A DNA stretch of 64,000 nucleotides from Pyrinomonadaceae bacterium (GTDB lineage: Bacteria; Acidobacteriota; Blastocatellia; Pyrinomonadales; Pyrinomonadaceae): the NCBI GenBank assembly GCA_025054715.1, contig JANWYH010000002.1, positions 186,001 through 250,000 on the forward strand, read 5' to 3'. The stretch's first letter is position 1. Each line of letters begins with the position of its first letter. The notes under the pieces are model-generated. The model had not been told where the DNA came from, searched no databases, and saw only the letters and a list, made by a program, of their open reading frames with translations. Below, piece after piece: positions 1 to 64,000 of the stretch. The translations under genes and the position numbers were made by a program.

Positions 1-1
1 C

Positions 2-553
2 AAAATTCAGATCAAGTCTCCGATTGATGCTATAAAGGCAGGAATTGGCTTTGTAACCGAAGATAGAAAACGGTATGGTCTCATAATTGAAAAAACTATT
101 CAGGAAAACATGACTTTGGCGAGTCTAAAAAATTTTTCTCGAAATCTTTTGATAGACAAACTCAAAGAATTCTCAACCGTAAGTGATTTAATGAAACTGC
201 TACGGATAAAAGCACAACTACCTAGCGTCAAAGTTTCAACTCTTTCAGGAGGAAATCAGCAAAAGGTTGTTCTCGGAAAATGGCTTCTTACAAAACCCAA
301 AGTTTTGTTTCTAGACGAGCCAACCCGTGGAATTGACGTTGCAGCAAAGCAAGAGTTTTATTTACGGATAAATGAGCTGGCGGAGCAAGGTCTTGCCATC
401 GTGCTAGTTTCTTCAGAACTACCTGAGATTTTAGGTCTTTCTGACAGAATCCTGGTCATGCACGAAGGAAAAGCTATGGCGGAATTTACTCGCAAAGACG
501 CCACTCCAGAAAAAATTATGATTGCGGCAACCGGTTATGAAAGAAAAACTTGA
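2..553 (+). CDS. xylG: Sugar ABC transporter ATP-binding protein, C-terminal part (XylG/RbsA type)
   Basis: The gene is cut by the left edge; the open frame runs from base 2 without a start. The visible part is the second nucleotide-binding domain of a duplicated sugar ABC ATPase. It shows a TEDRK segment early on, the signature LSGGNQQKVVLGKWL (around 241-285), Walker B LFLDEPTRGIDV (around 307-342) and a switch-region SSELPE. The Q-rich signature and the GIDV D-loop are typical of the XylG/RbsA/MglA group, which powers import of monosaccharides bound by a periplasmic protein. It overlaps the permease gene by 17 bases, so the two are translationally coupled. The xylose assignment rests mainly on the permease next door; ribose or another sugar is possible. 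Confidence 0.85.
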   Translation, partial: KIQIKSPIDAIKAGIGFVTEDRKRYGLIIEKTIQENMTLASLKNFSRNLLIDKLKEFSTVSDLMKLLRIKAQLPSVKVSTLSGGNQQKVVLGKWLLTKPKVLFLDEPTRGIDVAAKQEFYLRINELAEQGLAIVLVSSELPEILGLSDRILVMHEGKAMAEFTRKDATPEKIMIAATGYERKT

Positions 554-1634
554 GAAAATATCTCTTAGAGCTTATACAATGCTTGCCATTCTCGTTTTGC
601 TATGGCTATTTTTTCACTGGCAAACAGAGGGGATCTTCTTGACGCCTAGAAATCTATCAAATCTAATGCTTCAAACCTCAGTAACAGGAATTTTAGCCGT
701 TGGAATGCTGATGGTAATAGCGGCAGGACAGATAGACCTTTCCGTTGGCTCAGTACTGGGGCTTGCTGGCGGGCTTGCTGCAATAGCTTTGACACACTGG
801 GAATTCGGAGTTATAGGTTCTATCGTTCTAACCTTAATGATTTGCATGCTAATAGGCGCTCTTCATGGTTTTCTTACTGCATACTTTAGCATTCCTGCGT
901 TTATTGTGACCTTAGGTGGGCTTTTGGCTTGGCGTGGCGCAATTAAAGGGCTTTCACAAGGCGAAACCATCCCTGTCTCTGATCCAACGTTCAAGGCAAT
1001 CGGACAAGCTAACTTACCTGAAAATATAGGTTGGATCATAGCAATTATTGCCATCGCAATTTTGGTTTTCATAAACTTCCAAAGAGCCGCTACATCAAGA
1101 ACTGTATTAAAAATACTTTTGCTTTCGTCGCTCGTAGTCATTTTCACTTTTGTAATGAATTTGGCAAACGGCATTCCCATACCAGTTCTTTTGTTTCTGA
1201 CGGCGTCTTTGTTTGGTCTTTTTATAACGGACATGACTGTCTTCGGGCGTTATCTTTATGCGATTGGAGGGAATCGTGAGGCAGCAAGACTTTCCGGAAT
1301 AAACACAAAACTTAACATAGTCATTGTTTACATAATCTTAGGAGCTTTAACAGGTCTAGCTGCAATAATTTTCACGGCAAGACAAGCGAGCGCTTCTCCT
1401 GATGCTGGTGTTCTGAAAGAATTGGAAGCCATAGCCGCTTGCGTAATAGGCGGAGCTTCACTAGTTGGCGGGCGCGGAACCGTTCTAGGCGCTTGCTTAG
1501 GAGCCTTAATCATGGCTACTCTTGACAATGGAATGTCGCTACTAAACATTAGGGACTATGTGCAAGAACTCATAAAGGGAACTATTCTCGTTCTAGCTGT
1601 CGGAATAGATATGGCAGGAAGAAAAGAATCTTGA
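537..1634 (+). CDS. xylH: Sugar ABC transporter permease, XylH-like
   Basis: This is a multi-pass inner-membrane permease of about 365 residues. The motifs SVTGILAVGMLMVIAAGQIDLSVGS (early) and YAIGGNREAARLSGIN, AIAACVIGGASLVGG and ATLDNGMSLL (late) match the XylH branch of the BPD_transp_2 family closely, in the same order and spacing as E. coli XylH. The frame is open from a TTG at 522, but ATG 537 gives the usual short N-terminus before the first hydrophobic segment. It overlaps the upstream ATPase gene. The periplasmic sugar-binding subunit is not in the window and would be expected to the left. Substrate xylose is inferred by family resemblance, not shown. Confidence 0.85.
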   Translation: MKEKLEKISLRAYTMLAILVLLWLFFHWQTEGIFLTPRNLSNLMLQTSVTGILAVGMLMVIAAGQIDLSVGSVLGLAGGLAAIALTHWEFGVIGSIVLTLMICMLIGALHGFLTAYFSIPAFIVTLGGLLAWRGAIKGLSQGETIPVSDPTFKAIGQANLPENIGWIIAIIAIAILVFINFQRAATSRTVLKILLLSSLVVIFTFVMNLANGIPIPVLLFLTASLFGLFITDMTVFGRYLYAIGGNREAARLSGINTKLNIVIVYIILGALTGLAAIIFTARQASASPDAGVLKELEAIAACVIGGASLVGGRGTVLGACLGALIMATLDNGMSLLNIRDYVQELIKGTILVLAVGIDMAGRKES

Positions 1635-1652
1635 GAAGAAAGAGGTGAAAAG

Positions 1653-2999
1653 ATGAAATACTTCGCACTCACTTTTCTATTGTTTTTTTGCATGCAAACC
1701 TTCGCTCAGAAGGAAAAACCTAAACCTTTCATAGAGGAGATGCTAAAAGAAGTGTCTTCTAAACGTATAGAAGCTGATATTCGTAAACTAGTTTCTTTTG
1801 GGACACGAAACACAAATTCCGATCAAGATAACCCGACTCGTGGCATCGGTGCAGCTAGAGATTGGATTTATAACGAATTCCAAAAAATCTCAGCCGAATG
1901 CAGCGGCTGTCTTGAAGTTGAAAAGCAATCCTTTTTGCAACAACCCACTGCAAATAGGCGCATACCGAAACCTACTGTTATTACAAACGTTTTCGCAAGG
2001 CTAAAAGGAACATCTGACCCCGACAGAATCTACATTGTTTCGGCTCACTATGACTCAATGTGCGCCGACCCAGCAGATGGAAATTGCGATGCTCCCGGAG
2101 CCAATGACGATGCTTCTGGCGTTGCAGCTGTTCTTGAAATGGCACGTATAATGTCGAAAAGAAAATTCGACGCTACAATTATTTTTCTTACCGTAGCAGG
2201 TGAAGAACAAGGACTTTTAGGCGCAGCTTATTTTGCTGAAAAAGCTAAACAGGAAAATTGGAACATACAAGCAATGTTTACAAACGACATTATCGGAGGT
2301 GTTACGACCTTCAAAAATGCACCGAACCGCCAAACCGTTCGAGTATTTTCCGAAGGAGTGCCTTCAAATGAAACAGAAGCTGAAGCCGCCATAAGAAGAA
2401 GTGTTGGCGGTGAAAATGATTCCGCTTCTCGTCAGCTTGCTCGCTTCATAAAGGAAACTGCTGAAATCTATTCACCGGATTTTTCCGTTATCATGATCTA
2501 TCGGCGCGACCGATACTTGCGCGGCGGTGATCATATTCCGTTTTTAGAACGAGGCTTTCCGGCTGTAAGATTCACCGAAACGAACGAGGACTACAATCAT
2601 CAACATCAAAACGTTAGGATCGAAAATGGTGTTTTTTACGGCGATACGCCCGAATATGTTGATTTCGAGTATGTTGCAAAAGTTACAAAAATAAATCTAG
2701 CTTCTATAGCAAGATTGGCTCTAGCACCGTCTGCTCCTAAAAATGTTCGTCTTATCACAACTCGTTTAACTAATGATACCGAATTGAGATGGGATGCTTC
2801 ACCTGAGCAAGACATCTCAGGCTATGAGATTGTTTGGCGTGAAACTACCGAACCTGTGTGGACAAACTCTGTCTTTGTCGGAAATGTAACAAGCTATGTA
2901 GTAAAGGGAATGTCAAAAGATAACTACTTTTTCGGCGTAAGAGCCGTAGATAAAGATGGAAACAAAAGCCCTGTTAGCTTTCCAAAGCCTGGAAGATAA
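1653..2999 (+). CDS. Secreted M28-family zinc peptidase with C-terminal fibronectin-like domain
   Basis: The product is 448 residues. A signal peptide (MKYFALTFLLFFCMQTFAQ) is followed by an M28 aminopeptidase domain at about 105-350. Metal-ligand motifs are VSAHYDS (His/Asp), PGANDDASG (bridging Asp) and the general-base/ligand pair in VAGEEQG; GGDHIPF supplies the late His. The last 90 or so residues (LRWDASPEQDISGYEIVW and onward) look like a fibronectin type III domain. A strong RBS, AGAGGTGAAAAG, precedes ATG 1653. The gene lies 18 bases after xylH and may be cotranscribed. It ends 2 bases before the convergent lepA stop. A role in periplasmic or extracellular peptide breakdown is inferred; the exact specificity is unknown. 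Confidence 0.85.
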   Translation: MKYFALTFLLFFCMQTFAQKEKPKPFIEEMLKEVSSKRIEADIRKLVSFGTRNTNSDQDNPTRGIGAARDWIYNEFQKISAECSGCLEVEKQSFLQQPTANRRIPKPTVITNVFARLKGTSDPDRIYIVSAHYDSMCADPADGNCDAPGANDDASGVAAVLEMARIMSKRKFDATIIFLTVAGEEQGLLGAAYFAEKAKQENWNIQAMFTNDIIGGVTTFKNAPNRQTVRVFSEGVPSNETEAEAAIRRSVGGENDSASRQLARFIKETAEIYSPDFSVIMIYRRDRYLRGGDHIPFLERGFPAVRFTETNEDYNHQHQNVRIENGVFYGDTPEYVDFEYVAKVTKINLASIARLALAPSAPKNVRLITTRLTNDTELRWDASPEQDISGYEIVWRETTEPVWTNSVFVGNVTSYVVKGMSKDNYFFGVRAVDKDGNKSPVSFPKPGR

Positions 3000-3001
3000 A
3001 A

Positions 3002-4804
3002 TCAATCACCCTGAACTTTCAAAACGGCAAGAAACGCTTCCTGAGGGATTTCAACTCGACCTACCTTTTTCATTCTTTTTTTGCCTTCTTTTTGCTTTTC
3101 CAAAAGTTTCCTTTTTCTGGTAACGTCACCACCATAGCATTTTGCTAAGACGTTTTTACCCATCGCTTTAACGGTCTCACGAGCTATTATTTTGCTTCCT
3201 ATCGCAGCTTGTATCGGAACTTCAAAGAGCTGACGCGGTATCAATTCCTTCATTTTTGCAACTAATGCTCTGCCTTTCGTAAATGCATTAGAACGATGAA
3301 GTATTACAGATAAGGCATCGACTGGCTCACCCGAAACTAAAATATCCAGCTTTACAAGATCGCCTTCTCTATAACCGAGGAAATGATAATCAAACGAGGC
3401 GTAACCACGCGAAACTGACTTCAAACGGTCATAAAAATCGAGAACTATCTCGTTAAGAGGCAGCTCATAGACAAGCATTACACGACCTTCGGCAACATAT
3501 TCAAACTTTTTCTGAATGCCTCGCTTTTCTTCCAGAAGTGATAAAATCCCACCTAGATACTCATCATTTGTTAGGATAGTTGCTTCGATGTAAGGCTCTT
3601 CTATTTTAGCTATTTTTCCGGCATCAGGCATCTGCGCGGGACTATCTATTTCTAATACTTCGCCTTTAGTAGTCGTTACTCGATAACGAACGTTTGGTGC
3701 TGTCGTTATAAGGTCTAGATTGAACTCTCTCTCAAGACGCTCCTGTATTATTTCCATGTGAAGAAGCCCTAGAAATCCACAGCGAAAACCAAACCCGAGA
3801 GCTGTAGAAGATTCAGGTTCATAGAAGAAAGAAGCATCGTTAAGTCGGAGTTTATCCATTGCTTCTCTCAGATCTTCATATTGAGAAGAATCTGTCGGAT
3901 ACAGTCCGGCGAAAACCATAGGTTTTACTTGCTGAAAACCTGGGAAAGGCTCTGCTGTCGGACGGCTTGCTTCAGTTATGGTGTCGCCGATCTGAACATC
4001 TGCAACAGTTTTTATTGAGGCAGTCAAAAATCCCACTTCACCGACACTAAGTTCTTCTATTTGTGAAGGCTTCGGGCGATTTACTCCTAAATTTTCAACA
4101 ATATACTCTCTTCCCGTGCTCAAAAATTTTATTTTCATGCCCTTCTTTATTGTCCCTTCGATAACACGGAAAAGAACTATTACGCCTCGATAAGCGTCAT
4201 ACCAAGAGTCGAAAATAAGGGCTTTAAGTGGTGCCTGAGGATCGCCTTTCGGTGGAGGAATTCTCTTAACTATAGCTTCTAGAACTTCGTCAACACCCTG
4301 CCCTGTTTTTGCACTTACCGAAATCGCCTGGCTTGCATCTAGCCCTATTATTGTTTCTATCTGCTCTTTTACTTTTTTCGGGTCAGCACTCGGTAAATCA
4401 ATTTTGTTAAGAACAGGTATTAGCTCTAGATCATGCTCTATAGCTAAGTAAGCATTTGCCAGAGTCTGAGCCTCAACTCCTTGAGAAGCATCTACTACAA
4501 GCAAAGCACCCTCGCACGCAGATAAACTACGTGAAACTTCATAGGAAAAATCAACATGTCCGGGCGTATCTATTAGATTCAGAACATAAGTGTTCCCATC
4601 TTTTGCTTTATAATCAAGTCTTACCGCGTGAGCTTTAATCGTTATGCCTCGCTCTCGCTCCAAGTCCATGTTGTCAAGAATTTGATCCTCTTTCTCTCGC
4701 TCTGAAATAGCACCTGTTAACTCCAGAATCCTGTCGGCAAGAGTAGATTTTCCGTGATCAATGTGTGCTATTATCGAAAAGTTTCTGATAAGCTTTGAAT
4801 CCAT
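3002..4804 (-). CDS. lepA: Elongation factor 4 (LepA), back-translocating ribosomal GTPase
   Basis: The 600-residue length matches LepA exactly. G1 is [10 protein letters not shown] (about 13-22), the switch I/II region contains RERGIT and DTPGHVDF, and G4 is NKIDLP. The C-terminal LepA-specific part includes [23 protein letters not shown], the hallmark of the family. EF4 acts on ribosomes to remobilise stalled complexes. The gene follows infC in the same direction after an 83-base spacer that can fold (see the 4806-4871 entry). No strong Shine-Dalgarno is seen; GGTG is the best candidate and lies inside the predicted stem. Confidence 0.97.
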
Positions 4805-4805
4805 A

Positions 4806-4871
4806 GGCTACACCAAATAATTTATCAGAAACTACAGATTTCCGATAGAACTGGGAGCCTCTTGTGTAGCC
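4806..4871 (-). promoter_or_regulatory. Inverted repeat in the infC-lepA spacer, overlapping the lepA ribosome binding region
   Basis: GGCTACAC at 4806-4813 is exactly complementary to GTGTAGCC at 4864-4871. A second, inner pair (ATCAGAAA at 4824-4831 and TTTCCGAT at 4839-4846) pairs with one mismatch. In the minus-strand mRNA the 3' arm ends one base before the lepA AUG and includes its only SD-like sequence. This suggests a hairpin that could limit lepA translation. No U-tract follows, so it does not look like a terminator. Confidence 0.4.
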
Positions 4872-4887
4872 ACTTCAATTACTGTAA

Positions 4888-5433
4888 CTAGTTTTTCTTC
4901 TTCTTTTTTGGAGTGAAAACAGCGGTCATCTGATAGCCTTCCATTTTCGGAGCAACTTCTACATCGGCAACATCTGCAAGGTCTTCTTTTAGCCTGTTTA
5001 ATATGGCTTCTCCCAACTCTTTGTGAGCCATTTCGCGACCACGAAAGGTTACAACTGCCTTTACTTTATGACCTTCATCTATCCATTCTCGACAATGTTC
5101 GACGCGATATTCGTAATCATGATCGTCAGTCGAAGGACGGAATTTCACTTCTTTTACCGTTATTGTTACCTGTTTTTTCTTCGCTTCTTGCTGCTTTTTC
5201 TTCTGCTCGTATAGGAACTTCCCATAGTCTATTATCTTGCAAACTGGTGGATTGGCATTTGGTGCAATCTCTACCAAATCCAAACCAGCTTCGCGCGCTC
5301 GTCGAATAGCATCGCGCGTATCCATAATGCCTATTTGCTGACCGTTTTCATCAATTACTCTAACGGCGGGTACTCTTATCCGCTCGTTTATTCGATGAAG
5401 CTGTTCCTTTTGTTTATTTCTTCTGAATTGAAT
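4888..5433 (-). CDS. infC: Translation initiation factor IF-3, starting at an AUU codon
   Basis: The product is 181 residues, the normal IF-3 size, if translation starts at ATT 5433-5431. From there the frame reads through [22 protein letters not shown] into the ORF that begins at ATG 5325, and those 36 residues are the conserved IF-3 N-domain start. There is no ATG, GTG or TTG in that stretch, and an in-frame TGA (5439-5437, the thrS stop) lies two codons upstream. IF-3-N ([22 protein letters not shown]) and IF-3-C ([24 protein letters not shown]) are both present. AUU starts are classical for infC in E. coli, where IF-3 represses its own synthesis by rejecting non-AUG starts. The gene is 3 bases after thrS. 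rpmI and rplT, the usual downstream partners, are absent; lepA follows. Confidence 0.96.
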
Positions 5434-5436
5434 AGA

Positions 5437-7440
5437 TCAAACCTCCTTTTCGATAAATTTTTCTACATCAAAACTGATGGCTTTCGACTGTTTCAAATTT
5501 TGCAAGATTTTTATGAAATCATCAAGTCTCATTTGACCTAAATCTCCACTTCTACGCTCTCTTACCGCCACCTTCTCTGATTCTTTTTCTTTATCACCTA
5601 GAACAAGCATAAACGGTATTTTTTGAAGCTGTGCATCTCTTATTTTTGCTCCTATCTTATCAGACCTTAGATTCGTCTCAACCCGAAAACCAGATTGTCT
5701 GATTCTTTCTGCTACTAGCTGGGCGTATTCATTTATTCGATCAGTTATAGGAAGCACAGCGACCTGAATGGGAGAAAGCCAGAAAGGAAAAGCCCCAGCG
5801 TAGTGTTCTATTAGCACTCCAAAAAACCTTTCTATCGAACCAAAAAGCGCTCTATGAACCATTACAGGACGATGTGGCTTATTGTCCTCTCCGATGTATT
5901 CTAACTCAAACCTTTCAGGCAAGTTGAAATCAAATTGAACGGTTGAAAGCTGCCACAGTCTGCCGATAGAATCTTCCACCTTAATATCTATCTTCGGTCC
6001 GTAAAAGGCAGCTTCTCCCTCGATTCTTTCGTATGGTATAGCTCTTTTTTCAAGTGCCTTCATCAAAGCTTTTTCTGCCTTTTCCCAGTCTGCATCTGAA
6101 CCAAGATAGTGTTTACCATCAGATTTCCCGCGAACAGAAAGTTCTACCTTGAATTTCTCGAATCCAAAAGTTTTAAGAACATCATAAGCGAAATCGACAC
6201 AAGCTCCAACCTCATCTTCTACTTGCTCGGGCGTGCAAAAAATATGCGCGTCATCTTGCGTAAACCCACGAACGCGCATTAAGCCATGAAGCGTCCCCGA
6301 AAGTTCAGCTCGATAAACTGTTCCTAGTTCTGCATAGCGCAAAGGTAATTCCCTATACGAACGGGGTTTTGTTTTGTAAATTCCTATGTGAAAAGGGCAA
6401 TTCATGGGCTTAATTCGAAACTCGATCTCTTCGTTGAATTTTTCGGGCATTCTCATTGGTTCAAAAAGCGAATCCGCATAATTTTCTTCATGACCCGAAA
6501 TCTGCCATAATTGCCTTTTTGCTATGTGAGGAGTGAAGACCATTCCGTAGCCTCGCTTTTGAAGCTCTTCCCGCAAATAATCTTCCATCTCCTTACGGAT
6601 TGCTCCACCTTTAGGATGCCAAAAAATCAGTCCTTGTCCGTATTCATCATGTATAGAAAACAAGTCAAGCTCCTTACCTAAGCGACGATGATCTCTTTTT
6701 TCCGCCTCCTCTCTCTGACGAAGCCATGAATTCAACTCTTCTTCAGTCGCAAAAGCATTTCCATATATTCTCTGCATCTGCTCACGGCTTGAATCGCCTT
6801 TCCAGTAAGCACCTGACAGAGCCAATAGCTTGAACGCTTTTAGCTTTCCCGTATGTGGAACATGCGGACCAAGACAAAAATCAATAAAAGGCGAATTGTC
6901 TATGTAATAGATACTGCCCTTACCCTCAACCTTTTCCTCTATTAGCTCGCATTTAAGAGGCTCATCACGATTTTTGAAAATCTCCAAAATTTTCTCCTTC
7001 TCTACCTCTTCTCGCCTATAAGGAAGATTCCGCTTCGCCATTTCGCGCATCCGCTTTTCGATTACGGGAAGATCCGTTTCTGTTAACTGTCGTGGCGCAA
7101 TCACATCGTAGAAAAATCCATAACGCGGATCGTCCATTAAGGCTGGTCCTATGCCTAGTTTTGTTCCCGGAAAGAGATCAAGAATCGCAGCAGCAAGTAA
7201 ATGCGCTGTCGAATGGCGAATTATTTCCAGCCCTTCACGCGTGTCAGGCAAAATAGGCTCAATCAACAAAACTTCACTTGTTGTCGGAAGCTCACGATAT
7301 AGGTCAACCTCCACTCCATTTAACTTAGCAGCTATAGCTTTCTTGGCTAATTCCTTGTCAAAAATCTTTATAGCATCGGAAACCGTTGCAGGTAGCGAAA
7401 TTGCTTTAATTAAGTCCCCGATTTTTACATTTACTTCCAT
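5437..7440 (-). CDS. thrS: Threonyl-tRNA synthetase
   Basis: The 667-residue product has all ThrRS parts. There is an N-terminal TGS domain (about 1-65), the second-additional/editing domain with [11 protein letters not shown] (about 75-86), a class II core with [11 protein letters not shown] (the zinc Cys) and [28 protein letters not shown] (motif 2), motif 3 [22 protein letters not shown], and an anticodon-binding domain ending [10 protein letters not shown] to the C-terminus. It charges tRNA-Thr in the cytoplasm. It is the first gene of thrS-infC-lepA. No T-box or operator-like leader was recognised in the 49 bases before it. The RBS is weak. Confidence 0.97.
5441..5448 (-). promoter_or_regulatory. 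Perfect Shine-Dalgarno for infC inside the thrS 3' end
   Basis: AAGGAGGT on the minus strand, 7 bases upstream of the ATT start (bases 5440-5434 between). It overlaps the last thrS codons (the thrS TGA is 5439-5437). It fixes the infC start at ATT and couples infC to thrS. Confidence 0.85.
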
Positions 7441-7489
7441 AAGTCAAAAAATACAAGCTAACATTTTAGGTTTGTACTTTCAAGTTTCT

Positions 7490-8014
7490 TCAAGAATAGA
7501 CTATTTTCTTCGCAACCTCAAAAATGTTAGCTCCCACAAGATCAGGCTTTATACGAAGCCGATGCAATTCAAGACTGCCGTAACCAGTTAAAACCAAAGC
7601 CGTTTTCGTCCCTGCTTTTATTCCTAACTCCAAGTCTATTATTTTATCGCCAATAGTCCAAGATTTTCCTATGTCGATAGAAAAATCCTTAGAAGCTTTT
7701 TCTATCATCCCAAGACTTGGTTTTCTACAAAAACAATTTTCCTCAGGTAGGTGAGGGCAAAAATAAAAAGCATCTATCATGCCTTCTAACCTCTTTTGAA
7801 TTTCAAGGTGTATTTGCTCCATATCGCTTTGCGAAAAAAAGCCTCTATTTATACCCGATTGATTCGTTACAACGATCAGCAAAAATCCCTGTTCTTTCAG
7901 AATAGAAAGCGCTTGTTTTGTGAAATCGAACAATCTTAAGTCCTCTATTCTACGAAGAAACCCAACTTCTTCTATCAAGGTTCCGTCTCTATCAAGAAAA
8001 ACTGCTCTTTTCAT
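7490..8014 (-). CDS. gmhB: D-glycero-D-manno-heptose 1,7-bisphosphate 7-phosphatase (GmhB-type HAD)
   Basis: This is a HAD-superfamily phosphatase of 174 residues. Motif I is FLDRDGTLI, motif II is VVTNQSGI, and the GmhB zinc loop is CPHLPEENCFCRKP (about 99-112 from this start) followed by motif III/IV IGDKIIDLELG. GmhB removes the 7-phosphate during ADP-heptose synthesis for the LPS inner core; some relatives are histidinol phosphatases. The frame extends to 8032, but ATG 8014 overlaps the lpxI stop as ATGA, the usual coupled arrangement. Neighbours lpxI, lpxA and fabZ support an envelope role. Confidence 0.87.
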   Translation of the reverse strand: MKRAVFLDRDGTLIEEVGFLRRIEDLRLFDFTKQALSILKEQGFLLIVVTNQSGINRGFFSQSDMEQIHLEIQKRLEGMIDAFYFCPHLPEENCFCRKPSLGMIEKASKDFSIDIGKSWTIGDKIIDLELGIKAGTKTALVLTGYGSLELHRLRIKPDLVGANIFEVAKKIVYS

Positions 8015-8811
8015 TCTACTGCAACTATGCAAATTCTTTCTTTGTCAGCTAGGCTTATCATCTTGTATTTCTCAAACATCAATGTCTTTCCAGCAGTTAT
8101 GCAAAGACATGTTGCCCCAGCCTCTTTCATTACTTCAATAGTAGGTACACCAACTACAGGAACATCAAATCTCATATCTTGATTTGGTTTTGCCACCTTA
8201 ACCACAGTTAGCTTGCCTCGAGCCAAACGCCCTGCCCGCCTTATGGTCTCATCTGTTCCCTCCATTGCCTCTATTGCCACACAAGCTTTCGCTCGAACAA
8301 CTATAGTCTGGCCTAAATCAAGCCGTGCTATTTCTCTCGCAACTTCAAGCCCATATTCTATATCCTCTCTTTCGGTATGATTAGGTTTTCTTTTGGTGAG
8401 AATTCCCTTTTCGGCAAGATGTTTTTTGAGAAAAAAAGTAGAATCGATAAGCTCAATGCCTTCTTTTGCGAGTTCTTCCGCAACTGCCCCGATCAAAGCG
8501 TCTGTATTTCGTCGCCTCAGACGAAACAGCATTCTTATCATTCTTAAGTCAGGCAGGGCATCACTAAATATCTGTGTGTGTTTTACCTGCCCGCACATCA
8601 TCACCTTCGTTATCCCTTCCTTTTTGAAAAAATTTATCATTCGGTTTAGCTGTCCGATTCCAACCCAACAAACCTTTTCTGCTACTTCTTCGATTTTCTT
8701 ATCTGTTTCTTCACGAATTGCTACGACTGAAAGGCTAGCTCCTGCCCTTTTCGCTTCTTCGATTGCAAGAAATGGAAACTGCCCATTACCCGCAATCAGT
8801 CCGTATTTCAC
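8011..8811 (-). CDS. lpxI: UDP-2,3-diacylglucosamine diphosphatase LpxI (DUF1009)
   Basis: The protein is 266 residues and matches LpxI throughout: start KYGLIAGNGQFPFLAIEEAK, middle LLDSTFFL-like segment (ELIDSTFFLKKHLAEKG), the catalytic C-domain VVRAKACVAIEAMEGTDETIRRAG, and end FDVPVVGVPTIEVMKEAG with a conserved CLCITAGKTL. LpxI hydrolyses UDP-2,3-diacylglucosamine to lipid X in bacteria that lack LpxH. It starts at GTG 8811 and overlaps the lpxA stop as GTGA; its own stop overlaps gmhB as ATGA. lpxB, the next enzyme, is not in the window. Confidence 0.95.
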   Translation of the reverse strand: MKYGLIAGNGQFPFLAIEEAKRAGASLSVVAIREETDKKIEEVAEKVCWVGIGQLNRMINFFKKEGITKVMMCGQVKHTQIFSDALPDLRMIRMLFRLRRRNTDALIGAVAEELAKEGIELIDSTFFLKKHLAEKGILTKRKPNHTEREDIEYGLEVAREIARLDLGQTIVVRAKACVAIEAMEGTDETIRRAGRLARGKLTVVKVAKPNQDMRFDVPVVGVPTIEVMKEAGATCLCITAGKTLMFEKYKMISLADKERICIVAVE

Positions 8812-9593
8812 TTTATCACACCTCGCTTTGAAGTCTCGATGAAGTTTACCAGAAGCTCAACCTCTGGACAATCTGTTATCTCAGTCTTGATTCTTTCCAA
8901 AGCTTGAGTGGTGTTCAATTTAAGAAACAAACGGTAGGCACGATGTAGCTTATCTATGGTTTGTTTTGGATAATTTCGTCGCTTCATTCCAACTATATTC
9001 AAACCATAACACTTCGCGTGATTTCCCTGACAAATAGCAAAGGGTGGAGCATCCTTTACTATGACAGAATAGCCCCCAATAAATGCTTCTCGTCCAACCC
9101 TGCAGAATTGGTGAACTCCTGAATAAGCTCCTACCGTTGCGCCATCTTCTATTATCACGTGACCTGCGAGTGTAGCACCATTAGCCATTATTACTTTGTT
9201 ACCAATAGTACAATCGTGAGCCACGTGAGCCTGTGCCATCAGGAGATTATCATTTCCTATGAAAGTAACACCTCCGCCGTTTTCAGTTCCCTTGTGAATC
9301 GTTACAAATTCGCGTATCTGATTTCTTTTGCCTATTATGACTTTGGTGCGTTCGCCCTTATATTTCAGATCCTGTGGAGCTAGTCCTATCGAAACAAAAG
9401 GGAAGATATGAGTTTCATCACCTATTTCGGTCTCGCCATCTATTACAACGTGAGACTCAACTCTTACTCGCTCTCCGAGAATTACACCATCACCAATTAC
9501 TGAATAAGGACCTATGTAACAACCACTACCAACTATCGCTTTAGGACTTACTATTGCTGTCTCATGAATAAAGACTTGCTTAGGTTTAAGCAT
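8808..9593 (-). CDS. lpxA: UDP-N-acetylglucosamine O-acyltransferase
   Basis: This 261-residue protein is a left-handed beta-helix acyltransferase with hexapeptide repeats over residues 1-180. The catalytic segment is AQAHVAHDCTIGN with the catalytic His at 126, and the C-terminal helical domain contains the GLNIVGMKRR motif specific to LpxA. It performs the first step of lipid A synthesis, moving a 3-hydroxyacyl chain from ACP to UDP-GlcNAc. The start overlaps the end of fabZ by 8 bases, and its stop overlaps lpxI, so fabZ-lpxA-lpxI-gmhB is one tightly coupled unit. Confidence 0.97.
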   Translation of the reverse strand: MLKPKQVFIHETAIVSPKAIVGSGCYIGPYSVIGDGVILGERVRVESHVVIDGETEIGDETHIFPFVSIGLAPQDLKYKGERTKVIIGKRNQIREFVTIHKGTENGGGVTFIGNDNLLMAQAHVAHDCTIGNKVIMANGATLAGHVIIEDGATVGAYSGVHQFCRVGREAFIGGYSVIVKDAPPFAICQGNHAKCYGLNIVGMKRRNYPKQTIDKLHRAYRLFLKLNTTQALERIKTEITDCPEVELLVNFIETSKRGVIK

Positions 9594-10059
9594 CTTGAAA
9601 TAGCTCTTTATCTTGCCGATTTACTAAATCACTAATTACGCACATTATATCAGCTTCTGCCACTAAAACGTCGTTCACCTTTGCTTCACCGTGCATTTTT
9701 TGTACTCTGTTACCTGTTCGAACAGCTGTAACCTCTAGCAAAAGAGTATCTCCAGGAAGAACCGGACGGCGAAATCTTGCTGATTCTATACCAGTGAAAA
9801 AAGGTATCTTACAGCTTCTATCAGAAAATTCACGCAAGGCTAATATAGCTCCCGCTTGAGCCAAAGCTTCGATGATTAACACTCCAGGCATTACCGGATT
9901 ATCTGGAAAATGTCCCTGAAAGAAGTATTCATTTACACTAACTTGCTTTACAGCAACAATCCGCTTGCGAGGTTCGAGCTCAATAACTTTGTCAACCAAC
10001 AAGAAAGGATAGCGATGTGGCAATATCTGCTGAATCTGCTTGGAATCTAAAATCGCCAT
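9586..10059 (-). CDS. fabZ: 3-hydroxyacyl-ACP dehydratase FabZ
   Basis: The hot-dog-fold dehydratase is 157 residues. It has ILPHRYPFLLVDKV and the active-site block FFQGHFPDNPVMPGVLIIEALAQ, with catalytic His 50 and Glu 64 from this start. It dehydrates 3-hydroxyacyl-ACP in fatty acid elongation and shares its substrate pool with LpxA, which explains the linkage. The frame extends to TTG 10065, but ATG 10059 has GAAGGAAG 7 bases upstream. A terminator sits between this gene and ompH, so fabZ probably has its own promoter in 10060-10112. Confidence 0.96.
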   Translation of the reverse strand: MAILDSKQIQQILPHRYPFLLVDKVIELEPRKRIVAVKQVSVNEYFFQGHFPDNPVMPGVLIIEALAQAGAILALREFSDRSCKIPFFTGIESARFRRPVLPGDTLLLEVTAVRTGNRVQKMHGEAKVNDVLVAEADIMCVISDLVNRQDKELFQDA

Positions 10060-10112
10060 AAACAAACTTCCTTCAAAGAAGATAAACGTGCTTTTACATC
10101 ATAAGAAAAACT

Positions 10113-10145
10113 AAAGACCAGCTCCTTTATGTGTGGCTGGTCTTT
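10113..10145 (-). terminator. Intrinsic terminator after the OmpH-like gene
   Basis: A perfect 10-bp stem, AAAGACCAGC (10113-10122) with GCTGGTCTTT (10136-10145), closes a 13-base loop. On the minus strand it is followed by AGTTTTTCTT. It lies 12 bases past the ompH stop and separates bamA-ompH from fabZ-lpxA. Confidence 0.8.
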
Positions 10146-10157
10146 CAGTCGAAAAAA

Positions 10158-10757
10158 CTATCTTTGCGGATTCGTTGTGGTTGTAGAGGTCGTCTGACGA
10201 GCATTGTAGAAGGTTATGAAATCTTTAGTCACATCAATTTTCTCATCTCCTACGGCTAATATAAGCTGTCCTTCGTCAAGACGTGCTGCGTCGAAGATCA
10301 GAGCATAACCTTTTTGCTTAGCGTATTCCTGCATAGCCTTCATAATATCCTGCAAGATAGGTCCTACAACCGTGTTGTAACGGCTCTGGTATTTCGCATT
10401 TGCGTCTTCCTGCTTAAATTTTGCTTCCCGTTGCAGCTTCTCTATTTCTTCTCGTTTTGCCTGCAGTGTTTGTGGAGACACAGGACTATTTGGTTTATTA
10501 GCCTGTTCAAGCAAAGTGTTGTATTCTTTTGTCAAAGAATCAATCCTGCTTGCTAGCGTTTGAAGTTCAGTTTTAACAGGCTGAAACTCCCTATCGAGAG
10601 CATTTAGGGCATTCACATACTTCGTGATGCCCGTTTTTTCATCATCGAAAGCGAGAGTGTTTATCACGGCTATCTTTGTGCCACTCGGGGTTTGAGAAAT
10701 AGCAGGAACGGCACTAAGGATTATAAGGACTGCTGCAAAAATTATCAAGTTTTTCAT
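10158..10757 (-). CDS. OmpH/Skp-like periplasmic chaperone
   Basis: The protein is 199 residues. The signal peptide MKNLIIFAAVLIILSAVPAISQ is followed by IAVINTLAF, the usual OmpH beta-strand, then a charged coiled-coil-like region (about 50-130) rich in E, K and Q, and a C-terminal YALIFDAA segment that is conserved in the family. Skp holds unfolded outer-membrane proteins on the way to BamA. It starts with AAGGAGAG 8 bases before ATG. Position directly after bamA on the same strand supports the role. The Thr-rich tail is poorly conserved. Confidence 0.88.
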   Translation of the reverse strand: MKNLIIFAAVLIILSAVPAISQTPSGTKIAVINTLAFDDEKTGITKYVNALNALDREFQPVKTELQTLASRIDSLTKEYNTLLEQANKPNSPVSPQTLQAKREEIEKLQREAKFKQEDANAKYQSRYNTVVGPILQDIMKAMQEYAKQKGYALIFDAARLDEGQLILAVGDEKIDVTKDFITFYNARQTTSTTTTNPQR

Positions 10758-10823
10758 TACAGAATCTCTCCTTTTTCATGCTAAATTTTCAAATCTAACA
10801 TTGATTGAAAGATTTTTCAACTT

Positions 10824-13800
10824 CTAAAAAGTCTTACCTATCGAAAAGCGAAGGCCATTACGTTTACCAGGTAGGAAAAAGTTTGGTATCTCTCGCGTAA
10901 AGCCAATTTTTGCATTTGGATTGTAGTAGTAAATGAGCCTAAAAGGAACATTTATAACTGGCACTTGTACGCGAAGTTCAAGTCCAACACTTGATCGAAA
11001 ATCTCCTAACTTGCCGAAAATGCTTTCACCTACCCTTATATACTGATTCGTCTGAGCTTCGCCTCTTAGATAAATTTCTTGCAAGCCTGCTGGTAAGGTC
11101 AGAGGGCAAGTAGAAGGAGAATTTCCGCAGTATATTTGCAAAAACTCTCTTCTTGTTATTGGTCTTCCGTCTCTAATTATTAACCCGCCGAGAAAAGATG
11201 GCTGGAATTGTGTATTATTACGCAAGAAGATCAGGGATAAAGAGTTAAATGCTCCAAGGAAAGGCTGATCTGACAAGAAGTTACTATTTATAATCTGCAC
11301 ATCTCCTTTGCGTAAGTTAAAAGCTGCACCTATATCAGCAAAGGCAACAAGGTTAGCCGGTCCGAAAATTGGTATTCGATATTCAAAGTTCCCTAAAAGT
11401 TGAGTGTCCCCGCCAATGTAAGCATAAGTCCTTCCTATCAGTGCAGGATTGGCACCAGAAGCACCTGTAAATGTTCCTAAGGCTGCTATGGCTTGACGAT
11501 CTCTATCGTTTAAGCCTGTCACAGGCTCCGGCGTTCCAAAAGCATTCCTTGCTACTACAACGTTTCTAGACGTTACGTATGTATCGACAGGCGCAATTGG
11601 ACCAATTGAGCGAACATTGTATCCTCTTATGTCGAATTCACTTCCTAGAAAGAATCTTTCAATAAACGGAACGCCGTTGACGAAGGCTAGTGAATTTGCA
11701 TCCCTTATCTTATCTGTTGTTGCCCATGGCCTAATGGTAGCTGCTTGAAGCCTAAAACCTAATACTTCTGCATTTTTTGATTTTCTTCGGCGGATTGGTA
11801 TGAACTGAGTGTAAGTCACGCTAGGGGAGTAGGTTCGAACATCTCCGCCTATTCCTGAGAAAGCGAATTGGACAGCTATTTGTTTTCCTCTGAGAGTGTC
11901 GAAACCATTTGCTGCTGGCTGACGCGAGTCATATACAAAAGAAGGAATTATCTTGCTTGTTGCTATGTTAGGCTGGCTGAAAACTATCGGAATAGAACGA
12001 CTCGGATCACCGCTTTGGTTTACCGGCGGGTCTTTTATAGTCGTAGCAGAAAATTGATAAGTAATGCCTACACGAGACAACTGAGAAAAGCGTCTTTTTG
12101 GCAAGAATTCAGATAAAGGAGCAGTTGCAAAGACCGAAAAGCCATAGGTTGATTGGGTGAAAAGATTTCTCTCATCGGTCAAAATCACTCCAAAAGGATT
12201 AGCAGCATCGAAAAACAAGTCTTGATTTTGCGAAAGGAAGGTTCCTTCACCGAAAAACTTATAGCGGTAAGTAAAAAGTGAAAACCCTACTGTGATAGGA
12301 CGGTCACGAAAATAAGGCTCAGTAAAAGACAATTGAAGACTGCTTTGACGATTCCCAAAGCCAAAGCTAAAGGCAAAGTTTTCGCCTCTCCCAAAAAGAT
12401 TATTCGTCGAATATTCAAGACCGAAGAATGATCCTCCAATCCCTGAAACACCCCCATTGAAGGATATTTGCTGACGACCTTTTTCCTTAACATTGACTAT
12501 GAGATCAACTTCTCCCGACTCTTCGTTCGTTCGTATCTCTACATCTTTTTCTTTGTCAATAGGCTCGAAGTATCCCGTCTGATTCAGTCTTAAAATGGAT
12601 ATTTCCATTGCTGTTTGATTGTAAATATCACCTTCATTTATGAGCATCTCCCGTCTTAACACTCTGTCGCGTGTGAAAGTGTTTCCTGCAAATTCGAGCC
12701 TGCGTAACCTGAATTGTTTACCTTCATCAATGCGAATCGTTATATCAACTATTCCTTCCTTTGGATTCGTGGGATTATCGCGTAAGTCTGTTTCCAGATC
12801 AACATCGTAAAGAACGAAACCTTGCGTTCCATAAACTTTTTTCAAATCTTCATACAGAGCTTTTCTTAATTGTCTTCCATCAGCTATTTCGCCCTCTTTC
12901 AAGCCAATGTATCTTAGAAGTTCTTGTTCAGGGAAAATCGAGTTTCCTTCTATCGTCACTTTACCAACTCGAAACGGTTTTCCTTCGTTAACAGGTATTA
13001 CAATCTTCAAAACCTCATCCTTTGAAGAAATCAGCGGTAAAGGAAGTGTTATCAATGGCAGAAAATCAGTTCTTTTAACACCCAGCCCAACTACTTCAGG
13101 TTCACCTATCCTTGCCTGAAAGTAGCCCTTTGAAAACATGTATTCTCGTACATTTTTCTGTAAATCATACTCTAGTTTTCTTAGATCGAGAACGTCTTGT
13201 CCTTTAATTCTGGCGATCAGACCTGTCTTCTTAACTAACTGCATTGCATCTCTAAGTTCGCCGTCTTTGAAAACCTCATTTCCTACGAAATCTATCTCTA
13301 TGATTCTGGATTTTCTGCCTTGATCTATCTTGAATGTTAACGCAACAGAAGTTGCACTAATCTCATCAACCACCTCCGTAACGGTTGCATTCGGATAACC
13401 TCTTGCGGCAAGCATCTCGCGAATTACTCGTTTGGCATTATTGACCTTTACAGGATCAAAAACGGCTTCTTTTGATACGCCAACTCGTCTTTCACGGAAC
13501 TGCTTCAGAATCTCTGACTCTGAAATAGCCTTTGTTCCTTCAAACTGCAAATCACGGATAATCGGAAGCTCTTTTACCTCGAAAATTACCCTAACACCAC
13601 CTCTTAGACCTTCTTCAACAAGAACGCGTGTTGCTATCTTATCGAAAAAATTAAGCGATAAGAGTTCTCTTAAGTCTCGCTCAAGCTGTTGAGGATCAAG
13701 AACATCTCCCGGTCTAGTTCTAATGTAATAAAGCAAATCCTCGTCTCGGAGTCTTCGATTTCCTTGAATGTCAACTTCCTCTACTATTCTCTGCTGTTGT

Positions 13801-13853
13801 GCAAAAGACACTTGAAAAATGAATGCAAAGAGAACTGCCAAAAATTTTCTCAT
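10824..13853 (-). CDS. bamA: Outer membrane protein assembly factor BamA
   Basis: About 1009 residues: signal peptide (MRKFLAVLFAFIFQVSFAQ), five POTRA domains over about 20-430, then a 16-strand Omp85 barrel ending in an aromatic residue (FSIGKTF). POTRA motifs such as VDIQGNRRLRDEDLLYYIRTRPGD and LEFAGNTFTRDRVLRREMLINEGD are clear, as are the barrel motifs FFLGSEFDIRGYN (the conserved RGY/F of loop 6) and the final FRLIYYYNPNAK region. At over 1000 residues it is longer than proteobacterial BamA (about 800), with long barrel loops. The start is uncertain: GAGGAG at 13870-13875 is 16 bases from ATG 13853 and 10 bases from an in-frame TTG at 13859. Confidence 0.96.
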   Translation of the reverse strand: MRKFLAVLFAFIFQVSFAQQQRIVEEVDIQGNRRLRDEDLLYYIRTRPGDVLDPQQLERDLRELLSLNFFDKIATRVLVEEGLRGGVRVIFEVKELPIIRDLQFEGTKAISESEILKQFRERRVGVSKEAVFDPVKVNNAKRVIREMLAARGYPNATVTEVVDEISATSVALTFKIDQGRKSRIIEIDFVGNEVFKDGELRDAMQLVKKTGLIARIKGQDVLDLRKLEYDLQKNVREYMFSKGYFQARIGEPEVVGLGVKRTDFLPLITLPLPLISSKDEVLKIVIPVNEGKPFRVGKVTIEGNSIFPEQELLRYIGLKEGEIADGRQLRKALYEDLKKVYGTQGFVLYDVDLETDLRDNPTNPKEGIVDITIRIDEGKQFRLRRLEFAGNTFTRDRVLRREMLINEGDIYNQTAMEISILRLNQTGYFEPIDKEKDVEIRTNEESGEVDLIVNVKEKGRQQISFNGGVSGIGGSFFGLEYSTNNLFGRGENFAFSFGFGNRQSSLQLSFTEPYFRDRPITVGFSLFTYRYKFFGEGTFLSQNQDLFFDAANPFGVILTDERNLFTQSTYGFSVFATAPLSEFLPKRRFSQLSRVGITYQFSATTIKDPPVNQSGDPSRSIPIVFSQPNIATSKIIPSFVYDSRQPAANGFDTLRGKQIAVQFAFSGIGGDVRTYSPSVTYTQFIPIRRRKSKNAEVLGFRLQAATIRPWATTDKIRDANSLAFVNGVPFIERFFLGSEFDIRGYNVRSIGPIAPVDTYVTSRNVVVARNAFGTPEPVTGLNDRDRQAIAALGTFTGASGANPALIGRTYAYIGGDTQLLGNFEYRIPIFGPANLVAFADIGAAFNLRKGDVQIINSNFLSDQPFLGAFNSLSLIFLRNNTQFQPSFLGGLIIRDGRPITRREFLQIYCGNSPSTCPLTLPAGLQEIYLRGEAQTNQYIRVGESIFGKLGDFRSSVGLELRVQVPVINVPFRLIYYYNPNAKIGFTREIPNFFLPGKRNGLRFSIGKTF

Positions 13854-13981
13854 AGGCAAGCTTACTAAACTCCTCAAAACTTACTCGTGGACATTACGCT
13901 ATTTTAGCTTTTTAGCCTCCATCATTCAAAATTTTATTCAAATCTTTTGGATTCAGTCCTGACGAAACAAGGTTGCAATCA

Positions 13982-16012
13982 TTAAAGAGAAAGCATTTTC
14001 TTAGCCCTTTCTACTATATTTTCAACTGTAAATCCGAAAAATCTGAATACATCCTCGGCGGGGGCGCTAAGTCCAAAAGTATCTACGCATAGAGTCTCAC
14101 CTTTTTGTCCTATGTATCTTGACCAACCAAGACTTACTCCCGCCTCAATTGCAAGCCTTTTTTCAACATCCAGTGGTAAAACGCTTTGTTTATACTCTTC
14201 TTCCTGCTCCTCGAAGAATTCCCAACAAGGCATCGAAACCAGCCTTGTCCGAATGCCCTGATTGTTTAGGATTTCGTAAGCCCGTAGAGCAAGACCGACC
14301 TCAGAACCGGTCGCAATCAATATAAGCTCGGGCTTGCAAAACTTACCTTCTAAATCAGTTGCTTCAGCCAATATGTAAGCTCCCTTGTGTAAACCGTCTG
14401 CAGAAGCATATTTTTTTCGATCAATTAGACTTACCTTTTGACGAGTCAGTGCTAAAGCCGTAGGAGCGTTTCTTCTTTTCAAAGCAGCTCGCCACGCTTC
14501 TCTGACTTCGTGAGCATCAGCAGGACGAATAACTGCAAGATTCGGAATTGCTCTAAGCGCACAAAGATGCTCAACCGATTGATGTGTAGGTCCATCTTCG
14601 CCGAGTCCTATCGAATCATGTGTGAAAACGTAAATAACTTGAATTCGAGAGAGGGCTGCTAAGCGAATTGCTGGGCGCATGTAATCGCTAAAAGTTTGAA
14701 AAGTTCCGCCAAAAGGTATCAATCCTCCGTAAAGGCTAATGCCGTTTAGAATGGCCCCCATCGCGTGTTCTCTTACGCCAAAATGTATGTTTCGGTTTTC
14801 ATATTTACCAGCCTGTATTGAATCGGATGATTTTATGTAGGTGTTGTTCGATGAAGTAAGATCAGCCGATCCGCCTATAAGTTGTTTAACTTTCCCAGCT
14901 ACAGCGTTGATTACCTCACCCGAATAAACACGCGTAGCCTTAGCTTCTACATTGTCAAAACTAGGCAAAGCATCTTCCCAATCTTCGCTTAAACTTCCTT
15001 CACAAAACCTCGCGAATTCGCTCCCTAAATCGGGAAACTCTTTCTTATACTTCTCAACTAGCTTTAACCATTTTCTTTCTAGCTCTTCGCCCTTTTTTAT
15101 CGCTTTGCGAAAGTGATTTAGAGCCTCATCTGGAATGTAGAAAACTTTATCCGGATCCCAGTTAAGATTTTTCTTAGTTTGACGAACAGCTTCTTCGCCA
15201 GGAGCATCCGAATGAGCTTTATTTGTCCCTTGCTTAGGCATTCCGTATCCGATGACAGTCTTTATTCTTAATAGCTTTGGCTTATCTTTTATCTTGAGTG
15301 CTTTTCTTATTGCCTTTTCTATTTGCAAAAGATCATTTCCATCGGCTACTTCCAAAACTGCCCATCCTGCTGCTTTAAATCTTTTGGTAACATCTTCGGT
15401 AAACGTCAAATCCGTGCTACCGTCAATGGTTATGTTATTGTCATCATAGAGATAAATGAGATTATCGAGTTTAAGATGACCAGCAATCGAAGCTGCCTCA
15501 TAGGATACTCCTTCCATCAAATCCCCATCGGAGACTACTGCGTAAATGATATTGTCAATCAAAGGAAAGCCTTCTCGATTAAACCTAGCTGCAAGGTGCT
15601 TTTGCGCTATAGCCATTCCGACACCATTTGCAAAACCTTGTCCAAGCGGCCCAGTCGTAACCTCGACACCCGGAGTTAAAATGTTTTCAGGATGCCCTGG
15701 AGTTTTTGAATGTAGTTGCCGAAAGTTCTTTATTTCCTCCAAGCAAAGATCATAACCAGTAAGATAAAGCAAAGAATAAAGCAACATCGAGCCGTGTCCG
15801 GCTGAAAGCAAAAACCTATCACGATTAAACCACTTGGGATTTCTAGGATTGTGCCTTAAAAATTTTGTCCAAAGGACATACGCCGCAGGAGCCATTCCAA
15901 GAGGCAACCCTGGATGTCCTGAATTAGCCTTCTGAACAGCATCTAACGAAAGCGTCCGAATCGTATTAACGCAAAGAATGTCCAGATTTCTTTGTTCTTT
16001 TGCTGCTACCAT
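13982..16012 (-). CDS. tkt: Transketolase
   Basis: The 676-residue enzyme of the non-oxidative pentose phosphate pathway binds thiamine diphosphate ([19 protein letters not shown], with the DNNI metal site after it). N-terminal marks are [14 protein letters not shown] and [20 protein letters not shown]. The pyrimidine domain has [15 protein letters not shown] and [21 protein letters not shown]. The open frame continues to 16129, but the extra 39 residues are hydrophobic and non-homologous and run into the divergent gene's RBS, so ATG 16012 ([19 protein letters not shown]) is taken as the start. No clear SD. It diverges from the AbgT-family transporter gene; promoters of both must lie in 16013-16135. 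Confidence 0.96.
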
Positions 16013-16135
16013 ATTCAAAAGAAAGACTTTTAACTTTGCAAAAAACAAAAGATGGATAGTATCATTTATAGCCAAGAAAACCAAAGCTGAAAAACCTAAA
16101 TCAAAAAAGCAATCAAAGGACAGGAGCACGAAGTA

Positions 16136-17866
16136 ATGAAGGATAACAAAGGATTTATCGAAAAATCACTAAATGTTATAGAAAAGCTAGGGAATAAGCT
16201 TCCCGATCCTGCTGCGCTTTTTGTGATTCTGCTCTTTGTGGTTTGGATTCTTTCGGCTCTGCTTTCATCTGTTAGCTTTTCTGAAATTGATCCTAGAACA
16301 GGAAAGCCGATAGTTATAAACAATCAGATTACAGGAACAGCTATAGCAAACTTCCTATCCAACATGGTCACAACCTTCACTAGCTTTCACCCGTTGGGCG
16401 TGGTATTAGTCGCTCTGTTAGGTGTAGGCGTTGCGGAACATACAGGATTTATAAATGCAATGCTTAAGGCTTTACTAAACATAACATCTACGAAACTTCT
16501 TACACCTATGTTAATTTTTGTGGCAATTATCAGCCACACGGCAGCTGATGCGGGTTATGTTCTTGTAATACCCTTAGGTGGAGTTATTTTTTACACTGCC
16601 GGACGACACCCACTTGCCGGAATATCTGCTGCTTTTGCAGGAGTATCGGGTGGCTTTAGTGCAAACTTTATTCCATCGTCGCTCGATCCTTTGCTTGCTG
16701 GTCTAACTCAATCAGCAGCCCAAATTCTCGATCCCTCGAGAACGGTTAATCCTTTGTGCAATTGGTTTTTCACAACAGCTTCTTGTTTGGTTATAGTAGG
16801 TGTCGGTTGGTATCTGACGGACAAAGTTATCGAGCCACGCTTGAAGAATGTCGAGATTGATGGTGATCCAGAAGATATGCCCAAAATGGAAAATATTGCC
16901 TCAACGGAAAAAAAAGGACTTATCGCGGGTTTGCTGACATTAGCTTTAGGCATTGTAGTCTTGATAGCTGCTTCATTTCCTCAAACCTCTCCTCTTCGCT
17001 CACCTGTTGGTTACAGAATTACAGATGCTTCTCTTGAAAAATTGAAATCAGAAAGCTTACCCGAAGAGATCCTCAAAAAGGTAGAAACTATAAAAAATCA
17101 AGATTTCTCTAGCAAAACGGCTTTCGAAAATGCGCTCAAATCAAAAATAGGAGAAGAAAACTTGAAAAAGCACGAGAAGGTTTTTCTAGAAAGTGCGGAA
17201 AAAATTCCTCCGCAGCTTACAAGTTCTGAAGCACCTTTGATGAAAGCCATAGTTCCATTGATTTTTATTCTGTTCATTCTTCCAGGAATCGTCTATGGTT
17301 ATGCGGCAAAAACCATTAAAAACCATAGAGACATTATACAAGGCATGTCAAAATCCATGAGTTCCATGGGCTATTACATTGTTCTAGCCTTTTTCGCTTC
17401 ATTGTTCATCGCTTCCTTTTCTCAATCAAACATAGGGGCTTTACTTGCGATAAAAGGAGCTAACTTCTTGAAAGATTTAGGATTACCTGGACAGGTCACC
17501 ATAGTTGGCGTCATAGTTTTCTCTGCTCTCGTAAACTTGCTTATAGGTTCTGCTTCGGCAAAATGGGCACTTTTAGCTCCAATTTTCGTTCCTATGCTAA
17601 TGCAGCTTGGCATCTCACCTGAACTTTCACAAGCCGCCTATAGAATCGGTGATTCCGTAACAAATATAATAACGCCACTTATGCCATATTTTCCCTTAGT
17701 GGTTGTATTTGCTAGAAGATACGTCAAAGATACTGGGATCGGAACTCTGATCTCGCTGATGCTACCTTACTCCGTAGGATTTCTAATAACATGGGTAGCG
17801 CTTCTGCTTATTTACTGGGCACTTGGCTTGCCTTTGGGGTTACAAGCTCCTTACACTTATCCATAG
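16136..17866 (+). CDS. AbgT-family transporter
   Basis: The product is 576 residues with about 11 membrane segments. The AbgT family marks are [12 protein letters not shown] near the N-terminus, the hairpin motif [34 protein letters not shown], and the late [21 protein letters not shown] and [20 protein letters not shown]. Members import p-aminobenzoyl-glutamate or export sulfonamide-like drugs. A charged segment at about 290-370, rich in E and K, lengthens one loop compared with the usual 500-510 residues. RBS CAGGAG is 9 bases before ATG. The gene is followed after 50 bases by gamma-glutamyltransferase, which hints at glutamyl-conjugate use. The substrate is not proven. Confidence 0.9.
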
Positions 17867-17916
17867 CGAAAAAATGGTTACCTTAGATTGTCTCAAAAAC
17901 TTTTCGATGAGGTTAT

Positions 17917-19641
17917 ATGCGTAGAAACGTAGTTGCTAATCTTTTAATCTGTTCGCAACTGCTCTCAATAGTTTCTGTAGCTAGAACTTACGCCGCTTGG
18001 CGTGAACCCGTCCGTGGACGAAAAGCTATGGTCGCTTCTCAACACGAGTTGGCTTCAAAAATAGGAATCGAAGTAATCAAGAAAGGCGGAAACGCCGTAG
18101 ATGCTGCAATAGCTGTGGCTCTTGCTTTAGCCGTTGTTTATCCGGAAGCAGGAAACATAGGTGGCGGCGGCTTTATGCTAATTAGATTCAAAGATGGAAG
18201 AACCCATGCAATTGATTACAGAGAAGCTGCACCGAAAGCTGCTACAAGAAACATGTTCTTAGACAAAGACGGAAACCTCATAAAGGGTGAGGGCAGCTCA
18301 ACTATTGGCTATAGAGCCGCTGCCGTGCCGGGAACGGTAGCAGGCTTGGAACTAGCTTATAAAAAGTTTGCATCAGGCAAAATATCTTGGCATGATCTTG
18401 TCGAACCAGCTCGTCAATTAGCTCAAAATGGATTCGCCTTGACTTACCGACATGCAAACCTTCTTAAGTCATACAGCAAGAATTTAGAAAAATACGAAGA
18501 CAGCCGTAGAATTTTCCTCAATAACGGCAAGTTTTATCAAGAAGGCGATATTCTACGTCAGCCCGATCTTGCTAGAACTCTTGCTAGAATTCAAAAAAAC
18601 GGAGCAAAAGAATTCTACTTCGGGCTTACGGCACGCCTAATCGCTGAAGACATGAAACGTAACGGCGGGCTAATAACCTTGGAAGATCTTGCCAACTACC
18701 AGCCAAAAGAAAGAGAACCTTTGCGAGGAAGCTATCGAGGATACGAGATAATAACGATGTCCCCACCAAGCTCCGGTGGAATCGTGATGCTACAGGTGCT
18801 TAACATGCTTGAAAAATACGACATCAGAAAAATGGGCTGGGCTTCCGCCGAAAAATATCATCTTCTTATAGAGTCAATGAAGAGAGCATTTGCTGATAGA
18901 GCCGAATGGATGGGCGATCCAGACTTTGTAAGCATCCCGACATCTTATCTAATAGACAAAAAATACGCTCTTCAACGAGCTTCCACAATTGACCTCGAGA
19001 AAGCAACACCTAGCTCTCAAATAAAACCCGGAGAAATATCCATAGCAGAAGGCAACGAAACCACACATTTCACAGTAGTTGATACCGAAGGCAATGTTGT
19101 CTCAAATACCTATACGATAAATGACCTTTTCGGTTCAGCAGTGACCGTTAAAGGGACTGGTATCCTGTTAAACAATGAAATGGATGACTTTGCTGCACAT
19201 CCCGGAAAGCCTAACCTCTTTGGATTGATACAAGGTGAAAGAAATCGCATAGAAGGTGGAAAAAGACCTCTTTCCTCTATGACCCCAACAATCGTGTTAA
19301 GGAAGGACGGCACCCTCTGGTTTGCGGTCGGCGCTAGAGGTGGACCTCGCATAATTTCAGCGGTTATTCAGACCGTTATCAATATGATCGATCACGACAT
19401 GAATATCCAACAAGCGATTGACGCGCCTAGAGTTCATCATCAATGGTTCCCTGATGAGGTCCTTTATGAGCCTTTTGGTTTAAGCGAGGACACAATAAAA
19501 GAGCTGAAGAGATTGGGACACAAGTTGACTGAAAAACCAAGTTATATTGCTTCAGCTACAGCAGTTGCGATAGAGGAGAAAACAGGAGTAAGACTTGGTG
19601 CGATAGATTCGAGAAGTGATGGCGAAGCGATTGGATTCTAG
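17917..19641 (+). CDS. ggt: Gamma-glutamyltransferase, secreted
   Basis: This 574-residue Ntn-hydrolase precursor has a signal peptide (MRRNVVANLLICSQLLSIVSVARTYA). Family motifs: VAVALALAVVYPEAGNIGGGGFM, REAAPKAA, and the autocleavage site with nucleophile Thr in NETTHFTVVD, followed by STYTINDLFGS-like (NTYTINDLFGSA) and the substrate-binding RPLSSMTPTIV. It should cleave itself into large and small subunits and hydrolyse or transfer gamma-glutamyl groups in the periplasm. GAGG lies 5 bases before ATG. The stop overlaps the stop of the convergent PHP gene in the shared tetramer CTAG. Confidence 0.95.
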   Translation: MRRNVVANLLICSQLLSIVSVARTYAAWREPVRGRKAMVASQHELASKIGIEVIKKGGNAVDAAIAVALALAVVYPEAGNIGGGGFMLIRFKDGRTHAIDYREAAPKAATRNMFLDKDGNLIKGEGSSTIGYRAAAVPGTVAGLELAYKKFASGKISWHDLVEPARQLAQNGFALTYRHANLLKSYSKNLEKYEDSRRIFLNNGKFYQEGDILRQPDLARTLARIQKNGAKEFYFGLTARLIAEDMKRNGGLITLEDLANYQPKEREPLRGSYRGYEIITMSPPSSGGIVMLQVLNMLEKYDIRKMGWASAEKYHLLIESMKRAFADRAEWMGDPDFVSIPTSYLIDKKYALQRASTIDLEKATPSSQIKPGEISIAEGNETTHFTVVDTEGNVVSNTYTINDLFGSAVTVKGTGILLNNEMDDFAAHPGKPNLFGLIQGERNRIEGGKRPLSSMTPTIVLRKDGTLWFAVGARGGPRIISAVIQTVINMIDHDMNIQQAIDAPRVHHQWFPDEVLYEPFGLSEDTIKELKRLGHKLTEKPSYIASATAVAIEEKTGVRLGAIDSRSDGEAIGF

Positions 19642-20831
19642 CGCACGTAAATAGGATTCGAGATTATCCAAGGCATTCTTAGGGTTGGTAAATCTAAGTA
19701 TAGTTCGGCTCGATATGCTCCTTTTTCACTAACGTCAAAGACTGCCTCAGTGCCGTAAGATTCGGAGACTTTCTCTCCATTCCGCAAGAGAACAATTTTT
19801 GCCGGTAGCGGTGATAAGACCTTAAGCCTTACTGGCATTTCTGTTTCCTCTATTTCATCTCCCATCGTTTGCCCGTTTTCCGTCATGAACCGAAAACCTC
19901 GAGTATCGCCCCATAAGTCAACACCGACAAAAAGCCTGCCTCTTTTGATGGCTTCTAAAAGAGTTTCTTCGTTAAACACCTTATCTTTCTCAACGAGAAC
20001 ATGGTTTCTGATAAGGCGAAATACTCGCTCGTAAGGGTCTAGTTTCAGGTAAAAGACTTTATTCCCGGCATCGTCACCTAAAAGAAAAAATCCAATGTTT
20101 GAGTGTGCATCCGATCCGGCAAAAAGCGTGACCTTCCTCTTTGCAGTTAATTCATCATACAAGCGAAGGCTATCATCGGGGCGGGCGAAGTATTTTGTCA
20201 GAAGTAGCTCACTATAGCTTCTCCAAGACCAGACAGCATCGAAAATAAAAAGCCCTGGATTTATCCTTCTAGCGTTTGTGTTAAGTGAAAAAAACTCAAA
20301 TCCGTCAAAATCTGCTTCCTTCGATTTAAGACGCTCTGGGTAAGTTACGAAAATAAGTCTGCCGAGAGATTTATATTTTCTAATAAAGTCAGCTGTTTCA
20401 AGTTTTGAATCCATAAAGCTGTCGGCATGACCGGGAATCATTAAGAATCTGTCTCCGCTTGCTGTGTCAACTTCCTGTCCATTTACGAAAAGCACTCCTA
20501 AGTATTTGCCTCTTAAAGTAAGCGAAGAAGTATCAAAAAATTCTGCCGTGTGCTCCGTCATTATTACAAAGTCAAGCTCCGAATTTTGAGCTGCTTTTAT
20601 AAGTTCCTCGAAGTGTCCTGTGCTATGTCCGCCCAAATTCGTGTGAACATGAATTATTCCTTTGTAATCTGCATACCTATCTTGCGCTTCCAACTCTTTC
20701 CGCTGTGAGTTTATTCTTGCAATCTCTTCAGAAAGTTTAGCAAGTTCATAACGCCGATAAATAAAAGGCGTCTGGCTTAAGAGAACTATCAAGAAAAGCA
20801 GAATTAAAACTTTTTTTAATTTTCTCTTCAT
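19638..20831 (-). CDS. PHP-domain metallohydrolase (CehA/McbA-like), membrane-anchored
   Basis: The protein has 397 residues. One hydrophobic segment at 6-22 (ILLFLIVLLSQTPFIY) is followed by a short coiled coil and a PHP domain. Metal-binding motifs are IIHVHTNLGGHSTGHF, IMTEHT, the acidic EVD in NGQEVDTASG, and GSDAHSNIGFFLLGD. The last third is an all-beta region (MGDEIEETEMPVRLKVLSPLPA) of unclear role. PHP proteins of this group act as metal-dependent phosphoesterases. With a single N-terminal membrane span, the catalytic part is probably periplasmic. The ATG overlaps the stop of the Dabb gene by one base (TAATG). Confidence 0.78.
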   Translation of the reverse strand: MKRKLKKVLILLFLIVLLSQTPFIYRRYELAKLSEEIARINSQRKELEAQDRYADYKGIIHVHTNLGGHSTGHFEELIKAAQNSELDFVIMTEHTAEFFDTSSLTLRGKYLGVLFVNGQEVDTASGDRFLMIPGHADSFMDSKLETADFIRKYKSLGRLIFVTYPERLKSKEADFDGFEFFSLNTNARRINPGLFIFDAVWSWRSYSELLLTKYFARPDDSLRLYDELTAKRKVTLFAGSDAHSNIGFFLLGDDAGNKVFYLKLDPYERVFRLIRNHVLVEKDKVFNEETLLEAIKRGRLFVGVDLWGDTRGFRFMTENGQTMGDEIEETEMPVRLKVLSPLPAKIVLLRNGEKVSESYGTEAVFDVSEKGAYRAELYLDLPTLRMPWIISNPIYVR

Positions 20832-21124
20832 TACTCAACAGAGAAATCAACGGAAACCGTTTTTTCAGAAATTTTTTTGCCGAAAGCAGCTACCTTTTGA
20901 TGTTCCGGATGAGCTGTATAAAAATCATAGGCTTTGCGATTCGGATACATCGCAACTAGCCCAGTATCGAAAGACCGTTCAATACGTAGCTCGTCCCGCC
21001 CTACATGGAAGCTCAAAATGTCTGGAATGATGGCAGGAAGCCGTTTTAGCATCTTTACATGGTAATCTTTTTCTTCTTCAGTGGTTTCAGGTTTGTATTT
21101 CCAGCATACTATGTGCACGAACAT
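20831..21124 (-). CDS. Dabb-family (stress-responsive alpha/beta barrel) small protein
   Basis: This 97-residue protein has the Dabb/ferredoxin-like dimeric barrel pattern: start FVHIVCWKYKPETTEEEK, central IPDILSFHVGRDE with the conserved aromatic-rich segment, and YDFYTAHPEHQKVAAF near the end. Members have no general enzyme function and some bind small ligands. It is coupled to the PHP gene by a TAATG overlap. No SD is visible before ATG 21124. Confidence 0.82.
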   Translation of the reverse strand: MFVHIVCWKYKPETTEEEKDYHVKMLKRLPAIIPDILSFHVGRDELRIERSFDTGLVAMYPNRKAYDFYTAHPEHQKVAAFGKKISEKTVSVDFSVE

Positions 21125-21188
21125 AATGAGATTCTACAAGTCGGCCAGCTAGTGTTTCAAGACTCGTCTGTAACCCGTCAAACTCCGA

Positions 21189-23021
21189 TTATTCCTTATA
21201 AATTTCGTCAATGACTTCCTTATACTTTTCTTCTATGACTCGTCTTTTAATTTTAAGTGTTGGGGTAAGTTCGCCACCTTCGACTGTAAACTCATTTTCA
21301 AGCAAAGCTATTTTTTTCACTTTCTCATATTGAGAAAGGTCTGACGTGAGAGTATCTACCTCAGATTTCATGAAACTAACAATTTGAGAGTTATTACAAA
21401 GCTCTTGATTTGTTTTTGCCTTTATACCATGCTCTTTTGCATAGCTTCGCAAAGCGTCAAAATTCGGAACTATAAGAGCTGCAGGAAATTTTCTTTCGTT
21501 TCCAACTAAAACTACTTGATTGACATACATAGATCCCTTTATGCGTTGCTCTATCGGTGCCGGAGCTATGTATTTGCCACCTGAAGTCTTAAAAAGCTCC
21601 TTCTTTCGATCTGTGATTTTCAGGAACCCATCTGAATCAATCTCTCCAATGTCTCCTGTTTTGAACCAACCGTCTTCTGTAAAAGCTTCTTTTGTAGCTT
21701 CTGGCTTGTTGTAATAACCTATCATTACGTTTGGGCCCAAGACTTCTATCTCGCCATCGTCAGCTATGCGAACTTTGACGTTACGGATTGGCTTTCCAAC
21801 AGTCCCGATTCTGCACTCCAAAGGATTATTCGTCGAAATCACGGGGGATGTTTCCGTCAATCCGTAACCCTGCATGATTCTAACATTTGCACCGTTAAAA
21901 ATAAGGTATATCTCGTCGGAAAGAGCAGCTCCACCAGTTATGCAGTATCTTAAACGACCTCCGAAAAATTCTCTGAACTTAGAAAAAATCAATCTGTCAG
22001 CTATTAAATGCTTGAACTTAAGAGAAACTGGCACTTTTTGCCTGAATTCTTCCTTCAGAGCAAATTCTTTACCAACACTTATAGCCCAGTCAAAAATTCT
22101 CTCTTTGAACTTTCCACCAGCCGATGCCCTTTCTTTAGCCTTCAAATATACTTTCTCGAAAATCCGCGGCACACCAACAAAAATAGTGGGACGAACTTCG
22201 CGAAGATTATCTGGCACCTTTTCTAAGGATTCTGCATAGTAAACAGACATTCCATTGAAAATATACGTGTACATCGCAGAACGCTCGAAAACATGTGATA
22301 ACGGCAAAACCGATAAAGACACGTCAGCATCCGAAACAGGGAATTTTTCTATAGCGTCTATAACGTTTGAAACTATATTTGAATGAGAAAGCATGACGCC
22401 TTTTGGCTCACCCGTCGTCCCGGAAGTGTATATTAAAGTCGCCACATCATCAGCACCTACATTACTTTCCAGGGTCTTTAGCAACTGAGGATTATTCTCC
22501 TTCAAACTTTTGCCTTTTTCTTCAAGGTCCAAAATCGAGAAAGAGTTCTCAACCTCTATTTCAGATTTATCAAAGAAAACAAGCCTTTCTACCGTCGAGC
22601 ATTCTGGTAAAATTTTAGCTACTCTCTCATAAAAATCTTTGTTTTGTAGGAAAAGAACTCTCACACCTGCGTCATTGAGAATGTATTTTACATACTGCGG
22701 TGCCAAGGTCGTGTAAATAGGAACGTCTATAATCCCGACTAGCTGACATGCCGCATCGGTCAATGTCCAATCTGGAGAATTAGGCGCCAGAATAGCTATT
22801 CGATCACCTTTTTGAAGACCCAATGAGTAGAGCCCTAAAGCAATGCTTTCAGCTCGGAAAATCATTTCTGAAGAAGAAATTTTCTTCCATTGACCGTCGC
22901 ATTTATAGTTCAATGCATCGGACTTCTGATGCTTTTCCACTGCTTGACGGAACAGCTCACCTAAGGTTTTAGGCTCACCTTCAAAAAGCGGTATTCTCTC
23001 GACTCTTGCCGTCTTATACAT
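21189..23021 (-). CDS. Long-chain fatty acid-CoA ligase (FadD15/LcfA-like)
   Basis: A 610-residue AMP-forming acyl-CoA synthetase. P-loop LIYTSGTTGEPKGVMLSH, A4/A5-like motif MQGYGLTETSPV, A7/A8 GWFKTGDIGEIDSDGFLKITDRKKELFKTSGGKYIAP with the K needed for thioester formation, which in the long-chain bacterial type is followed by PIEQRIKGSMYVNQVVLVGNERK. It activates fatty acids for beta-oxidation or membrane recycling. RBS AGGTGG is 7 bases before ATG. It sits 28 bases downstream of a TetR-type gene preceded by an FadR-type operator; see that entry for regulation. The DUF-like tail agrees with long-chain rather than short-chain enzymes. Confidence 0.93.
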   Translation of the reverse strand: MYKTARVERIPLFEGEPKTLGELFRQAVEKHQKSDALNYKCDGQWKKISSSEMIFRAESIALGLYSLGLQKGDRIAILAPNSPDWTLTDAACQLVGIIDVPIYTTLAPQYVKYILNDAGVRVLFLQNKDFYERVAKILPECSTVERLVFFDKSEIEVENSFSILDLEEKGKSLKENNPQLLKTLESNVGADDVATLIYTSGTTGEPKGVMLSHSNIVSNVIDAIEKFPVSDADVSLSVLPLSHVFERSAMYTYIFNGMSVYYAESLEKVPDNLREVRPTIFVGVPRIFEKVYLKAKERASAGGKFKERIFDWAISVGKEFALKEEFRQKVPVSLKFKHLIADRLIFSKFREFFGGRLRYCITGGAALSDEIYLIFNGANVRIMQGYGLTETSPVISTNNPLECRIGTVGKPIRNVKVRIADDGEIEVLGPNVMIGYYNKPEATKEAFTEDGWFKTGDIGEIDSDGFLKITDRKKELFKTSGGKYIAPAPIEQRIKGSMYVNQVVLVGNERKFPAALIVPNFDALRSYAKEHGIKAKTNQELCNNSQIVSFMKSEVDTLTSDLSQYEKVKKIALLENEFTVEGGELTPTLKIKRRVIEEKYKEVIDEIYKE

Positions 23022-23049
23022 AAGCTTTCCACCTTTTCTTCTGAAAGTT

Positions 23050-23670
23050 CTACCGATTCAAAACTCCATCAAAGAAAATCGAGATAACTGTTTCCGCCAT
23101 AGGGGCAAGCGGATAATTTTTCTTTGACAAAATCCAATTAGTAACCATTTCGTCAAGTGCTCCGAAGAGAACCTTAGAACAGACTGTCGGATTCAAATCT
23201 TCTCTGAAAATCCCCTTTTGCTGTCCCTCGATAAAAACCTGCTTGATGATATTTAAGTAATCAGCAAACGCTGTAGTTGAGAATTCTTCCATGAATTTAG
23301 TTGAGCCTCGAAGCTCAACCTGAAAGACTACGGCTAAATCTCTGTCTTGCCCAAGTTTTTCTAGATGTAACCGAGCTATTTGTCGAAGTTTTTCTGCAGG
23401 ATCGTCCAGATTTTCTATCTTCTTTTTTGCTTCTTCAATGAAAATTTCCATCGCATGCCTGAAAATAGAATGCAAAATGTCATCTTTATTCTTGAAATAA
23501 AGATAAACGGTTCCATCGGCGACTCCCGCTTGACGCGCAACATCTGAAACTTTGGAGTTGAAAAAGCCATTCTGCGAAAAGACTTTTATAGCCGCTCTAA
23601 GAATCGCTTCCTTTTTGTCTCCGGCTAAAACTTTATTTGAAGAGTTACTGTAACGAAGTTGCTTCACCAT
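23050..23670 (-). CDS. TetR-family regulator, probably an FadR-type repressor of fatty acid use
   Basis: The product has 206 residues with the start at ATG 23670; the frame is open to 23736 but the operator lies there. The helix-turn-helix is DKKEAILRAAIKVFSQNGFFNSKVSDVARQAGVADGTVYLYFKNKDDIL (given in parts: AIKVFSQNGFFNSKV, then GVADGTVYLYFKNK). C-terminal TetR_C-like helices match Bacillus FadR (YsiA): long helices with HLEKLGQDRDLAVVFQVELR and KEFLNII-like segments. In B. subtilis FadR binds long-chain acyl-CoA and represses lcfA-fadR. Here the acyl-CoA ligase follows directly, and an 18-bp palindrome of the same type sits 8 bases before the start, so autorepression is likely. Confidence 0.9.
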   Translation of the reverse strand: MVKQLRYSNSSNKVLAGDKKEAILRAAIKVFSQNGFFNSKVSDVARQAGVADGTVYLYFKNKDDILHSIFRHAMEIFIEEAKKKIENLDDPAEKLRQIARLHLEKLGQDRDLAVVFQVELRGSTKFMEEFSTTAFADYLNIIKQVFIEGQQKGIFREDLNPTVCSKVLFGALDEMVTNWILSKKNYPLAPMAETVISIFFDGVLNR

Positions 23671-23678
23671 AAAATTTT

Positions 23679-23696
23679 TGAATGAGCAATCATTCA
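23679..23696. promoter_or_regulatory. FadR-type operator palindrome
   Basis: TGAATGAGCAATCATTCA has perfect 7-base arms (TGAATGA / TCATTCA) around a 4-base centre. It matches the known B. subtilis FadR operator form TGAATGA-N4-TCATTCA. It lies 8 bases before the regulator start, between it and a possible -10 (TATAGT on the minus strand, near 23712-23717), so binding would block transcription of the regulator and the ligase. Confidence 0.85.
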
Positions 23697-23771
23697 GTTT
23701 TGAGATAAAACTATAAGAAGTGGGACAAAAAATCAATCCCGCTCAAAGGAAATTTGCAAAAATTTTACCCA

Positions 23772-25283
23772 TTAAACCTCAACTACATCTATCTGAGCTT
23801 TCTGAAGCTTGCCAGAGTAGTCTATGTAAATTGCTTTCCATTCGGAAAAAATATCAAGAACTTGAGTTCCTGCCTCTCTATGTCCATTTCCAGTGGCTTT
23901 TGTGCCACCAAAAGGAAGATGAACTTCTGCCCCAATGGTTGCCGAATTCACGTAGCAGATACCAGTGTAAAGCTCTTGTAAGGCATAAAAAGCTTTATTA
24001 ACGTCCTGCGTATAAATGGCTGAAGAAAGCCCATATTTTACGCCATTTACTATTTCGATGGCTTCGTCTAAAGTCGAAAAAGGAATTATTGCTGTTACAG
24101 GACCGAAGATTTCCTCCTGCTCGATCCTCATGCCGGGTTCAACATCAACAAAGACTGTAGGTTCGATGAAATAGCCTTTCGCGTATTCGCCCTCTGTCAA
24201 ACGGTTGCCTCCGCAAGCCAGTTTTGCTCTGTCCTCATTCTTTCCTATCTCAATATAGCCAAGAATTTTTTGAACTGCCTGCTCATTTATGACCGGCCCT
24301 ACGTCGGTTGTTGGGTCGAGCCCGTTTCCTACTTTTAAGTTCTTCGTCCGTTCAACGAATTTTTCGACGAATTCCTTGTAAATTTTCTTGTGAACAACCA
24401 GTCTAGAAGAAGCAGTGCATCTTTGACCGCTCGTCCCGAAAGCACCCCACAAAGAGCCTTCTATTGCATTATCAATAGCAGCGTCATCCATTACGATAAT
24501 GGCATTCTTGCCGCCCATTTCAAGGCTTACAATTTTGTTCTGACGAGCACATTGCTCAGCAATTAAACGCCCTGTTTCTGTCGAACCAGTAAAGGAAATC
24601 AAGCGAACCTTTTCATTTTCTACTAAAGCTTTACCAGCTTCTGCATCTCCATTTATTAGATTGACAACTCCCGGCGGAATACCTGCTTCTTCGCATGCCT
24701 TAACCAAATTAACGGCAGAAAGCGGAACGTCCTCACCAGACTTTAAAACTACCGTATTTCCACAGATTAAAGCAGGCATTAGCTTCCAAGATGGTATCGC
24801 CATCGGAAAATTAAATGGAGTTATCAGCCCACAAATTCCTACTGGCTGGCGGACACACATCGCTGCTTTGTTGGGCATCTCAGCAGGCGTGGTAAATCCG
24901 TGCAGACGCCTACCTTCCCCCGCAGCAAAATAAGTGCAATCTATAGCTTCTTGCACATCTCCACCGGCTTCTTTGATAACTTTTCCCATTTCACGAGTCA
25001 TCTGTTCTGCGTAAAAATCTTTGTTACGACGCAGAATTTCACCTAGCCGAAAAAGAATCTCTGCTCGTTTTGGAGCAGGCGTTCGACGCCATCTATCTGC
25101 TGCATTGGCTGCGGCTTGAACTGCTCTACTTACATCTTCAGCATTTGATTTTGGAAAGATACCTATAACATCGCTTGTATCAGCAGGATTTATGTTCTCA
25201 AACCATTCTCCTGAAGATGATTCTACCCATTCTCCGCCTATGTAGTTGTAGTATTTTTGTGCAGAACTTTGTGCTCTCATCAT
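23772..25283 (-). CDS. Aldehyde dehydrogenase family protein
   Basis: A 503-residue NAD(P)-dependent aldehyde dehydrogenase. Rossmann motif [17 protein letters not shown], general-base Glu in [12 protein letters not shown], nucleophilic Cys in [15 protein letters not shown], and the motif [13 protein letters not shown]. The end, [20 protein letters not shown] followed by FSEWKAIY, resembles the 2-aminoadipate-semialdehyde/ piperidine-6-carboxylate group, so lysine catabolism is one possible role; a broad fatty-aldehyde role is another. It starts at the first of two ATGs, with AAGGAG 8 bases before. It lies 12 bases after htrA on the same strand and is probably cotranscribed. Confidence 0.93.
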
Positions 25284-25295
25284 TTCGAATTCTCC

Positions 25296-26777
25296 TTATT
25301 GTTGAACCGTAAACTGAATAATCCTTTTCTGAATGCTTTGGGTCCTGCGGTTGTAACCTGCAACATGCATGACAACGGCATCGCCGGGTTTCAGCCTTCC
25401 CGCAATTTCATTAAAAGAACGTATATCCGTAACCTGTTGACGATTTACTCTTTGAATTAGGTCTCCACGTCCTATTAAATCTGCTCCGCTTGAAATTCTC
25501 AAATCGTTAAGAAAGCTACTGGCATCTACTTCCTTTACTAAAACACCTTTTTCACCTTCGTAGTTATAAGTTTTCGCAAGAGAAGGTGTTAAATCCGATA
25601 AAACCAATCCAAATGGAGAAATGTCGCTTCTTTTAGGCCTTTCCTCATCAACAGACACCCTAGTAGAAGGTCTTTCACCTAGCTTTACAACAGCCTCTCT
25701 GCGCTCAAGTGAATCGCTGTTTTCTCTTAAATACGTTATTTTGACTTCCTTTTCCGGCTCCACCGTTGCTATTTTCATGATCAGATCATGAGCATTTTGA
25801 ACTTTCTCATCGTTAAAACCTATAATTACATCTCCAACTTGAAGGCCTGCCCGCCCCGCAGGAGTATCTTTTCCAGCTACGTTCGTTATTATTGCTCCAT
25901 TTGCGCTTTCTAATCCATAAACTTTTGCAAACTCACTCCTTACAGAGTCAAGATTGACACCTAAATATCCTCTACGAACTCTGCCATGTTGAATTATTTG
26001 ACGATAAACAAAAATTGCCTCCTTTGATGGCAAAGCGAATCCTACACCACTGAAGTTGCCTGTTAAAGTTGCGATTTGAGAGTTCACGCCTATCACCTCT
26101 GCATTCATATTTACAAGTGGTCCACCAGAATTTCCTCGATTTATTGCTGCGTCAGTCTGGATAAATCTTTGAAAAGGCGATGCAAAAGGAGTCTCTCGCT
26201 TTACTTGTGAAACTATACCTGCAGTAACAGATTGATCAAGTCCAAACGGCGAACCTATGGCTAAAACCCATTCTCCTATCTGAACAGAGTCTGAATCACC
26301 AAAAATGACTGTCGGAAGTTCCTTCTTCGCATCAATCTTCAAAACGGCAAGGTCCGTTTCTTCGTCGGCGCCTACTAGTTTTGCTGGATATTCCTCACCA
26401 TTTTGTAGTGTTACAACAACTCTTATGGCATTTTCAACGACGTGATAGTTTGTCAAAACATAGCCGCTTTTTTCGACAATAAAACCGCTTCCAACAGCAT
26501 AATTCGCCCTAAAAGGCCTTTCACGATAGAGACGTTCATCAGGTTTATCGTTTTGTTGATTCCCTGAACTAAAAGCTATCTCAGAAGCCGCCCTATATCT
26601 TGCTCTGACACTAACAACAGAAGGTTCTACTTTTCTAACCACCGAGTAAAAGACTTCTGACATCTCTCTTGATAACGATCTCGCATCTTTCTCCGCAACG
26701 ATCGGCTTAAATACAAAAGCTCCAAAAAGAAAGCCCGCAACGAAAACCATAAAAGCGAGTAAAACCTTTGTTCTCAT
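25296..26777 (-). CDS. HtrA/DegP-type periplasmic serine protease
   Basis: The 493-residue protein has an N-terminal signal anchor (LLAFMVFVAGFLFGAFVF at about 5-23), then a trypsin-like domain with the catalytic triad His in LTNYHVVENA, Asp in DEETDLAVLKID and Ser in INRGNSGGPLVNM, followed by two PDZ domains (about 265-355 and 395-485). It should degrade or hold misfolded envelope proteins. The RBS AAGGAG is 9 bases before ATG 26777. An extended -10 promoter lies at 26817-26825. Which of the Deg paralogs it corresponds to cannot be settled from sequence alone. Confidence 0.95.
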   Translation of the reverse strand: MRTKVLLAFMVFVAGFLFGAFVFKPIVAEKDARSLSREMSEVFYSVVRKVEPSVVSVRARYRAASEIAFSSGNQQNDKPDERLYRERPFRANYAVGSGFIVEKSGYVLTNYHVVENAIRVVVTLQNGEEYPAKLVGADEETDLAVLKIDAKKELPTVIFGDSDSVQIGEWVLAIGSPFGLDQSVTAGIVSQVKRETPFASPFQRFIQTDAAINRGNSGGPLVNMNAEVIGVNSQIATLTGNFSGVGFALPSKEAIFVYRQIIQHGRVRRGYLGVNLDSVRSEFAKVYGLESANGAIITNVAGKDTPAGRAGLQVGDVIIGFNDEKVQNAHDLIMKIATVEPEKEVKITYLRENSDSLERREAVVKLGERPSTRVSVDEERPKRSDISPFGLVLSDLTPSLAKTYNYEGEKGVLVKEVDASSFLNDLRISSGADLIGRGDLIQRVNRQQVTDIRSFNEIAGRLKPGDAVVMHVAGYNRRTQSIQKRIIQFTVQQ

Positions 26778-26816
26778 GACTGAATGCTCCTTTTCTTTCG
26801 CAATAATCTTTCTTGT

Positions 26817-26825
26817 AGTATATCA
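26817..26825 (-). promoter_or_regulatory. Putative extended -10 promoter of htrA
   Basis: TGATATACT on the minus strand fits the extended -10 form TGnTATAAT with one difference. It would start transcription near 26810, giving a leader of about 33 bases that includes the AAGGAG site. No good -35 is visible, as expected for extended -10 promoters. No sigma-E-like pattern was recognised. Confidence 0.45.
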
Positions 26826-26838
26826 CATGTCTGTTTTT

Positions 26839-27795
26839 CTACATTGAGATTAGAACCTTCAAAACGCCCTTTTGAGAAGCCTTTTCAAAAGCTTTTAATC
26901 CTTCATTTATCGAGAATTCTTCCGATATTAGCTTAGTAACATGTATTTGCTTTCTCTCAAGCAACTCTAACGCAGGCGCAAATCTTCCACATCTAGAACC
27001 TACAATGGAGATTTCTTCAACCACTACCTTCCACATTTCAGCTTTAGTGCTACCATGAAAGGTTGACTTCAAAACCAGCTTTCCACGAGGCTTTATCATC
27101 TCAAGCGCTATCTCAAATCCAGTTTTGTTTCCGCTGGCTTCTACAACTACGTCAAAGCTTTTCTTCGGTAGTTTCGCAAGAGATTCTAACAAAATCGAGT
27201 TAATATTCTGACTTTCAGCTATATCAAGCTTTTGTTTATGCTTTCCCAAAATACTGACATCTTTGCTCTTCAATGCAAGAGTCATTGCGCAAAGCAAACC
27301 TAGCTTTCCGTCGCCGATGACTAAAACCTTTGTTTCTGGTAATATTTCAACCTGCTCGGTTATAGCATACGCCGCTGATAAAGGTTCAACAAAGACTGCC
27401 TCTTCATCGCTAACTCCATCAGGAACCTTAAGAAGATTTCGCAAGGGTAAGGTTAGATACTCTGCATGTGCACCGTCACGCCCTAATATTCCGAGGACCG
27501 TCCTGTCCGAACAATGTCTTGAATCGCCTTGCTTGCAAACATGACAACGCCCGCATCCTACATTTATCTCTCCAACAACTCTTTTCCCTATCCAATCACT
27601 GCTTTCCGCACGCTCGACTATCCCAACGAATTCATGTCCTAAAGTCCCTCTAAACTTTGCATAACCGCGAATTATTTCCAAATCCGTTTTGCATATACCT
27701 GATTTCAGAACTCGCACCAAAGCTTCGCCTTCCCTCTCTGGCTTTTCTACATCGCATAAAGCTAAATTTCTACCATCAAAATGAAGCGCTTTCAT
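26839..27795 (-). CDS. Zinc-dependent alcohol dehydrogenase-like protein
   Basis: This MDR-family protein has 318 residues, slightly shorter than the usual 340-350. Catalytic zinc ligands are C in KSGICKTDLE and H-E in GTLGHEFVGIVE; the structural zinc site is the Cys row in NVGCGRCHVCKQGDSRHC. The nucleotide site is VLVIGDGKLGLLCA. It oxidises an alcohol or polyol with NAD(P). The start overlaps the upstream DUF512 gene stop as ATGA, so the two are coupled, although no pathway link is known. The substrate is not predictable. Confidence 0.9.
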   Translation of the reverse strand: MKALHFDGRNLALCDVEKPEREGEALVRVLKSGICKTDLEIIRGYAKFRGTLGHEFVGIVERAESSDWIGKRVVGEINVGCGRCHVCKQGDSRHCSDRTVLGILGRDGAHAEYLTLPLRNLLKVPDGVSDEEAVFVEPLSAAYAITEQVEILPETKVLVIGDGKLGLLCAMTLALKSKDVSILGKHKQKLDIAESQNINSILLESLAKLPKKSFDVVVEASGNKTGFEIALEMIKPRGKLVLKSTFHGSTKAEMWKVVVEEISIVGSRCGRFAPALELLERKQIHVTKLISEEFSINEGLKAFEKASQKGVLKVLISM

Positions 27796-29222
27796 TTCAG
27801 ATTTAAGACGATGAATCTAAAGAAATCTTCTAGGTCAAAAGCATATATCGGAACTTTGTAAACTTCGCTCAAATGGTCAAATTTCATTCCGTCAAGAAAT
27901 ATCGGTTCATCCGTTTTTATCGCGTGTTTTGGAATTATAACGAAGTTTCCTTGCACTCGGTTTGTAATAGAAAGAAAATCGCGTCCAGTAAGAAGACCTG
28001 AAACTGCCACATCTCCACCAAAATAGGAATTTTTAACCGCTAAAACTCTTAACTTCGACCCGATCAATGAGTTAAGCTCTTCTACTTTCGCGGTTAAAAT
28101 GGGCGCGAACATTTCTCCAGTTAAAATCGTTCCATCAAGGCTATCAACTCTTTCCACCTTCGGTAAAAAATCCCATTTTGCCACTGAGATAGCCTCTTTT
28201 CTTGTTCTTTTATTCGAATTGATTCTAAATGCTGAAAATTTTGCTTTCCTTACATTTCTTAGAAATTTATCGAAAGAGTCCAAAAAAGCGCGAACCATTC
28301 CGACTCCGTCTTCTATTTGCGGATAGTCACCATAGTGACGGCGTGAAGGTATTGGCATGCCAGCCTTTATGTAGATCTCATCTCCTAAAAAGGCAAATGT
28401 AGTCCCCAAACGGCGCCGAAACTCTTTTTGTAAGTTTTCAACTTGATTTATTGTTTGACGACAAAACTGAGGAGTTACTCTCGTAAGCCTAACGTCAGTG
28501 TTGTATTGAGTCAAAGCCACAGGCACAATCGCCACAGAAACGACTCCAGGATGAAAAGAAGCTAAATCTCTAAGAGTTTTCTCCAAGATTTTTCCGTCAT
28601 TTATTTTGGGGCACAAAACTATCTGAGCGTGAATTTGAATATTATTGTCTAACAAAAACTTCAGCTTTTCAGATATGTCAGCCCGTTTTTCATCTATGTT
28701 TAGAAGATAGGCTCTTGTCTTTAGGTCTGTTGCGTGAACTGACACATATTGAGGTGATAGTCTTTGCTCCACGATTCTATTTAGCTCGTCTTGAGTTACT
28801 GAAGTTAAGGTCGTGTAGTTGCCGTAAAGGAATGAAAGTCTTATATCTTCATCTCTTACGAAAAGGCTAGGTCTGGCATCCTTAGGATTTCCTTTGCAAA
28901 AACAAAAAATACAATCATTTGCGCATTGACGAGGAACAATCTGCTCAAAAGATAAGCCAAAATCCTCGCCTTCCTCTCTCTCAACTTCTAATTCCCAAGT
29001 TTCGCCATTTTTCTTTTTGACTATGAGAGTCAGGAAGTTTTCTCCTGAAGTTTGAAAGCGAAAATCAAGATAATCTCGGATTACGTGACCATTTACACGG
29101 ACAATTCTATCTTCTGGCTCCAAGCCTAACTCATCGCCTAAACTATTTGGCTCTACTTCTGTTATCTTGACACCAGGACGGCGAATCTGAGTTATCGCAG
29201 GTGTTACTGCAAATTCATACAT
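27792..29222 (-). CDS. DUF512 protein: N-terminal PDZ-like and radical-SAM-like core
   Basis: The 476-residue protein begins with a PDZ-like segment (VKITEVEPNSLGDELGLEPEDRIVRVNG) and continues with a cysteine cluster CANDCIFCFC (about 98-107) in the place where DUF512 proteins carry their FeS-binding motif, then YVSVHATD, and the DUF512 region FLGDEIYIKAGMPIP. The spacing C-x3-C-x2-C-x-C fits the radical SAM-type FeS cluster seen in this family. Its reaction is unknown. It overlaps the alcohol dehydrogenase gene by ATGA. The start is 10 bases after a terminator hairpin, so a promoter must lie very close or transcription reads through. Confidence 0.85.
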   Translation of the reverse strand: MYEFAVTPAITQIRRPGVKITEVEPNSLGDELGLEPEDRIVRVNGHVIRDYLDFRFQTSGENFLTLIVKKKNGETWELEVEREEGEDFGLSFEQIVPRQCANDCIFCFCKGNPKDARPSLFVRDEDIRLSFLYGNYTTLTSVTQDELNRIVEQRLSPQYVSVHATDLKTRAYLLNIDEKRADISEKLKFLLDNNIQIHAQIVLCPKINDGKILEKTLRDLASFHPGVVSVAIVPVALTQYNTDVRLTRVTPQFCRQTINQVENLQKEFRRRLGTTFAFLGDEIYIKAGMPIPSRRHYGDYPQIEDGVGMVRAFLDSFDKFLRNVRKAKFSAFRINSNKRTRKEAISVAKWDFLPKVERVDSLDGTILTGEMFAPILTAKVEELNSLIGSKLRVLAVKNSYFGGDVAVSGLLTGRDFLSITNRVQGNFVIIPKHAIKTDEPIFLDGMKFDHLSEVYKVPIYAFDLEDFFRFIVLNLK

Positions 29223-29231
29223 AATAAAATG

Positions 29232-29262
29232 GAAAAGCCGACTCTAATAGAGTCAGCTTTTC
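29232..29262 (-). terminator. Intrinsic terminator after the GWxTD gene
   Basis: GAAAAGCTGACTCTA pairs with TAGAGTCGGCTTTTC on the minus strand (15-bp arms with one G-U pair, single-base loop centre). CATTTTATTA follows. It is 8 bases past the GWxTD stop and ends the long dxr-to-GWxTD run. Confidence 0.7.
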
Positions 29263-29269
29263 GGCTAAA

Positions 29270-30871
29270 TTATTGAACAATTCTAAACTTTGCAGAAGCC
29301 TCTATCGGCTTATTTTGAGTGTTAACTCTGTCTCTTACGAGGATTTTTATTTCGTAGTCACCTACAGGCAGCTGTGTTGTAGGAAGAAGTTTGGCTATAG
29401 TCAGTCTTTGTCCGTAGTCATTTAGATCATTCCAATCTTCCTTTTGTCTGAAAAGTTCCTTGCCTTCTCTTAAGATTACATAGTCAACATCTACAGCTGG
29501 TCGTAAGGTTGTCTGATCTATGCCTGCGTTGTAAATATGCATGTAGATCCCAACGTCTTGTCCTTTCTTAAACTCGCCTGAGAGGTTCGGAATAACCTTT
29601 TCTCTCCCTATTACGAACATTCCTCCTATATCTTGTTCAGTTGTGTAACGAAGCTTAGAAGCGAGAATTAGCGTAGAGGTGGAAAGCTTTTCAGGCTCGT
29701 ATTTTGGAACTTCAAAGCCTACGCTTCTAACACCACGACTTCCACTAACCACGTCTCGAACAATTACATCTATTTTGTATCTTCCGGGCGCAAGCGTTAT
29801 AGCCTTTTGATAAATAGATTTCCTTTCTTTCATTTCCGCAAGCTCTTGTGGCGAAGCATGTGTAACTACAGAATCTTCAAATATCCCAGAACGCTTTCCA
29901 CTAACAGCTGTAATTCTACCGAAAATGTTTATCTTAGCTGTCGGAAGCCCTCCTTCTTCCTCAAAAGTTAGCTCGCGATTATCGGTTTGGATCGTAAAAG
30001 CCGTGATAACTTGATTATCTGATTGACGGAAGAAATCAACTCTCACATCAAAATCCAAGGGATTTGTGTCTATAACCGGCGAATCAAGGCTTGCTTGAAG
30101 GTCCGTAAACTTAACTTGAGGTGGTCTTTGCAAAGCGGTCAGAATTTCCAAGCGTCGGAAAGGCATGTCCTGTTCACGCATAAAATTCAGTGTGTTGTTG
30201 TATTGTCCGGAAATCCTATCGGCTTTATCAGCAAGTCCTAACTCTTCGGCTAATGTGAGACCTGCTCCCGGAACCATCAATAAAGCATCCTTTTCATAGG
30301 GACTTCTGGCTATTCTGTACTCACCCGTTCCCGTAGGATCAACAAATTCTATCTCTATACCACTACCAACGCCCTCTATGTGCCTATAAAACCATATTTC
30401 AAAAGGATAAGTGCTTGTCGTGCCACCACCTTCCCAGCTGGGACGATTATAAACTCCTCCCGCAGGATATGATTCTATTGAATCCGGTTTTCCGAACATT
30501 ATGTAAATTCTACCTCTGTCAGTTTTCCAACCCGGTATCCCAGAAGTGAAGTGCTCGTTCGCATAAGCAATTCTCTCGTAGTATTCCTCTCTGAATTCGT
30601 TTTCTTCCGTATCAGGATTCGGATCACGTCTTCGCCAGAAGTTCTCAATAAAATTCTCTCTTTCCTCATCAGTTTCTAAAGCTAGAAAAGCTTTCTTTTC
30701 CTCAGGAGTAATTATGTAGGCTACGTCCTTATTCAACCAGTCTTTATAAACTTTTGACATTTCCTTCTTTACTTTTCTCGGTTTCTGAGTAACGTCTTGA
30801 GGCTGATTCTCCTGCGAAAATGATTGCAAACAAAAAAGCAATAGAACAAAAAATACTAAAGCTTCTCTCAC
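29270..30871 (-). CDS. Secreted GWxTD-domain protein
   Basis: Starting at GTG 30871 the product has 533 residues. GGAGG is 9 bases upstream, and the frame beyond it (to 31063) runs into tatC and is not coding here. A signal peptide (VREALVFFVLLLFCLQSFSQ) is followed by a domain with the family signature GWKTDRGRIYIMFGKPDSIE (about 150-170), preceded by FWRRRDPNPDTEENEFREEYYERI. The C-terminal part is beta-rich. GWxTD proteins are widespread in Acidobacteriota and Bacteroidota; their function is not established. It follows tatC in the same direction. Confidence 0.88.
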   Translation of the reverse strand: MREALVFFVLLLFCLQSFSQENQPQDVTQKPRKVKKEMSKVYKDWLNKDVAYIITPEEKKAFLALETDEERENFIENFWRRRDPNPDTEENEFREEYYERIAYANEHFTSGIPGWKTDRGRIYIMFGKPDSIESYPAGGVYNRPSWEGGGTTSTYPFEIWFYRHIEGVGSGIEIEFVDPTGTGEYRIARSPYEKDALLMVPGAGLTLAEELGLADKADRISGQYNNTLNFMREQDMPFRRLEILTALQRPPQVKFTDLQASLDSPVIDTNPLDFDVRVDFFRQSDNQVITAFTIQTDNRELTFEEEGGLPTAKINIFGRITAVSGKRSGIFEDSVVTHASPQELAEMKERKSIYQKAITLAPGRYKIDVIVRDVVSGSRGVRSVGFEVPKYEPEKLSTSTLILASKLRYTTEQDIGGMFVIGREKVIPNLSGEFKKGQDVGIYMHIYNAGIDQTTLRPAVDVDYVILREGKELFRQKEDWNDLNDYGQRLTIAKLLPTTQLPVGDYEIKILVRDRVNTQNKPIEASAKFRIVQ

Positions 30872-30944
30872 GGCTTTCGTCCTCCAAAAACTTTTCTGAC
30901 TAAATTTTACCAGATATTCTCTGTCGTTCAAGATGTATGAAAGA

Positions 30945-31988
30945 TTAGATTTGGTTGCTTTGCGCAGTAACTCTATCTCTCCCAAAAAACCATGCCACAA
31001 ATATTGAAACCAAATATAAAGCAACCATTGGAAAAGCAAACAAAAGCATGTTTGGAATATCACCTGTAGGTGAGATAATAGCTGCTACAAATAAGATAAT
31101 AATCAACGCAATTCTCCAATTACTCAAAAGCATTTTGGCATTAACTATTCCTATTCTTGCAAGAACATAGGTAACCGCCGGCATCTGAAAAATTACACCC
31201 ATTGCTAGCATTATCAAAGTTATAAAATCAAAATAATCACTCGCCCGCAACATCAAACGAAAATCCTCACCCAGAAAAAGCAAATACCTTACCGCAGGTG
31301 GGAAAAGAATATAATAAGCAAACGCTGCACCTATAACGAAAGATACTGTCGAAAGAAAGATCAAAGGAACTACATAAGCCTTTTCATGCTTGTAAAGAGC
31401 CGGTGAAATAAACACCCATGCTTGAAACAGAATGAATGGAATAGACAAAGCAAGAGCCGTGTAAAGAGAAACCGTAACATAAAGAGTAAATGGCTCAACA
31501 GCTGTCGTCACTATCATCTTCTCATCAGGACTTGCACCCGATACTTCAAAATCTATCGGTAACTTGACACCTCTTGGAATTACGAATCCACCAGAAAAAA
31601 TTTCGTCATTTGTAAAAAGTCCTATTTTCCCCTCAGAATCCTTAGCCACGTATGCAGAAACAGCCACTCCCGCTGGAATCCAAATACCCCCTATTCTCGT
31701 TCCCCTATCGAACACATAAACACCCTTATCGCCTTCCTTCAAATTGGAAATAGAAAGTATTTTCTCTTCTCCCGTCAATCCTTCAATAGTTATCTCCCTT
31801 TGTTGAGCCTCTCTCAAGGCGTTTTGGACAGGAATTGCTAAAAAGTTGTAGATCTTATCTGAAAAAAACCAGCAAACAAGAAAGGACACGCCTATAAAAA
31901 GAACGCAGTATATCAAACGACGACGTAACTCGTCTAAGTGTTCTAAAAAGGACATTTGTGCGCCTAATTCTTCTTCTCTCTCTGCCAT
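30945..31988 (-). CDS. tatC: Sec-independent translocase TatC with an enlarged first periplasmic loop
   Basis: The product has 347 residues, against about 250 in most TatC. The N-terminal MSFLEHLDELRRRLIY is the conserved cytosolic signature for twin-arginine recognition. Later marks are EPFTLYVTVSLYTALALSIPFILFQAWVFISPALYKHEK and FEMP-like FQMPAVTYVLARIG. Between membrane segments 1 and 2 there are about 90 extra residues (about 62-155, GYxF-rich, with GGIWIPAGVAVSAYVAKD), predicted in the periplasm. With TatA just upstream (2-base gap) it forms a Tat translocase for folded proteins. Confidence 0.95.
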   Translation of the reverse strand: MAEREEELGAQMSFLEHLDELRRRLIYCVLFIGVSFLVCWFFSDKIYNFLAIPVQNALREAQQREITIEGLTGEEKILSISNLKEGDKGVYVFDRGTRIGGIWIPAGVAVSAYVAKDSEGKIGLFTNDEIFSGGFVIPRGVKLPIDFEVSGASPDEKMIVTTAVEPFTLYVTVSLYTALALSIPFILFQAWVFISPALYKHEKAYVVPLIFLSTVSFVIGAAFAYYILFPPAVRYLLFLGEDFRLMLRASDYFDFITLIMLAMGVIFQMPAVTYVLARIGIVNAKMLLSNWRIALIIILFVAAIISPTGDIPNMLLFAFPMVALYLVSIFVAWFFGRDRVTAQSNQI

Positions 31989-31990
31989 TT

Positions 31991-32347
31991 TTATAGCCAG
32001 TTTTGCTTCTGATTAACCTGAGCTATTCCGTCACTTTTTCCTTGAGTTCTGTTTTCTGAACCTGAAAAATTAGAAGAATCAGAATTCAGATAGCTGTATT
32101 TTTCCTCGGCAATTATAAGATTTTCATCGAGGGGATTCCTTAAAAATTTCTTCTCGTGCTCTTCCAATTCTATCTCTTGTTCCCAAGCCCTTCTAAATTC
32201 TTGTCCCGCTCTTTTTATTTCGGCTATGGTTTTTCCTATCCTTTTTGCTACTTGAGGCAGCCTTTTAGGGCCTAAAAAAATTAAGGCTAGCGTCCCTATC
32301 AACAACAATTCTTGCCAGCCCAGAGATTCACCTATAAGGATGATCAT
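31991..32347 (-). CDS. tatA: Twin-arginine translocase subunit TatA/TatB
   Basis: About 118 residues from ATG 32347 (a GTG lies one codon earlier). One membrane helix (GWQELLLIGTLALIFLGPKRLPQVAKRIGK, where GPKRLP is the hinge) is followed by an amphipathic helix and a polar tail rich in E, K, S and N. The length, larger than typical TatA (60-90), leaves open a TatB identity. It is followed directly by tatC. No strong SD is visible, which is unusual for a Tat gene here. Confidence 0.92.
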   Translation of the reverse strand: MIILIGESLGWQELLLIGTLALIFLGPKRLPQVAKRIGKTIAEIKRAGQEFRRAWEQEIELEEHEKKFLRNPLDENLIIAEEKYSYLNSDSSNFSGSENRTQGKSDGIAQVNQKQNWL

Positions 32348-32400
32348 CACATTATTCAGTATGCCAAATATTTATGATCGAATGAAAGTCGTAAAGAAAT

Positions 32401-33252
32401 TTAGCATCTCATCAATCTTTGATATAAAAAGTCAAGCTCAGAAGAATTGTAGTATTCTATTTCTATTCTGCCGCCTTTTCCTTTTTTGTCTGGAATTATA
32501 GTTACTTTTGTCTTCAGATGTTGCCTTAACCTAGCTTCTGCTGCCATTATATTCGCATCCTTTGTTTCTTTTCTTTCTGCTGATGTATGTTTGCTCTCGC
32601 TTAGTTTCTTAGATAACTTTTCTGCATCCCTAACCGAAAGCTTCTGATCTATTATCTTTCTCGCAGCCTCCCATTTCGATTCATCTTTTTCTAACATCAA
32701 AATAGCTTTTGCATGACCTACTGTTAGTTTACCTTCTTCTACTAAAGCCTGTATTCCTGAAGGTAGCTTCAATAATCTTAGATAAGTAGCTATGGCAGTT
32801 CTATCTTTCCCAACTCTTTTTGCTATAACTTCTTGCGTTAAACCAAATTTTTCTATAAGTCTCTTGTAAGCCCTTGCTTCTTCCATCGGATTTAATTCTT
32901 GTCTCTGAATGTTCTCTACTAAAGCAAGTTCCAACAATTTGTCTTCAGAAACTTCTTTTACTAAAGCAGGAATTTTCCTAAGGCCTGCTATTTGAGCAGC
33001 TCTCCATCTTCTTTCTCCTGCTATTAGTTGATATTTTTCGCCTACCCTTCTAACCACTACAGGTTGAACCACGCCATTTTCTTTTATTGACTGAGCAAGT
33101 TCTTCTAACTCCTTTTGTCCAAATCTGACTCTTGGTTGTTCTGAATTCGGTTCTATTAAGTCCAAATCCACTTCGATCAATTCTTCTTTTTCTTCGGAAT
33201 CTCTCTCGCCTAACAAAGCACTTAGGCCTCTACCCAATGCTTTTCTGGTCAT
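32401..33252 (-). CDS. parB: Chromosome partitioning protein ParB
   Basis: The 283-residue protein starts KALGRGLSALLG. The CTP-binding region has EELAQSIKENGVVQPVVVRR and the GERR motif in YQLIAGERRWRAAQIAG. A helix-turn-helix (LTQEVIAKRVGKDRTAIATYLRLLKLP) reads parS, and a C-terminal dimerisation segment follows. It starts with AAAGGAGAT 8 bases before ATG and overlaps parA by 23 bases. Two parS-like palindromes lie nearby (34071-34086 and 34207-34222). Confidence 0.96.
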   Translation of the reverse strand: MTRKALGRGLSALLGERDSEEKEELIEVDLDLIEPNSEQPRVRFGQKELEELAQSIKENGVVQPVVVRRVGEKYQLIAGERRWRAAQIAGLRKIPALVKEVSEDKLLELALVENIQRQELNPMEEARAYKRLIEKFGLTQEVIAKRVGKDRTAIATYLRLLKLPSGIQALVEEGKLTVGHAKAILMLEKDESKWEAARKIIDQKLSVRDAEKLSKKLSESKHTSAERKETKDANIMAAEARLRQHLKTKVTIIPDKKGKGGRIEIEYYNSSELDFLYQRLMRC

Positions 33253-34006
33253 GATTTAATATCTCCTTTGCTAACTGAATATAACTTTCCGCTCCTTTTG
33301 AACGAATATCGTATAAGATTATAGGCTTTCCGTAGCTAGGCGCCTCAGCTAGCCTAACATTTCTAGGTATAACGGTTTTGAAGACTTGATCTCCATAAAA
33401 ATCCCTTAAATCCTTCGCAACTGCAGCCGATAAGTTTGTTCTTTCATCGTACATTGTAAGTAACAACCCTTCTATAGCTAAATTTGGATTGAGCGCTCTT
33501 CTTAACTTAGCCAGAGTATCAAAAAGTTCCGTGACTCCTTCTAAAGCGAAATACTCACACTGTATTGGAACAAGTAGTGAATCAGCCGCAGTCAAACTAT
33601 TTATGGTCAATAAACCTAGCGAAGGAGGACAGTCAATTATTATAAAATCATATTCTCGTTTTACTACGTCTATCGCTTTTTTCAACACATATTCCCTATC
33701 TTCTATTTCAACAAGCTCAACTTCAGCCCCCGCAAGATTTCTGTCCGAAGGAAGGACCATTAACAAAGGCAGCTCCGTTGGCTGTATAACCTCTTTTATC
33801 TTGCTTCTTCCAATAATTACGTCATAAAGGGATTTTCTTTTTTCTATCCTCGAAAAGCCAACTCCCGAAGTTGCGTTAGCTTGCGGATCGGCATCCACCA
33901 AAAGTACTAGTTTTTCCTCAATAGCCAAGCTAGCTGCCAAGTTTATAGCCGTAGTCGTCTTACCGACACCGCCTTTCTGATTAGCTATAGCAATAACTTT
34001 CCCCAT
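33230..34006 (-). CDS. parA: Chromosome partitioning ATPase ParA (Soj-like)
   Basis: From ATG 34006 the protein has 258 residues. The deviant Walker A KGGVGKTT at residues 11-18 follows VIAIANQ at the very start, and the ORF upstream of it is non-homologous. DADPQANAT, YDFIIIDCPPSLGLLT and RNVRLAEAPSYGKPIILYD are family motifs. It moves ParB-bound origins to opposite poles. The 68 bases upstream contain part of the parS-like site, which could let ParB repress the parAB mRNA. Confidence 0.96.
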   Translation of the reverse strand: MGKVIAIANQKGGVGKTTTAINLAASLAIEEKLVLLVDADPQANATSGVGFSRIEKRKSLYDVIIGRSKIKEVIQPTELPLLMVLPSDRNLAGAEVELVEIEDREYVLKKAIDVVKREYDFIIIDCPPSLGLLTINSLTAADSLLVPIQCEYFALEGVTELFDTLAKLRRALNPNLAIEGLLLTMYDERTNLSAAVAKDLRDFYGDQVFKTVIPRNVRLAEAPSYGKPIILYDIRSKGAESYIQLAKEILNHDQKSIG

Positions 34007-34070
34007 CCAAACAAAAACACAAACAAAATACCACAAAAAAGGTTTTTGTCAAAATGTTTTTGCTTTGTTA

Positions 34071-34086
34071 TGTGTCACGTGACACA
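34071..34086. other. parS-like site spanning the mnmG stop codon
   Basis: TGTGTCACGTGACACA is a perfect 16-base palindrome (18 with the flanking A/T, 34070-34087). It differs from the general bacterial parS consensus TGTTTCACGTGAAACA at one position in each arm (14 of 16 match). The mnmG stop TGA (34077-34075) lies inside it. It is 65 bases from the parA start. Confidence 0.75.
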
Positions 34087-35961
34087 TCTATCAGACTTGT
34101 TAGCCATAAGATAAACAAGAACCGTGGAAACTGCGGCAGGAGTAAGACCACTTATTCTCCTAAGTTGACCGAAAGTTTGAGGTCTAACCCGTTCGAGTCT
34201 TTCTACCATTTCACGTGAAAGCCCTGCAATTTTACGAAAATCAAATCCTTCAGGAATTTTCATGTTATCATGATGGTGAATCCTTTCATAAGCAATTTTT
34301 TGGTTTTCAATGTATCCTTTGTAAAGAATATCAGCAAGAGCCGATTCTAGCTCTTTCAAACTTGTCTCAGATTTTATAGATTCTGGCAAAAGTCTGTGTA
34401 TCAATTCAGAACTTACTCCCTGCCTCTGAGAAAGTTGAGCTAATGAAATAGAGTCTCCTAAATCACATCCAAGAAGCTGAGAAAGAGAAGCATATTCTAC
34501 CGAGGAACGCTTAAATCTGGTGTTTTCAAGTACTCTATGAAGTTTCATGATAAGGTCTCTTCTGCGATTGAACTTTTCCCAATCTAAATCACCTATCAGC
34601 CCTAGCTCATATCCTTTTGGCATTAACCGACGATCCGCATTATCGTGACGAAGAAGTAGCCTTGCTTCAGCTCGCGAGGTAAAAATTCGGTAAGGTTCAT
34701 CAACCCCATTACGGATCAAATCGTCTATCAGAACACCTATGTAGGCTTCATCTCTTCTCAGCTGAAAAGCAGGACGCCCTTTGACTTGCAAAGCAGCATT
34801 TATTCCTGCGATCAACCCCTGACAAGCGGCTTCCTCGTAACCAGTAGTTCCATTTATTTGTCCTGCGAAAAAAAGTCCTTTTACCTTTATTGTTTCCATT
34901 GTAGGTTTTATTTGTCTTGGATCTACGAAGTCGTATTCAATTGCATAACCAGGACGAATTATTTTCACTTCCTCCAAACCCGGAATCATTCTAACCAATT
35001 CTTGTTGAAGCTCCGCAGGAAGAGACGTTGAAAAGCCATTCAGATAAACTTCGTTTGTGTTATGTCCTTCCGGCTCAAGAAATAGTTGATGACGATTTTT
35101 GTCAGCAAACTTAACAACCTTATCCTCTATCGAAGGACAGTATCTAGGACCTATCCCTTTTATTCTTCCAGAGTAAAGAGGCGAGAGATGCAAATTATCC
35201 CGTATCTTTTGATGCAGCCTTTCAGATGTATAACCTATGTAACAAGTTATTTGTGGCTGCTCTATTTTTTCAGTCGAGAAGGAAAAGGCGACTGGGTTCT
35301 CGTCTGCTGGCTGCGGCTCGAAAGCGTCCCAATCAATTGTCCTTCCATCCAGCCTTGGAGGAGTTCCCGTTTTTAGTCTCCCGACAGGAAAACCTAGTCT
35401 TTTTAAACTCTCTGCCAACTCTAACGAAGCGGGTTCGCCCGCTCGACCTGCTGAGAAAGTTTTCTGTCCTGTATGAATAGTCCCATTTAGGAAAGTCCCA
35501 GTTGCAACTATAACTGCTTTTGCGCCTATTCTTCGAGTGTCTTGTAGTTCTACTCCTAAAACTCTGTCATTCTTCACTATCAGATCTACCACTGTTCCCT
35601 GTCGTAAATGTAAATTAGGTGTAGCTTCAAGCATTCGGCGCATCTCCATCCTATACAAACTTCTATCCGCCTGAGCGCGAGGGCTTCGGACGGCTGGACC
35701 ACGAGAGCGATTTAGTAAGCGAAACTGAATTCCCGTCCTATCAATAACTCTTCCCATTATTCCGCCCAAAGCATCTATTTCTCTAACGAGATGACCTTTT
35801 GCAATACCTCCTATAGCTGGATTACAGGACATCTGTCCTATTAAGTCGAGGTTTATGGTAATCAGAGCCGTTTCTACTCCCATTCTTGCACAGGCCGATG
35901 CTGCTTCGCACCCAGCGTGTCCAGCTCCTATGACAACCACATCAAACACTTCATCGAACAT
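34075..35961 (-). CDS. mnmG: tRNA uridine-5-carboxymethylaminomethyl modification enzyme MnmG (GidA)
   Basis: From ATG 35961 the product has 628 residues. FAD site VVVIGAGHAGCEAA near the N-terminus, CNPAIGGIAKGHLVREIDALGG (catalytic Cys region), YCPSIEDKVVKFADK, and FFAGQINGTTGYEEAA. MnmG works with MnmE to build the cmnm5 group on U34 of tRNAs. AAGGA is 9 bases before ATG 35961; the 12 residues further upstream are not conserved. The 3' end carries two parS-like sites. The gene follows mnmE after 52 bases. Confidence 0.97.
   Translation of the reverse strand: MFDEVFDVVVIGAGHAGCEAASACARMGVETALITINLDLIGQMSCNPAIGGIAKGHLVREIDALGGIMGRVIDRTGIQFRLLNRSRGPAVRSPRAQADRSLYRMEMRRMLEATPNLHLRQGTVVDLIVKNDRVLGVELQDTRRIGAKAVIVATGTFLNGTIHTGQKTFSAGRAGEPASLELAESLKRLGFPVGRLKTGTPPRLDGRTIDWDAFEPQPADENPVAFSFSTEKIEQPQITCYIGYTSERLHQKIRDNLHLSPLYSGRIKGIGPRYCPSIEDKVVKFADKNRHQLFLEPEGHNTNEVYLNGFSTSLPAELQQELVRMIPGLEEVKIIRPGYAIEYDFVDPRQIKPTMETIKVKGLFFAGQINGTTGYEEAACQGLIAGINAALQVKGRPAFQLRRDEAYIGVLIDDLIRNGVDEPYRIFTSRAEARLLLRHDNADRRLMPKGYELGLIGDLDWEKFNRRRDLIMKLHRVLENTRFKRSSVEYASLSQLLGCDLGDSISLAQLSQRQGVSSELIHRLLPESIKSETSLKELESALADILYKGYIENQKIAYERIHHHDNMKIPEGFDFRKIAGLSREMVERLERVRPQTFGQLRRISGLTPAAVSTVLVYLMANKSDRCVT
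34207..34222. other. Second parS-like palindrome, inside mnmG coding sequence
   Basis: CATTTCACGTGAAAGC has the palindromic core TTTCACGTGAAA, identical to the central 12 bases of consensus parS; the outer two bases of each arm differ. It lies 121 bases from the first site. It encodes GLSRE in mnmG, so it could also be chance, but two such cores this close to parAB are unlikely to be random. Confidence 0.55.
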
Positions 35962-36013
35962 AGCTTTTAATCCTTCAAAAGAATTATACCAGCTCAAGAG
36001 AAACTCTAAAAAT

Positions 36014-37369
36014 CTACTTACCTATGCAGAAGGTTGAGAAAATTCGATTTAGTATGTCTTCTGTTGTTGTTTCTCCTGTTATCTCCCCTAAAAACCTCAT
36101 TGCATTGTGAAGCCCAGTAAGAACAATTTCTTCACTCGCTTTTTGATCTAGCAATTCTAGGGATTTTTCTATTTCTTTTTTTGCCCTAATTAATAAATCA
36201 GCATGTCTTGCATCAGTCACTAGAAAACCTTTTTCTTCAGCTGCCGAATTTCTTGATAAAAAAGGCTTTATGATTGCTCTTCTTAAATCATCTACTCCCT
36301 GAGCAGTTTTTGCAGAAACTTCTACAACGTTCTTGCCGTTAAACTTCTCAACCAATTCCACCTGCTTTATGTCAACTTTGTTTATAGCTATCAGATGCTG
36401 CATGTCCTCTATCTCACTAAGAATCTCATAGTCTTCTTTAGTTAAATCCTGAGAACAATCAACAACAAAGATCACCAAATCCGCGTCAGCAATGACTTTT
36501 CGTGTTCTTTGAACGCCTATACTCTCAACTATGTCATCTGTTTTTCTCAATCCTGCAGTATCGCTTAGACGAATAGGTATGCCATTTATGCTAAAACTTT
36601 CGTGAAGGCTATCACGAGTTGTGCCGGCGATTTCGGTAACTATTGCTCTCTCGTAACCTACTAGGGCATTAAAAAGGCTAGACTTACCAACGTTCGGCCT
36701 TCCTACGAGTGCTATTTTCAATCCTTCTCTAAGAAGTCTTCCTGCTTTGAAGGTAGAAGACATTCTTTCAATCTGTTTTACTATTTCATAAAGTTTAGTT
36801 TTGATCTCGTCCATTTGATATTCAGGCAAATCATCCTCCACAAACTCCAGCGCGGATTCAAGAATAACTATTACTTCCAATAAACCTTCCTTCAAAGGTT
36901 GAAGCAAACTAGAAAGCTCACCTTGCATTTGCCTTAACGATTGTTTTGCAGCGGCTAAAGTCTGAGCTTCTATCAAGTCTCTTATAGCCTCGACCTGCGA
37001 AAGATTCATCTTTCCATTCATGAGCGCCCGCAGAGAAAATTCGCCTGGAGACGCCATTCTTGCTTCCAGCTTCAAGCAGGCATCTAAAATTTGACGAACG
37101 ACTATTGGAGAGCCATGGCAGCTTATTTCAACTATATCTTCACCCGTGAAAGAAAACGGAGCCTTAAAGTAAGTAACTACCGCTTCGTCAATCAATTCCC
37201 TAGTTTCAGGATCATAAATTTTCCGCAAACTAGCGTATCGAGGCTTTGGACTAAAGTTTTCATCTATTAGAAGCTTGCTAACTATCTCAAGGCTATCTCT
37301 ACCACTCAGACGAATCACTGCTATAGCACTTCTGCCTTCAGGCGTAGCTAGTGCAACTATTGTATCCAT
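36014..37369 (-). CDS. mnmE: tRNA modification GTPase MnmE (TrmE)
   Basis: The 451-residue product has the MnmE order of domains: N-terminal formyl-THF-like fold (TIVALATPEGRSAIAVIRLSG, SCHGSPIVVRQIL), helical domain, inserted G domain with GRPNVGKSSLFNALVG, DTAGLRKT and NKVD, and the C-terminal CIGK that holds the catalytic Cys. It pairs with MnmG, coded just downstream. Both genes commonly sit near oriC in bacteria, as here. Confidence 0.97.
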   Translation of the reverse strand: MDTIVALATPEGRSAIAVIRLSGRDSLEIVSKLLIDENFSPKPRYASLRKIYDPETRELIDEAVVTYFKAPFSFTGEDIVEISCHGSPIVVRQILDACLKLEARMASPGEFSLRALMNGKMNLSQVEAIRDLIEAQTLAAAKQSLRQMQGELSSLLQPLKEGLLEVIVILESALEFVEDDLPEYQMDEIKTKLYEIVKQIERMSSTFKAGRLLREGLKIALVGRPNVGKSSLFNALVGYERAIVTEIAGTTRDSLHESFSINGIPIRLSDTAGLRKTDDIVESIGVQRTRKVIADADLVIFVVDCSQDLTKEDYEILSEIEDMQHLIAINKVDIKQVELVEKFNGKNVVEVSAKTAQGVDDLRRAIIKPFLSRNSAAEEKGFLVTDARHADLLIRAKKEIEKSLELLDQKASEEIVLTGLHNAMRFLGEITGETTTEDILNRIFSTFCIGK

Positions 37370-37400
37370 AATTTCATTTTACAACACAATGCACTGCCAC

Positions 37401-39281
37401 CTATTTCATAAAATTGTCATACCATGTCTGAAAAATGAGCAAAGTCCATATTTGCTTATGGTTAGACTTCTTTCTCTCTCTATGCTCTAGTAGCAATTTC
37501 TGAACAAAATTTTCATCAAAAAGCCCTTGTTGCTTTATTTTAGCGGGACTGAGAAGATCGTCAATCAAAGGCTTTAGACTCGTGTTGATCCATTCCGCTA
37601 TCGGCATTCCGAAACCCTTTTTCCGACGATTTAAAATCTCTTCTGGTAAAGCTTTTTTCATCACTTCCTTCAAAATTCTCTTCCCTTTACCTCCCTTTAG
37701 TTTGTATTCAACTGGAAGCTTTGCAACAAACTCTGCAATTCTATGATCCAAGAAAGGAGCTCTCACTTCTAATGAAACAGCCATCGAAGCCCGATCAACC
37801 TTCGCTAAAATATCTTCAGCTAAGTAAAACTGCATATCGAGAAATTGAGCTCTTTCAACATCATCAGTAGCATCACACTCACTCAAGCTTTCCCTAGCAA
37901 GATCGTAAATATCTATTTTCACCGAATCGAATACTTCCTTCTTCAGTAACCTTTCCTGCTCTTTTGTCGAGAAAGACCCAAACCACAGATGATGACGCGC
38001 AACCATGTCGTAATCAGCTGCCATGACGAACCTTTTCGCTCTATAATCGAACGGAAGATTTTTCGCTGAAACCGGCAGGGAATTAACAAGAGGCTCGATC
38101 GCGTTTCTTCTAAAAAATCTTGGAATTTTCTCATAAATCTTCGCAACTTTATGAGCAAAATACATTGGATAACCAGCGAATATTTCATCCCCTCCATCAC
38201 CGCCAAGCGCTACTTTGACTTCTCTACGCACAAATCTAGAAAGAAGATAGGTCGGTATTAAAGAACTATCTGACAAAGGTTCGTCAAGCCACTTTCCTAC
38301 TGAAAATATAATTTCGTAGGCTTTTTCAACATTTAAAACCTCTTCATGATGCTCTGTTCCAAGATGCCTTGCAACGATTCTTGAGTAGTAAGACTCATCA
38401 AAAGAAGCTTCATTAAAGCCTATCGAGAAAGTCTTCGTCTTTTCCTTCTGGCTTGCAAAATACGCTACTGTTGAAGAATCTATGCCGCCAGAGAGTAGAA
38501 CACCTAACGGCACATCCGAAATCAATCTCATGTTAACAGACTCTTCTAGGAGTCTTCGTAATTCTTCTGAAGCTTCCCGAAAAGAAACTTTTAGTTTGGG
38601 GGAAAAAGTAAGTTTCCAGTATTTTTCAATAAAAACTTTGCCTTTATCAACTTTTAACACATGAGCAGGTGGCAACTTCCTTATACCCTCGTAAATCGAG
38701 AGAGGTGCCGGAACGTAGTCGAAAGAAAGATAATATTGCAAAGCCTTTAAGTCTAGTTTTTTGCTTACGGAAGGATGACGAAGCAAAACCTTCGGCTCAG
38801 AAGCAAAAATCAACTTTTTATCAAAAAAACCATAATAAAGAGGTTTTTCACCGAACCTATCACGAGCAATTAAAAGTTTCTTGTTGAGAGCATCCCATAA
38901 GGCGAAGGCAAACATACCGTTTAGATGCTTCACCATCTCTTCCCCGAATTCTTCGTAAAGATGAGGCAGAATTTCTGTATCTGATTTTGTTCTGAAAGAG
39001 TGTCCACGATTTTCAAGTTCCTTCCTTAGCTCTCGAAAGTTGTAAACTTCGCCATTCATCACAGCAACTACGGTCTTATTTTCGTTAAAAACAGGCTGAT
39101 CGCCTGTTTCCAGATCAATGATTGAAAGCCTTCTCATTCCGAGACAAGCTTCATCACCGAACCAAAACCCTTCAGAGTCAGGACCTCGGTGAGTCATTTC
39201 CTTGCACATTGAGCTGAGCACTTGTTTGGAACTACTCGGAGACCCTCCTTCAAAATCAAACCAACCAGCTATTCCGCACAT
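37401..39281 (-). CDS. asnB: Asparagine synthase (glutamine-hydrolysing), AsnB-like
   Basis: A 626-residue two-domain enzyme. The N-terminal class II amidotransferase begins MCGIAGWFDFEG with the nucleophilic Cys 2; RGPDSEG, AVMNGEVYNFRELR and MFAFALWD follow. The synthetase domain has GVLLSGGIDSSTVAYFA, LGGDGGDEIFAGYP, MAVSLEVRAPFLDHR and GGKGKRILKEVMK. It makes Asn from Asp, or amidates sugars or peptidoglycan precursors in envelope clusters. Nine bases upstream lies a glycosyltransferase gene, so the second is possible. AAGGA is 6 bases before ATG. Confidence 0.93.
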   Translation of the reverse strand: MCGIAGWFDFEGGSPSSSKQVLSSMCKEMTHRGPDSEGFWFGDEACLGMRRLSIIDLETGDQPVFNENKTVVAVMNGEVYNFRELRKELENRGHSFRTKSDTEILPHLYEEFGEEMVKHLNGMFAFALWDALNKKLLIARDRFGEKPLYYGFFDKKLIFASEPKVLLRHPSVSKKLDLKALQYYLSFDYVPAPLSIYEGIRKLPPAHVLKVDKGKVFIEKYWKLTFSPKLKVSFREASEELRRLLEESVNMRLISDVPLGVLLSGGIDSSTVAYFASQKEKTKTFSIGFNEASFDESYYSRIVARHLGTEHHEEVLNVEKAYEIIFSVGKWLDEPLSDSSLIPTYLLSRFVRREVKVALGGDGGDEIFAGYPMYFAHKVAKIYEKIPRFFRRNAIEPLVNSLPVSAKNLPFDYRAKRFVMAADYDMVARHHLWFGSFSTKEQERLLKKEVFDSVKIDIYDLARESLSECDATDDVERAQFLDMQFYLAEDILAKVDRASMAVSLEVRAPFLDHRIAEFVAKLPVEYKLKGGKGKRILKEVMKKALPEEILNRRKKGFGMPIAEWINTSLKPLIDDLLSPAKIKQQGLFDENFVQKLLLEHRERKKSNHKQIWTLLIFQTWYDNFMK

Positions 39282-39290
39282 TTTAAGTCC

Positions 39291-40274
39291 TTATGGAGTG
39301 CTAATTTCTTCATCAAAACCTATTTTTTCGCGAATCGAATATATTGGTTTACTTTGCGACTCATGATAAGTCCTAACTAGCATCTCAGCAAGAAGTCCCA
39401 TAAGAAAAAACTGAATAGATATAGCTAACATAACAACTGCTATTATCGGCAAAGGCGTCAGTATGAACGAAACCCCGTTGAAAAATTTCAGATAAAAAGC
39501 CCATAAACCTGCAAATAGCGATAATGCCAGTGATATTAAACCAAACGTCCCGAAAACATATAATGGCTTTGTTTGATAAGAAGCCATGAATTTTATGGTC
39601 ATCAAGTCAAAAATCACTTTGAAGGTTCTAGAAATTCCATATTTTGACCTTCCATGCTTACGAGCATGATGATTTACCACTATCTCTGTGACTTTTGCGC
39701 CAGCCCAGCTAGCGTAAATCGGTATAAAGCGATGCATCTCACCATAAAGCTTTACGTCTTTCAAGACATCTCGCCGATAAGCCTTCAAGCTACATCCGTA
39801 ATCATGCAGATAAACTCCGCTTATCCAAGAAATTATTTTGTTGGCAATCACGGAGGGCATTCTTCGCGAGAAAAGCCTATCCTTACGATTTTTCCTCCAC
39901 CCAGAAACTACGTCATAACCTTGCTCTATTTTTTCCAAAAGCTTTTCAATGTCTTCCGGATCATTTTGCAAATCAGCATCCATGGGAATCAAGATATCTC
40001 CTCTCGAAGCGTCTATACCAGCACTCATTGCAGCAGTTTGTCCATAATTTCTGCGCAAAGCTATAACCCTGACCCTCTCATCTGTTGAAGCTATCTGCCT
40101 GAGAATTCTAAGAGAACTGTCCGTAGAGCCGTCGTCAATATATATAACTTCAGCTTTTCGATTAATACGCTCTAGAACCTTCTGTATCTTTTCGTGAAGA
40201 AGCTTCAGGTTTTCTTCTTCATTATAAACCGGCAGAAAAATAGATATTTCAGGCTTGCCTTCCTCCTTTTTCAT
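39291..40274 (-). CDS. GT2 glycosyltransferase with two C-terminal membrane segments (DPM1/ArnC-like)
   Basis: The protein has 327 residues. The GT-A part has ISIFLPVYNEEENLKLLHEKI and VIYIDDGSTDSSLRIL, and the DXD-like MDADLQNDPEDIEK. A final pair of hydrophobic segments (about 235-300) is typical of polyprenyl-phosphate glucosyl/mannosyl transferases (GtrB/ArnC/DPM1). It would attach a sugar to undecaprenyl phosphate for later use in envelope glycans. The start overlaps the rseP stop as ATGA; asnB follows. Confidence 0.9.
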   Translation of the reverse strand: MKKEEGKPEISIFLPVYNEEENLKLLHEKIQKVLERINRKAEVIYIDDGSTDSSLRILRQIASTDERVRVIALRRNYGQTAAMSAGIDASRGDILIPMDADLQNDPEDIEKLLEKIEQGYDVVSGWRKNRKDRLFSRRMPSVIANKIISWISGVYLHDYGCSLKAYRRDVLKDVKLYGEMHRFIPIYASWAGAKVTEIVVNHHARKHGRSKYGISRTFKVIFDLMTIKFMASYQTKPLYVFGTFGLISLALSLFAGLWAFYLKFFNGVSFILTPLPIIAVVMLAISIQFFLMGLLAEMLVRTYHESQSKPIYSIREKIGFDEEISTP

Positions 40275-41629
40275 CTGAAGAATCGTGAGATGTCATTGAA
40301 GGTGGTAAGAAGAATGAGAAGCAAAATTATAGCCAACCCAACCATTTGAATTCTTTCCTTAACCACCATAGGCATTGTCTTTCCGAAAATGTCATAAACT
40401 TTTTCTATCCCAAGCATCATTATTTGGCCACCATCGAGAAGCGGTATAGGCAATAGATTTATCACGCCGAGATTTAAGCTGATTATTCCTAATAGCGAAA
40501 GAAGCCCCAAAAAACCAGCTGCAAACACCATCTGAACAATTATTTGAACTATTCCGATAGGTCCAGATACTGTGTCGCGGGCGGATCTTTCTCCGGTAGA
40601 AACTTGCCCGAAAGCTTTTGCAGTCATTCTCAAAATTTCTACGTTTGTCTCCCAAGCAAAAGCCATTGCCCCTAATACTCCTACAGATTCCCTTGCTCCG
40701 GAAAGAGTATTATTAAAAGCGATCCCTATGAGCCAATCGCCGTTCCTCTCTACAGCTCTGGTTTCTATTTCTAACCTTTCTCCGTTTCGGTTTACTTGAA
40801 GCTTAATTGGTCGATCTTTTAGCTCGTTAATTATTTTCTTCATCTCCTGGCGATTTCGAACAACTTTTCCGTTAACAGATACTATCCAATCTCCCACCTG
40901 CAATCCGGATTCAGCTGCTGGCATCGTCGGCTCTATTCTACCTACTACGACAGGCTCACTTCCAAAGTCAGGTTCAAAATCTAGAATGCCAGCCGTCTGG
41001 CCGGCTTCGGTAATTGCCAAAGGTTTAATGGTAAGTTCAACGATCTGACCTTCACGCTCTACAACAACAGGAATAGCCTTTCCTGGAGCCAAAAGAGCGT
41101 CTCTTTCTATTCTTCGCCAAGTTGGATTTTCAACTCCATCGAATTTGATTATCCTATCACCTACCCTCAAACCAGCCTTCTCAGCCTCACCACCAGGCTT
41201 TACAAAACCGACTATCGGGGCAGGATTTGACGGAACACCGTAAAAAAGAGCTATAAAAAACGGTATCGCAAGTGCCAAAAGTATGTTCATAAGCGGTCCG
41301 CCGATGATAACCAAAAACTTCTGCCAGCGAGGACGAAGCTCATAAAGCTCTTTCTCCGGAACATGCTCTTTCTGTGAGGCTCCTCCTTCTAAAGGTGCTG
41401 TAACTTCGTCTCCATAAAGCTTAACGTAAGCTCCCAGAGGAATTGCAGAAATGCGGTAATCGGTATGTCCTATCTTAAAACCCCAGACTCTCGGTCCAAG
41501 ACCAAAGAACGAATACGCTTCTACCCGCATTCCAAAAATTTTTGCCATTATGAAATGACCAAACTCGTGTATGTTTATAGCTACTCCTAAAACAAATATA
41601 ACTGCTAGTATTGCTATGATGACTTCCAT
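40271..41629 (-). CDS. rseP: Site-2 protease RseP, intramembrane zinc metalloprotease
   Basis: The 452-residue protein shows the metalloprotease motif INIHEFGHFIMAKIFGM near the N-terminus and the second active-site motif NLLPIPLLDGGQIMM near the end. Two PDZ domains lie between (about 135-215 and 220-300). It cleaves anti-sigma factors or remnant signal peptides in the inner membrane. The upstream gene is dxr (40 bases), an order common in bacteria, but the usual uppS and cdsA genes do not come before them here. Confidence 0.95.
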   Translation of the reverse strand: MEVIIAILAVIFVLGVAINIHEFGHFIMAKIFGMRVEAYSFFGLGPRVWGFKIGHTDYRISAIPLGAYVKLYGDEVTAPLEGGASQKEHVPEKELYELRPRWQKFLVIIGGPLMNILLALAIPFFIALFYGVPSNPAPIVGFVKPGGEAEKAGLRVGDRIIKFDGVENPTWRRIERDALLAPGKAIPVVVEREGQIVELTIKPLAITEAGQTAGILDFEPDFGSEPVVVGRIEPTMPAAESGLQVGDWIVSVNGKVVRNRQEMKKIINELKDRPIKLQVNRNGERLEIETRAVERNGDWLIGIAFNNTLSGARESVGVLGAMAFAWETNVEILRMTAKAFGQVSTGERSARDTVSGPIGIVQIIVQMVFAAGFLGLLSLLGIISLNLGVINLLPIPLLDGGQIMMLGIEKVYDIFGKTMPMVVKERIQMVGLAIILLLILLTTFNDISRFFR

Positions 41630-41668
41630 AAAATTTAACTATACACAAGTTTAAGCTTACGGGTTTTC

Positions 41669-42853
41669 TTAGTCAAATTGCTTATTCACCGAAAATCTTT
41701 CTACAAAACCTTTTGCTTCTGACCTAGCCCAAGAATCCACCGCCTTTATTGTCTCAACTCCCTTAATTTCCTCTACTTTATGCTTTTCCATAACCGACTT
41801 TATAATTTTCGGTATATCGCTGAGACGTATTTTCCGATTAAGGAAAGCTTCAACGGCTATTTCATTTGCCGCATTCAGGACAACAGGCATTGATTCACCT
41901 TTCTTTAAGGCTTCATACGCCAACAAAAGACATGGAAATTTTTCGTAATCCGGTTCTTCGAACGTTAACTTCTGGTAAAGGCGAAAATCAAACGAATTTA
42001 GACATCCCCTTCTCCTTTCAGGAAAAGTAAGCGCATATTGAATCGCATGCTTCATATCCGTCACACCTATCTGTGCAATTATCGAACCATCTATGAATTC
42101 GACCATCGAATGTATAACCGATTGAGGATGCACTATTACGGAAATTTTTTCTTGATCTAGACCGAAAAGCCAATGTGCTTCTATTACTTCTAAACCTTTA
42201 TTCATTAGAGTAGCAGAATCTATGGTGATTTTATCTCCCATTCGCCAATTCGGGTGATTGAGAGCCTCTTCAACTGTAGCACTTTCTATTTCTCTTTTTG
42301 TCTTAGTTCTAAAAGGTCCACCGGAAGCCGTTAGAATAAGTCTTTTTACCTCTGAAATTTTTTCGCCTTTCAAACATTGATGCAAAGCATTGTGTTCGCT
42401 ATCTATCGGCAAAATTGTTGCTCTACTTTTTTCAGCTGCGGACAGAATAAGTTTGCCGCCAACTACTAAAGCCTCCTTATTTGCCAAAGCAACCCGCTTA
42501 CCCAGTTCGATTGCTCTTAAGGTGGGAATAAAACCTGTAAAACCCACCGTTGCTGAAACAACTATTTCAGCTTCTTCAAAAATAGCTACCTTCGTCAATC
42601 CTTCTTCACCGAAGCATATTCTAGGATGCTTTGAAAGACCAAGTATAGAAAGTTCTCTTTCCAAGCGTTCTGCACAAGCTTCATCCTTAACCGCAACTAT
42701 CTCAGGTCTAAACCTTATTATTTGTCTAGCTAACCTTTCAATGTTACTTCCTGCAGCTAAACCGACAACCTTATAATCACCGAGAAAATCTATAACCTCA
42801 AGCGTATTACACCCTATCGAGCCTGTGGAACCTAAAATAGAGACAGCTTTCAT
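41669..42853 (-). CDS. dxr: 1-deoxy-D-xylulose 5-phosphate reductoisomerase
   Basis: A 394-residue enzyme of the MEP isoprenoid pathway. It starts VSILGSTGSIGCNTLEVIDF (NADPH site), has ALANKEALVVGGKLI, the metal/substrate region LPIDSEHNALHQCLKGE, and LTASGGPFR, NHPNWRMGDKITIDSATLMNKGLEVIEAHWLFG. All catalytic motifs appear intact. It provides isoprenyl diphosphate for undecaprenyl phosphate, a substrate of neighbours such as the GT2 enzyme. Confidence 0.97.
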   Translation of the reverse strand: MKAVSILGSTGSIGCNTLEVIDFLGDYKVVGLAAGSNIERLARQIIRFRPEIVAVKDEACAERLERELSILGLSKHPRICFGEEGLTKVAIFEEAEIVVSATVGFTGFIPTLRAIELGKRVALANKEALVVGGKLILSAAEKSRATILPIDSEHNALHQCLKGEKISEVKRLILTASGGPFRTKTKREIESATVEEALNHPNWRMGDKITIDSATLMNKGLEVIEAHWLFGLDQEKISVIVHPQSVIHSMVEFIDGSIIAQIGVTDMKHAIQYALTFPERRRGCLNSFDFRLYQKLTFEEPDYEKFPCLLLAYEALKKGESMPVVLNAANEIAVEAFLNRKIRLSDIPKIIKSVMEKHKVEEIKGVETIKAVDSWARSEAKGFVERFSVNKQFD

Positions 42854-42910
42854 AGCCTAATGCAAAAGATAACACAAGCTCGCTCTCCGAAGAAACTTCT
42901 TATACTCCGT

Positions 42911-44470
42911 TTAGCTCAAAGGAAGCTTCTGCGGTGCTTTAACCCATATATCTTCGGCAAACCACATCCCAACAATTATAAAAAGCCCCGTGAGGGCAAG
43001 ACTTAGATCTGAAGCAACATTTACAAGAAATAAAGGAATTATATTTCCAAGCAAGATCATTCCCAGCCAAAATCTCGTCTTGAACTCGCCATATAAAATC
43101 ATTTTGACCGTTGCTTCGGCATCCTTCGTTGTGTGAGAAGTCAAAAGCTCTACCGTAAGCAAAATTAGGTGGAGAACTATTGTCAAAATCGTCAGATAAA
43201 CAAGACCCTTTTTAAGGTCTTCTGCAAACTGAATAAAGTAGGAAGCCACAAGAAAAACTGCTAATCCTGCCATTATCGAATGGGTCATCATGTGAAGACC
43301 AAGCATCGGACTTTGCCAAAAATCTCTGCCCTTCGCCTGCGCAAAAAGAAACGCCGTGTAAACAGCTGAAAGCAGCGCCAACACCACCCCTATAAACTCA
43401 ACCACTTTCAAAGCGGAAAAATTTTCAAAACCAAGTAAAAAGACTGCAAGCAGAAGTGTTAAAACCCCACCAAAAGAGGTGATTATGTAGGCTCCACGGG
43501 TAAGCCATGATTTCCACTGAGGACGAAGAAGAACATACAGAAACCTGTCGGGTCTTCCCAGATCTTTTATCAACAACAACCCGGTAATCGAAATAAAAAT
43601 AAATGAAACTATTAGTCCCAAAAGTTTTAATTCTTTCGGAATGTCAATAAAGAAACCTGTTGAAAACGGAAGAAGAAATGCTCCAGCAGCAATCGCCTTC
43701 GTCAAAACGTAAGCCGAAACTTCCCATCCCCAAAGAATTCCTTTGTCGGGTGCATCATAAACGCGTCTAGCCTTACCATCAACTCCTTTTTCTTCTTTTT
43801 TTTCGTGCTTCAAGGCTGAAGAGGAAATCCTCTTTTCTACGAACTTTGCATATTTACCAACTCCATAGGCCTGACTAGACCACATGTAGTCAGCTTGCTG
43901 ATATGTTTCTGTTGGATCAAGCGATGTTCTGTCGCCGTCTATGTAGTAAAGCTTTGGTTTCGTTCCCTTTTCCGGCTTTCTTACGGAAACTGTCTCGCGC
44001 GCTAGAAGTTTCGAAATCTCCGTATTTGGATCATCCATATCGCCTGCAATGATGGCATGTTCCGGACAGACTATAACACAAGCGGGCTCAAGACCTATGT
44101 CAACTCTATGCGTGCAATAATTACACTTTGCAGCAGTGTAATTATTCGGATCAATGTAAATGGCATCGTAAGGACAAGCCTGCGTGCAAGCCTTACAGCT
44201 TATACATCTACGATTGTCAAAATCAACTATTCCATCTGAACGAGTAAATAACGCTGAAACAGGGCATATTTCCACACAAGGTGCATCGTCACAATGATTG
44301 CACCTCATTACGGAAAAAAGTCTCCGCGTATTCGGAAATTCCCCTTTTTCAACATACTTCACCCATGTTCTATTTACTCCAAGAGGAACTAAGTGTTCAG
44401 CCTTACAAGCAACCGTGCAAGCATGACAGCCTATGCATTTTCTGTTGTCTATTACGAACCCGTATTTCAT
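42911..44470 (-). CDS. Fused 4Fe-4S ferredoxin and NrfD-type membrane subunit
   Basis: The 519-residue protein joins an FeS electron-transfer subunit (residues 1-180) and an eight-helix NrfD/PsrC-like quinone-reactive membrane part (about 240-510). Four cysteine clusters are visible: CIGCHACTVAC (12-22), CNHCDDAPCVEICP, CISCKACTQACP and CNYCTHRVDIGLEPACVIVCP, as in PsrB/NrfC/HybA. This normally pairs with a molybdopterin or cytochrome catalytic subunit, but none lies beside it; dxr follows and hppA is divergent. It would pass electrons between the quinone pool and an unknown periplasmic partner. Confidence 0.88.
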   Translation of the reverse strand: MKYGFVIDNRKCIGCHACTVACKAEHLVPLGVNRTWVKYVEKGEFPNTRRLFSVMRCNHCDDAPCVEICPVSALFTRSDGIVDFDNRRCISCKACTQACPYDAIYIDPNNYTAAKCNYCTHRVDIGLEPACVIVCPEHAIIAGDMDDPNTEISKLLARETVSVRKPEKGTKPKLYYIDGDRTSLDPTETYQQADYMWSSQAYGVGKYAKFVEKRISSSALKHEKKEEKGVDGKARRVYDAPDKGILWGWEVSAYVLTKAIAAGAFLLPFSTGFFIDIPKELKLLGLIVSFIFISITGLLLIKDLGRPDRFLYVLLRPQWKSWLTRGAYIITSFGGVLTLLLAVFLLGFENFSALKVVEFIGVVLALLSAVYTAFLFAQAKGRDFWQSPMLGLHMMTHSIMAGLAVFLVASYFIQFAEDLKKGLVYLTILTIVLHLILLTVELLTSHTTKDAEATVKMILYGEFKTRFWLGMILLGNIIPLFLVNVASDLSLALTGLFIIVGMWFAEDIWVKAPQKLPLS

Positions 44471-44659
44471 AATGCTACCCGACCTTTTCTAGAAGCTTGG
44501 TGACTTAATTATATGAGAATATACTTCAGATTTCAATTCAAGGCTATAAGTATCTAAAAACTTGTTGTTCAGTGTCATTTGATTTGAAATTTTATTCTAA
44601 AATCGGCAATAATTACGCTTTCGTTTTGCAAAAATCTTAAACGGAGAGGTGTTAGAGAA

Positions 44660-46837
44660 GTGGAACTTTGGTTAGTTCTTGTTATTAGCGTGCTAGTTAT
44701 AGGCTTTGCATTGTTTCTTCTAAGAAACGTTCTAGGTCAAGACACTGGCACGGAAGAAATGCAGAAAATATCAAATGCAATCAAAGAAGGCGCAGAAGCT
44801 TTCTTGAGAAGACAGAACAAAACAATAGCGATGCTCGCCGTAATCGTTGCCGCATTGCTATTTATTTTGTATGCCTTTTTAAGGGAAAAAAGCTCCGCTG
44901 ATCCCGTTGAGCCAGTTTGGCTTGCTTTTTGGACGGTGGCTTCTTTTGTTTTCGGGGCTATCTGCTCGGCAATAGCCGGATATGTTGGAATGTGGTCATC
45001 AATTAGGGCAAACATACGCACGGCATCAGCTGCTACGAAAAGTCTAAACAAAGCCCTGCAAATAGCTTTGCGAGGCGGTGCAGTAGCAGGTCTTTTCGTT
45101 GTCGCTATGTGCATGTTGGGAATAAGCTTACTATTTTTGCTCGTAAAACAAGTAAGCGATGTTCCTGAAGACAAAATCCCTCTGATGATTGTTGGTTTTG
45201 GGTTTGGCGCTTCTTTCGTTGCACTTTTTGCTCAGCTGGGCGGAGGGATTTATACAAAAGCTGCCGATGTTGGTGCTGATTTGGTAGGAAAAGTGGAAGC
45301 TGGAATACCAGAAGACGATCCAAGAAACCCAGCCGTAATAGCCGATCTTGTCGGCGACAATGTAGGCGATTGTGCTGGCCGTGGTGCTGATCTTTTCGAG
45401 TCAACTGCCGCAGAAAACATAGGTGCTCTGATTCTAGGTGCTGCACTCTTTTCAGCAAATACTTCTCTTTTCTCGCAGTCGCAACAACTAGGTGTCATAC
45501 TCTTTCCGTTGGTCGTATCGGCGCTTTGTATGATTGCGTCAATAATTGGAGTAATGATAGTTAAAACAGACGAAAACACAGACAATCCTATGAAAGCTCT
45601 CAATCTAGGATATTACGTAACTGCAGCCTTAGGCGTTGTAATTTTTGGGGTTACATGCTATCTTCTCCTCAACACCCCAAAAGCTCCTAATGCATGGATA
45701 TTTTTCTGGGCTTGCGGCGTCATCGGGCTACTCACATCTGTTGCTTTCCTATTTATCACGAGATACTACACTGAATCAGATTATAGACCGGTTAGAGAAA
45801 TCGCAAAAGCTTCTACAACTGGACCGGCAACTAACATTATTAGCGGGATAGCTGTGGGACTTGAATGTGTAGCGATTCCCGTAGCTGTTATATCAGTAGC
45901 CCTAATATCAGCATACTACCTTGCAGAAGCTTCCGGTCTTCGTGATGCAGGTCTTTTTGGAACTGCTGTTGCAACCGTAGGCATGCTCGGAACTGCTGGA
46001 TATGTTTTGGCAATGGATACCTTCGGCCCAATAACTGACAATGCAGGCGGAATCGTGGAAATGTCAAATCAGCCTGATTCCGTCAGAGAGAAAACCGACA
46101 AGCTCGATGCTGTAGGAAACACAACAAAAGCCCTAACAAAAGGATATGCTGTAGGCTCGGCCGCACTGGCTGCTTTTTTGCTTTTCTCTGCCTATCTTGA
46201 TGAGGTAAAACACTATGGATTGTCACTTGATTCCGTCGATCTTTCAAAACCAAACGTGTTTATCTGTGCAATGCTAGGTGCAATGCTAGTTTTTCTCTTT
46301 TCTTCCCTTGCAATCCGCGCTGTCGGAAAAGCTGCCCAAGTAGTTATTGAAGATGTAAGAAATCAGTTCAAGGAAGACCCAGGAATCCTTGAAGGAAAAT
46401 CAAAGCCAAACTATGGAAGAACCGTTGACATCGTAACCCGCGGCGCTCTAAAGCAAATGATTCTTCCAGGAATTCTTGCTGTTGGGATGCCCGTTGTTGT
46501 AGGCCTGATCTTTAAATTTATATACAACTCACTTGGCGGAAGTAGTGCTTCCGGTGCAGCTACTGGAGCAGAAGGTGTTGCCGCTTTTCTTATGGTAGCA
46601 ACAATCGTCGGAATCCTGATGGCGCTCTTTTTAAACAATGGCGGTGGAGCTTGGGACAATGCTAAAAAGTCTATAGAATCTGGTGAATACGGTGGAAAGG
46701 GAAGTGACGCTCATAAAGCGGCAGTCGTTGGAGATACTGTCGGCGATCCTTTCAAGGACACAGCTGGACCAAGTCTGCATGTTCTCATAAAACTTCTCGC
46801 AACTGTCACTCTTGTTCTTGCTCCCTTTTTCATCTAG
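44660..46837 (+). CDS. hppA: Membrane-bound proton-translocating pyrophosphatase
   Basis: The 725-residue protein has about 16 membrane segments. Substrate-binding motifs [42 protein letters not shown] (in parts: [15 protein letters not shown], then [13 protein letters not shown]) and late [15 protein letters not shown] hold the Asp residues for magnesium pyrophosphate. [10 protein letters not shown] carries Lys where potassium-dependent enzymes have Ala, so this is the K+-independent, H+-pumping type. It starts at GTG 44660 with GGAGAGG upstream. The 189 bases before it, shared with the divergent FeS/NrfD gene, hold no clear consensus promoter. Confidence 0.95.
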
Positions 46838-46852
46838 AAAAAAATAGAAAAA

Positions 46853-46881
46853 GAGCGGTTTCTTCGTTCGAGAAACCGCTC
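46853..46881 (-). terminator. Intrinsic terminator between dnaN and hppA
   Basis: GAGCGGTTTCT (46853-46863) pairs with AGAAACCGCTC (46871-46881) around TCGTTCG. On the minus strand it is followed by TTTTTCTATTTTTTT, a strong U-tract, so it ends dnaN. The hairpin is 16 bases past the hppA stop and may also stop plus-strand transcription weakly. Confidence 0.85.
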
Positions 46882-46928
46882 CTGAAAATACAACTTAAAT
46901 CAACCCAAAAATTTGACATACGAGCCTT

Positions 46929-48089
46929 CTACGATATTCTAAGAGGCATCACTACGTAGAGGTAACTATATTCACTATCCTTTACTGGCTTCATCACTAC
47001 CTGTGAAAAGTTATCCCTAAACTCAAATCTAACGTTCACCGAGTTTGTCTTAGCTCTTACTTTTTCGCCTTCTGTTTCTTTCTCAACTGTGGCTACAGAC
47101 TCTGCCGAGATTACATTTAAGAAATCCTGTAGATACTGGAAGTTAAATCCTATAGTTACTGTTTCTCCTTTATAGTCGGCTACTACTTCTTCTCTTGCCA
47201 TTCCTTCTTCACTACTTTCTGCCTCTATTTCTATCTTTCCATCGCTTAAGGTTAGTTTAACGGCTCTACTTCTTTCGTCTGCCATCACACTAACTCTTCG
47301 CAAAGCATTTTTCATCTCTATACCATCAAATTCCGCTACGAAATGACTTTCCTTCGGTATCACTGCTTCGTAATTAGGAAAAATTCCCGTAAGCTTCCTA
47401 GCTATCAGCTTTCTGCTTCCTATTTCAAAGTAAAGAAGATTCTCATCTTCAGCAAACCTGCACTGACCTTTTTCTTTAGTCAGTCTCGAAAGCTCGTTAA
47501 TAGCCTTCTTTGGTATCAAAACATCAAAAGGTGCGCTTGTCATCTCCTTTTCTACCAAAGCAAGCCTATGTCCATCTGTTGTTACCATTCTCAATCTTCC
47601 ATCTCTAGATTCAAATTTCGCTCCCGAAAGTGCATAGCGAATCATGTCCTGTGTCATTGCGAAACCAGTCATTTGAATAAAAGAAGAAATAATGGCATTC
47701 TCTACTTCCGCCATATCCAATGCCTTTGCCGATGGAATTTGAGGAAAATTGTCTTCGTTATAGCTCAAAAGTCTAAAGTTTGCTTTTCCGCTCTCGATTT
47801 CAACTCTACTTCCATCATAAGTGAAACTTACTTCCTCCTTTTCAAGTAGTCTGACTATATCGAAAAGCTTTCTTGCAGGAACACAAACGCTTCCCTCTTC
47901 TTTGACTTCAGCCTCTATGATTGTAACTAGAGTCGTGTCTAGGTCAGTTCCTGTAATCTTTATCTTGTCTTTGCCTTCGGATTCAATCAGTATGCATGAC
48001 AAAACCGGTATCGTAGATCTCTTTTCGACTATTCCTTGAACAAATCCTAGTTCTTCTTTCAATTTTTCCTGTTTCGCTGAAAACTTCAT
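46929..48089 (-). CDS. dnaN: DNA polymerase III beta subunit (sliding clamp)
   Basis: From ATG 48089 the product has 386 residues, near the usual 365-380. The three clamp domains follow each other; LVIPKKAINELSRL-like (VLIPKKAINELSRLTKEKG) and the C-terminal VMPLRI end are the best marks. The open frame begins at a TTG 8 codons earlier, but the AAGGAAGG upstream sits at a suitable distance only for ATG 48089. It follows dnaA after oriC on the same strand. Confidence 0.95.
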   Translation of the reverse strand: MKFSAKQEKLKEELGFVQGIVEKRSTIPVLSCILIESEGKDKIKITGTDLDTTLVTIIEAEVKEEGSVCVPARKLFDIVRLLEKEEVSFTYDGSRVEIESGKANFRLLSYNEDNFPQIPSAKALDMAEVENAIISSFIQMTGFAMTQDMIRYALSGAKFESRDGRLRMVTTDGHRLALVEKEMTSAPFDVLIPKKAINELSRLTKEKGQCRFAEDENLLYFEIGSRKLIARKLTGIFPNYEAVIPKESHFVAEFDGIEMKNALRRVSVMADERSRAVKLTLSDGKIEIEAESSEEGMAREEVVADYKGETVTIGFNFQYLQDFLNVISAESVATVEKETEGEKVRAKTNSVNVRFEFRDNFSQVVMKPVKDSEYSYLYVVMPLRIS

Positions 48090-48113
48090 AATCTCAATTC
48101 CTTCCTTTTTCAA

Positions 48114-48454
48114 AAATTTGATGCTGCCCTATTTTACTACTACTATTTATTAATAAATACATATATGTGTGTATAGTAGCAGTAGTAGGGCCTGTGGAAA
48201 TGTGGAAAACTTACCTAAGTCATTGAAAATACTAGAGAAAAGTTTCCACAGGGGGCTGTGGAAAACCTGTGGAAAAAATTTTTCTTTGTGGAAAACTCTT
48301 CACAAAGAAGAGATTTCCACAGAGATCCACAGGGGAAATTTTCCGCACCCTGTGGAAATGTGGAAAAAACTTTTTTAACTGTTGAAATAACATAAGATAA
48401 GCGAATTTTCAAAAAACCTAACCTGTGGAAAATTTTTCAGGTCTAAAACTGTAA
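48114..48454. other. oriC: Chromosomal origin of replication (oriC), dnaA-dnaN part
   Basis: Ten exact octamers TGTGGAAA or TTTCCACA occur here: 48193, 48201, 48243, 48257, 48268, 48287, 48314, 48351, 48359 and 48424 (left ends), plus one weaker ATCCACA copy. Most extend to TTTTCCACA, a known DnaA-box form in cyanobacteria and related to TTATCCACA. An AT-rich block and DnaA-trios lie at the dnaN side (next entry). Flanking dnaA and dnaN and the change of coding strand at this point support the call. This 365-base stretch holds no gene; the short ORFs through it are box-derived. Confidence 0.9.
48131..48209 (-). other. Origin unwinding module: tandem DnaA boxes, GC block, DnaA-trios and AT-rich tract
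   Basis: Read on the minus strand (the dnaA-to-dnaN direction): TTTTCCACA and TTTCCACA in tandem (48209-48193), then GGCC plus CC, then five triplets TAC-like (plus strand TAG TAG CAG TAG TAG, 48174-48188), then ATACACACATATATGTATTTATTAATAAATA. This is the same order as the B. subtilis unwinding region, where DnaA passes from boxes over a GC patch onto trios. A second run of TAC triplets (48136-48143) lies in mirror orientation at the far end of the AT tract. Confidence 0.8.
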
Positions 48455-49855
48455 CTATTTGCAAATACAATCAATTAGGTCATTTATGACCTTGTGGAAA
48501 TTTCTATCTTCTTTTATAAGGTTTTCTATCTTTTCGACAGAATGGATAACAGTTGTATGGTGTTTTCCGCCGAAAGCTCTACCGATTTCTGGAAAGCTAC
48601 TTTTCGTTAGCTTCTTACAAAGGTACATTGCAACTTGTCTCGGAAAAGCGATATGCCTTGAGTTATTTTTTGATTTCAGGTCTTCAACAGTGAGTTTGTA
48701 GTGAGATGCGACTATCTTTGTGATCTTTTCGATGGATATATTTTCAGACTCTTCAAAACCGACTACATTTCTTATAGCATCTTGGGCTAGCGCCTTTGTA
48801 ATAGGCGCTCCTTTTAGAGATGAAATTGCTATTAGTCTAATCAATGCACCTTCTAGCTCGCGAACATTACTTTTTACCTTGCTAGCGATGTAAAAGGCAA
48901 CATCGTCAGGAATTTCTACATTCTCAAGTTCAGCTTTTCTCTTGAGAATTGCTATTTTTGTTTCAAGCTCCGGCGGCTCTATGTCGGCTATTAAACCCCA
49001 TTCAAATCTTGAGTGTAGCCTTTCTTCCAAAGCTGGGATTTCTCGAGGTGGACAGTCAGAGGTAATGACTATCTGCTTTTGATTGTTGTGAAGCGTGTTA
49101 AAGGTGTGGAAAAATTCTTCTTGAGTCCTTTCTTTTCCTGCCATGAATTGTATGTCATCAATCAGAAGAACGTCTATAGAACGATATTTTTCCCTAAAAA
49201 CTTGAGTTTTGTCATAGCGAATTGCATTTATTAGCTCGTTCATGAATTTTTCTGCCGATATGTAGGCAACTCTCATGTGCCGATTTTTTTCCTTGATAAA
49301 ATGACCAACTGCATGCATGAGATGAGTTTTGCCTAAACCAACACCGCCGTATATGAAAAGGGGATTGTAGGTTTTTCCTGGAGATTCGGCCACTCTTAAG
49401 CTTGCTGCATGAGCAAACTCATTGCATTTTCCGACTACGAATGTTTCGAAGGTATATTTCGGATTTAGAGTCGTATCGGCAGGTTCTATATCAATAAAGC
49501 TAGTTGTTGTTACGGGACTGTCGCAAATTTCAATGTAGCTTTTTTCATTTGAACTTCCTTGATCGGAGAAAAACTCTTCGTTTTCGTAGGGATTTTCTTC
49601 TTCTATCTTCCACTCGATCTCATAGTTCGGAAGGTTCATTTCGTGCATGATTTGTTTTATGAGGTTGGAATAATAGTGTTCAACCCAATCCTTGTTTACT
49701 TGATTTGTCTTCAGATAAATTACCTTAGAAGTTTCGTCAATTCCCTCAAACTGTATCGGGCGAAACCATGAGTCAAAAGTCTGCCGATTGATGCGCTTTT
49801 CTACGGTTTGCAGGATGTTGTTCCACACATTGCTTCTTCCAGCTACTGCTTCCAT
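48455..49855 (-). CDS. dnaA: Chromosomal replication initiator DnaA
   Basis: From ATG 49855 the product has 466 residues. The order is domain I (WNNILQTVEKRINRQTFDSWFRPIQ), a linker, AAA+ domain III with NPLFIYGGVGLGKTHLMHAVGH (Walker A) and VLLIDDIQFMAGK (Walker B), and domain IV ending in the DNA-binding signature HIAFPRQVAMYLCKKLTKSSFPEIGRAFGGKHHTTVIHSVEKI (in parts: AFPRQVAMYLCKKLT, then GGKHHTTVIHS). AAGGAG is 9 bases before this ATG; the 14 residues further upstream are not conserved. DnaA-box copies occur on both sides, so autoregulation is likely. Confidence 0.97.
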   Translation of the reverse strand: MEAVAGRSNVWNNILQTVEKRINRQTFDSWFRPIQFEGIDETSKVIYLKTNQVNKDWVEHYYSNLIKQIMHEMNLPNYEIEWKIEEENPYENEEFFSDQGSSNEKSYIEICDSPVTTTSFIDIEPADTTLNPKYTFETFVVGKCNEFAHAASLRVAESPGKTYNPLFIYGGVGLGKTHLMHAVGHFIKEKNRHMRVAYISAEKFMNELINAIRYDKTQVFREKYRSIDVLLIDDIQFMAGKERTQEEFFHTFNTLHNNQKQIVITSDCPPREIPALEERLHSRFEWGLIADIEPPELETKIAILKRKAELENVEIPDDVAFYIASKVKSNVRELEGALIRLIAISSLKGAPITKALAQDAIRNVVGFEESENISIEKITKIVASHYKLTVEDLKSKNNSRHIAFPRQVAMYLCKKLTKSSFPEIGRAFGGKHHTTVIHSVEKIENLIKEDRNFHKVINDLIDCICK

Positions 49856-50002
49856 ACCTGTTTCTCCTTTCCGAAATCCTTCCTGATCTATCATCATAAC
49901 TTTTAAGCACCTTCAAGGAAACTTCTTTAGCGTCACAAAAAGCTTCAAAAAATAACTCTAAAATTAACAACTAAAAAGGGTTTTTTCGAACCACTGAAGA
50001 AG

Positions 50003-50035
50003 TTTTCCACAAACTTTTCCACAGGCTTGTGGAAA
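50003..50035. other. DnaA-box cluster upstream of dnaA
   Basis: TTTTCCACA at 50003-50011 and 50015-50023 and TGTGGAAA at 50028-50035, with a weaker ATCCACA near 50152. They lie just downstream of the putative dnaA -10. They may serve as the second origin lobe and for dnaA autorepression. The 391-base region 49856-50246 holds these boxes and the promoter below but no gene. Confidence 0.7.
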
Positions 50036-50051
50036 GATGCTTAAAAGTTTA

Positions 50052-50079
50052 TGTATAGCTTTAAGTCTTTTATTTTCAA
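50052..50079 (-). promoter_or_regulatory. Putative dnaA promoter
   Basis: On the minus strand TTGAAA (50079-50074), a 16-base spacer, and TATACA (50057-50052). Transcription would begin near 50045, so the three DnaA boxes at 50003-50035 fall in the first 45 transcribed bases. The leader to dnaA would be about 190 bases. Confidence 0.4.
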
Positions 50080-50246
50080 TAACTTAAAGAAAAATTTATT
50101 TTCCGAAACGGCAAAAAGAGTAGCATAAAAAACTGTCAAATGCAAGAAAAAATCCACAGGTTTGTTAAAAAAAATTTTCGTTATTGTAAACTAGTGATGT
50201 TAGAAGGTTTTTGGGAAACTAAGTGGCTTATGAGGAGTTTTCTCAA

Positions 50247-50651
50247 ATGCAAAAAGAAAGCATGGATTTTATTTTTGACTCGATGAAATCTATGACTGAA
50301 GGACTGTACTACATGAGTGAGACAGATGCTGAAATTTTAGCTTTTAAAGGTGGAATAGTCGATAGGCTAGATAAGGAAAGTTTTGCAAAGAGCACGGCGC
50401 TAAGAAGCGAGGAAATAGAAGAAAGGGACTTTGAAAAATTTTTTGAGCGTTTGACAAAAGTTCAAGACTGGTTTGGTGAAGAAGAAAGGAAAAATGCTGA
50501 AAGGTTCAAAAAGCTCAGGGATTTTATGAAGAATCATCTAAGGGATTTGAGAGTTTTCAGAGTTGGGAAGATAGAGATAGAAATTTACGTAGTGGGAATT
50601 GATAGTAAGGGAAGAATTTATGGGTTTAGGACTCAGGCTGTAGAAACTTAA
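50247..50651 (+). CDS. NuiA-family (nuclease A inhibitor-like) protein
   Basis: The 134-residue product from ATG 50247 has GAGGAG 9 bases before it; a GTG 24 bases earlier (50223) has no good SD. Its pattern agrees with the Anabaena NuiA inhibitor of the NucA endonuclease: EGLYYMSETD near the start, the central FFERLTKVQDWFGEEE with the conserved QDW, then VFRVGKIEIEIYVVGIDSKG and a final VET. NuiA binds a sugar-nonspecific nuclease. No NucA-type nuclease is in the window. It is divergent from dnaA and beside oriC. Function as a nuclease inhibitor here is inferred from the fold only. Confidence 0.8.
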   Translation: MQKESMDFIFDSMKSMTEGLYYMSETDAEILAFKGGIVDRLDKESFAKSTALRSEEIEERDFEKFFERLTKVQDWFGEEERKNAERFKKLRDFMKNHLRDLRVFRVGKIEIEIYVVGIDSKGRIYGFRTQAVET

Positions 50652-50653
50652 GT

Positions 50654-52249
50654 TTATTTCTTTATGAAAAAAAAGTAAGAGAGTAGTGATTGGATAAGAC
50701 CAATTAGAAAGCCAAAAATGGCTCCGAAGATTTCTATGGTCCTAAGATGTTCTTTTGCAACGGAAAGAACAAGTTCTTCGAGCTTTTCCACTGGGTAGTT
50801 GTCAATCTTTTGTCTTACGATCTCGCCGATATTAAATTCCTGTATTGCTTTCGGAAGTTGTTGTTTGGCTGCATCTACTATGATTTGTGTGATAATTTCT
50901 GTTATTTCTTCTAGCTTTTCTTCAGATACATAGTTAGAAATCTTGCCTATAGGCTCTGAGAGAATGTTTTCTATTCTCTCTGATATGATTCTACTTACCA
51001 GAAGAGAAGTTTCTTCGCTATTTAAAACATTTAGAATAGTTCTTGATAACTGCTTTTTTAGAACATCTTTTGATTCTGGATGAATAAGCTTCAGAATTGC
51101 TTCAAGACTGTGAGGTTTCACCTTGTAGATAAGTTCATCGAGGTATGAAAAGATGGAATTTTTAATCTCCTCACTCTGGATAAGTTTCAAAACGCTAACG
51201 GTTATTTGTCTTTTTAGTTTTTTGAAGCTTTCCTCAGAAAGATTCCCTAGGGTGTCTTTCAGCGGTTTTTTCATTGCTAAGTCTATGGTGGAGATCAAAA
51301 AGTTTTTCGCCTCTGTAGCGAAAGAGTCAGCTTTGAGAGTTTCCTCAATTTTTTTTGGAAGAGATAAGTTCACGAGCGAATCTACCTCTTTCAAAAGGTT
51401 TTCGCGAGAAACGAAGATTTTTTTGAAAAAGGGAAGATTTTCGTAATAGTTGTGAACCTCCTTTTTGATTATCGCACTTATTTGACTTTTTGTTTTTTCG
51501 GAAGTCGCTATTTCAGTGAGCTGATGGATTATTGGATTTATCTGGTCGCAGATTTTTTCCTTCATGAGCTCTATGGAATCTGGAGTGAAAAGCGTTTCAA
51601 GGTTAGCTTCTGATCTAAAAACCTCATCCATTTGGTAACTGACGAACTCCTCGACTTTCTTTTCTAGGTAGTGACTTTTAAGTGCTTTATGAACTTTTAT
51701 TTTCAAAAAGTCTTTTATTTGTGAGAAATCGTCTTCTTCTAGAGTTTCAGCAAGTCTCTTTGCAAGAAGTTGGTCGGCTTTTCTTGATGCAAAATCATTA
51801 ACGGAAGCAGCTACTACGGGGCTTTTCAAAGAATTAACCACATAGCTGCTTATTTTCAGCTGAAGAGAGAAGGCTGCATCTAGCAGTGGCTCGCGCAGTT
51901 TTTCAGGGGCGGCTTCGATTATGCAGGGAAGATCAGATTTTGAAAGGTTTTCTACGTATTCTTTCAAGGCTGAATGAATTTTTCTTCTCAAGAAGTCTTT
52001 TCCAAAGAGTTCTTGAATTAGAGTTTCTTCAGAGACCAGTTCTTCTCCTACCACTTTTCCGATAGCTTTTGCAAGTCGGTCTCTATGCCTTGGAATCATT
52101 CCTTGAGGGAAGATAGTGATTCCGAAGACTTTTACGGGTTTTCGCGGGCGAAACAGCATTCTCACGGCAAGCCATGCTGCAAAGTAGCCATGAACAGTTG
52201 CGAATAGTATTAGAAGAAGAACTTCTAGGACTTTTGCTGTAGCTTCCAC
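50654..52249 (-). CDS. DUF445 family membrane protein
   Basis: A 531-residue protein from GTG 52249, 4 bases after the previous stop; the frame is open to a TTG at 52297 with no support. An N-terminal membrane helix (VLEVLLLILFATVHGYFAAWLAVRMLF) and a conserved PQGMIPRHRDRLAKAIGKVVGEELV segment mark DUF445. A long helical region and a C-terminal membrane helix (FGAIFGFLIGLIQSLLSYFFFI) follow. Members are of unknown function and link to the cell envelope. The gene ends 2 bases before the convergent NuiA-like stop. Confidence 0.85.
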   Translation of the reverse strand: MEATAKVLEVLLLILFATVHGYFAAWLAVRMLFRPRKPVKVFGITIFPQGMIPRHRDRLAKAIGKVVGEELVSEETLIQELFGKDFLRRKIHSALKEYVENLSKSDLPCIIEAAPEKLREPLLDAAFSLQLKISSYVVNSLKSPVVAASVNDFASRKADQLLAKRLAETLEEDDFSQIKDFLKIKVHKALKSHYLEKKVEEFVSYQMDEVFRSEANLETLFTPDSIELMKEKICDQINPIIHQLTEIATSEKTKSQISAIIKKEVHNYYENLPFFKKIFVSRENLLKEVDSLVNLSLPKKIEETLKADSFATEAKNFLISTIDLAMKKPLKDTLGNLSEESFKKLKRQITVSVLKLIQSEEIKNSIFSYLDELIYKVKPHSLEAILKLIHPESKDVLKKQLSRTILNVLNSEETSLLVSRIISERIENILSEPIGKISNYVSEEKLEEITEIITQIIVDAAKQQLPKAIQEFNIGEIVRQKIDNYPVEKLEELVLSVAKEHLRTIEIFGAIFGFLIGLIQSLLSYFFFIKK

Positions 52250-52253
52250 GAAA

Positions 52254-52637
52254 TCAAAAAACCTGAAAACCTTTAGATTGTAAGCAGAAATCTGCAAAAT
52301 CTTTCAACCATTGATAGTTTACTGAGTAATTTTTCCACTGTTCCTCAGGAGCTCTATAAAATGTGCCATCGTCGGGTTCATCCGTTATGGTCAGGTTTAC
52401 GAAAATACGCTTGTTAGGTTCGAGTTTTGGTAAGATCTCTTCGTAGATTCTTTTTCCTATCAGACGTGCTTCTTCTTCTTCTACTTTTACACCGTTTCCA
52501 TTTGATTCCATGAGGCGCAATTTGTTTCCACTTATTATGTCAAGGCTTCTAATGATTTCTAGTGTCGGCTTCCAATGCCAAATGCTAGCATGAAATTCAT
52601 AACCTTCCTTTCCCAGGTCAATAAGTGTGAAACTCAT
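52254..52637 (-). CDS. Hypothetical protein
   Basis: The 127-residue product begins at ATG 52637, which has AGGA 9 bases before it; the longer frame to 52706 has no RBS. I do not recognise a family. It has no signal peptide or membrane segment, a predominantly polar composition, and a tail with TFYRAPEEQWKNYSVNYQWLKDFADFC. A conserved-looking WHWKPTLEIIRSLDIISGNKL near the N-terminus may define a small domain. It sits 4 bases from the DUF445 gene, so the two may be cotranscribed. Confidence 0.6.
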   Translation of the reverse strand: MSFTLIDLGKEGYEFHASIWHWKPTLEIIRSLDIISGNKLRLMESNGNGVKVEEEEARLIGKRIYEEILPKLEPNKRIFVNLTITDEPDDGTFYRAPEEQWKNYSVNYQWLKDFADFCLQSKGFQVF

Positions 52638-52726
52638 AAGGCTTTTTCCTGTAGAACGTCTTTGTTCTATAAAAATCCTATTTGTAAATATAAAATAAGT
52701 CAACAAACATTATTTACGGTCAAGTT

Positions 52727-52754
52727 TTGAACAAGAAGATAGTTATCTTATAAT
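52727..52754 (+). promoter_or_regulatory. Putative purM promoter with a very short leader
   Basis: TTGAAC (52727-52732), a 16-base spacer, and a consensus TATAAT (52749-52754). Transcription would begin near 52761, only about 8 bases before the purM ATG at 52769, so purM might be translated from a leaderless or nearly leaderless mRNA. No PurR box was seen. Confidence 0.55.
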
Positions 52755-52768
52755 CAGAGCTTTAAGTT

Positions 52769-53788
52769 ATGCAAGAATCCATTTCTTATGCTGATGCTGG
52801 AGTTTCGATAGACGAAGCAAATTTGTCTGTATCGAAAATAAAGTTACTTGCAAAGACCACTTTCAACGAGAAAACCTTGACTGAGATAGGTAGCTTCGGC
52901 GGGATGTTTCTTGCTTCTTTCGAGAATATGCAAGAGCCCGTCCTGGTAGCATCGGCAGATGGTGTAGGAACAAAGCTAAAAATAGCTTTTCAATCGGGAA
53001 TTCATGACACCATTGGGCAGGACTTGGTTAATCACTGTGTTAACGACATTTTAGTTCAGGGTGCTAAACCCTTGTTTTTTCTTGACTACTTTGCCACTGG
53101 AAAGTTAAAAGCTGAAACTTTGGTTTCCGTAGTGAAAGGAATCACAGAAGCCTGCAGGCAAAACGGATGTGTTCTTTTGGGAGGGGAAACAGCGGAGATG
53201 CCCGGGTTTTACTCAGAGGGCGAGTATGATTTAGCGGGTTTCATCGTCGGTGTTGTTGACAGGAAAAAGATAATAGACGGAAGGAAAATCCAAGAAGGCG
53301 ACGTCGTTTTAGGAATTAGATCAAATGGATTACACACAAACGGATATTCTCTTGCTCGCAAGATTCTTTTTGAGATAGGCAAATATGGTCTTGATGATTA
53401 TGTTGAGGACTTAGGAGAAAAGTTAGTTGATTCCTTGTTGAGAATACACAAAAGCTATCTTGCAGACATAGAGAGGTTTTTGGATTCAGAGAAGATAAAA
53501 GGTTTAGCACACATTACTGGTGGAGGATTGGTTGAAAATATACCCAGGATTTTACCTAACGGAGTTTCAGTTTACATCGATAGGAAATCATGGGAAGTAC
53601 CGCCTATATTTGCGCTAATTCAAAGACTTGGCAAGGTAAGCCAAGAAGAGATGTTTCGGACATTTAACATGGGAATAGGAATGGTTTTGATTTGTACAGC
53701 TAAAGATAAAGAGTTATTTTTGAGTAGTATTGAAAATTGTTTTGAAATAGGTGAAGTTATAAAGGGAGATAGGAAGGTAATCTTTTAA
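52769..53788 (+). CDS. purM: Phosphoribosylformylglycinamidine cyclo-ligase
   Basis: The 339-residue enzyme of purine synthesis. It starts [14 protein letters not shown], has [70 protein letters not shown], and [16 protein letters not shown]. These are the expected ATP- and FGAM-binding segments. It is monocistronic with ald following 19 bases later, so both may be read together. No SD precedes ATG, in line with a short leader. Confidence 0.97.
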
Positions 53789-53807
53789 GCGAAGGGAGAA
53801 GAAAAGA

Positions 53808-54935
53808 ATGAAGATAGGCTTACCAAAGGAGATAAAGGACAATGAGTATAGAGTTGGTTTGACGCCAGCAGGCGTTAGAGCCTTGACGGATGCTGGACAT
53901 CAGGTTTTTGTGGAAAAGGGAGCTGGTGAAGGCTCCGGTTTTTCTGATGAGCAATATATTCAAGCAGGAGGAAAAATACTAGAAAGAGCAGATGACGTAT
54001 GGGCTGAAGGCGAGATGATAGTTAAGGTTAAAGAACCGATCGAGCCTGAATATGACCGCATGCGAGAGGGACAGGTTTTATTTACTTTTCTTCATCTTGC
54101 TCCTGAAATTGAACTGACAAGGCAATTGATGCAGAGGAAAGTTACCGGAATAGCTTACGAGACGATAACTGATAAACATGGGAACTTGCCTTTGCTAAAG
54201 CCAATGTCTGAAGTCGCAGGTAGAATGTCTGTTCAAGTAGGAGCTACCTTTCTTGAGAAGATGAATGGAGGGCGCGGAATACTACTTGGTGGTGTTCCAG
54301 GTGTTCCTGCAGCAAATGTCGTTATAATTGGAGGAGGAGTTGTCGGAACAGAAGCTGCGAAAATGGCTGTTGGGCTAGGCGCGAGAGTAACTATAATTGA
54401 CAGAAATCTTGAAAGGTTAAGGCAGCTCGACGATATATTTCTATCGAAGGTTCAAACACTGGCATCGAGTCGGTATCAAATTCACGAAGCAATCTCTCAT
54501 GCTGATCTAATTATAGGAGCTGTTCTTGTTGTAGGAGCGGCAGCGCCGAAGCTTGTAACCCGCGAAATGTTGAAAGATGTTCCTAAAGGAGCAGTCGTGG
54601 TCGATGTTGCTGTCGATCAAGGAGGATGTTTTGAAACAACTCGCCCGACAACACACTCTAATCCAACGTTTTACGAAGAAGGAGTTCTTCATTACTGCGT
54701 TGCCAACATGCCTGGTGCAGTCCCGAGAACTTCGACTTTTGCCCTAACGAATGCAACCTTGCCTTATGTTCTAGATCTTGCAAATAAAGGTTTTGAAAGA
54801 GCAATTTCAGAGGATGAAGGCTTAAGGCAAGGAGTTAATACTTTTGCTGGAAAATGCACTTATGAGGCAGTTGCGATGTCTCAAGGAATTGAATACACCC
54901 CATTGGATTCTTTGATGTCCTTTGCCTCTAAGTGA
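53808..54935 (+). CDS. ald: Alanine dehydrogenase
   Basis: A 375-residue NAD-dependent enzyme interconverting alanine and pyruvate. It starts [26 protein letters not shown]; the NAD site is [29 protein letters not shown]; conserved HLAPE, GTAYET-like (GIAYETI), and [23 protein letters not shown] is 9 bases before ATG. A terminator follows at 54977-54997. Confidence 0.97.
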
Positions 54936-54976
54936 CGCGCAAAGAAACTTACTGCTCATCAAAATATCCAAAAAAC

Positions 54977-54997
54977 GCTCCATCTTCATGGTGGAGC
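54977..54997. terminator. Bidirectional terminator between ald and hfq
   Basis: GCTCCATC pairs with GGTGGAGC (one G-U/mismatch position) around TTCAT. On the plus strand TTTTTG follows; on the minus strand GTTTTTTGG follows. It should end ald and, from the other side, hfq. Confidence 0.75.
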
Positions 54998-55176
54998 TTT
55001 TTGTCTTTACTGAAGCGTTCCATTAAATAACGAATAGAGCTTTTTCAAACACGCCATTCATCACGTTTTAGGAAAACAAGAGTGATACTTCTACTAGTTG
55101 AAAAGAAGTGCAAAATCGGTCCTTCAACCGCAAATTGCCCACAAAAGGTCGAGGCGATTTACGGTTTCAGAGGACT

Positions 55177-55206
55177 AAGCATGGCTTTTCAGAAGAAGCC
55201 ATGCTT
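55177..55206. repeat. Inverted repeat at the hfq 3' end
   Basis: AAGCATGGCTT (55177-55187) pairs with AAGCCATGCTT (55196-55206) over an 8-base loop. It overlaps the hfq stop codon. No U-tract follows on either strand, so it is not a standard terminator. It could stabilise the hfq mRNA end. The rest of 54936-55205 holds the terminator above; the short ORFs there have no support. Confidence 0.4.
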
Positions 55207-55439
55207 TAGTCTTGCTTCGTGTCAGCTTCTTGCTGAGAAGGTTTCTTTTTTGGATATTGAACCTTCGATATAGCGTGTTTGAAAACAAGAACATTTTCGC
55301 CGTCTGAATCTAGCAGAACGGCAAACTTATCAAAGCTTTTTATTCTACCTTTAACCGTTTCGCCATGAACTAAAGTTATCGAAACATTCGTCTTTTCTCG
55401 ACGAGCAATGTTCAAATAAGCGTCCTGAACTTTTCCCAT
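55206..55439 (-). CDS. hfq: RNA chaperone Hfq
   Basis: The 77-residue Sm-like protein has VQDAYLNIARREKTNVSITLVHGETVKGRIKSFDKFAVLL (Sm1; in the usual NQ.PFLN position it reads QDAYLN) and LVFKHAISKVQYP (Sm2, with the YKHA-type box). It binds sRNAs and mRNAs. AAAGGAG is 5-6 bases before ATG. It lies downstream of miaA on the same strand, an order shared with proteobacteria. The short Q/E/D tail is variable. Confidence 0.95.
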   Translation of the reverse strand: MGKVQDAYLNIARREKTNVSITLVHGETVKGRIKSFDKFAVLLDSDGENVLVFKHAISKVQYPKKKPSQQEADTKQD

Positions 55440-55494
55440 GAAACTCCTTTCAAGTAGCTAATCTGAGGTTACTTACAAAATTTTTCCAAATAAT

Positions 55495-56472
55495 TTAAGT
55501 TTTGTCAAACTCTTGTGAAATGTGGAACGAGCTTTTTCTATGGAAAATATCTTTTTTCACTATTTCCCAGAGAGCTTCTTTTATCTTTGGGTCTGTTCCA
55601 AAACCTTCTAACCATGTAACGTTTTCCTTCTTAAACCAGGTAATCTGTCTTTTTGCATAGTTTCTTACATCCTGCTTTGTTTTTTCTATAGCTCTTTCTA
55701 AAGATATTTCTCCTCGTAGATACTCACAGACTCGCCTATATCCGTGAGCGCCTAGGGCTAAGGAGTCTTCTTTTACTCCCGAAAGAAGCAGTAATCTAAC
55801 TTCTTCTACCAATCCATCGGTGAAGTGCTTTTCTGTCCTTAAGTTGATTTTCTCATAAAGAAGATTTCTAGGTGGGTTGAGGGCAAATATCTTTATTCTT
55901 TTTGCAAACTCAGGGGGTTCAGGAAGGTGTTTTTGTGCTTCTGAAATACGCTGACCTGTTTGGAAGAAAAACTCAAGCGCACGCATAACTCTCGGGTAAT
56001 CGCGAGGGAATAGTTTTCGAGCGGCCTCTGGGTCGATTTTTCGAAGAATTTTGTGGAGGTGTTCAGGGCCTTTTTTTTGCTTTATCTTTTTCAGCTTTTC
56101 ACGAATTCTTTGATCTGTATCGGGACTTTCAAAGAGAGGACGCATTAGGGTTCTAAGATAAAAACCTGTTCCTCCAACTATTATGGGAACGTTTCCTCTT
56201 TGCTCTATCTCTAAGATTTTCTGAGAGGCATCTTTTGCCCATCTAACGGCTGTATAAGCTATGTTTGGATCAACGTAATCAAACAAATGATGCGGAATAC
56301 CTTTCATTTCTTCGAAAGTAGGCTTTGATGTAGCAATTTGAATACCTTTGTAAATCTGCACAGAATCGCAATTTATAATCTCTGCTGCTTTTAATCGAAG
56401 AGCGAGTTCTATGCTGAGTTCCGTCTTTCCAGAAGCAGTAGGTCCAACGATTGCATAAATGGGATTCTTCAT
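55495..56472 (-). CDS. miaA: tRNA dimethylallyltransferase
   Basis: A 325-residue enzyme that adds the isopentenyl group to A37 of tRNAs. Walker A is AIVGPTASGKTELSIELA, then INCDSVQIYKGIQIATSKPT, PHHLFDYVDP, and VGGTGFYLRTLM. The later QITWFKKE is also conserved. Its substrate dimethylallyl diphosphate comes from the MEP pathway, of which dxr is in the window. Its ATG overlaps the stop of a 31-codon ORF (ATGA). Confidence 0.96.
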   Translation of the reverse strand: MKNPIYAIVGPTASGKTELSIELALRLKAAEIINCDSVQIYKGIQIATSKPTFEEMKGIPHHLFDYVDPNIAYTAVRWAKDASQKILEIEQRGNVPIIVGGTGFYLRTLMRPLFESPDTDQRIREKLKKIKQKKGPEHLHKILRKIDPEAARKLFPRDYPRVMRALEFFFQTGQRISEAQKHLPEPPEFAKRIKIFALNPPRNLLYEKINLRTEKHFTDGLVEEVRLLLLSGVKEDSLALGAHGYRRVCEYLRGEISLERAIEKTKQDVRNYAKRQITWFKKENVTWLEGFGTDPKIKEALWEIVKKDIFHRKSSFHISQEFDKT

Positions 56473-56564
56473 TGATGAGCTAAAAGTCTTACTGTTACGA
56501 AAACTATAGTCAGGATCAGAAGAAGAATTGCTCCGAGAACTTGGTTTTTAGAAAATCTTATCAC
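56469..56564 (-). CDS. Candidate 31-residue single-span membrane protein coupled to miaA
   Basis: The small frame starts at GTG 56564 and codes for about 31 residues: RFSKNQVLG then a hydrophobic run AILLLILTIVFVTVRLLA and a stop that overlaps the miaA start as ATGA. A single membrane helix with positive N-terminus fits a small inner-membrane protein. No clear SD lies before it. The overlap is the main evidence; it could be chance. It is too short for routine ORF calling. Confidence 0.4.
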   Translation of the reverse strand: MIRFSKNQVLGAILLLILTIVFVTVRLLAHQ

Positions 56565-56665
56565 ATAGATATTTTCATGTAGTCTGACTTTTTTATCAAA
56601 TAATCCTTTCAGCTTTCGTTACAGGATTTTCATGATAAAATCTCTTTGGGCGGAGATTTGCTAGG

Positions 56666-57673
56666 ATGAAAGAGGAAAAAATCAAAGTTGTAGAGGCGGC
56701 TATTTCGCAAATAGAGAGAAGATTTGGCAAGGGAGCAATAACTAAGTTAGGTGAAAAACCTTTAGGTGAGATAGAAGCAATTTCTACAAGCTGCTTGAGT
56801 CTCGATTTAGCATTAGGTGTTGGAGGATTTCCTAGAGGACGCACTATCGAAATTTTTGGACCTGAATCTTCAGGAAAAACAACGCTTGCCTTGCATGTGA
56901 TTGCGCAAGCTCAGAAAGAAGGCGGAATTGCAGCTTTTATAGACGCTGAACATGCACTTGATCCGTCGTATGCGAGCAAAATAGGTGTTCAAGTGGAAGA
57001 GCTTTTAATTTCTCAACCTGACTATGGAGAGCAGGCACTAGAAATAGCAGAGACGCTTGTTCGCTCAGGAGGAATAGACGTAATCGTAGTTGACTCCGTA
57101 GCAGCTCTTGTCCCGAGAGCAGAACTAGAAGGAGAGATGGGGGAAGCTCATGTCGGCCTAATAGCTAGACTCATGTCACAGGCTCTTAGGAAACTAACTA
57201 GTTCGGTTGCCGCTAGCCGAACATGTTTTATCTTTATAAATCAACTCAGAGAAAAAATAGGAGCCATGAGTTTTGGAAATCCGGAAACTACTACTGGAGG
57301 AAGAGCATTGAAATTTTATGCTTCTGTTAGAATAGATGTTCGCCGCATAGGTTCAGTCAAAGAAGGTGAGAAAATAATAGGAAGTAGGACAAAAGCGAAA
57401 ATAGTGAAAAACAAGGTTGCTCCTCCATTTGCCGAGTGCGAGTTTGATATTCTTTACGATGAGGGAATATCGAGGGAGTCAGACATACTCGATTTAGCAG
57501 TAGCCCATAAAATAGTTGAAAAAGCGGGAGCATGGTTTTCATATAAAGGTGAAAAATTAGGGCAAGGTAGAGAAAACGTTAGAAGATTGCTCAGGACAAA
57601 ACCAGAACTGTGCAACGAGATAGAAGATGAAATAAAGGAGAGGTTGAACTTCAAAGGTAAAAAAACTTCATAA
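56666..57673 (+). CDS. recA: Recombinase RecA
   Basis: The 335-residue product has Walker [14 protein letters not shown] (about 66-78), [29 protein letters not shown], the L2-side [17 protein letters not shown] and KNKVAPPF. It is slightly shorter than E. coli RecA (353) because the acidic tail is reduced. It starts with CGGAG 12 bases before ATG. No LexA box was recognised upstream. It converges on the lipoprotein gene. Confidence 0.97.
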
Positions 57674-57694
57674 AGAACTGTAAAAAGCTGCTAA

Positions 57695-58123
57695 TTATTG
57701 ATTCCCTGTAGTCTCTTTATCGGAGGATTTTTTGCGCTTATCTTTAGCTTTATTGATATTCACATTTGAAGGTTGATTTACGACATTTATGTCGACGGGA
57801 GTATTTAACTGTCTTTTTATCTCCTCGGGACTTGGGATTCCCGGAGTAGGTGTTTTTCCGGGCTTGAAAGGCTTGTTTAGTTCTTTTATGTCTGGTATTC
57901 CAGGCGTGGGAGTTGGTCCTTTAGGAACTTCCGTTATCTTACTTGGTTCAGGTATGCCGGGAGTCTGTCCTTGCACAGGAAGAGGATTTGCGGAAAACTC
58001 TGGCGGGAGGTCCTTTTCTTTTACAGAAACATTTGCTTTACCGGTGTTTCCGTCGGTTTCCTTATTGCCTGTTTGGCAAGCAAGAATGAGTGAAAAAATC
58101 GAAATTAAGGCTATTTTTTTCAT
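57695..58123 (-). CDS. Putative lipoprotein with TPGIP repeats
   Basis: The 142-residue product starts at ATG 58123, with GGGG 5 bases before it; the longer frame upstream is a read-through of the small RNA below. Lipobox LILAC is at about 12-16, so the mature protein would begin at Cys. The segment TPGIP recurs three times (once in QTPGIP and twice in PTPGIP) in a Pro/Thr/Lys-rich stretch, ending in charged KDKRKKSSDKE. No domain was recognised; it may reach through the periplasm. It is the only gene controlled by the region that holds the candidate RNA. Confidence 0.65.
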   Translation of the reverse strand: MKKIALISIFSLILACQTGNKETDGNTGKANVSVKEKDLPPEFSANPLPVQGQTPGIPEPSKITEVPKGPTPTPGIPDIKELNKPFKPGKTPTPGIPSPEEIKRQLNTPVDINVVNQPSNVNINKAKDKRKKSSDKETTGNQ

Positions 58124-58147
58124 AGTTTCCCCTTTTGAGATAATAAC

Positions 58148-58252
58148 AAAAAAAGTGCCGGCTTGAAAGTAGCGTTTCCGGAGGGCAGAAACGGCATTCA
58201 AACCGGCACGGGCGGGGGTAAGATAGTCTTGTAAAGTTGCCAAACGAGGCAA
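58148..58252 (-). ncRNA. Candidate small structured RNA (or leader) ending in an intrinsic terminator
   Basis: Starting near 58252 the minus strand gives: hairpin 1 TTGCC-TCGTTT-GGCAA (58252-58237), a linker CTTTACAAGACTATCTTACCCCCGCCC, and a long hairpin whose arms GTGCCGGTTTGAA and TTCAAGCCGGCAC (58209-58197, 58167-58155) pair over 13 bp (one G-U) with an inner CGTTTC/GAAACG stem. Seven Ts (58154-58148) follow. A promoter (TTGTTG, 18 bases, TATAAA) sits just upstream. So a 105-nt transcript with a start, a fold and an end is predicted. It may be a stand-alone RNA or a leader of the lipoprotein gene, whose AUG is 25 bases past the Ts. Confidence 0.55.
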
Positions 58253-58258
58253 ATCAAT

Positions 58259-58288
58259 TTTATAGCATAATTTGAAAAACTACAACAA
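58259..58288 (-). promoter_or_regulatory. Putative promoter of the small RNA
   Basis: On the minus strand TTGTTG (58288-58283), 18 bases, TATAAA (58264-58259), with TGC before TATAAA as an extended -10. The predicted start, 7 bases on, is the first base of hairpin 1. Confidence 0.5.
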
Positions 58289-58307
58289 AAGTTTTCGATT
58301 TGCTGGT

Positions 58308-58313
58308 TATAAT
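58308..58313 (+). promoter_or_regulatory. Putative -10 element of the diguanylate cyclase gene
   Basis: A consensus TATAAT 21 bases before the ATG at 58334. No clear -35. The predicted leader is about 14 bases. It is divergent from the small RNA promoter, 20 bases away. Confidence 0.35.
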
Positions 58314-58333
58314 AATCTACTGCGGATTTTCTT

Positions 58334-59824
58334 ATGGATTTTGAGTCTGGATACCTAATAATTTCGGTTTTTGTTTGTTTTTTTGTGGCTTCTTATTCAT
58401 GGTATCAAGAGGCAAGGGGTAGCAAGTATCTTGCTTTCAGTAGCTTTTTAGCCGCTTTGTGGGTGATTGCGGAAGCTATCAAAAAGAACTTTGCTTTTTA
58501 TGATTCTCAACTTTCAGCAGAAATAATGCGATTTTTTGCGGTTATACTTCTGCCGCCAAGTTATTATATCTTTATCCACGAGTATTGCCGCGGCAGAGTT
58601 AAACGGAAGTATCTTTTCTACTTGGTTCCATCCATTTCTTTGTTGGTGTTCTTTTCTAATCCTTTTCATTCGCTCTTTTATGAAGGTTTTTACTTTACAG
58701 AAACTGGATTTTTAAGGCTAAATTTTAGTTACTACTTTTGGTTTATTCATGTCCCTTATTCTTTTTCTTTGATTTCGGCAAGCCTGGCAGTTTCCTTTTT
58801 AACTTTTCTTCGTGCTTCAAGGCAAGATAGAAAAAGGCTAGCAGTTTTGTTTATATCTACACTCTTTCCTTTTCTTGCGAGCATTTCTTCCACACTGAAG
58901 TTTTTCGGCACTTCTTTCATGACCGCTTATGCCTTCCCAGTTGCTTTTTTGATAATTGCTTACTCAATTTTTAGGTATAAATTCTTACAGACGAATCCAG
59001 TAATTTATGAGACTATCTTTCAGGTGATGACGGAGGGGGTAGTGGTTCTCGATAAAAGGAATGTGGTTGTAGATGCAAATCCCTCTTTTCTGAAAAGCGT
59101 CTCGATGGCAAAGGATGAGGTAGTGGGCAAAAATGCAGAGGAAGTCTTTTCTAAGTGGGGGCAGTACGTAGGAAAGTATAGAAAAGTAGATAGAGCTCAT
59201 GACGAAATAGAAGTGAGAATGAGCGGAGAAAGGCGATATTTTTCTCTGACGATAAAGCCTATTGAAACAGGAGACGGTTTCGAGGGTCGAATCCTTATTT
59301 TCAGGGATATAACCTATCAAAAAATGCATGAGCTTTCCTTGAAAGAAATGGCTTATAAAGACCCCCTAACGCAAGCAGCTAACCGATATAGACTTGAAAG
59401 CGAGATGAAATGGTTAATAGAAGAAAAGGAAAATTTTGGATTACTATATCTCGATTTGAATAATTTTAAGCGAGTTAATGATAGCTATGGGCATGAAACG
59501 GGAGACAAGCTTTTGAAGATAATAGCTTCGAGGGTTAGTTCAGCTTTGAGAGAAACTGATCTATTTGCAAGAGTTGGTGGAGACGAGTTTGTAGTTTTAG
59601 TCCGCAATGTGAGCGAGGTAGGGAAAATCAAAGAAAGGATCTCGGAAGTTTTTTTCGAGCCTTTTGAGATCGAAGGTAAAATCTTTGAGGTGGATTGTAG
59701 TATAGGTTTTGCTACCTATCCGAAGGATGGAAAAGATTTAATACAGCTGCTAAACAGGGCAGACTTAAGAATGTTCGAGGATAAGAGAAAGAGGAAGATG
59801 AGTTTGGATGAGTTTGTAAGTTGA
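58334..59824 (+). CDS. Membrane-bound diguanylate cyclase with 7TM-like sensor and PAS domain
   Basis: The 496-residue protein has an N-terminal block of about 7 membrane helices (1-220) of the histidine-kinase N-terminal 7TM type, a PAS domain (about 225-330) and a GGDEF domain (about 335-490). The active site RVGGDEFVVLV is intact. RETD five residues before GGDEF is the RxxD inhibitory site for c-di-GMP feedback. It should make c-di-GMP in response to an unknown membrane signal. A LytS-like kinase follows after 27 bases and may share the operon and signal. No EAL domain. Confidence 0.93.
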   Translation: MDFESGYLIISVFVCFFVASYSWYQEARGSKYLAFSSFLAALWVIAEAIKKNFAFYDSQLSAEIMRFFAVILLPPSYYIFIHEYCRGRVKRKYLFYLVPSISLLVFFSNPFHSLFYEGFYFTETGFLRLNFSYYFWFIHVPYSFSLISASLAVSFLTFLRASRQDRKRLAVLFISTLFPFLASISSTLKFFGTSFMTAYAFPVAFLIIAYSIFRYKFLQTNPVIYETIFQVMTEGVVVLDKRNVVVDANPSFLKSVSMAKDEVVGKNAEEVFSKWGQYVGKYRKVDRAHDEIEVRMSGERRYFSLTIKPIETGDGFEGRILIFRDITYQKMHELSLKEMAYKDPLTQAANRYRLESEMKWLIEEKENFGLLYLDLNNFKRVNDSYGHETGDKLLKIIASRVSSALRETDLFARVGGDEFVVLVRNVSEVGKIKERISEVFFEPFEIEGKIFEVDCSIGFATYPKDGKDLIQLLNRADLRMFEDKRKRKMSLDEFVS

Positions 59825-59851
59825 GAACGATTCTGAAATAGTATTTGATTG

Positions 59852-61696
59852 ATGGAAATATCGGCTTCACTAGTCAATCTTTTAGGATTTACGGTCGGGA
59901 TAATATTGTATTCCCTCTTAATGATAATGGTTTTCAGTTACAGGGAGAGGTCAATAAATTATCTGCTAGTTGCAACGGCTTTAGCCGGAATTTTATGGAA
60001 TTCAGGTGAGCTTTTTGCAAGCATTTTCCAGGAGCTTCAAATGCCCATACTTTACTCTTTTGTAGAGGCTGTATCCTTTTCTGCATTAGGTTTTCTCGCA
60101 CCCTTTGTTATTCATTCTTCCTTGAAAGATTCAAAGAGACATTATGAGAGAATTCTTGTATTTTCTGGGTACGTTTTAGGAATGGCATCCTTAGTCATAA
60201 ACTTGTTTTCGTTTCTTATTGAAGGCGAAGCTCCATCGAAGTTAAGTTTACAGGTTTTAGCTTTTGGTTCAGCTGTTTTAATAGTAGTAGTTTTAGCGTT
60301 TTTAAGAGGGAGTCGGAAAAAAATAATCTTAGCTGCATCACTAGCTATATTCATGATTTCTGCTTTTCATCTTAGCGTCGAGCAAGAAGAGAAGTTTTGG
60401 TTAGTCGAGCTTGTAGCTCATCAGGCTTCACTTCCTCTTGCGATTTTTATATTACTTCAGGACTATAGATTTGCTTTTGCTGACTTGTTTTTGAAAAGGG
60501 CGTTACTACTGATTTTGTTAGTAGTAGTAAGTTTCACATTTTATTCGTTTTTGTATTTGCCTTTGCTAAGAGGTTTGAACTTAGAGGATTTAGAGGCTAG
60601 CGCAATTTTGTTGGGATTTTGGGTTTTGACAGCGCTTATGTATCCGGTCCTCAACAAAAAAGCTAAATGGCTCGTAGAAGTAATCTTGCGCCGTGGTGAT
60701 TATGAAAAACTGAAGGATGGCATAATTTTGGCAGTTCAAAAGCTAAACAGCTCTGAAGAGATACTTGAGGTTGCCCTTCGAAAAATTAGCGAAAGTCTTG
60801 GGTCGGCCGAAAGTCAATTTGTAGAAGTCCAAGAAAGTTATGAAAATTTGCCTAAAGTGGAGGCGACTCAAAGAGCTTTGAAAATCTTAATACCTACGAC
60901 TGAGCCGCCATCTTATCTTTTGGTTTTTAAGGGGCTTTCCGGTGGAAGAAAACTTCTTTCTGAAGAAATAGAAGCTTTGAAGACAATTGCTCTGCTGATT
61001 GGTCGGAGAATAGATTTACTGAGAGTAAATCATGAAAGATGCGAAAAAGAGTTACGTGAGCAAGAATTTTCGAAGCTTGCTACGGAAGCGCAACTTGCAG
61101 CTTTGAGAGCTCAAATAAATCCTCATTTCTTGTTTAATTCTCTTACGACGATAGGATATTTGATACAATCTTCTCCTGAGAAAGCCTTTTCAACTTTGAT
61201 GAATCTTACGCAACTTCTTCGTGCCCTTCTTCGTTCTACAGATGAATTCATAACGGTAGAAGAAGAGATTAGGCTTATTCAGGCTTATTTGGAAATAGAG
61301 AAGGCAAGGTTTGAGGAGCGATTGAGCGTAGAAATCTATGTTCCAAAAGAGTTAGAGCAAATTAAGATACCTTCGCTACTGCTTCAACCCTTAGTAGAGA
61401 ATGCAATAAAACACGGTATATCAAGATCAAAGTCAGGCGGAAAAGTGAAAATATCGGCTGAGCTTTTGCAGGAAAATGGAGAGAGTTATATTCTTTTTTG
61501 CGTTTACGACAACGGTTGCGGTTTTGATTTGAAAACCTCAAAAAAGGGAATCGGTCTTACGAATATAAGCAGAAGACTGGAGAATTATTACAAAGGAAAA
61601 GCTGAACTTAGAGTTGAAGCCAAAAAGCAAAAGGGGACGAAAGCAATGATAAAGTTGCCTTTGGCTAAAAAGAGCGACTTTGTTAATGTGATTTAG
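59852..61696 (+). CDS. LytS-like sensor histidine kinase
   Basis: The 614-residue kinase has an N-terminal multi-helix membrane part (about 1-240), a GAF-like linker, and a C-terminal kinase. The phospho-acceptor motif ALRAQINPHFLFNSLTTIGYLI (His near 425) is the His_kinase family of LytS/YehU; the ATPase part has LLQPLVENAIKHGI (N box) and DNGCGFD (G1) plus GIGLTNISRRLE. The frame begins with TTG then ATG; ATG 59852 is chosen. No LytTR response regulator lies next to it; the next gene is nusB. The partner regulator is therefore elsewhere. Confidence 0.92.
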   Translation: MEISASLVNLLGFTVGIILYSLLMIMVFSYRERSINYLLVATALAGILWNSGELFASIFQELQMPILYSFVEAVSFSALGFLAPFVIHSSLKDSKRHYERILVFSGYVLGMASLVINLFSFLIEGEAPSKLSLQVLAFGSAVLIVVVLAFLRGSRKKIILAASLAIFMISAFHLSVEQEEKFWLVELVAHQASLPLAIFILLQDYRFAFADLFLKRALLLILLVVVSFTFYSFLYLPLLRGLNLEDLEASAILLGFWVLTALMYPVLNKKAKWLVEVILRRGDYEKLKDGIILAVQKLNSSEEILEVALRKISESLGSAESQFVEVQESYENLPKVEATQRALKILIPTTEPPSYLLVFKGLSGGRKLLSEEIEALKTIALLIGRRIDLLRVNHERCEKELREQEFSKLATEAQLAALRAQINPHFLFNSLTTIGYLIQSSPEKAFSTLMNLTQLLRALLRSTDEFITVEEEIRLIQAYLEIEKARFEERLSVEIYVPKELEQIKIPSLLLQPLVENAIKHGISRSKSGGKVKISAELLQENGESYILFCVYDNGCGFDLKTSKKGIGLTNISRRLENYYKGKAELRVEAKKQKGTKAMIKLPLAKKSDFVNVI

Positions 61697-61729
61697 ACTT
61701 TGTATCAAGCTATACTATGTTTGACCAAT

Positions 61730-64000
<2,271 letters not shown>

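Follow-up and report, generated by a model that had tools for sequence, protein, structure and literature searches.

A probable single-copy small RNA gene of one Acidobacteriota family, with a C-rich terminator loop as its candidate pairing seed

A segment of about 105 nucleotides upstream of a lipoprotein gene in the genome of a Pyrinomonadaceae bacterium very probably encodes a functional RNA. Its relatives suggest a single-copy small RNA gene that appears to be specific to one Acidobacteriota family, of the Pyrinomonadaceae type, and that is likely to act independently of the lipoprotein. Judged by Rfam and the literature searched, it is well supported as a real, previously unclassified RNA family, while its function is one that we infer. 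The explanation preferred overall, at somewhat better than even confidence, is an independent small RNA whose C-rich terminator loop would act on G-rich ribosome-binding sites, and which would serve in some branches as the leader of the lipoprotein gene as well.

Architecture of the locus

The window, by which the whole 64,000-nucleotide stretch is meant, carries the RNA on its minus strand at positions 58148-58255, the start being approximate. Its presumed promoter (58259-58267, minus), read from the sequence, consists of an extended -10 element, TGCTATAAA, with a poor -35 element. Hairpin 1 (TTGCC-TCGTTT-GGCAA; 58237-58252, minus), defined by its fold and by covariation of the homologous hairpin in relatives, is followed by the unpaired C-rich linker CCCCCGCCC (58210-58218, minus), whose counterpart in aligned relatives reads ACCTGCCC or GCCCGCC. 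Hairpin 2 (58155-58209, minus) then forms the long interrupted stem of the terminator, with the apical pentaloop CCCTC at 58181-58185 (minus), and the T7 tract of the intrinsic terminator occupies 58148-58154 (minus).

The lipoprotein gene (57695-58123, minus), an open reading frame with relatives within the family, contains repeated TPTPGIP-like motifs and has no Pfam match; its ATG (58121-58123) lies 24 nucleotides past the T tract, with a Shine-Dalgarno GGGG at 58129-58132. The convergent neighbour is recA (56666-57673, plus), which tblastn of the flanks shows to be conserved across the family. The hfq gene (55206-55439, minus; Pfam PF17209, E 9.5e-22) lies about 2.7 kb from the RNA, close to the 3 kb given in the first-pass annotation. 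Also beside the RNA, on the plus strand at 58334-61696, are a 7TM-PAS-GGDEF gene and then a sensor kinase-like gene; in many relatives a tRNA gene is found there.

The segment from 58261 to 58148 on the minus strand has a minimum free energy of -38.3 kcal/mol, whereas shuffled sequences average -20.6 (sd 2.6; z -6.7) and none of 200 shuffles did as well. The unit of two hairpins, the second running into T7, that had been read from the sequence is thus upheld by its fold. Likewise, the earlier statement that the RNA matches no known family agrees with a scan of the window and its relatives against Rfam, in which neither 6C RNA nor any other family scored above its gathering threshold and the best permissive matches were at chance level (E 8.2 for the window). 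6S RNA was rejected as an identity; its RF00013 match lies elsewhere in the genome (G000:C18:28259-28468, E 8.8e-11). A non-exhaustive search of the open-access literature found no small RNA described from this Acidobacteriota family.

Homologs and conserved structure

Upstream of many relatives of the lipoprotein the leader recurs in the order TTGACA-16-TATAAT, a hairpin, ACCTTCCGAATTCCGTTTGATACCTGCCCGTGCCGG..., and then AGCTATTTTAAAT. A covariance model, R2, comprising 15 such leaders with the window excluded, was searched in 119 genomes of the family and matched 76 of them, in 23 of 29 genera, at essentially one locus per genome; one genome (G015) has two matches, on separate contigs. In the window's genome R2 has a single match, the RNA of the window, at E 5.4e-14. 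A second model, R3, was built, again with the window excluded, from a second group of loci itself discovered only through R2, and it recovers the first group and, at E 4.9e-11 and again as the sole match of the genome, the window. A mobile or multicopy repeat was rejected on the single copy per genome, the second matches on opposite strands reflecting the palindromic hairpin.

Within the window's genus, a DNA search of the one other genome gave no close copy, and neither model finds a copy in the sister species G001. The lipoprotein gene of G001 (L021, G001:C45) is on a different contig from its apparent recA contig. In other families of the class and in a phylum sample outside the family, the covariance models matched no genome under strict filters that may miss weak relatives. 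Among 80 named recA contigs the RNA is present on 27, always convergent with recA; one of these is titled Aridibacter famidurans, a genus that NCBI taxonomy places in Blastocatellaceae.

Both groups of homologs show extensive covariation. Changes on both sides of the pair were found for 11 of 28 pairs in the first group, where 97% of cells pair, and for 14 of 34 pairs in the second (94%). The observed covariation score was reached by none of 500 shuffles in each of the two disjoint alignments, and sliding the pairing partners destroyed the pairing in both. Because kinship among the sequences inflates the shuffle controls, more weight falls on the slid controls and on the fact that each of two disjoint models finds the other's group. 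The homologous hairpin 1 of relatives has two-sided changes in five of its seven pairs, and in the window's hairpin 2 a C-G pair has become U-A with pairing kept (columns 98-113). A covariance-model search had been proposed as a check on the original reading, and it has thus yielded covarying homologs in two disjoint sets. The groups differ in their 5' parts: where the first has a single hairpin ahead of the linker, a three-way junction occupies that place in the second, with GGATG/CATCC closing two hairpins. The most reduced copy is that of the window.

Conservation is strongest in hairpin 2, which adjoins recA, as would be expected of an ordinary strong or bidirectional terminator with no regulatory RNA attached. 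However, the 5' domain covaries too and consensus promoters lie upstream, while on the opposite, recA strand the palindromic hairpin folds too, but no T-run follows it. A terminator alone is therefore a very improbable account.

The GCCG/CGCWAC internal loop and the pentaloop are conserved in sequence beyond what pairing needs. This raises the possibility of a structural RNA, a sponge or scaffold, in which the two loops would form a protein site rather than an mRNA seed, and a single copy with consensus promoters does suggest an abundant RNA. Yet no known protein-binding motif was identified in it and it has no Rfam relative, and such a role is considered rather unlikely.

Neighbouring genes

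The first-pass annotation had offered, as one of two readings, an attenuator that senses a ligand and controls the lipoprotein gene. As a cis leader, be it riboswitch or attenuator, hairpin 2 would stop transcription short of the lipoprotein gene, and the degree of read-through would be set by a ligand or by hairpin 1. The short distance between the window's T7 tract and the lipoprotein ATG fits such an arrangement, as does the conservation of hairpin 1 and the linker. Furthermore, among 52 loci examined the lipoprotein gene comes next in 25, all of them among the 32 loci of the first group.

Conversely, at least 26 of the 52 loci carry the RNA with no lipoprotein gene. At six loci of the first group the RNA stands directly against recA, at a distance of 37-178 nucleotides, and at one more (L146) it is followed by an unrelated lipoprotein-like open reading frame. 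The lipoprotein gene is missing from all 20 loci of the second group, whose neighbours, by sequence reading, include an amidohydrolase-like gene on the opposite strand, a groEL-like gene, a tricorn-protease-like gene and a co-oriented caspase-like gene; an opposite-strand neighbour is frequent among these 26 loci. The reverse situation is also seen: of 99 family genomes sampled, about 40 encode relatives of the lipoprotein, and in some species the gene is present without the RNA. The constant link to a controlled gene that would mark a cis riboswitch or attenuator is thus lacking, and no competing antiterminator helix could be clearly made out.

Since each occurs without the other, the RNA appears to be retained for its own sake. 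A pure lipoprotein leader is untenable as the general role, the ligand-sensing attenuator is disfavoured in that capacity by the many genomes in which the RNA persists without a lipoprotein gene downstream, and cis control as the explanation of the RNA is held to be unlikely. A test for matching changes between the loop and the lipoprotein Shine-Dalgarno sequence, as a possible cis pairing might leave them, came out significant at 3 of 400 permutations. A control stretch within the gene was significant too, at 6 of 400; relatedness can account for the result, which was set aside.

A frequent companion is recA, convergent and downstream at 43 of the 52 loci; at most of the others the flank retrieved did not contain it. 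At one such locus (L174) the RNA adjoins a groEL-like gene. Among the species with the lipoprotein and no RNA, one locus (L031) retains the same consensus promoter, with only a short hairpin between it and the lipoprotein gene, possibly a late stage of RNA loss.

Promoter and transcript end

The earlier claim that the unit has its own promoter holds for the relatives, in which TTGACA-16-TATAAT sits at the same place as the window's presumed promoter. Scored against the sigma-70 consensus with 16-nucleotide spacing, 40 of 50 loci agree at all 12 positions and nine at 11, whereas scores for random stretches taken from these loci are mostly 6-8. The window's own promoter is degraded: its best score, 8 of 12, is within this background. 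Together with the absence of the RNA from the sister species G001, this weak promoter may indicate that the window's copy is decaying.

A similar distinction applies to the terminator. The T7 tract is present as described, but its length is peculiar to the window's copy, many relatives showing AGCTATTTTAAAT or similar after the stem. T-runs follow the stem directly in many copies of the second group, and the weaker tract of the first (TATTTTAAA) would lend itself to transcription continuing into the lipoprotein gene. As for the suggested Hfq-type small RNA, the T7 tail of the window's copy resembles a typical Hfq-binding U-tract of about seven U, but many relatives have a short or interrupted one.

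Small RNAs derived from 5' UTRs, and terminated leaders, have a terminator between leader and gene that yields a short RNA, while read-through yields the mRNA. The present RNA differs from these in that many genomes carry it without a gene following. Judged by the consensus promoters of relatives, the terminator hairpin and the copies that lack a downstream gene, it would constitute an independent unit of the kind seen in small RNAs of the 6C, sX13 and RepG type.

Candidate seed and comparison with known small RNAs

A conserved C-rich apical loop is the second feature shared with that type of RNA. In about 65 relatives, 283 of 339 bases in the pentaloop of hairpin 2 are C (83%; one mis-parsed locus, L210, is to be disregarded). 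The loop reads CCCCC, UCCCC, ACCCC or nearly so, and stays constant while its closing stem varies. It had originally been proposed that the C-rich linker pairs with G-rich ribosome sites; pairing through a C-rich element is still a plausible idea, but conservation points to the apical loop at the tip of the terminator hairpin, and these five bases, rather than the linker, are the best candidate seed. It should be borne in mind that any C-rich loop is complementary to some ribosome sites.

Three known RNAs offer precedents. In mycobacterial 6C/B11, the C-rich loop of the terminator hairpin has been shown to pair with target mRNAs, at G-tracks near their ribosome sites; this RNA folds into three stem-loops, of which loop 2 carries six cytosines and loop 3 nine (PMC12395582). 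The 115-nucleotide sX13 of Xanthomonas is strongly structured, bears three C-rich apical loops (4C, 4C and 5C) and targets G-rich motifs close to the start of translation, for which Hfq is dispensable (PMC3771888). RepG of Helicobacter pylori uses a C/U-rich terminator loop to bind a G-repeat in an mRNA leader (PMC8295292).

The present RNA is, like 6C/B11, a structured small RNA with a C-rich loop on its terminator hairpin, like sX13 a strongly structured RNA with a C-rich apical loop, and like RepG an RNA with a C-rich terminator loop, although its pairing role is only a candidate one. It differs from 6C/B11 in having one five-base C-rich terminator loop, another 5' domain and another neighbourhood; from sX13 in having no sequence relation by cmscan and in lacking its three C-loops; and from RepG in sequence, lineage and 5' part. 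Targets are known for sX13. With no Rfam family matching, the resemblance to all three is best read as one of design, not of descent.

Because B11, RepG and sX13 act through C-rich loops, loop pairing is the best-supported guess as to how the RNA works, and trans-pairing through the terminator loop is judged slightly more likely than not. The RNA would be transcribed from a sigma-70 promoter, of consensus form in relatives, with a structured 5' part and an exposed C-rich linker. Its terminator loop would pair with G-rich sequences at or near the ribosome-binding sites of target mRNAs and so lower their translation. In the branches with the lipoprotein gene next to it, the window among them, the lipoprotein would be made by read-through of the same terminator, since there is no space for a second promoter between RNA and gene, and the RNA would double as a 5' leader.

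A bolder proposal, offered as a tentative and rather doubtful one, is that this family-specific, strongly expressed RNA beside recA, with its three-way-junction 5' domain, would be a broad regulator of translation via the C-rich terminator loop, and that in one branch evolution recruited it as the 5' leader for a surface lipoprotein, read-through coupling the levels of both. Apart from that proposal, the locus illustrates how a free-standing RNA gene and the leader of a protein gene can interconvert. It would also extend the few RNAs with C-rich terminator loops to a further, independent lineage, suggesting a repeated origin of the design, and it offers an RNA family with a testable seed that is present in the record titled Aridibacter famidurans.

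Coding potential

The region is open in two frames, one of them running from 57695 to 58252, and many relatives have open frames with an ATG in the loop of hairpin 1, as a short protein gene would require. Close relatives nevertheless use different frames, several have lost the ATG, and one relative (L041) carries a 1-nucleotide insertion. A peptide gene was accordingly rejected, and a coding function is scarcely credible.

Separately, the 57695-58252 frame (minus) is in frame with the lipoprotein, and gene callers may wrongly add 43 N-terminal residues to that protein from a TTG start. Similar spurious N-terminal extensions of the lipoprotein are seen in relatives.
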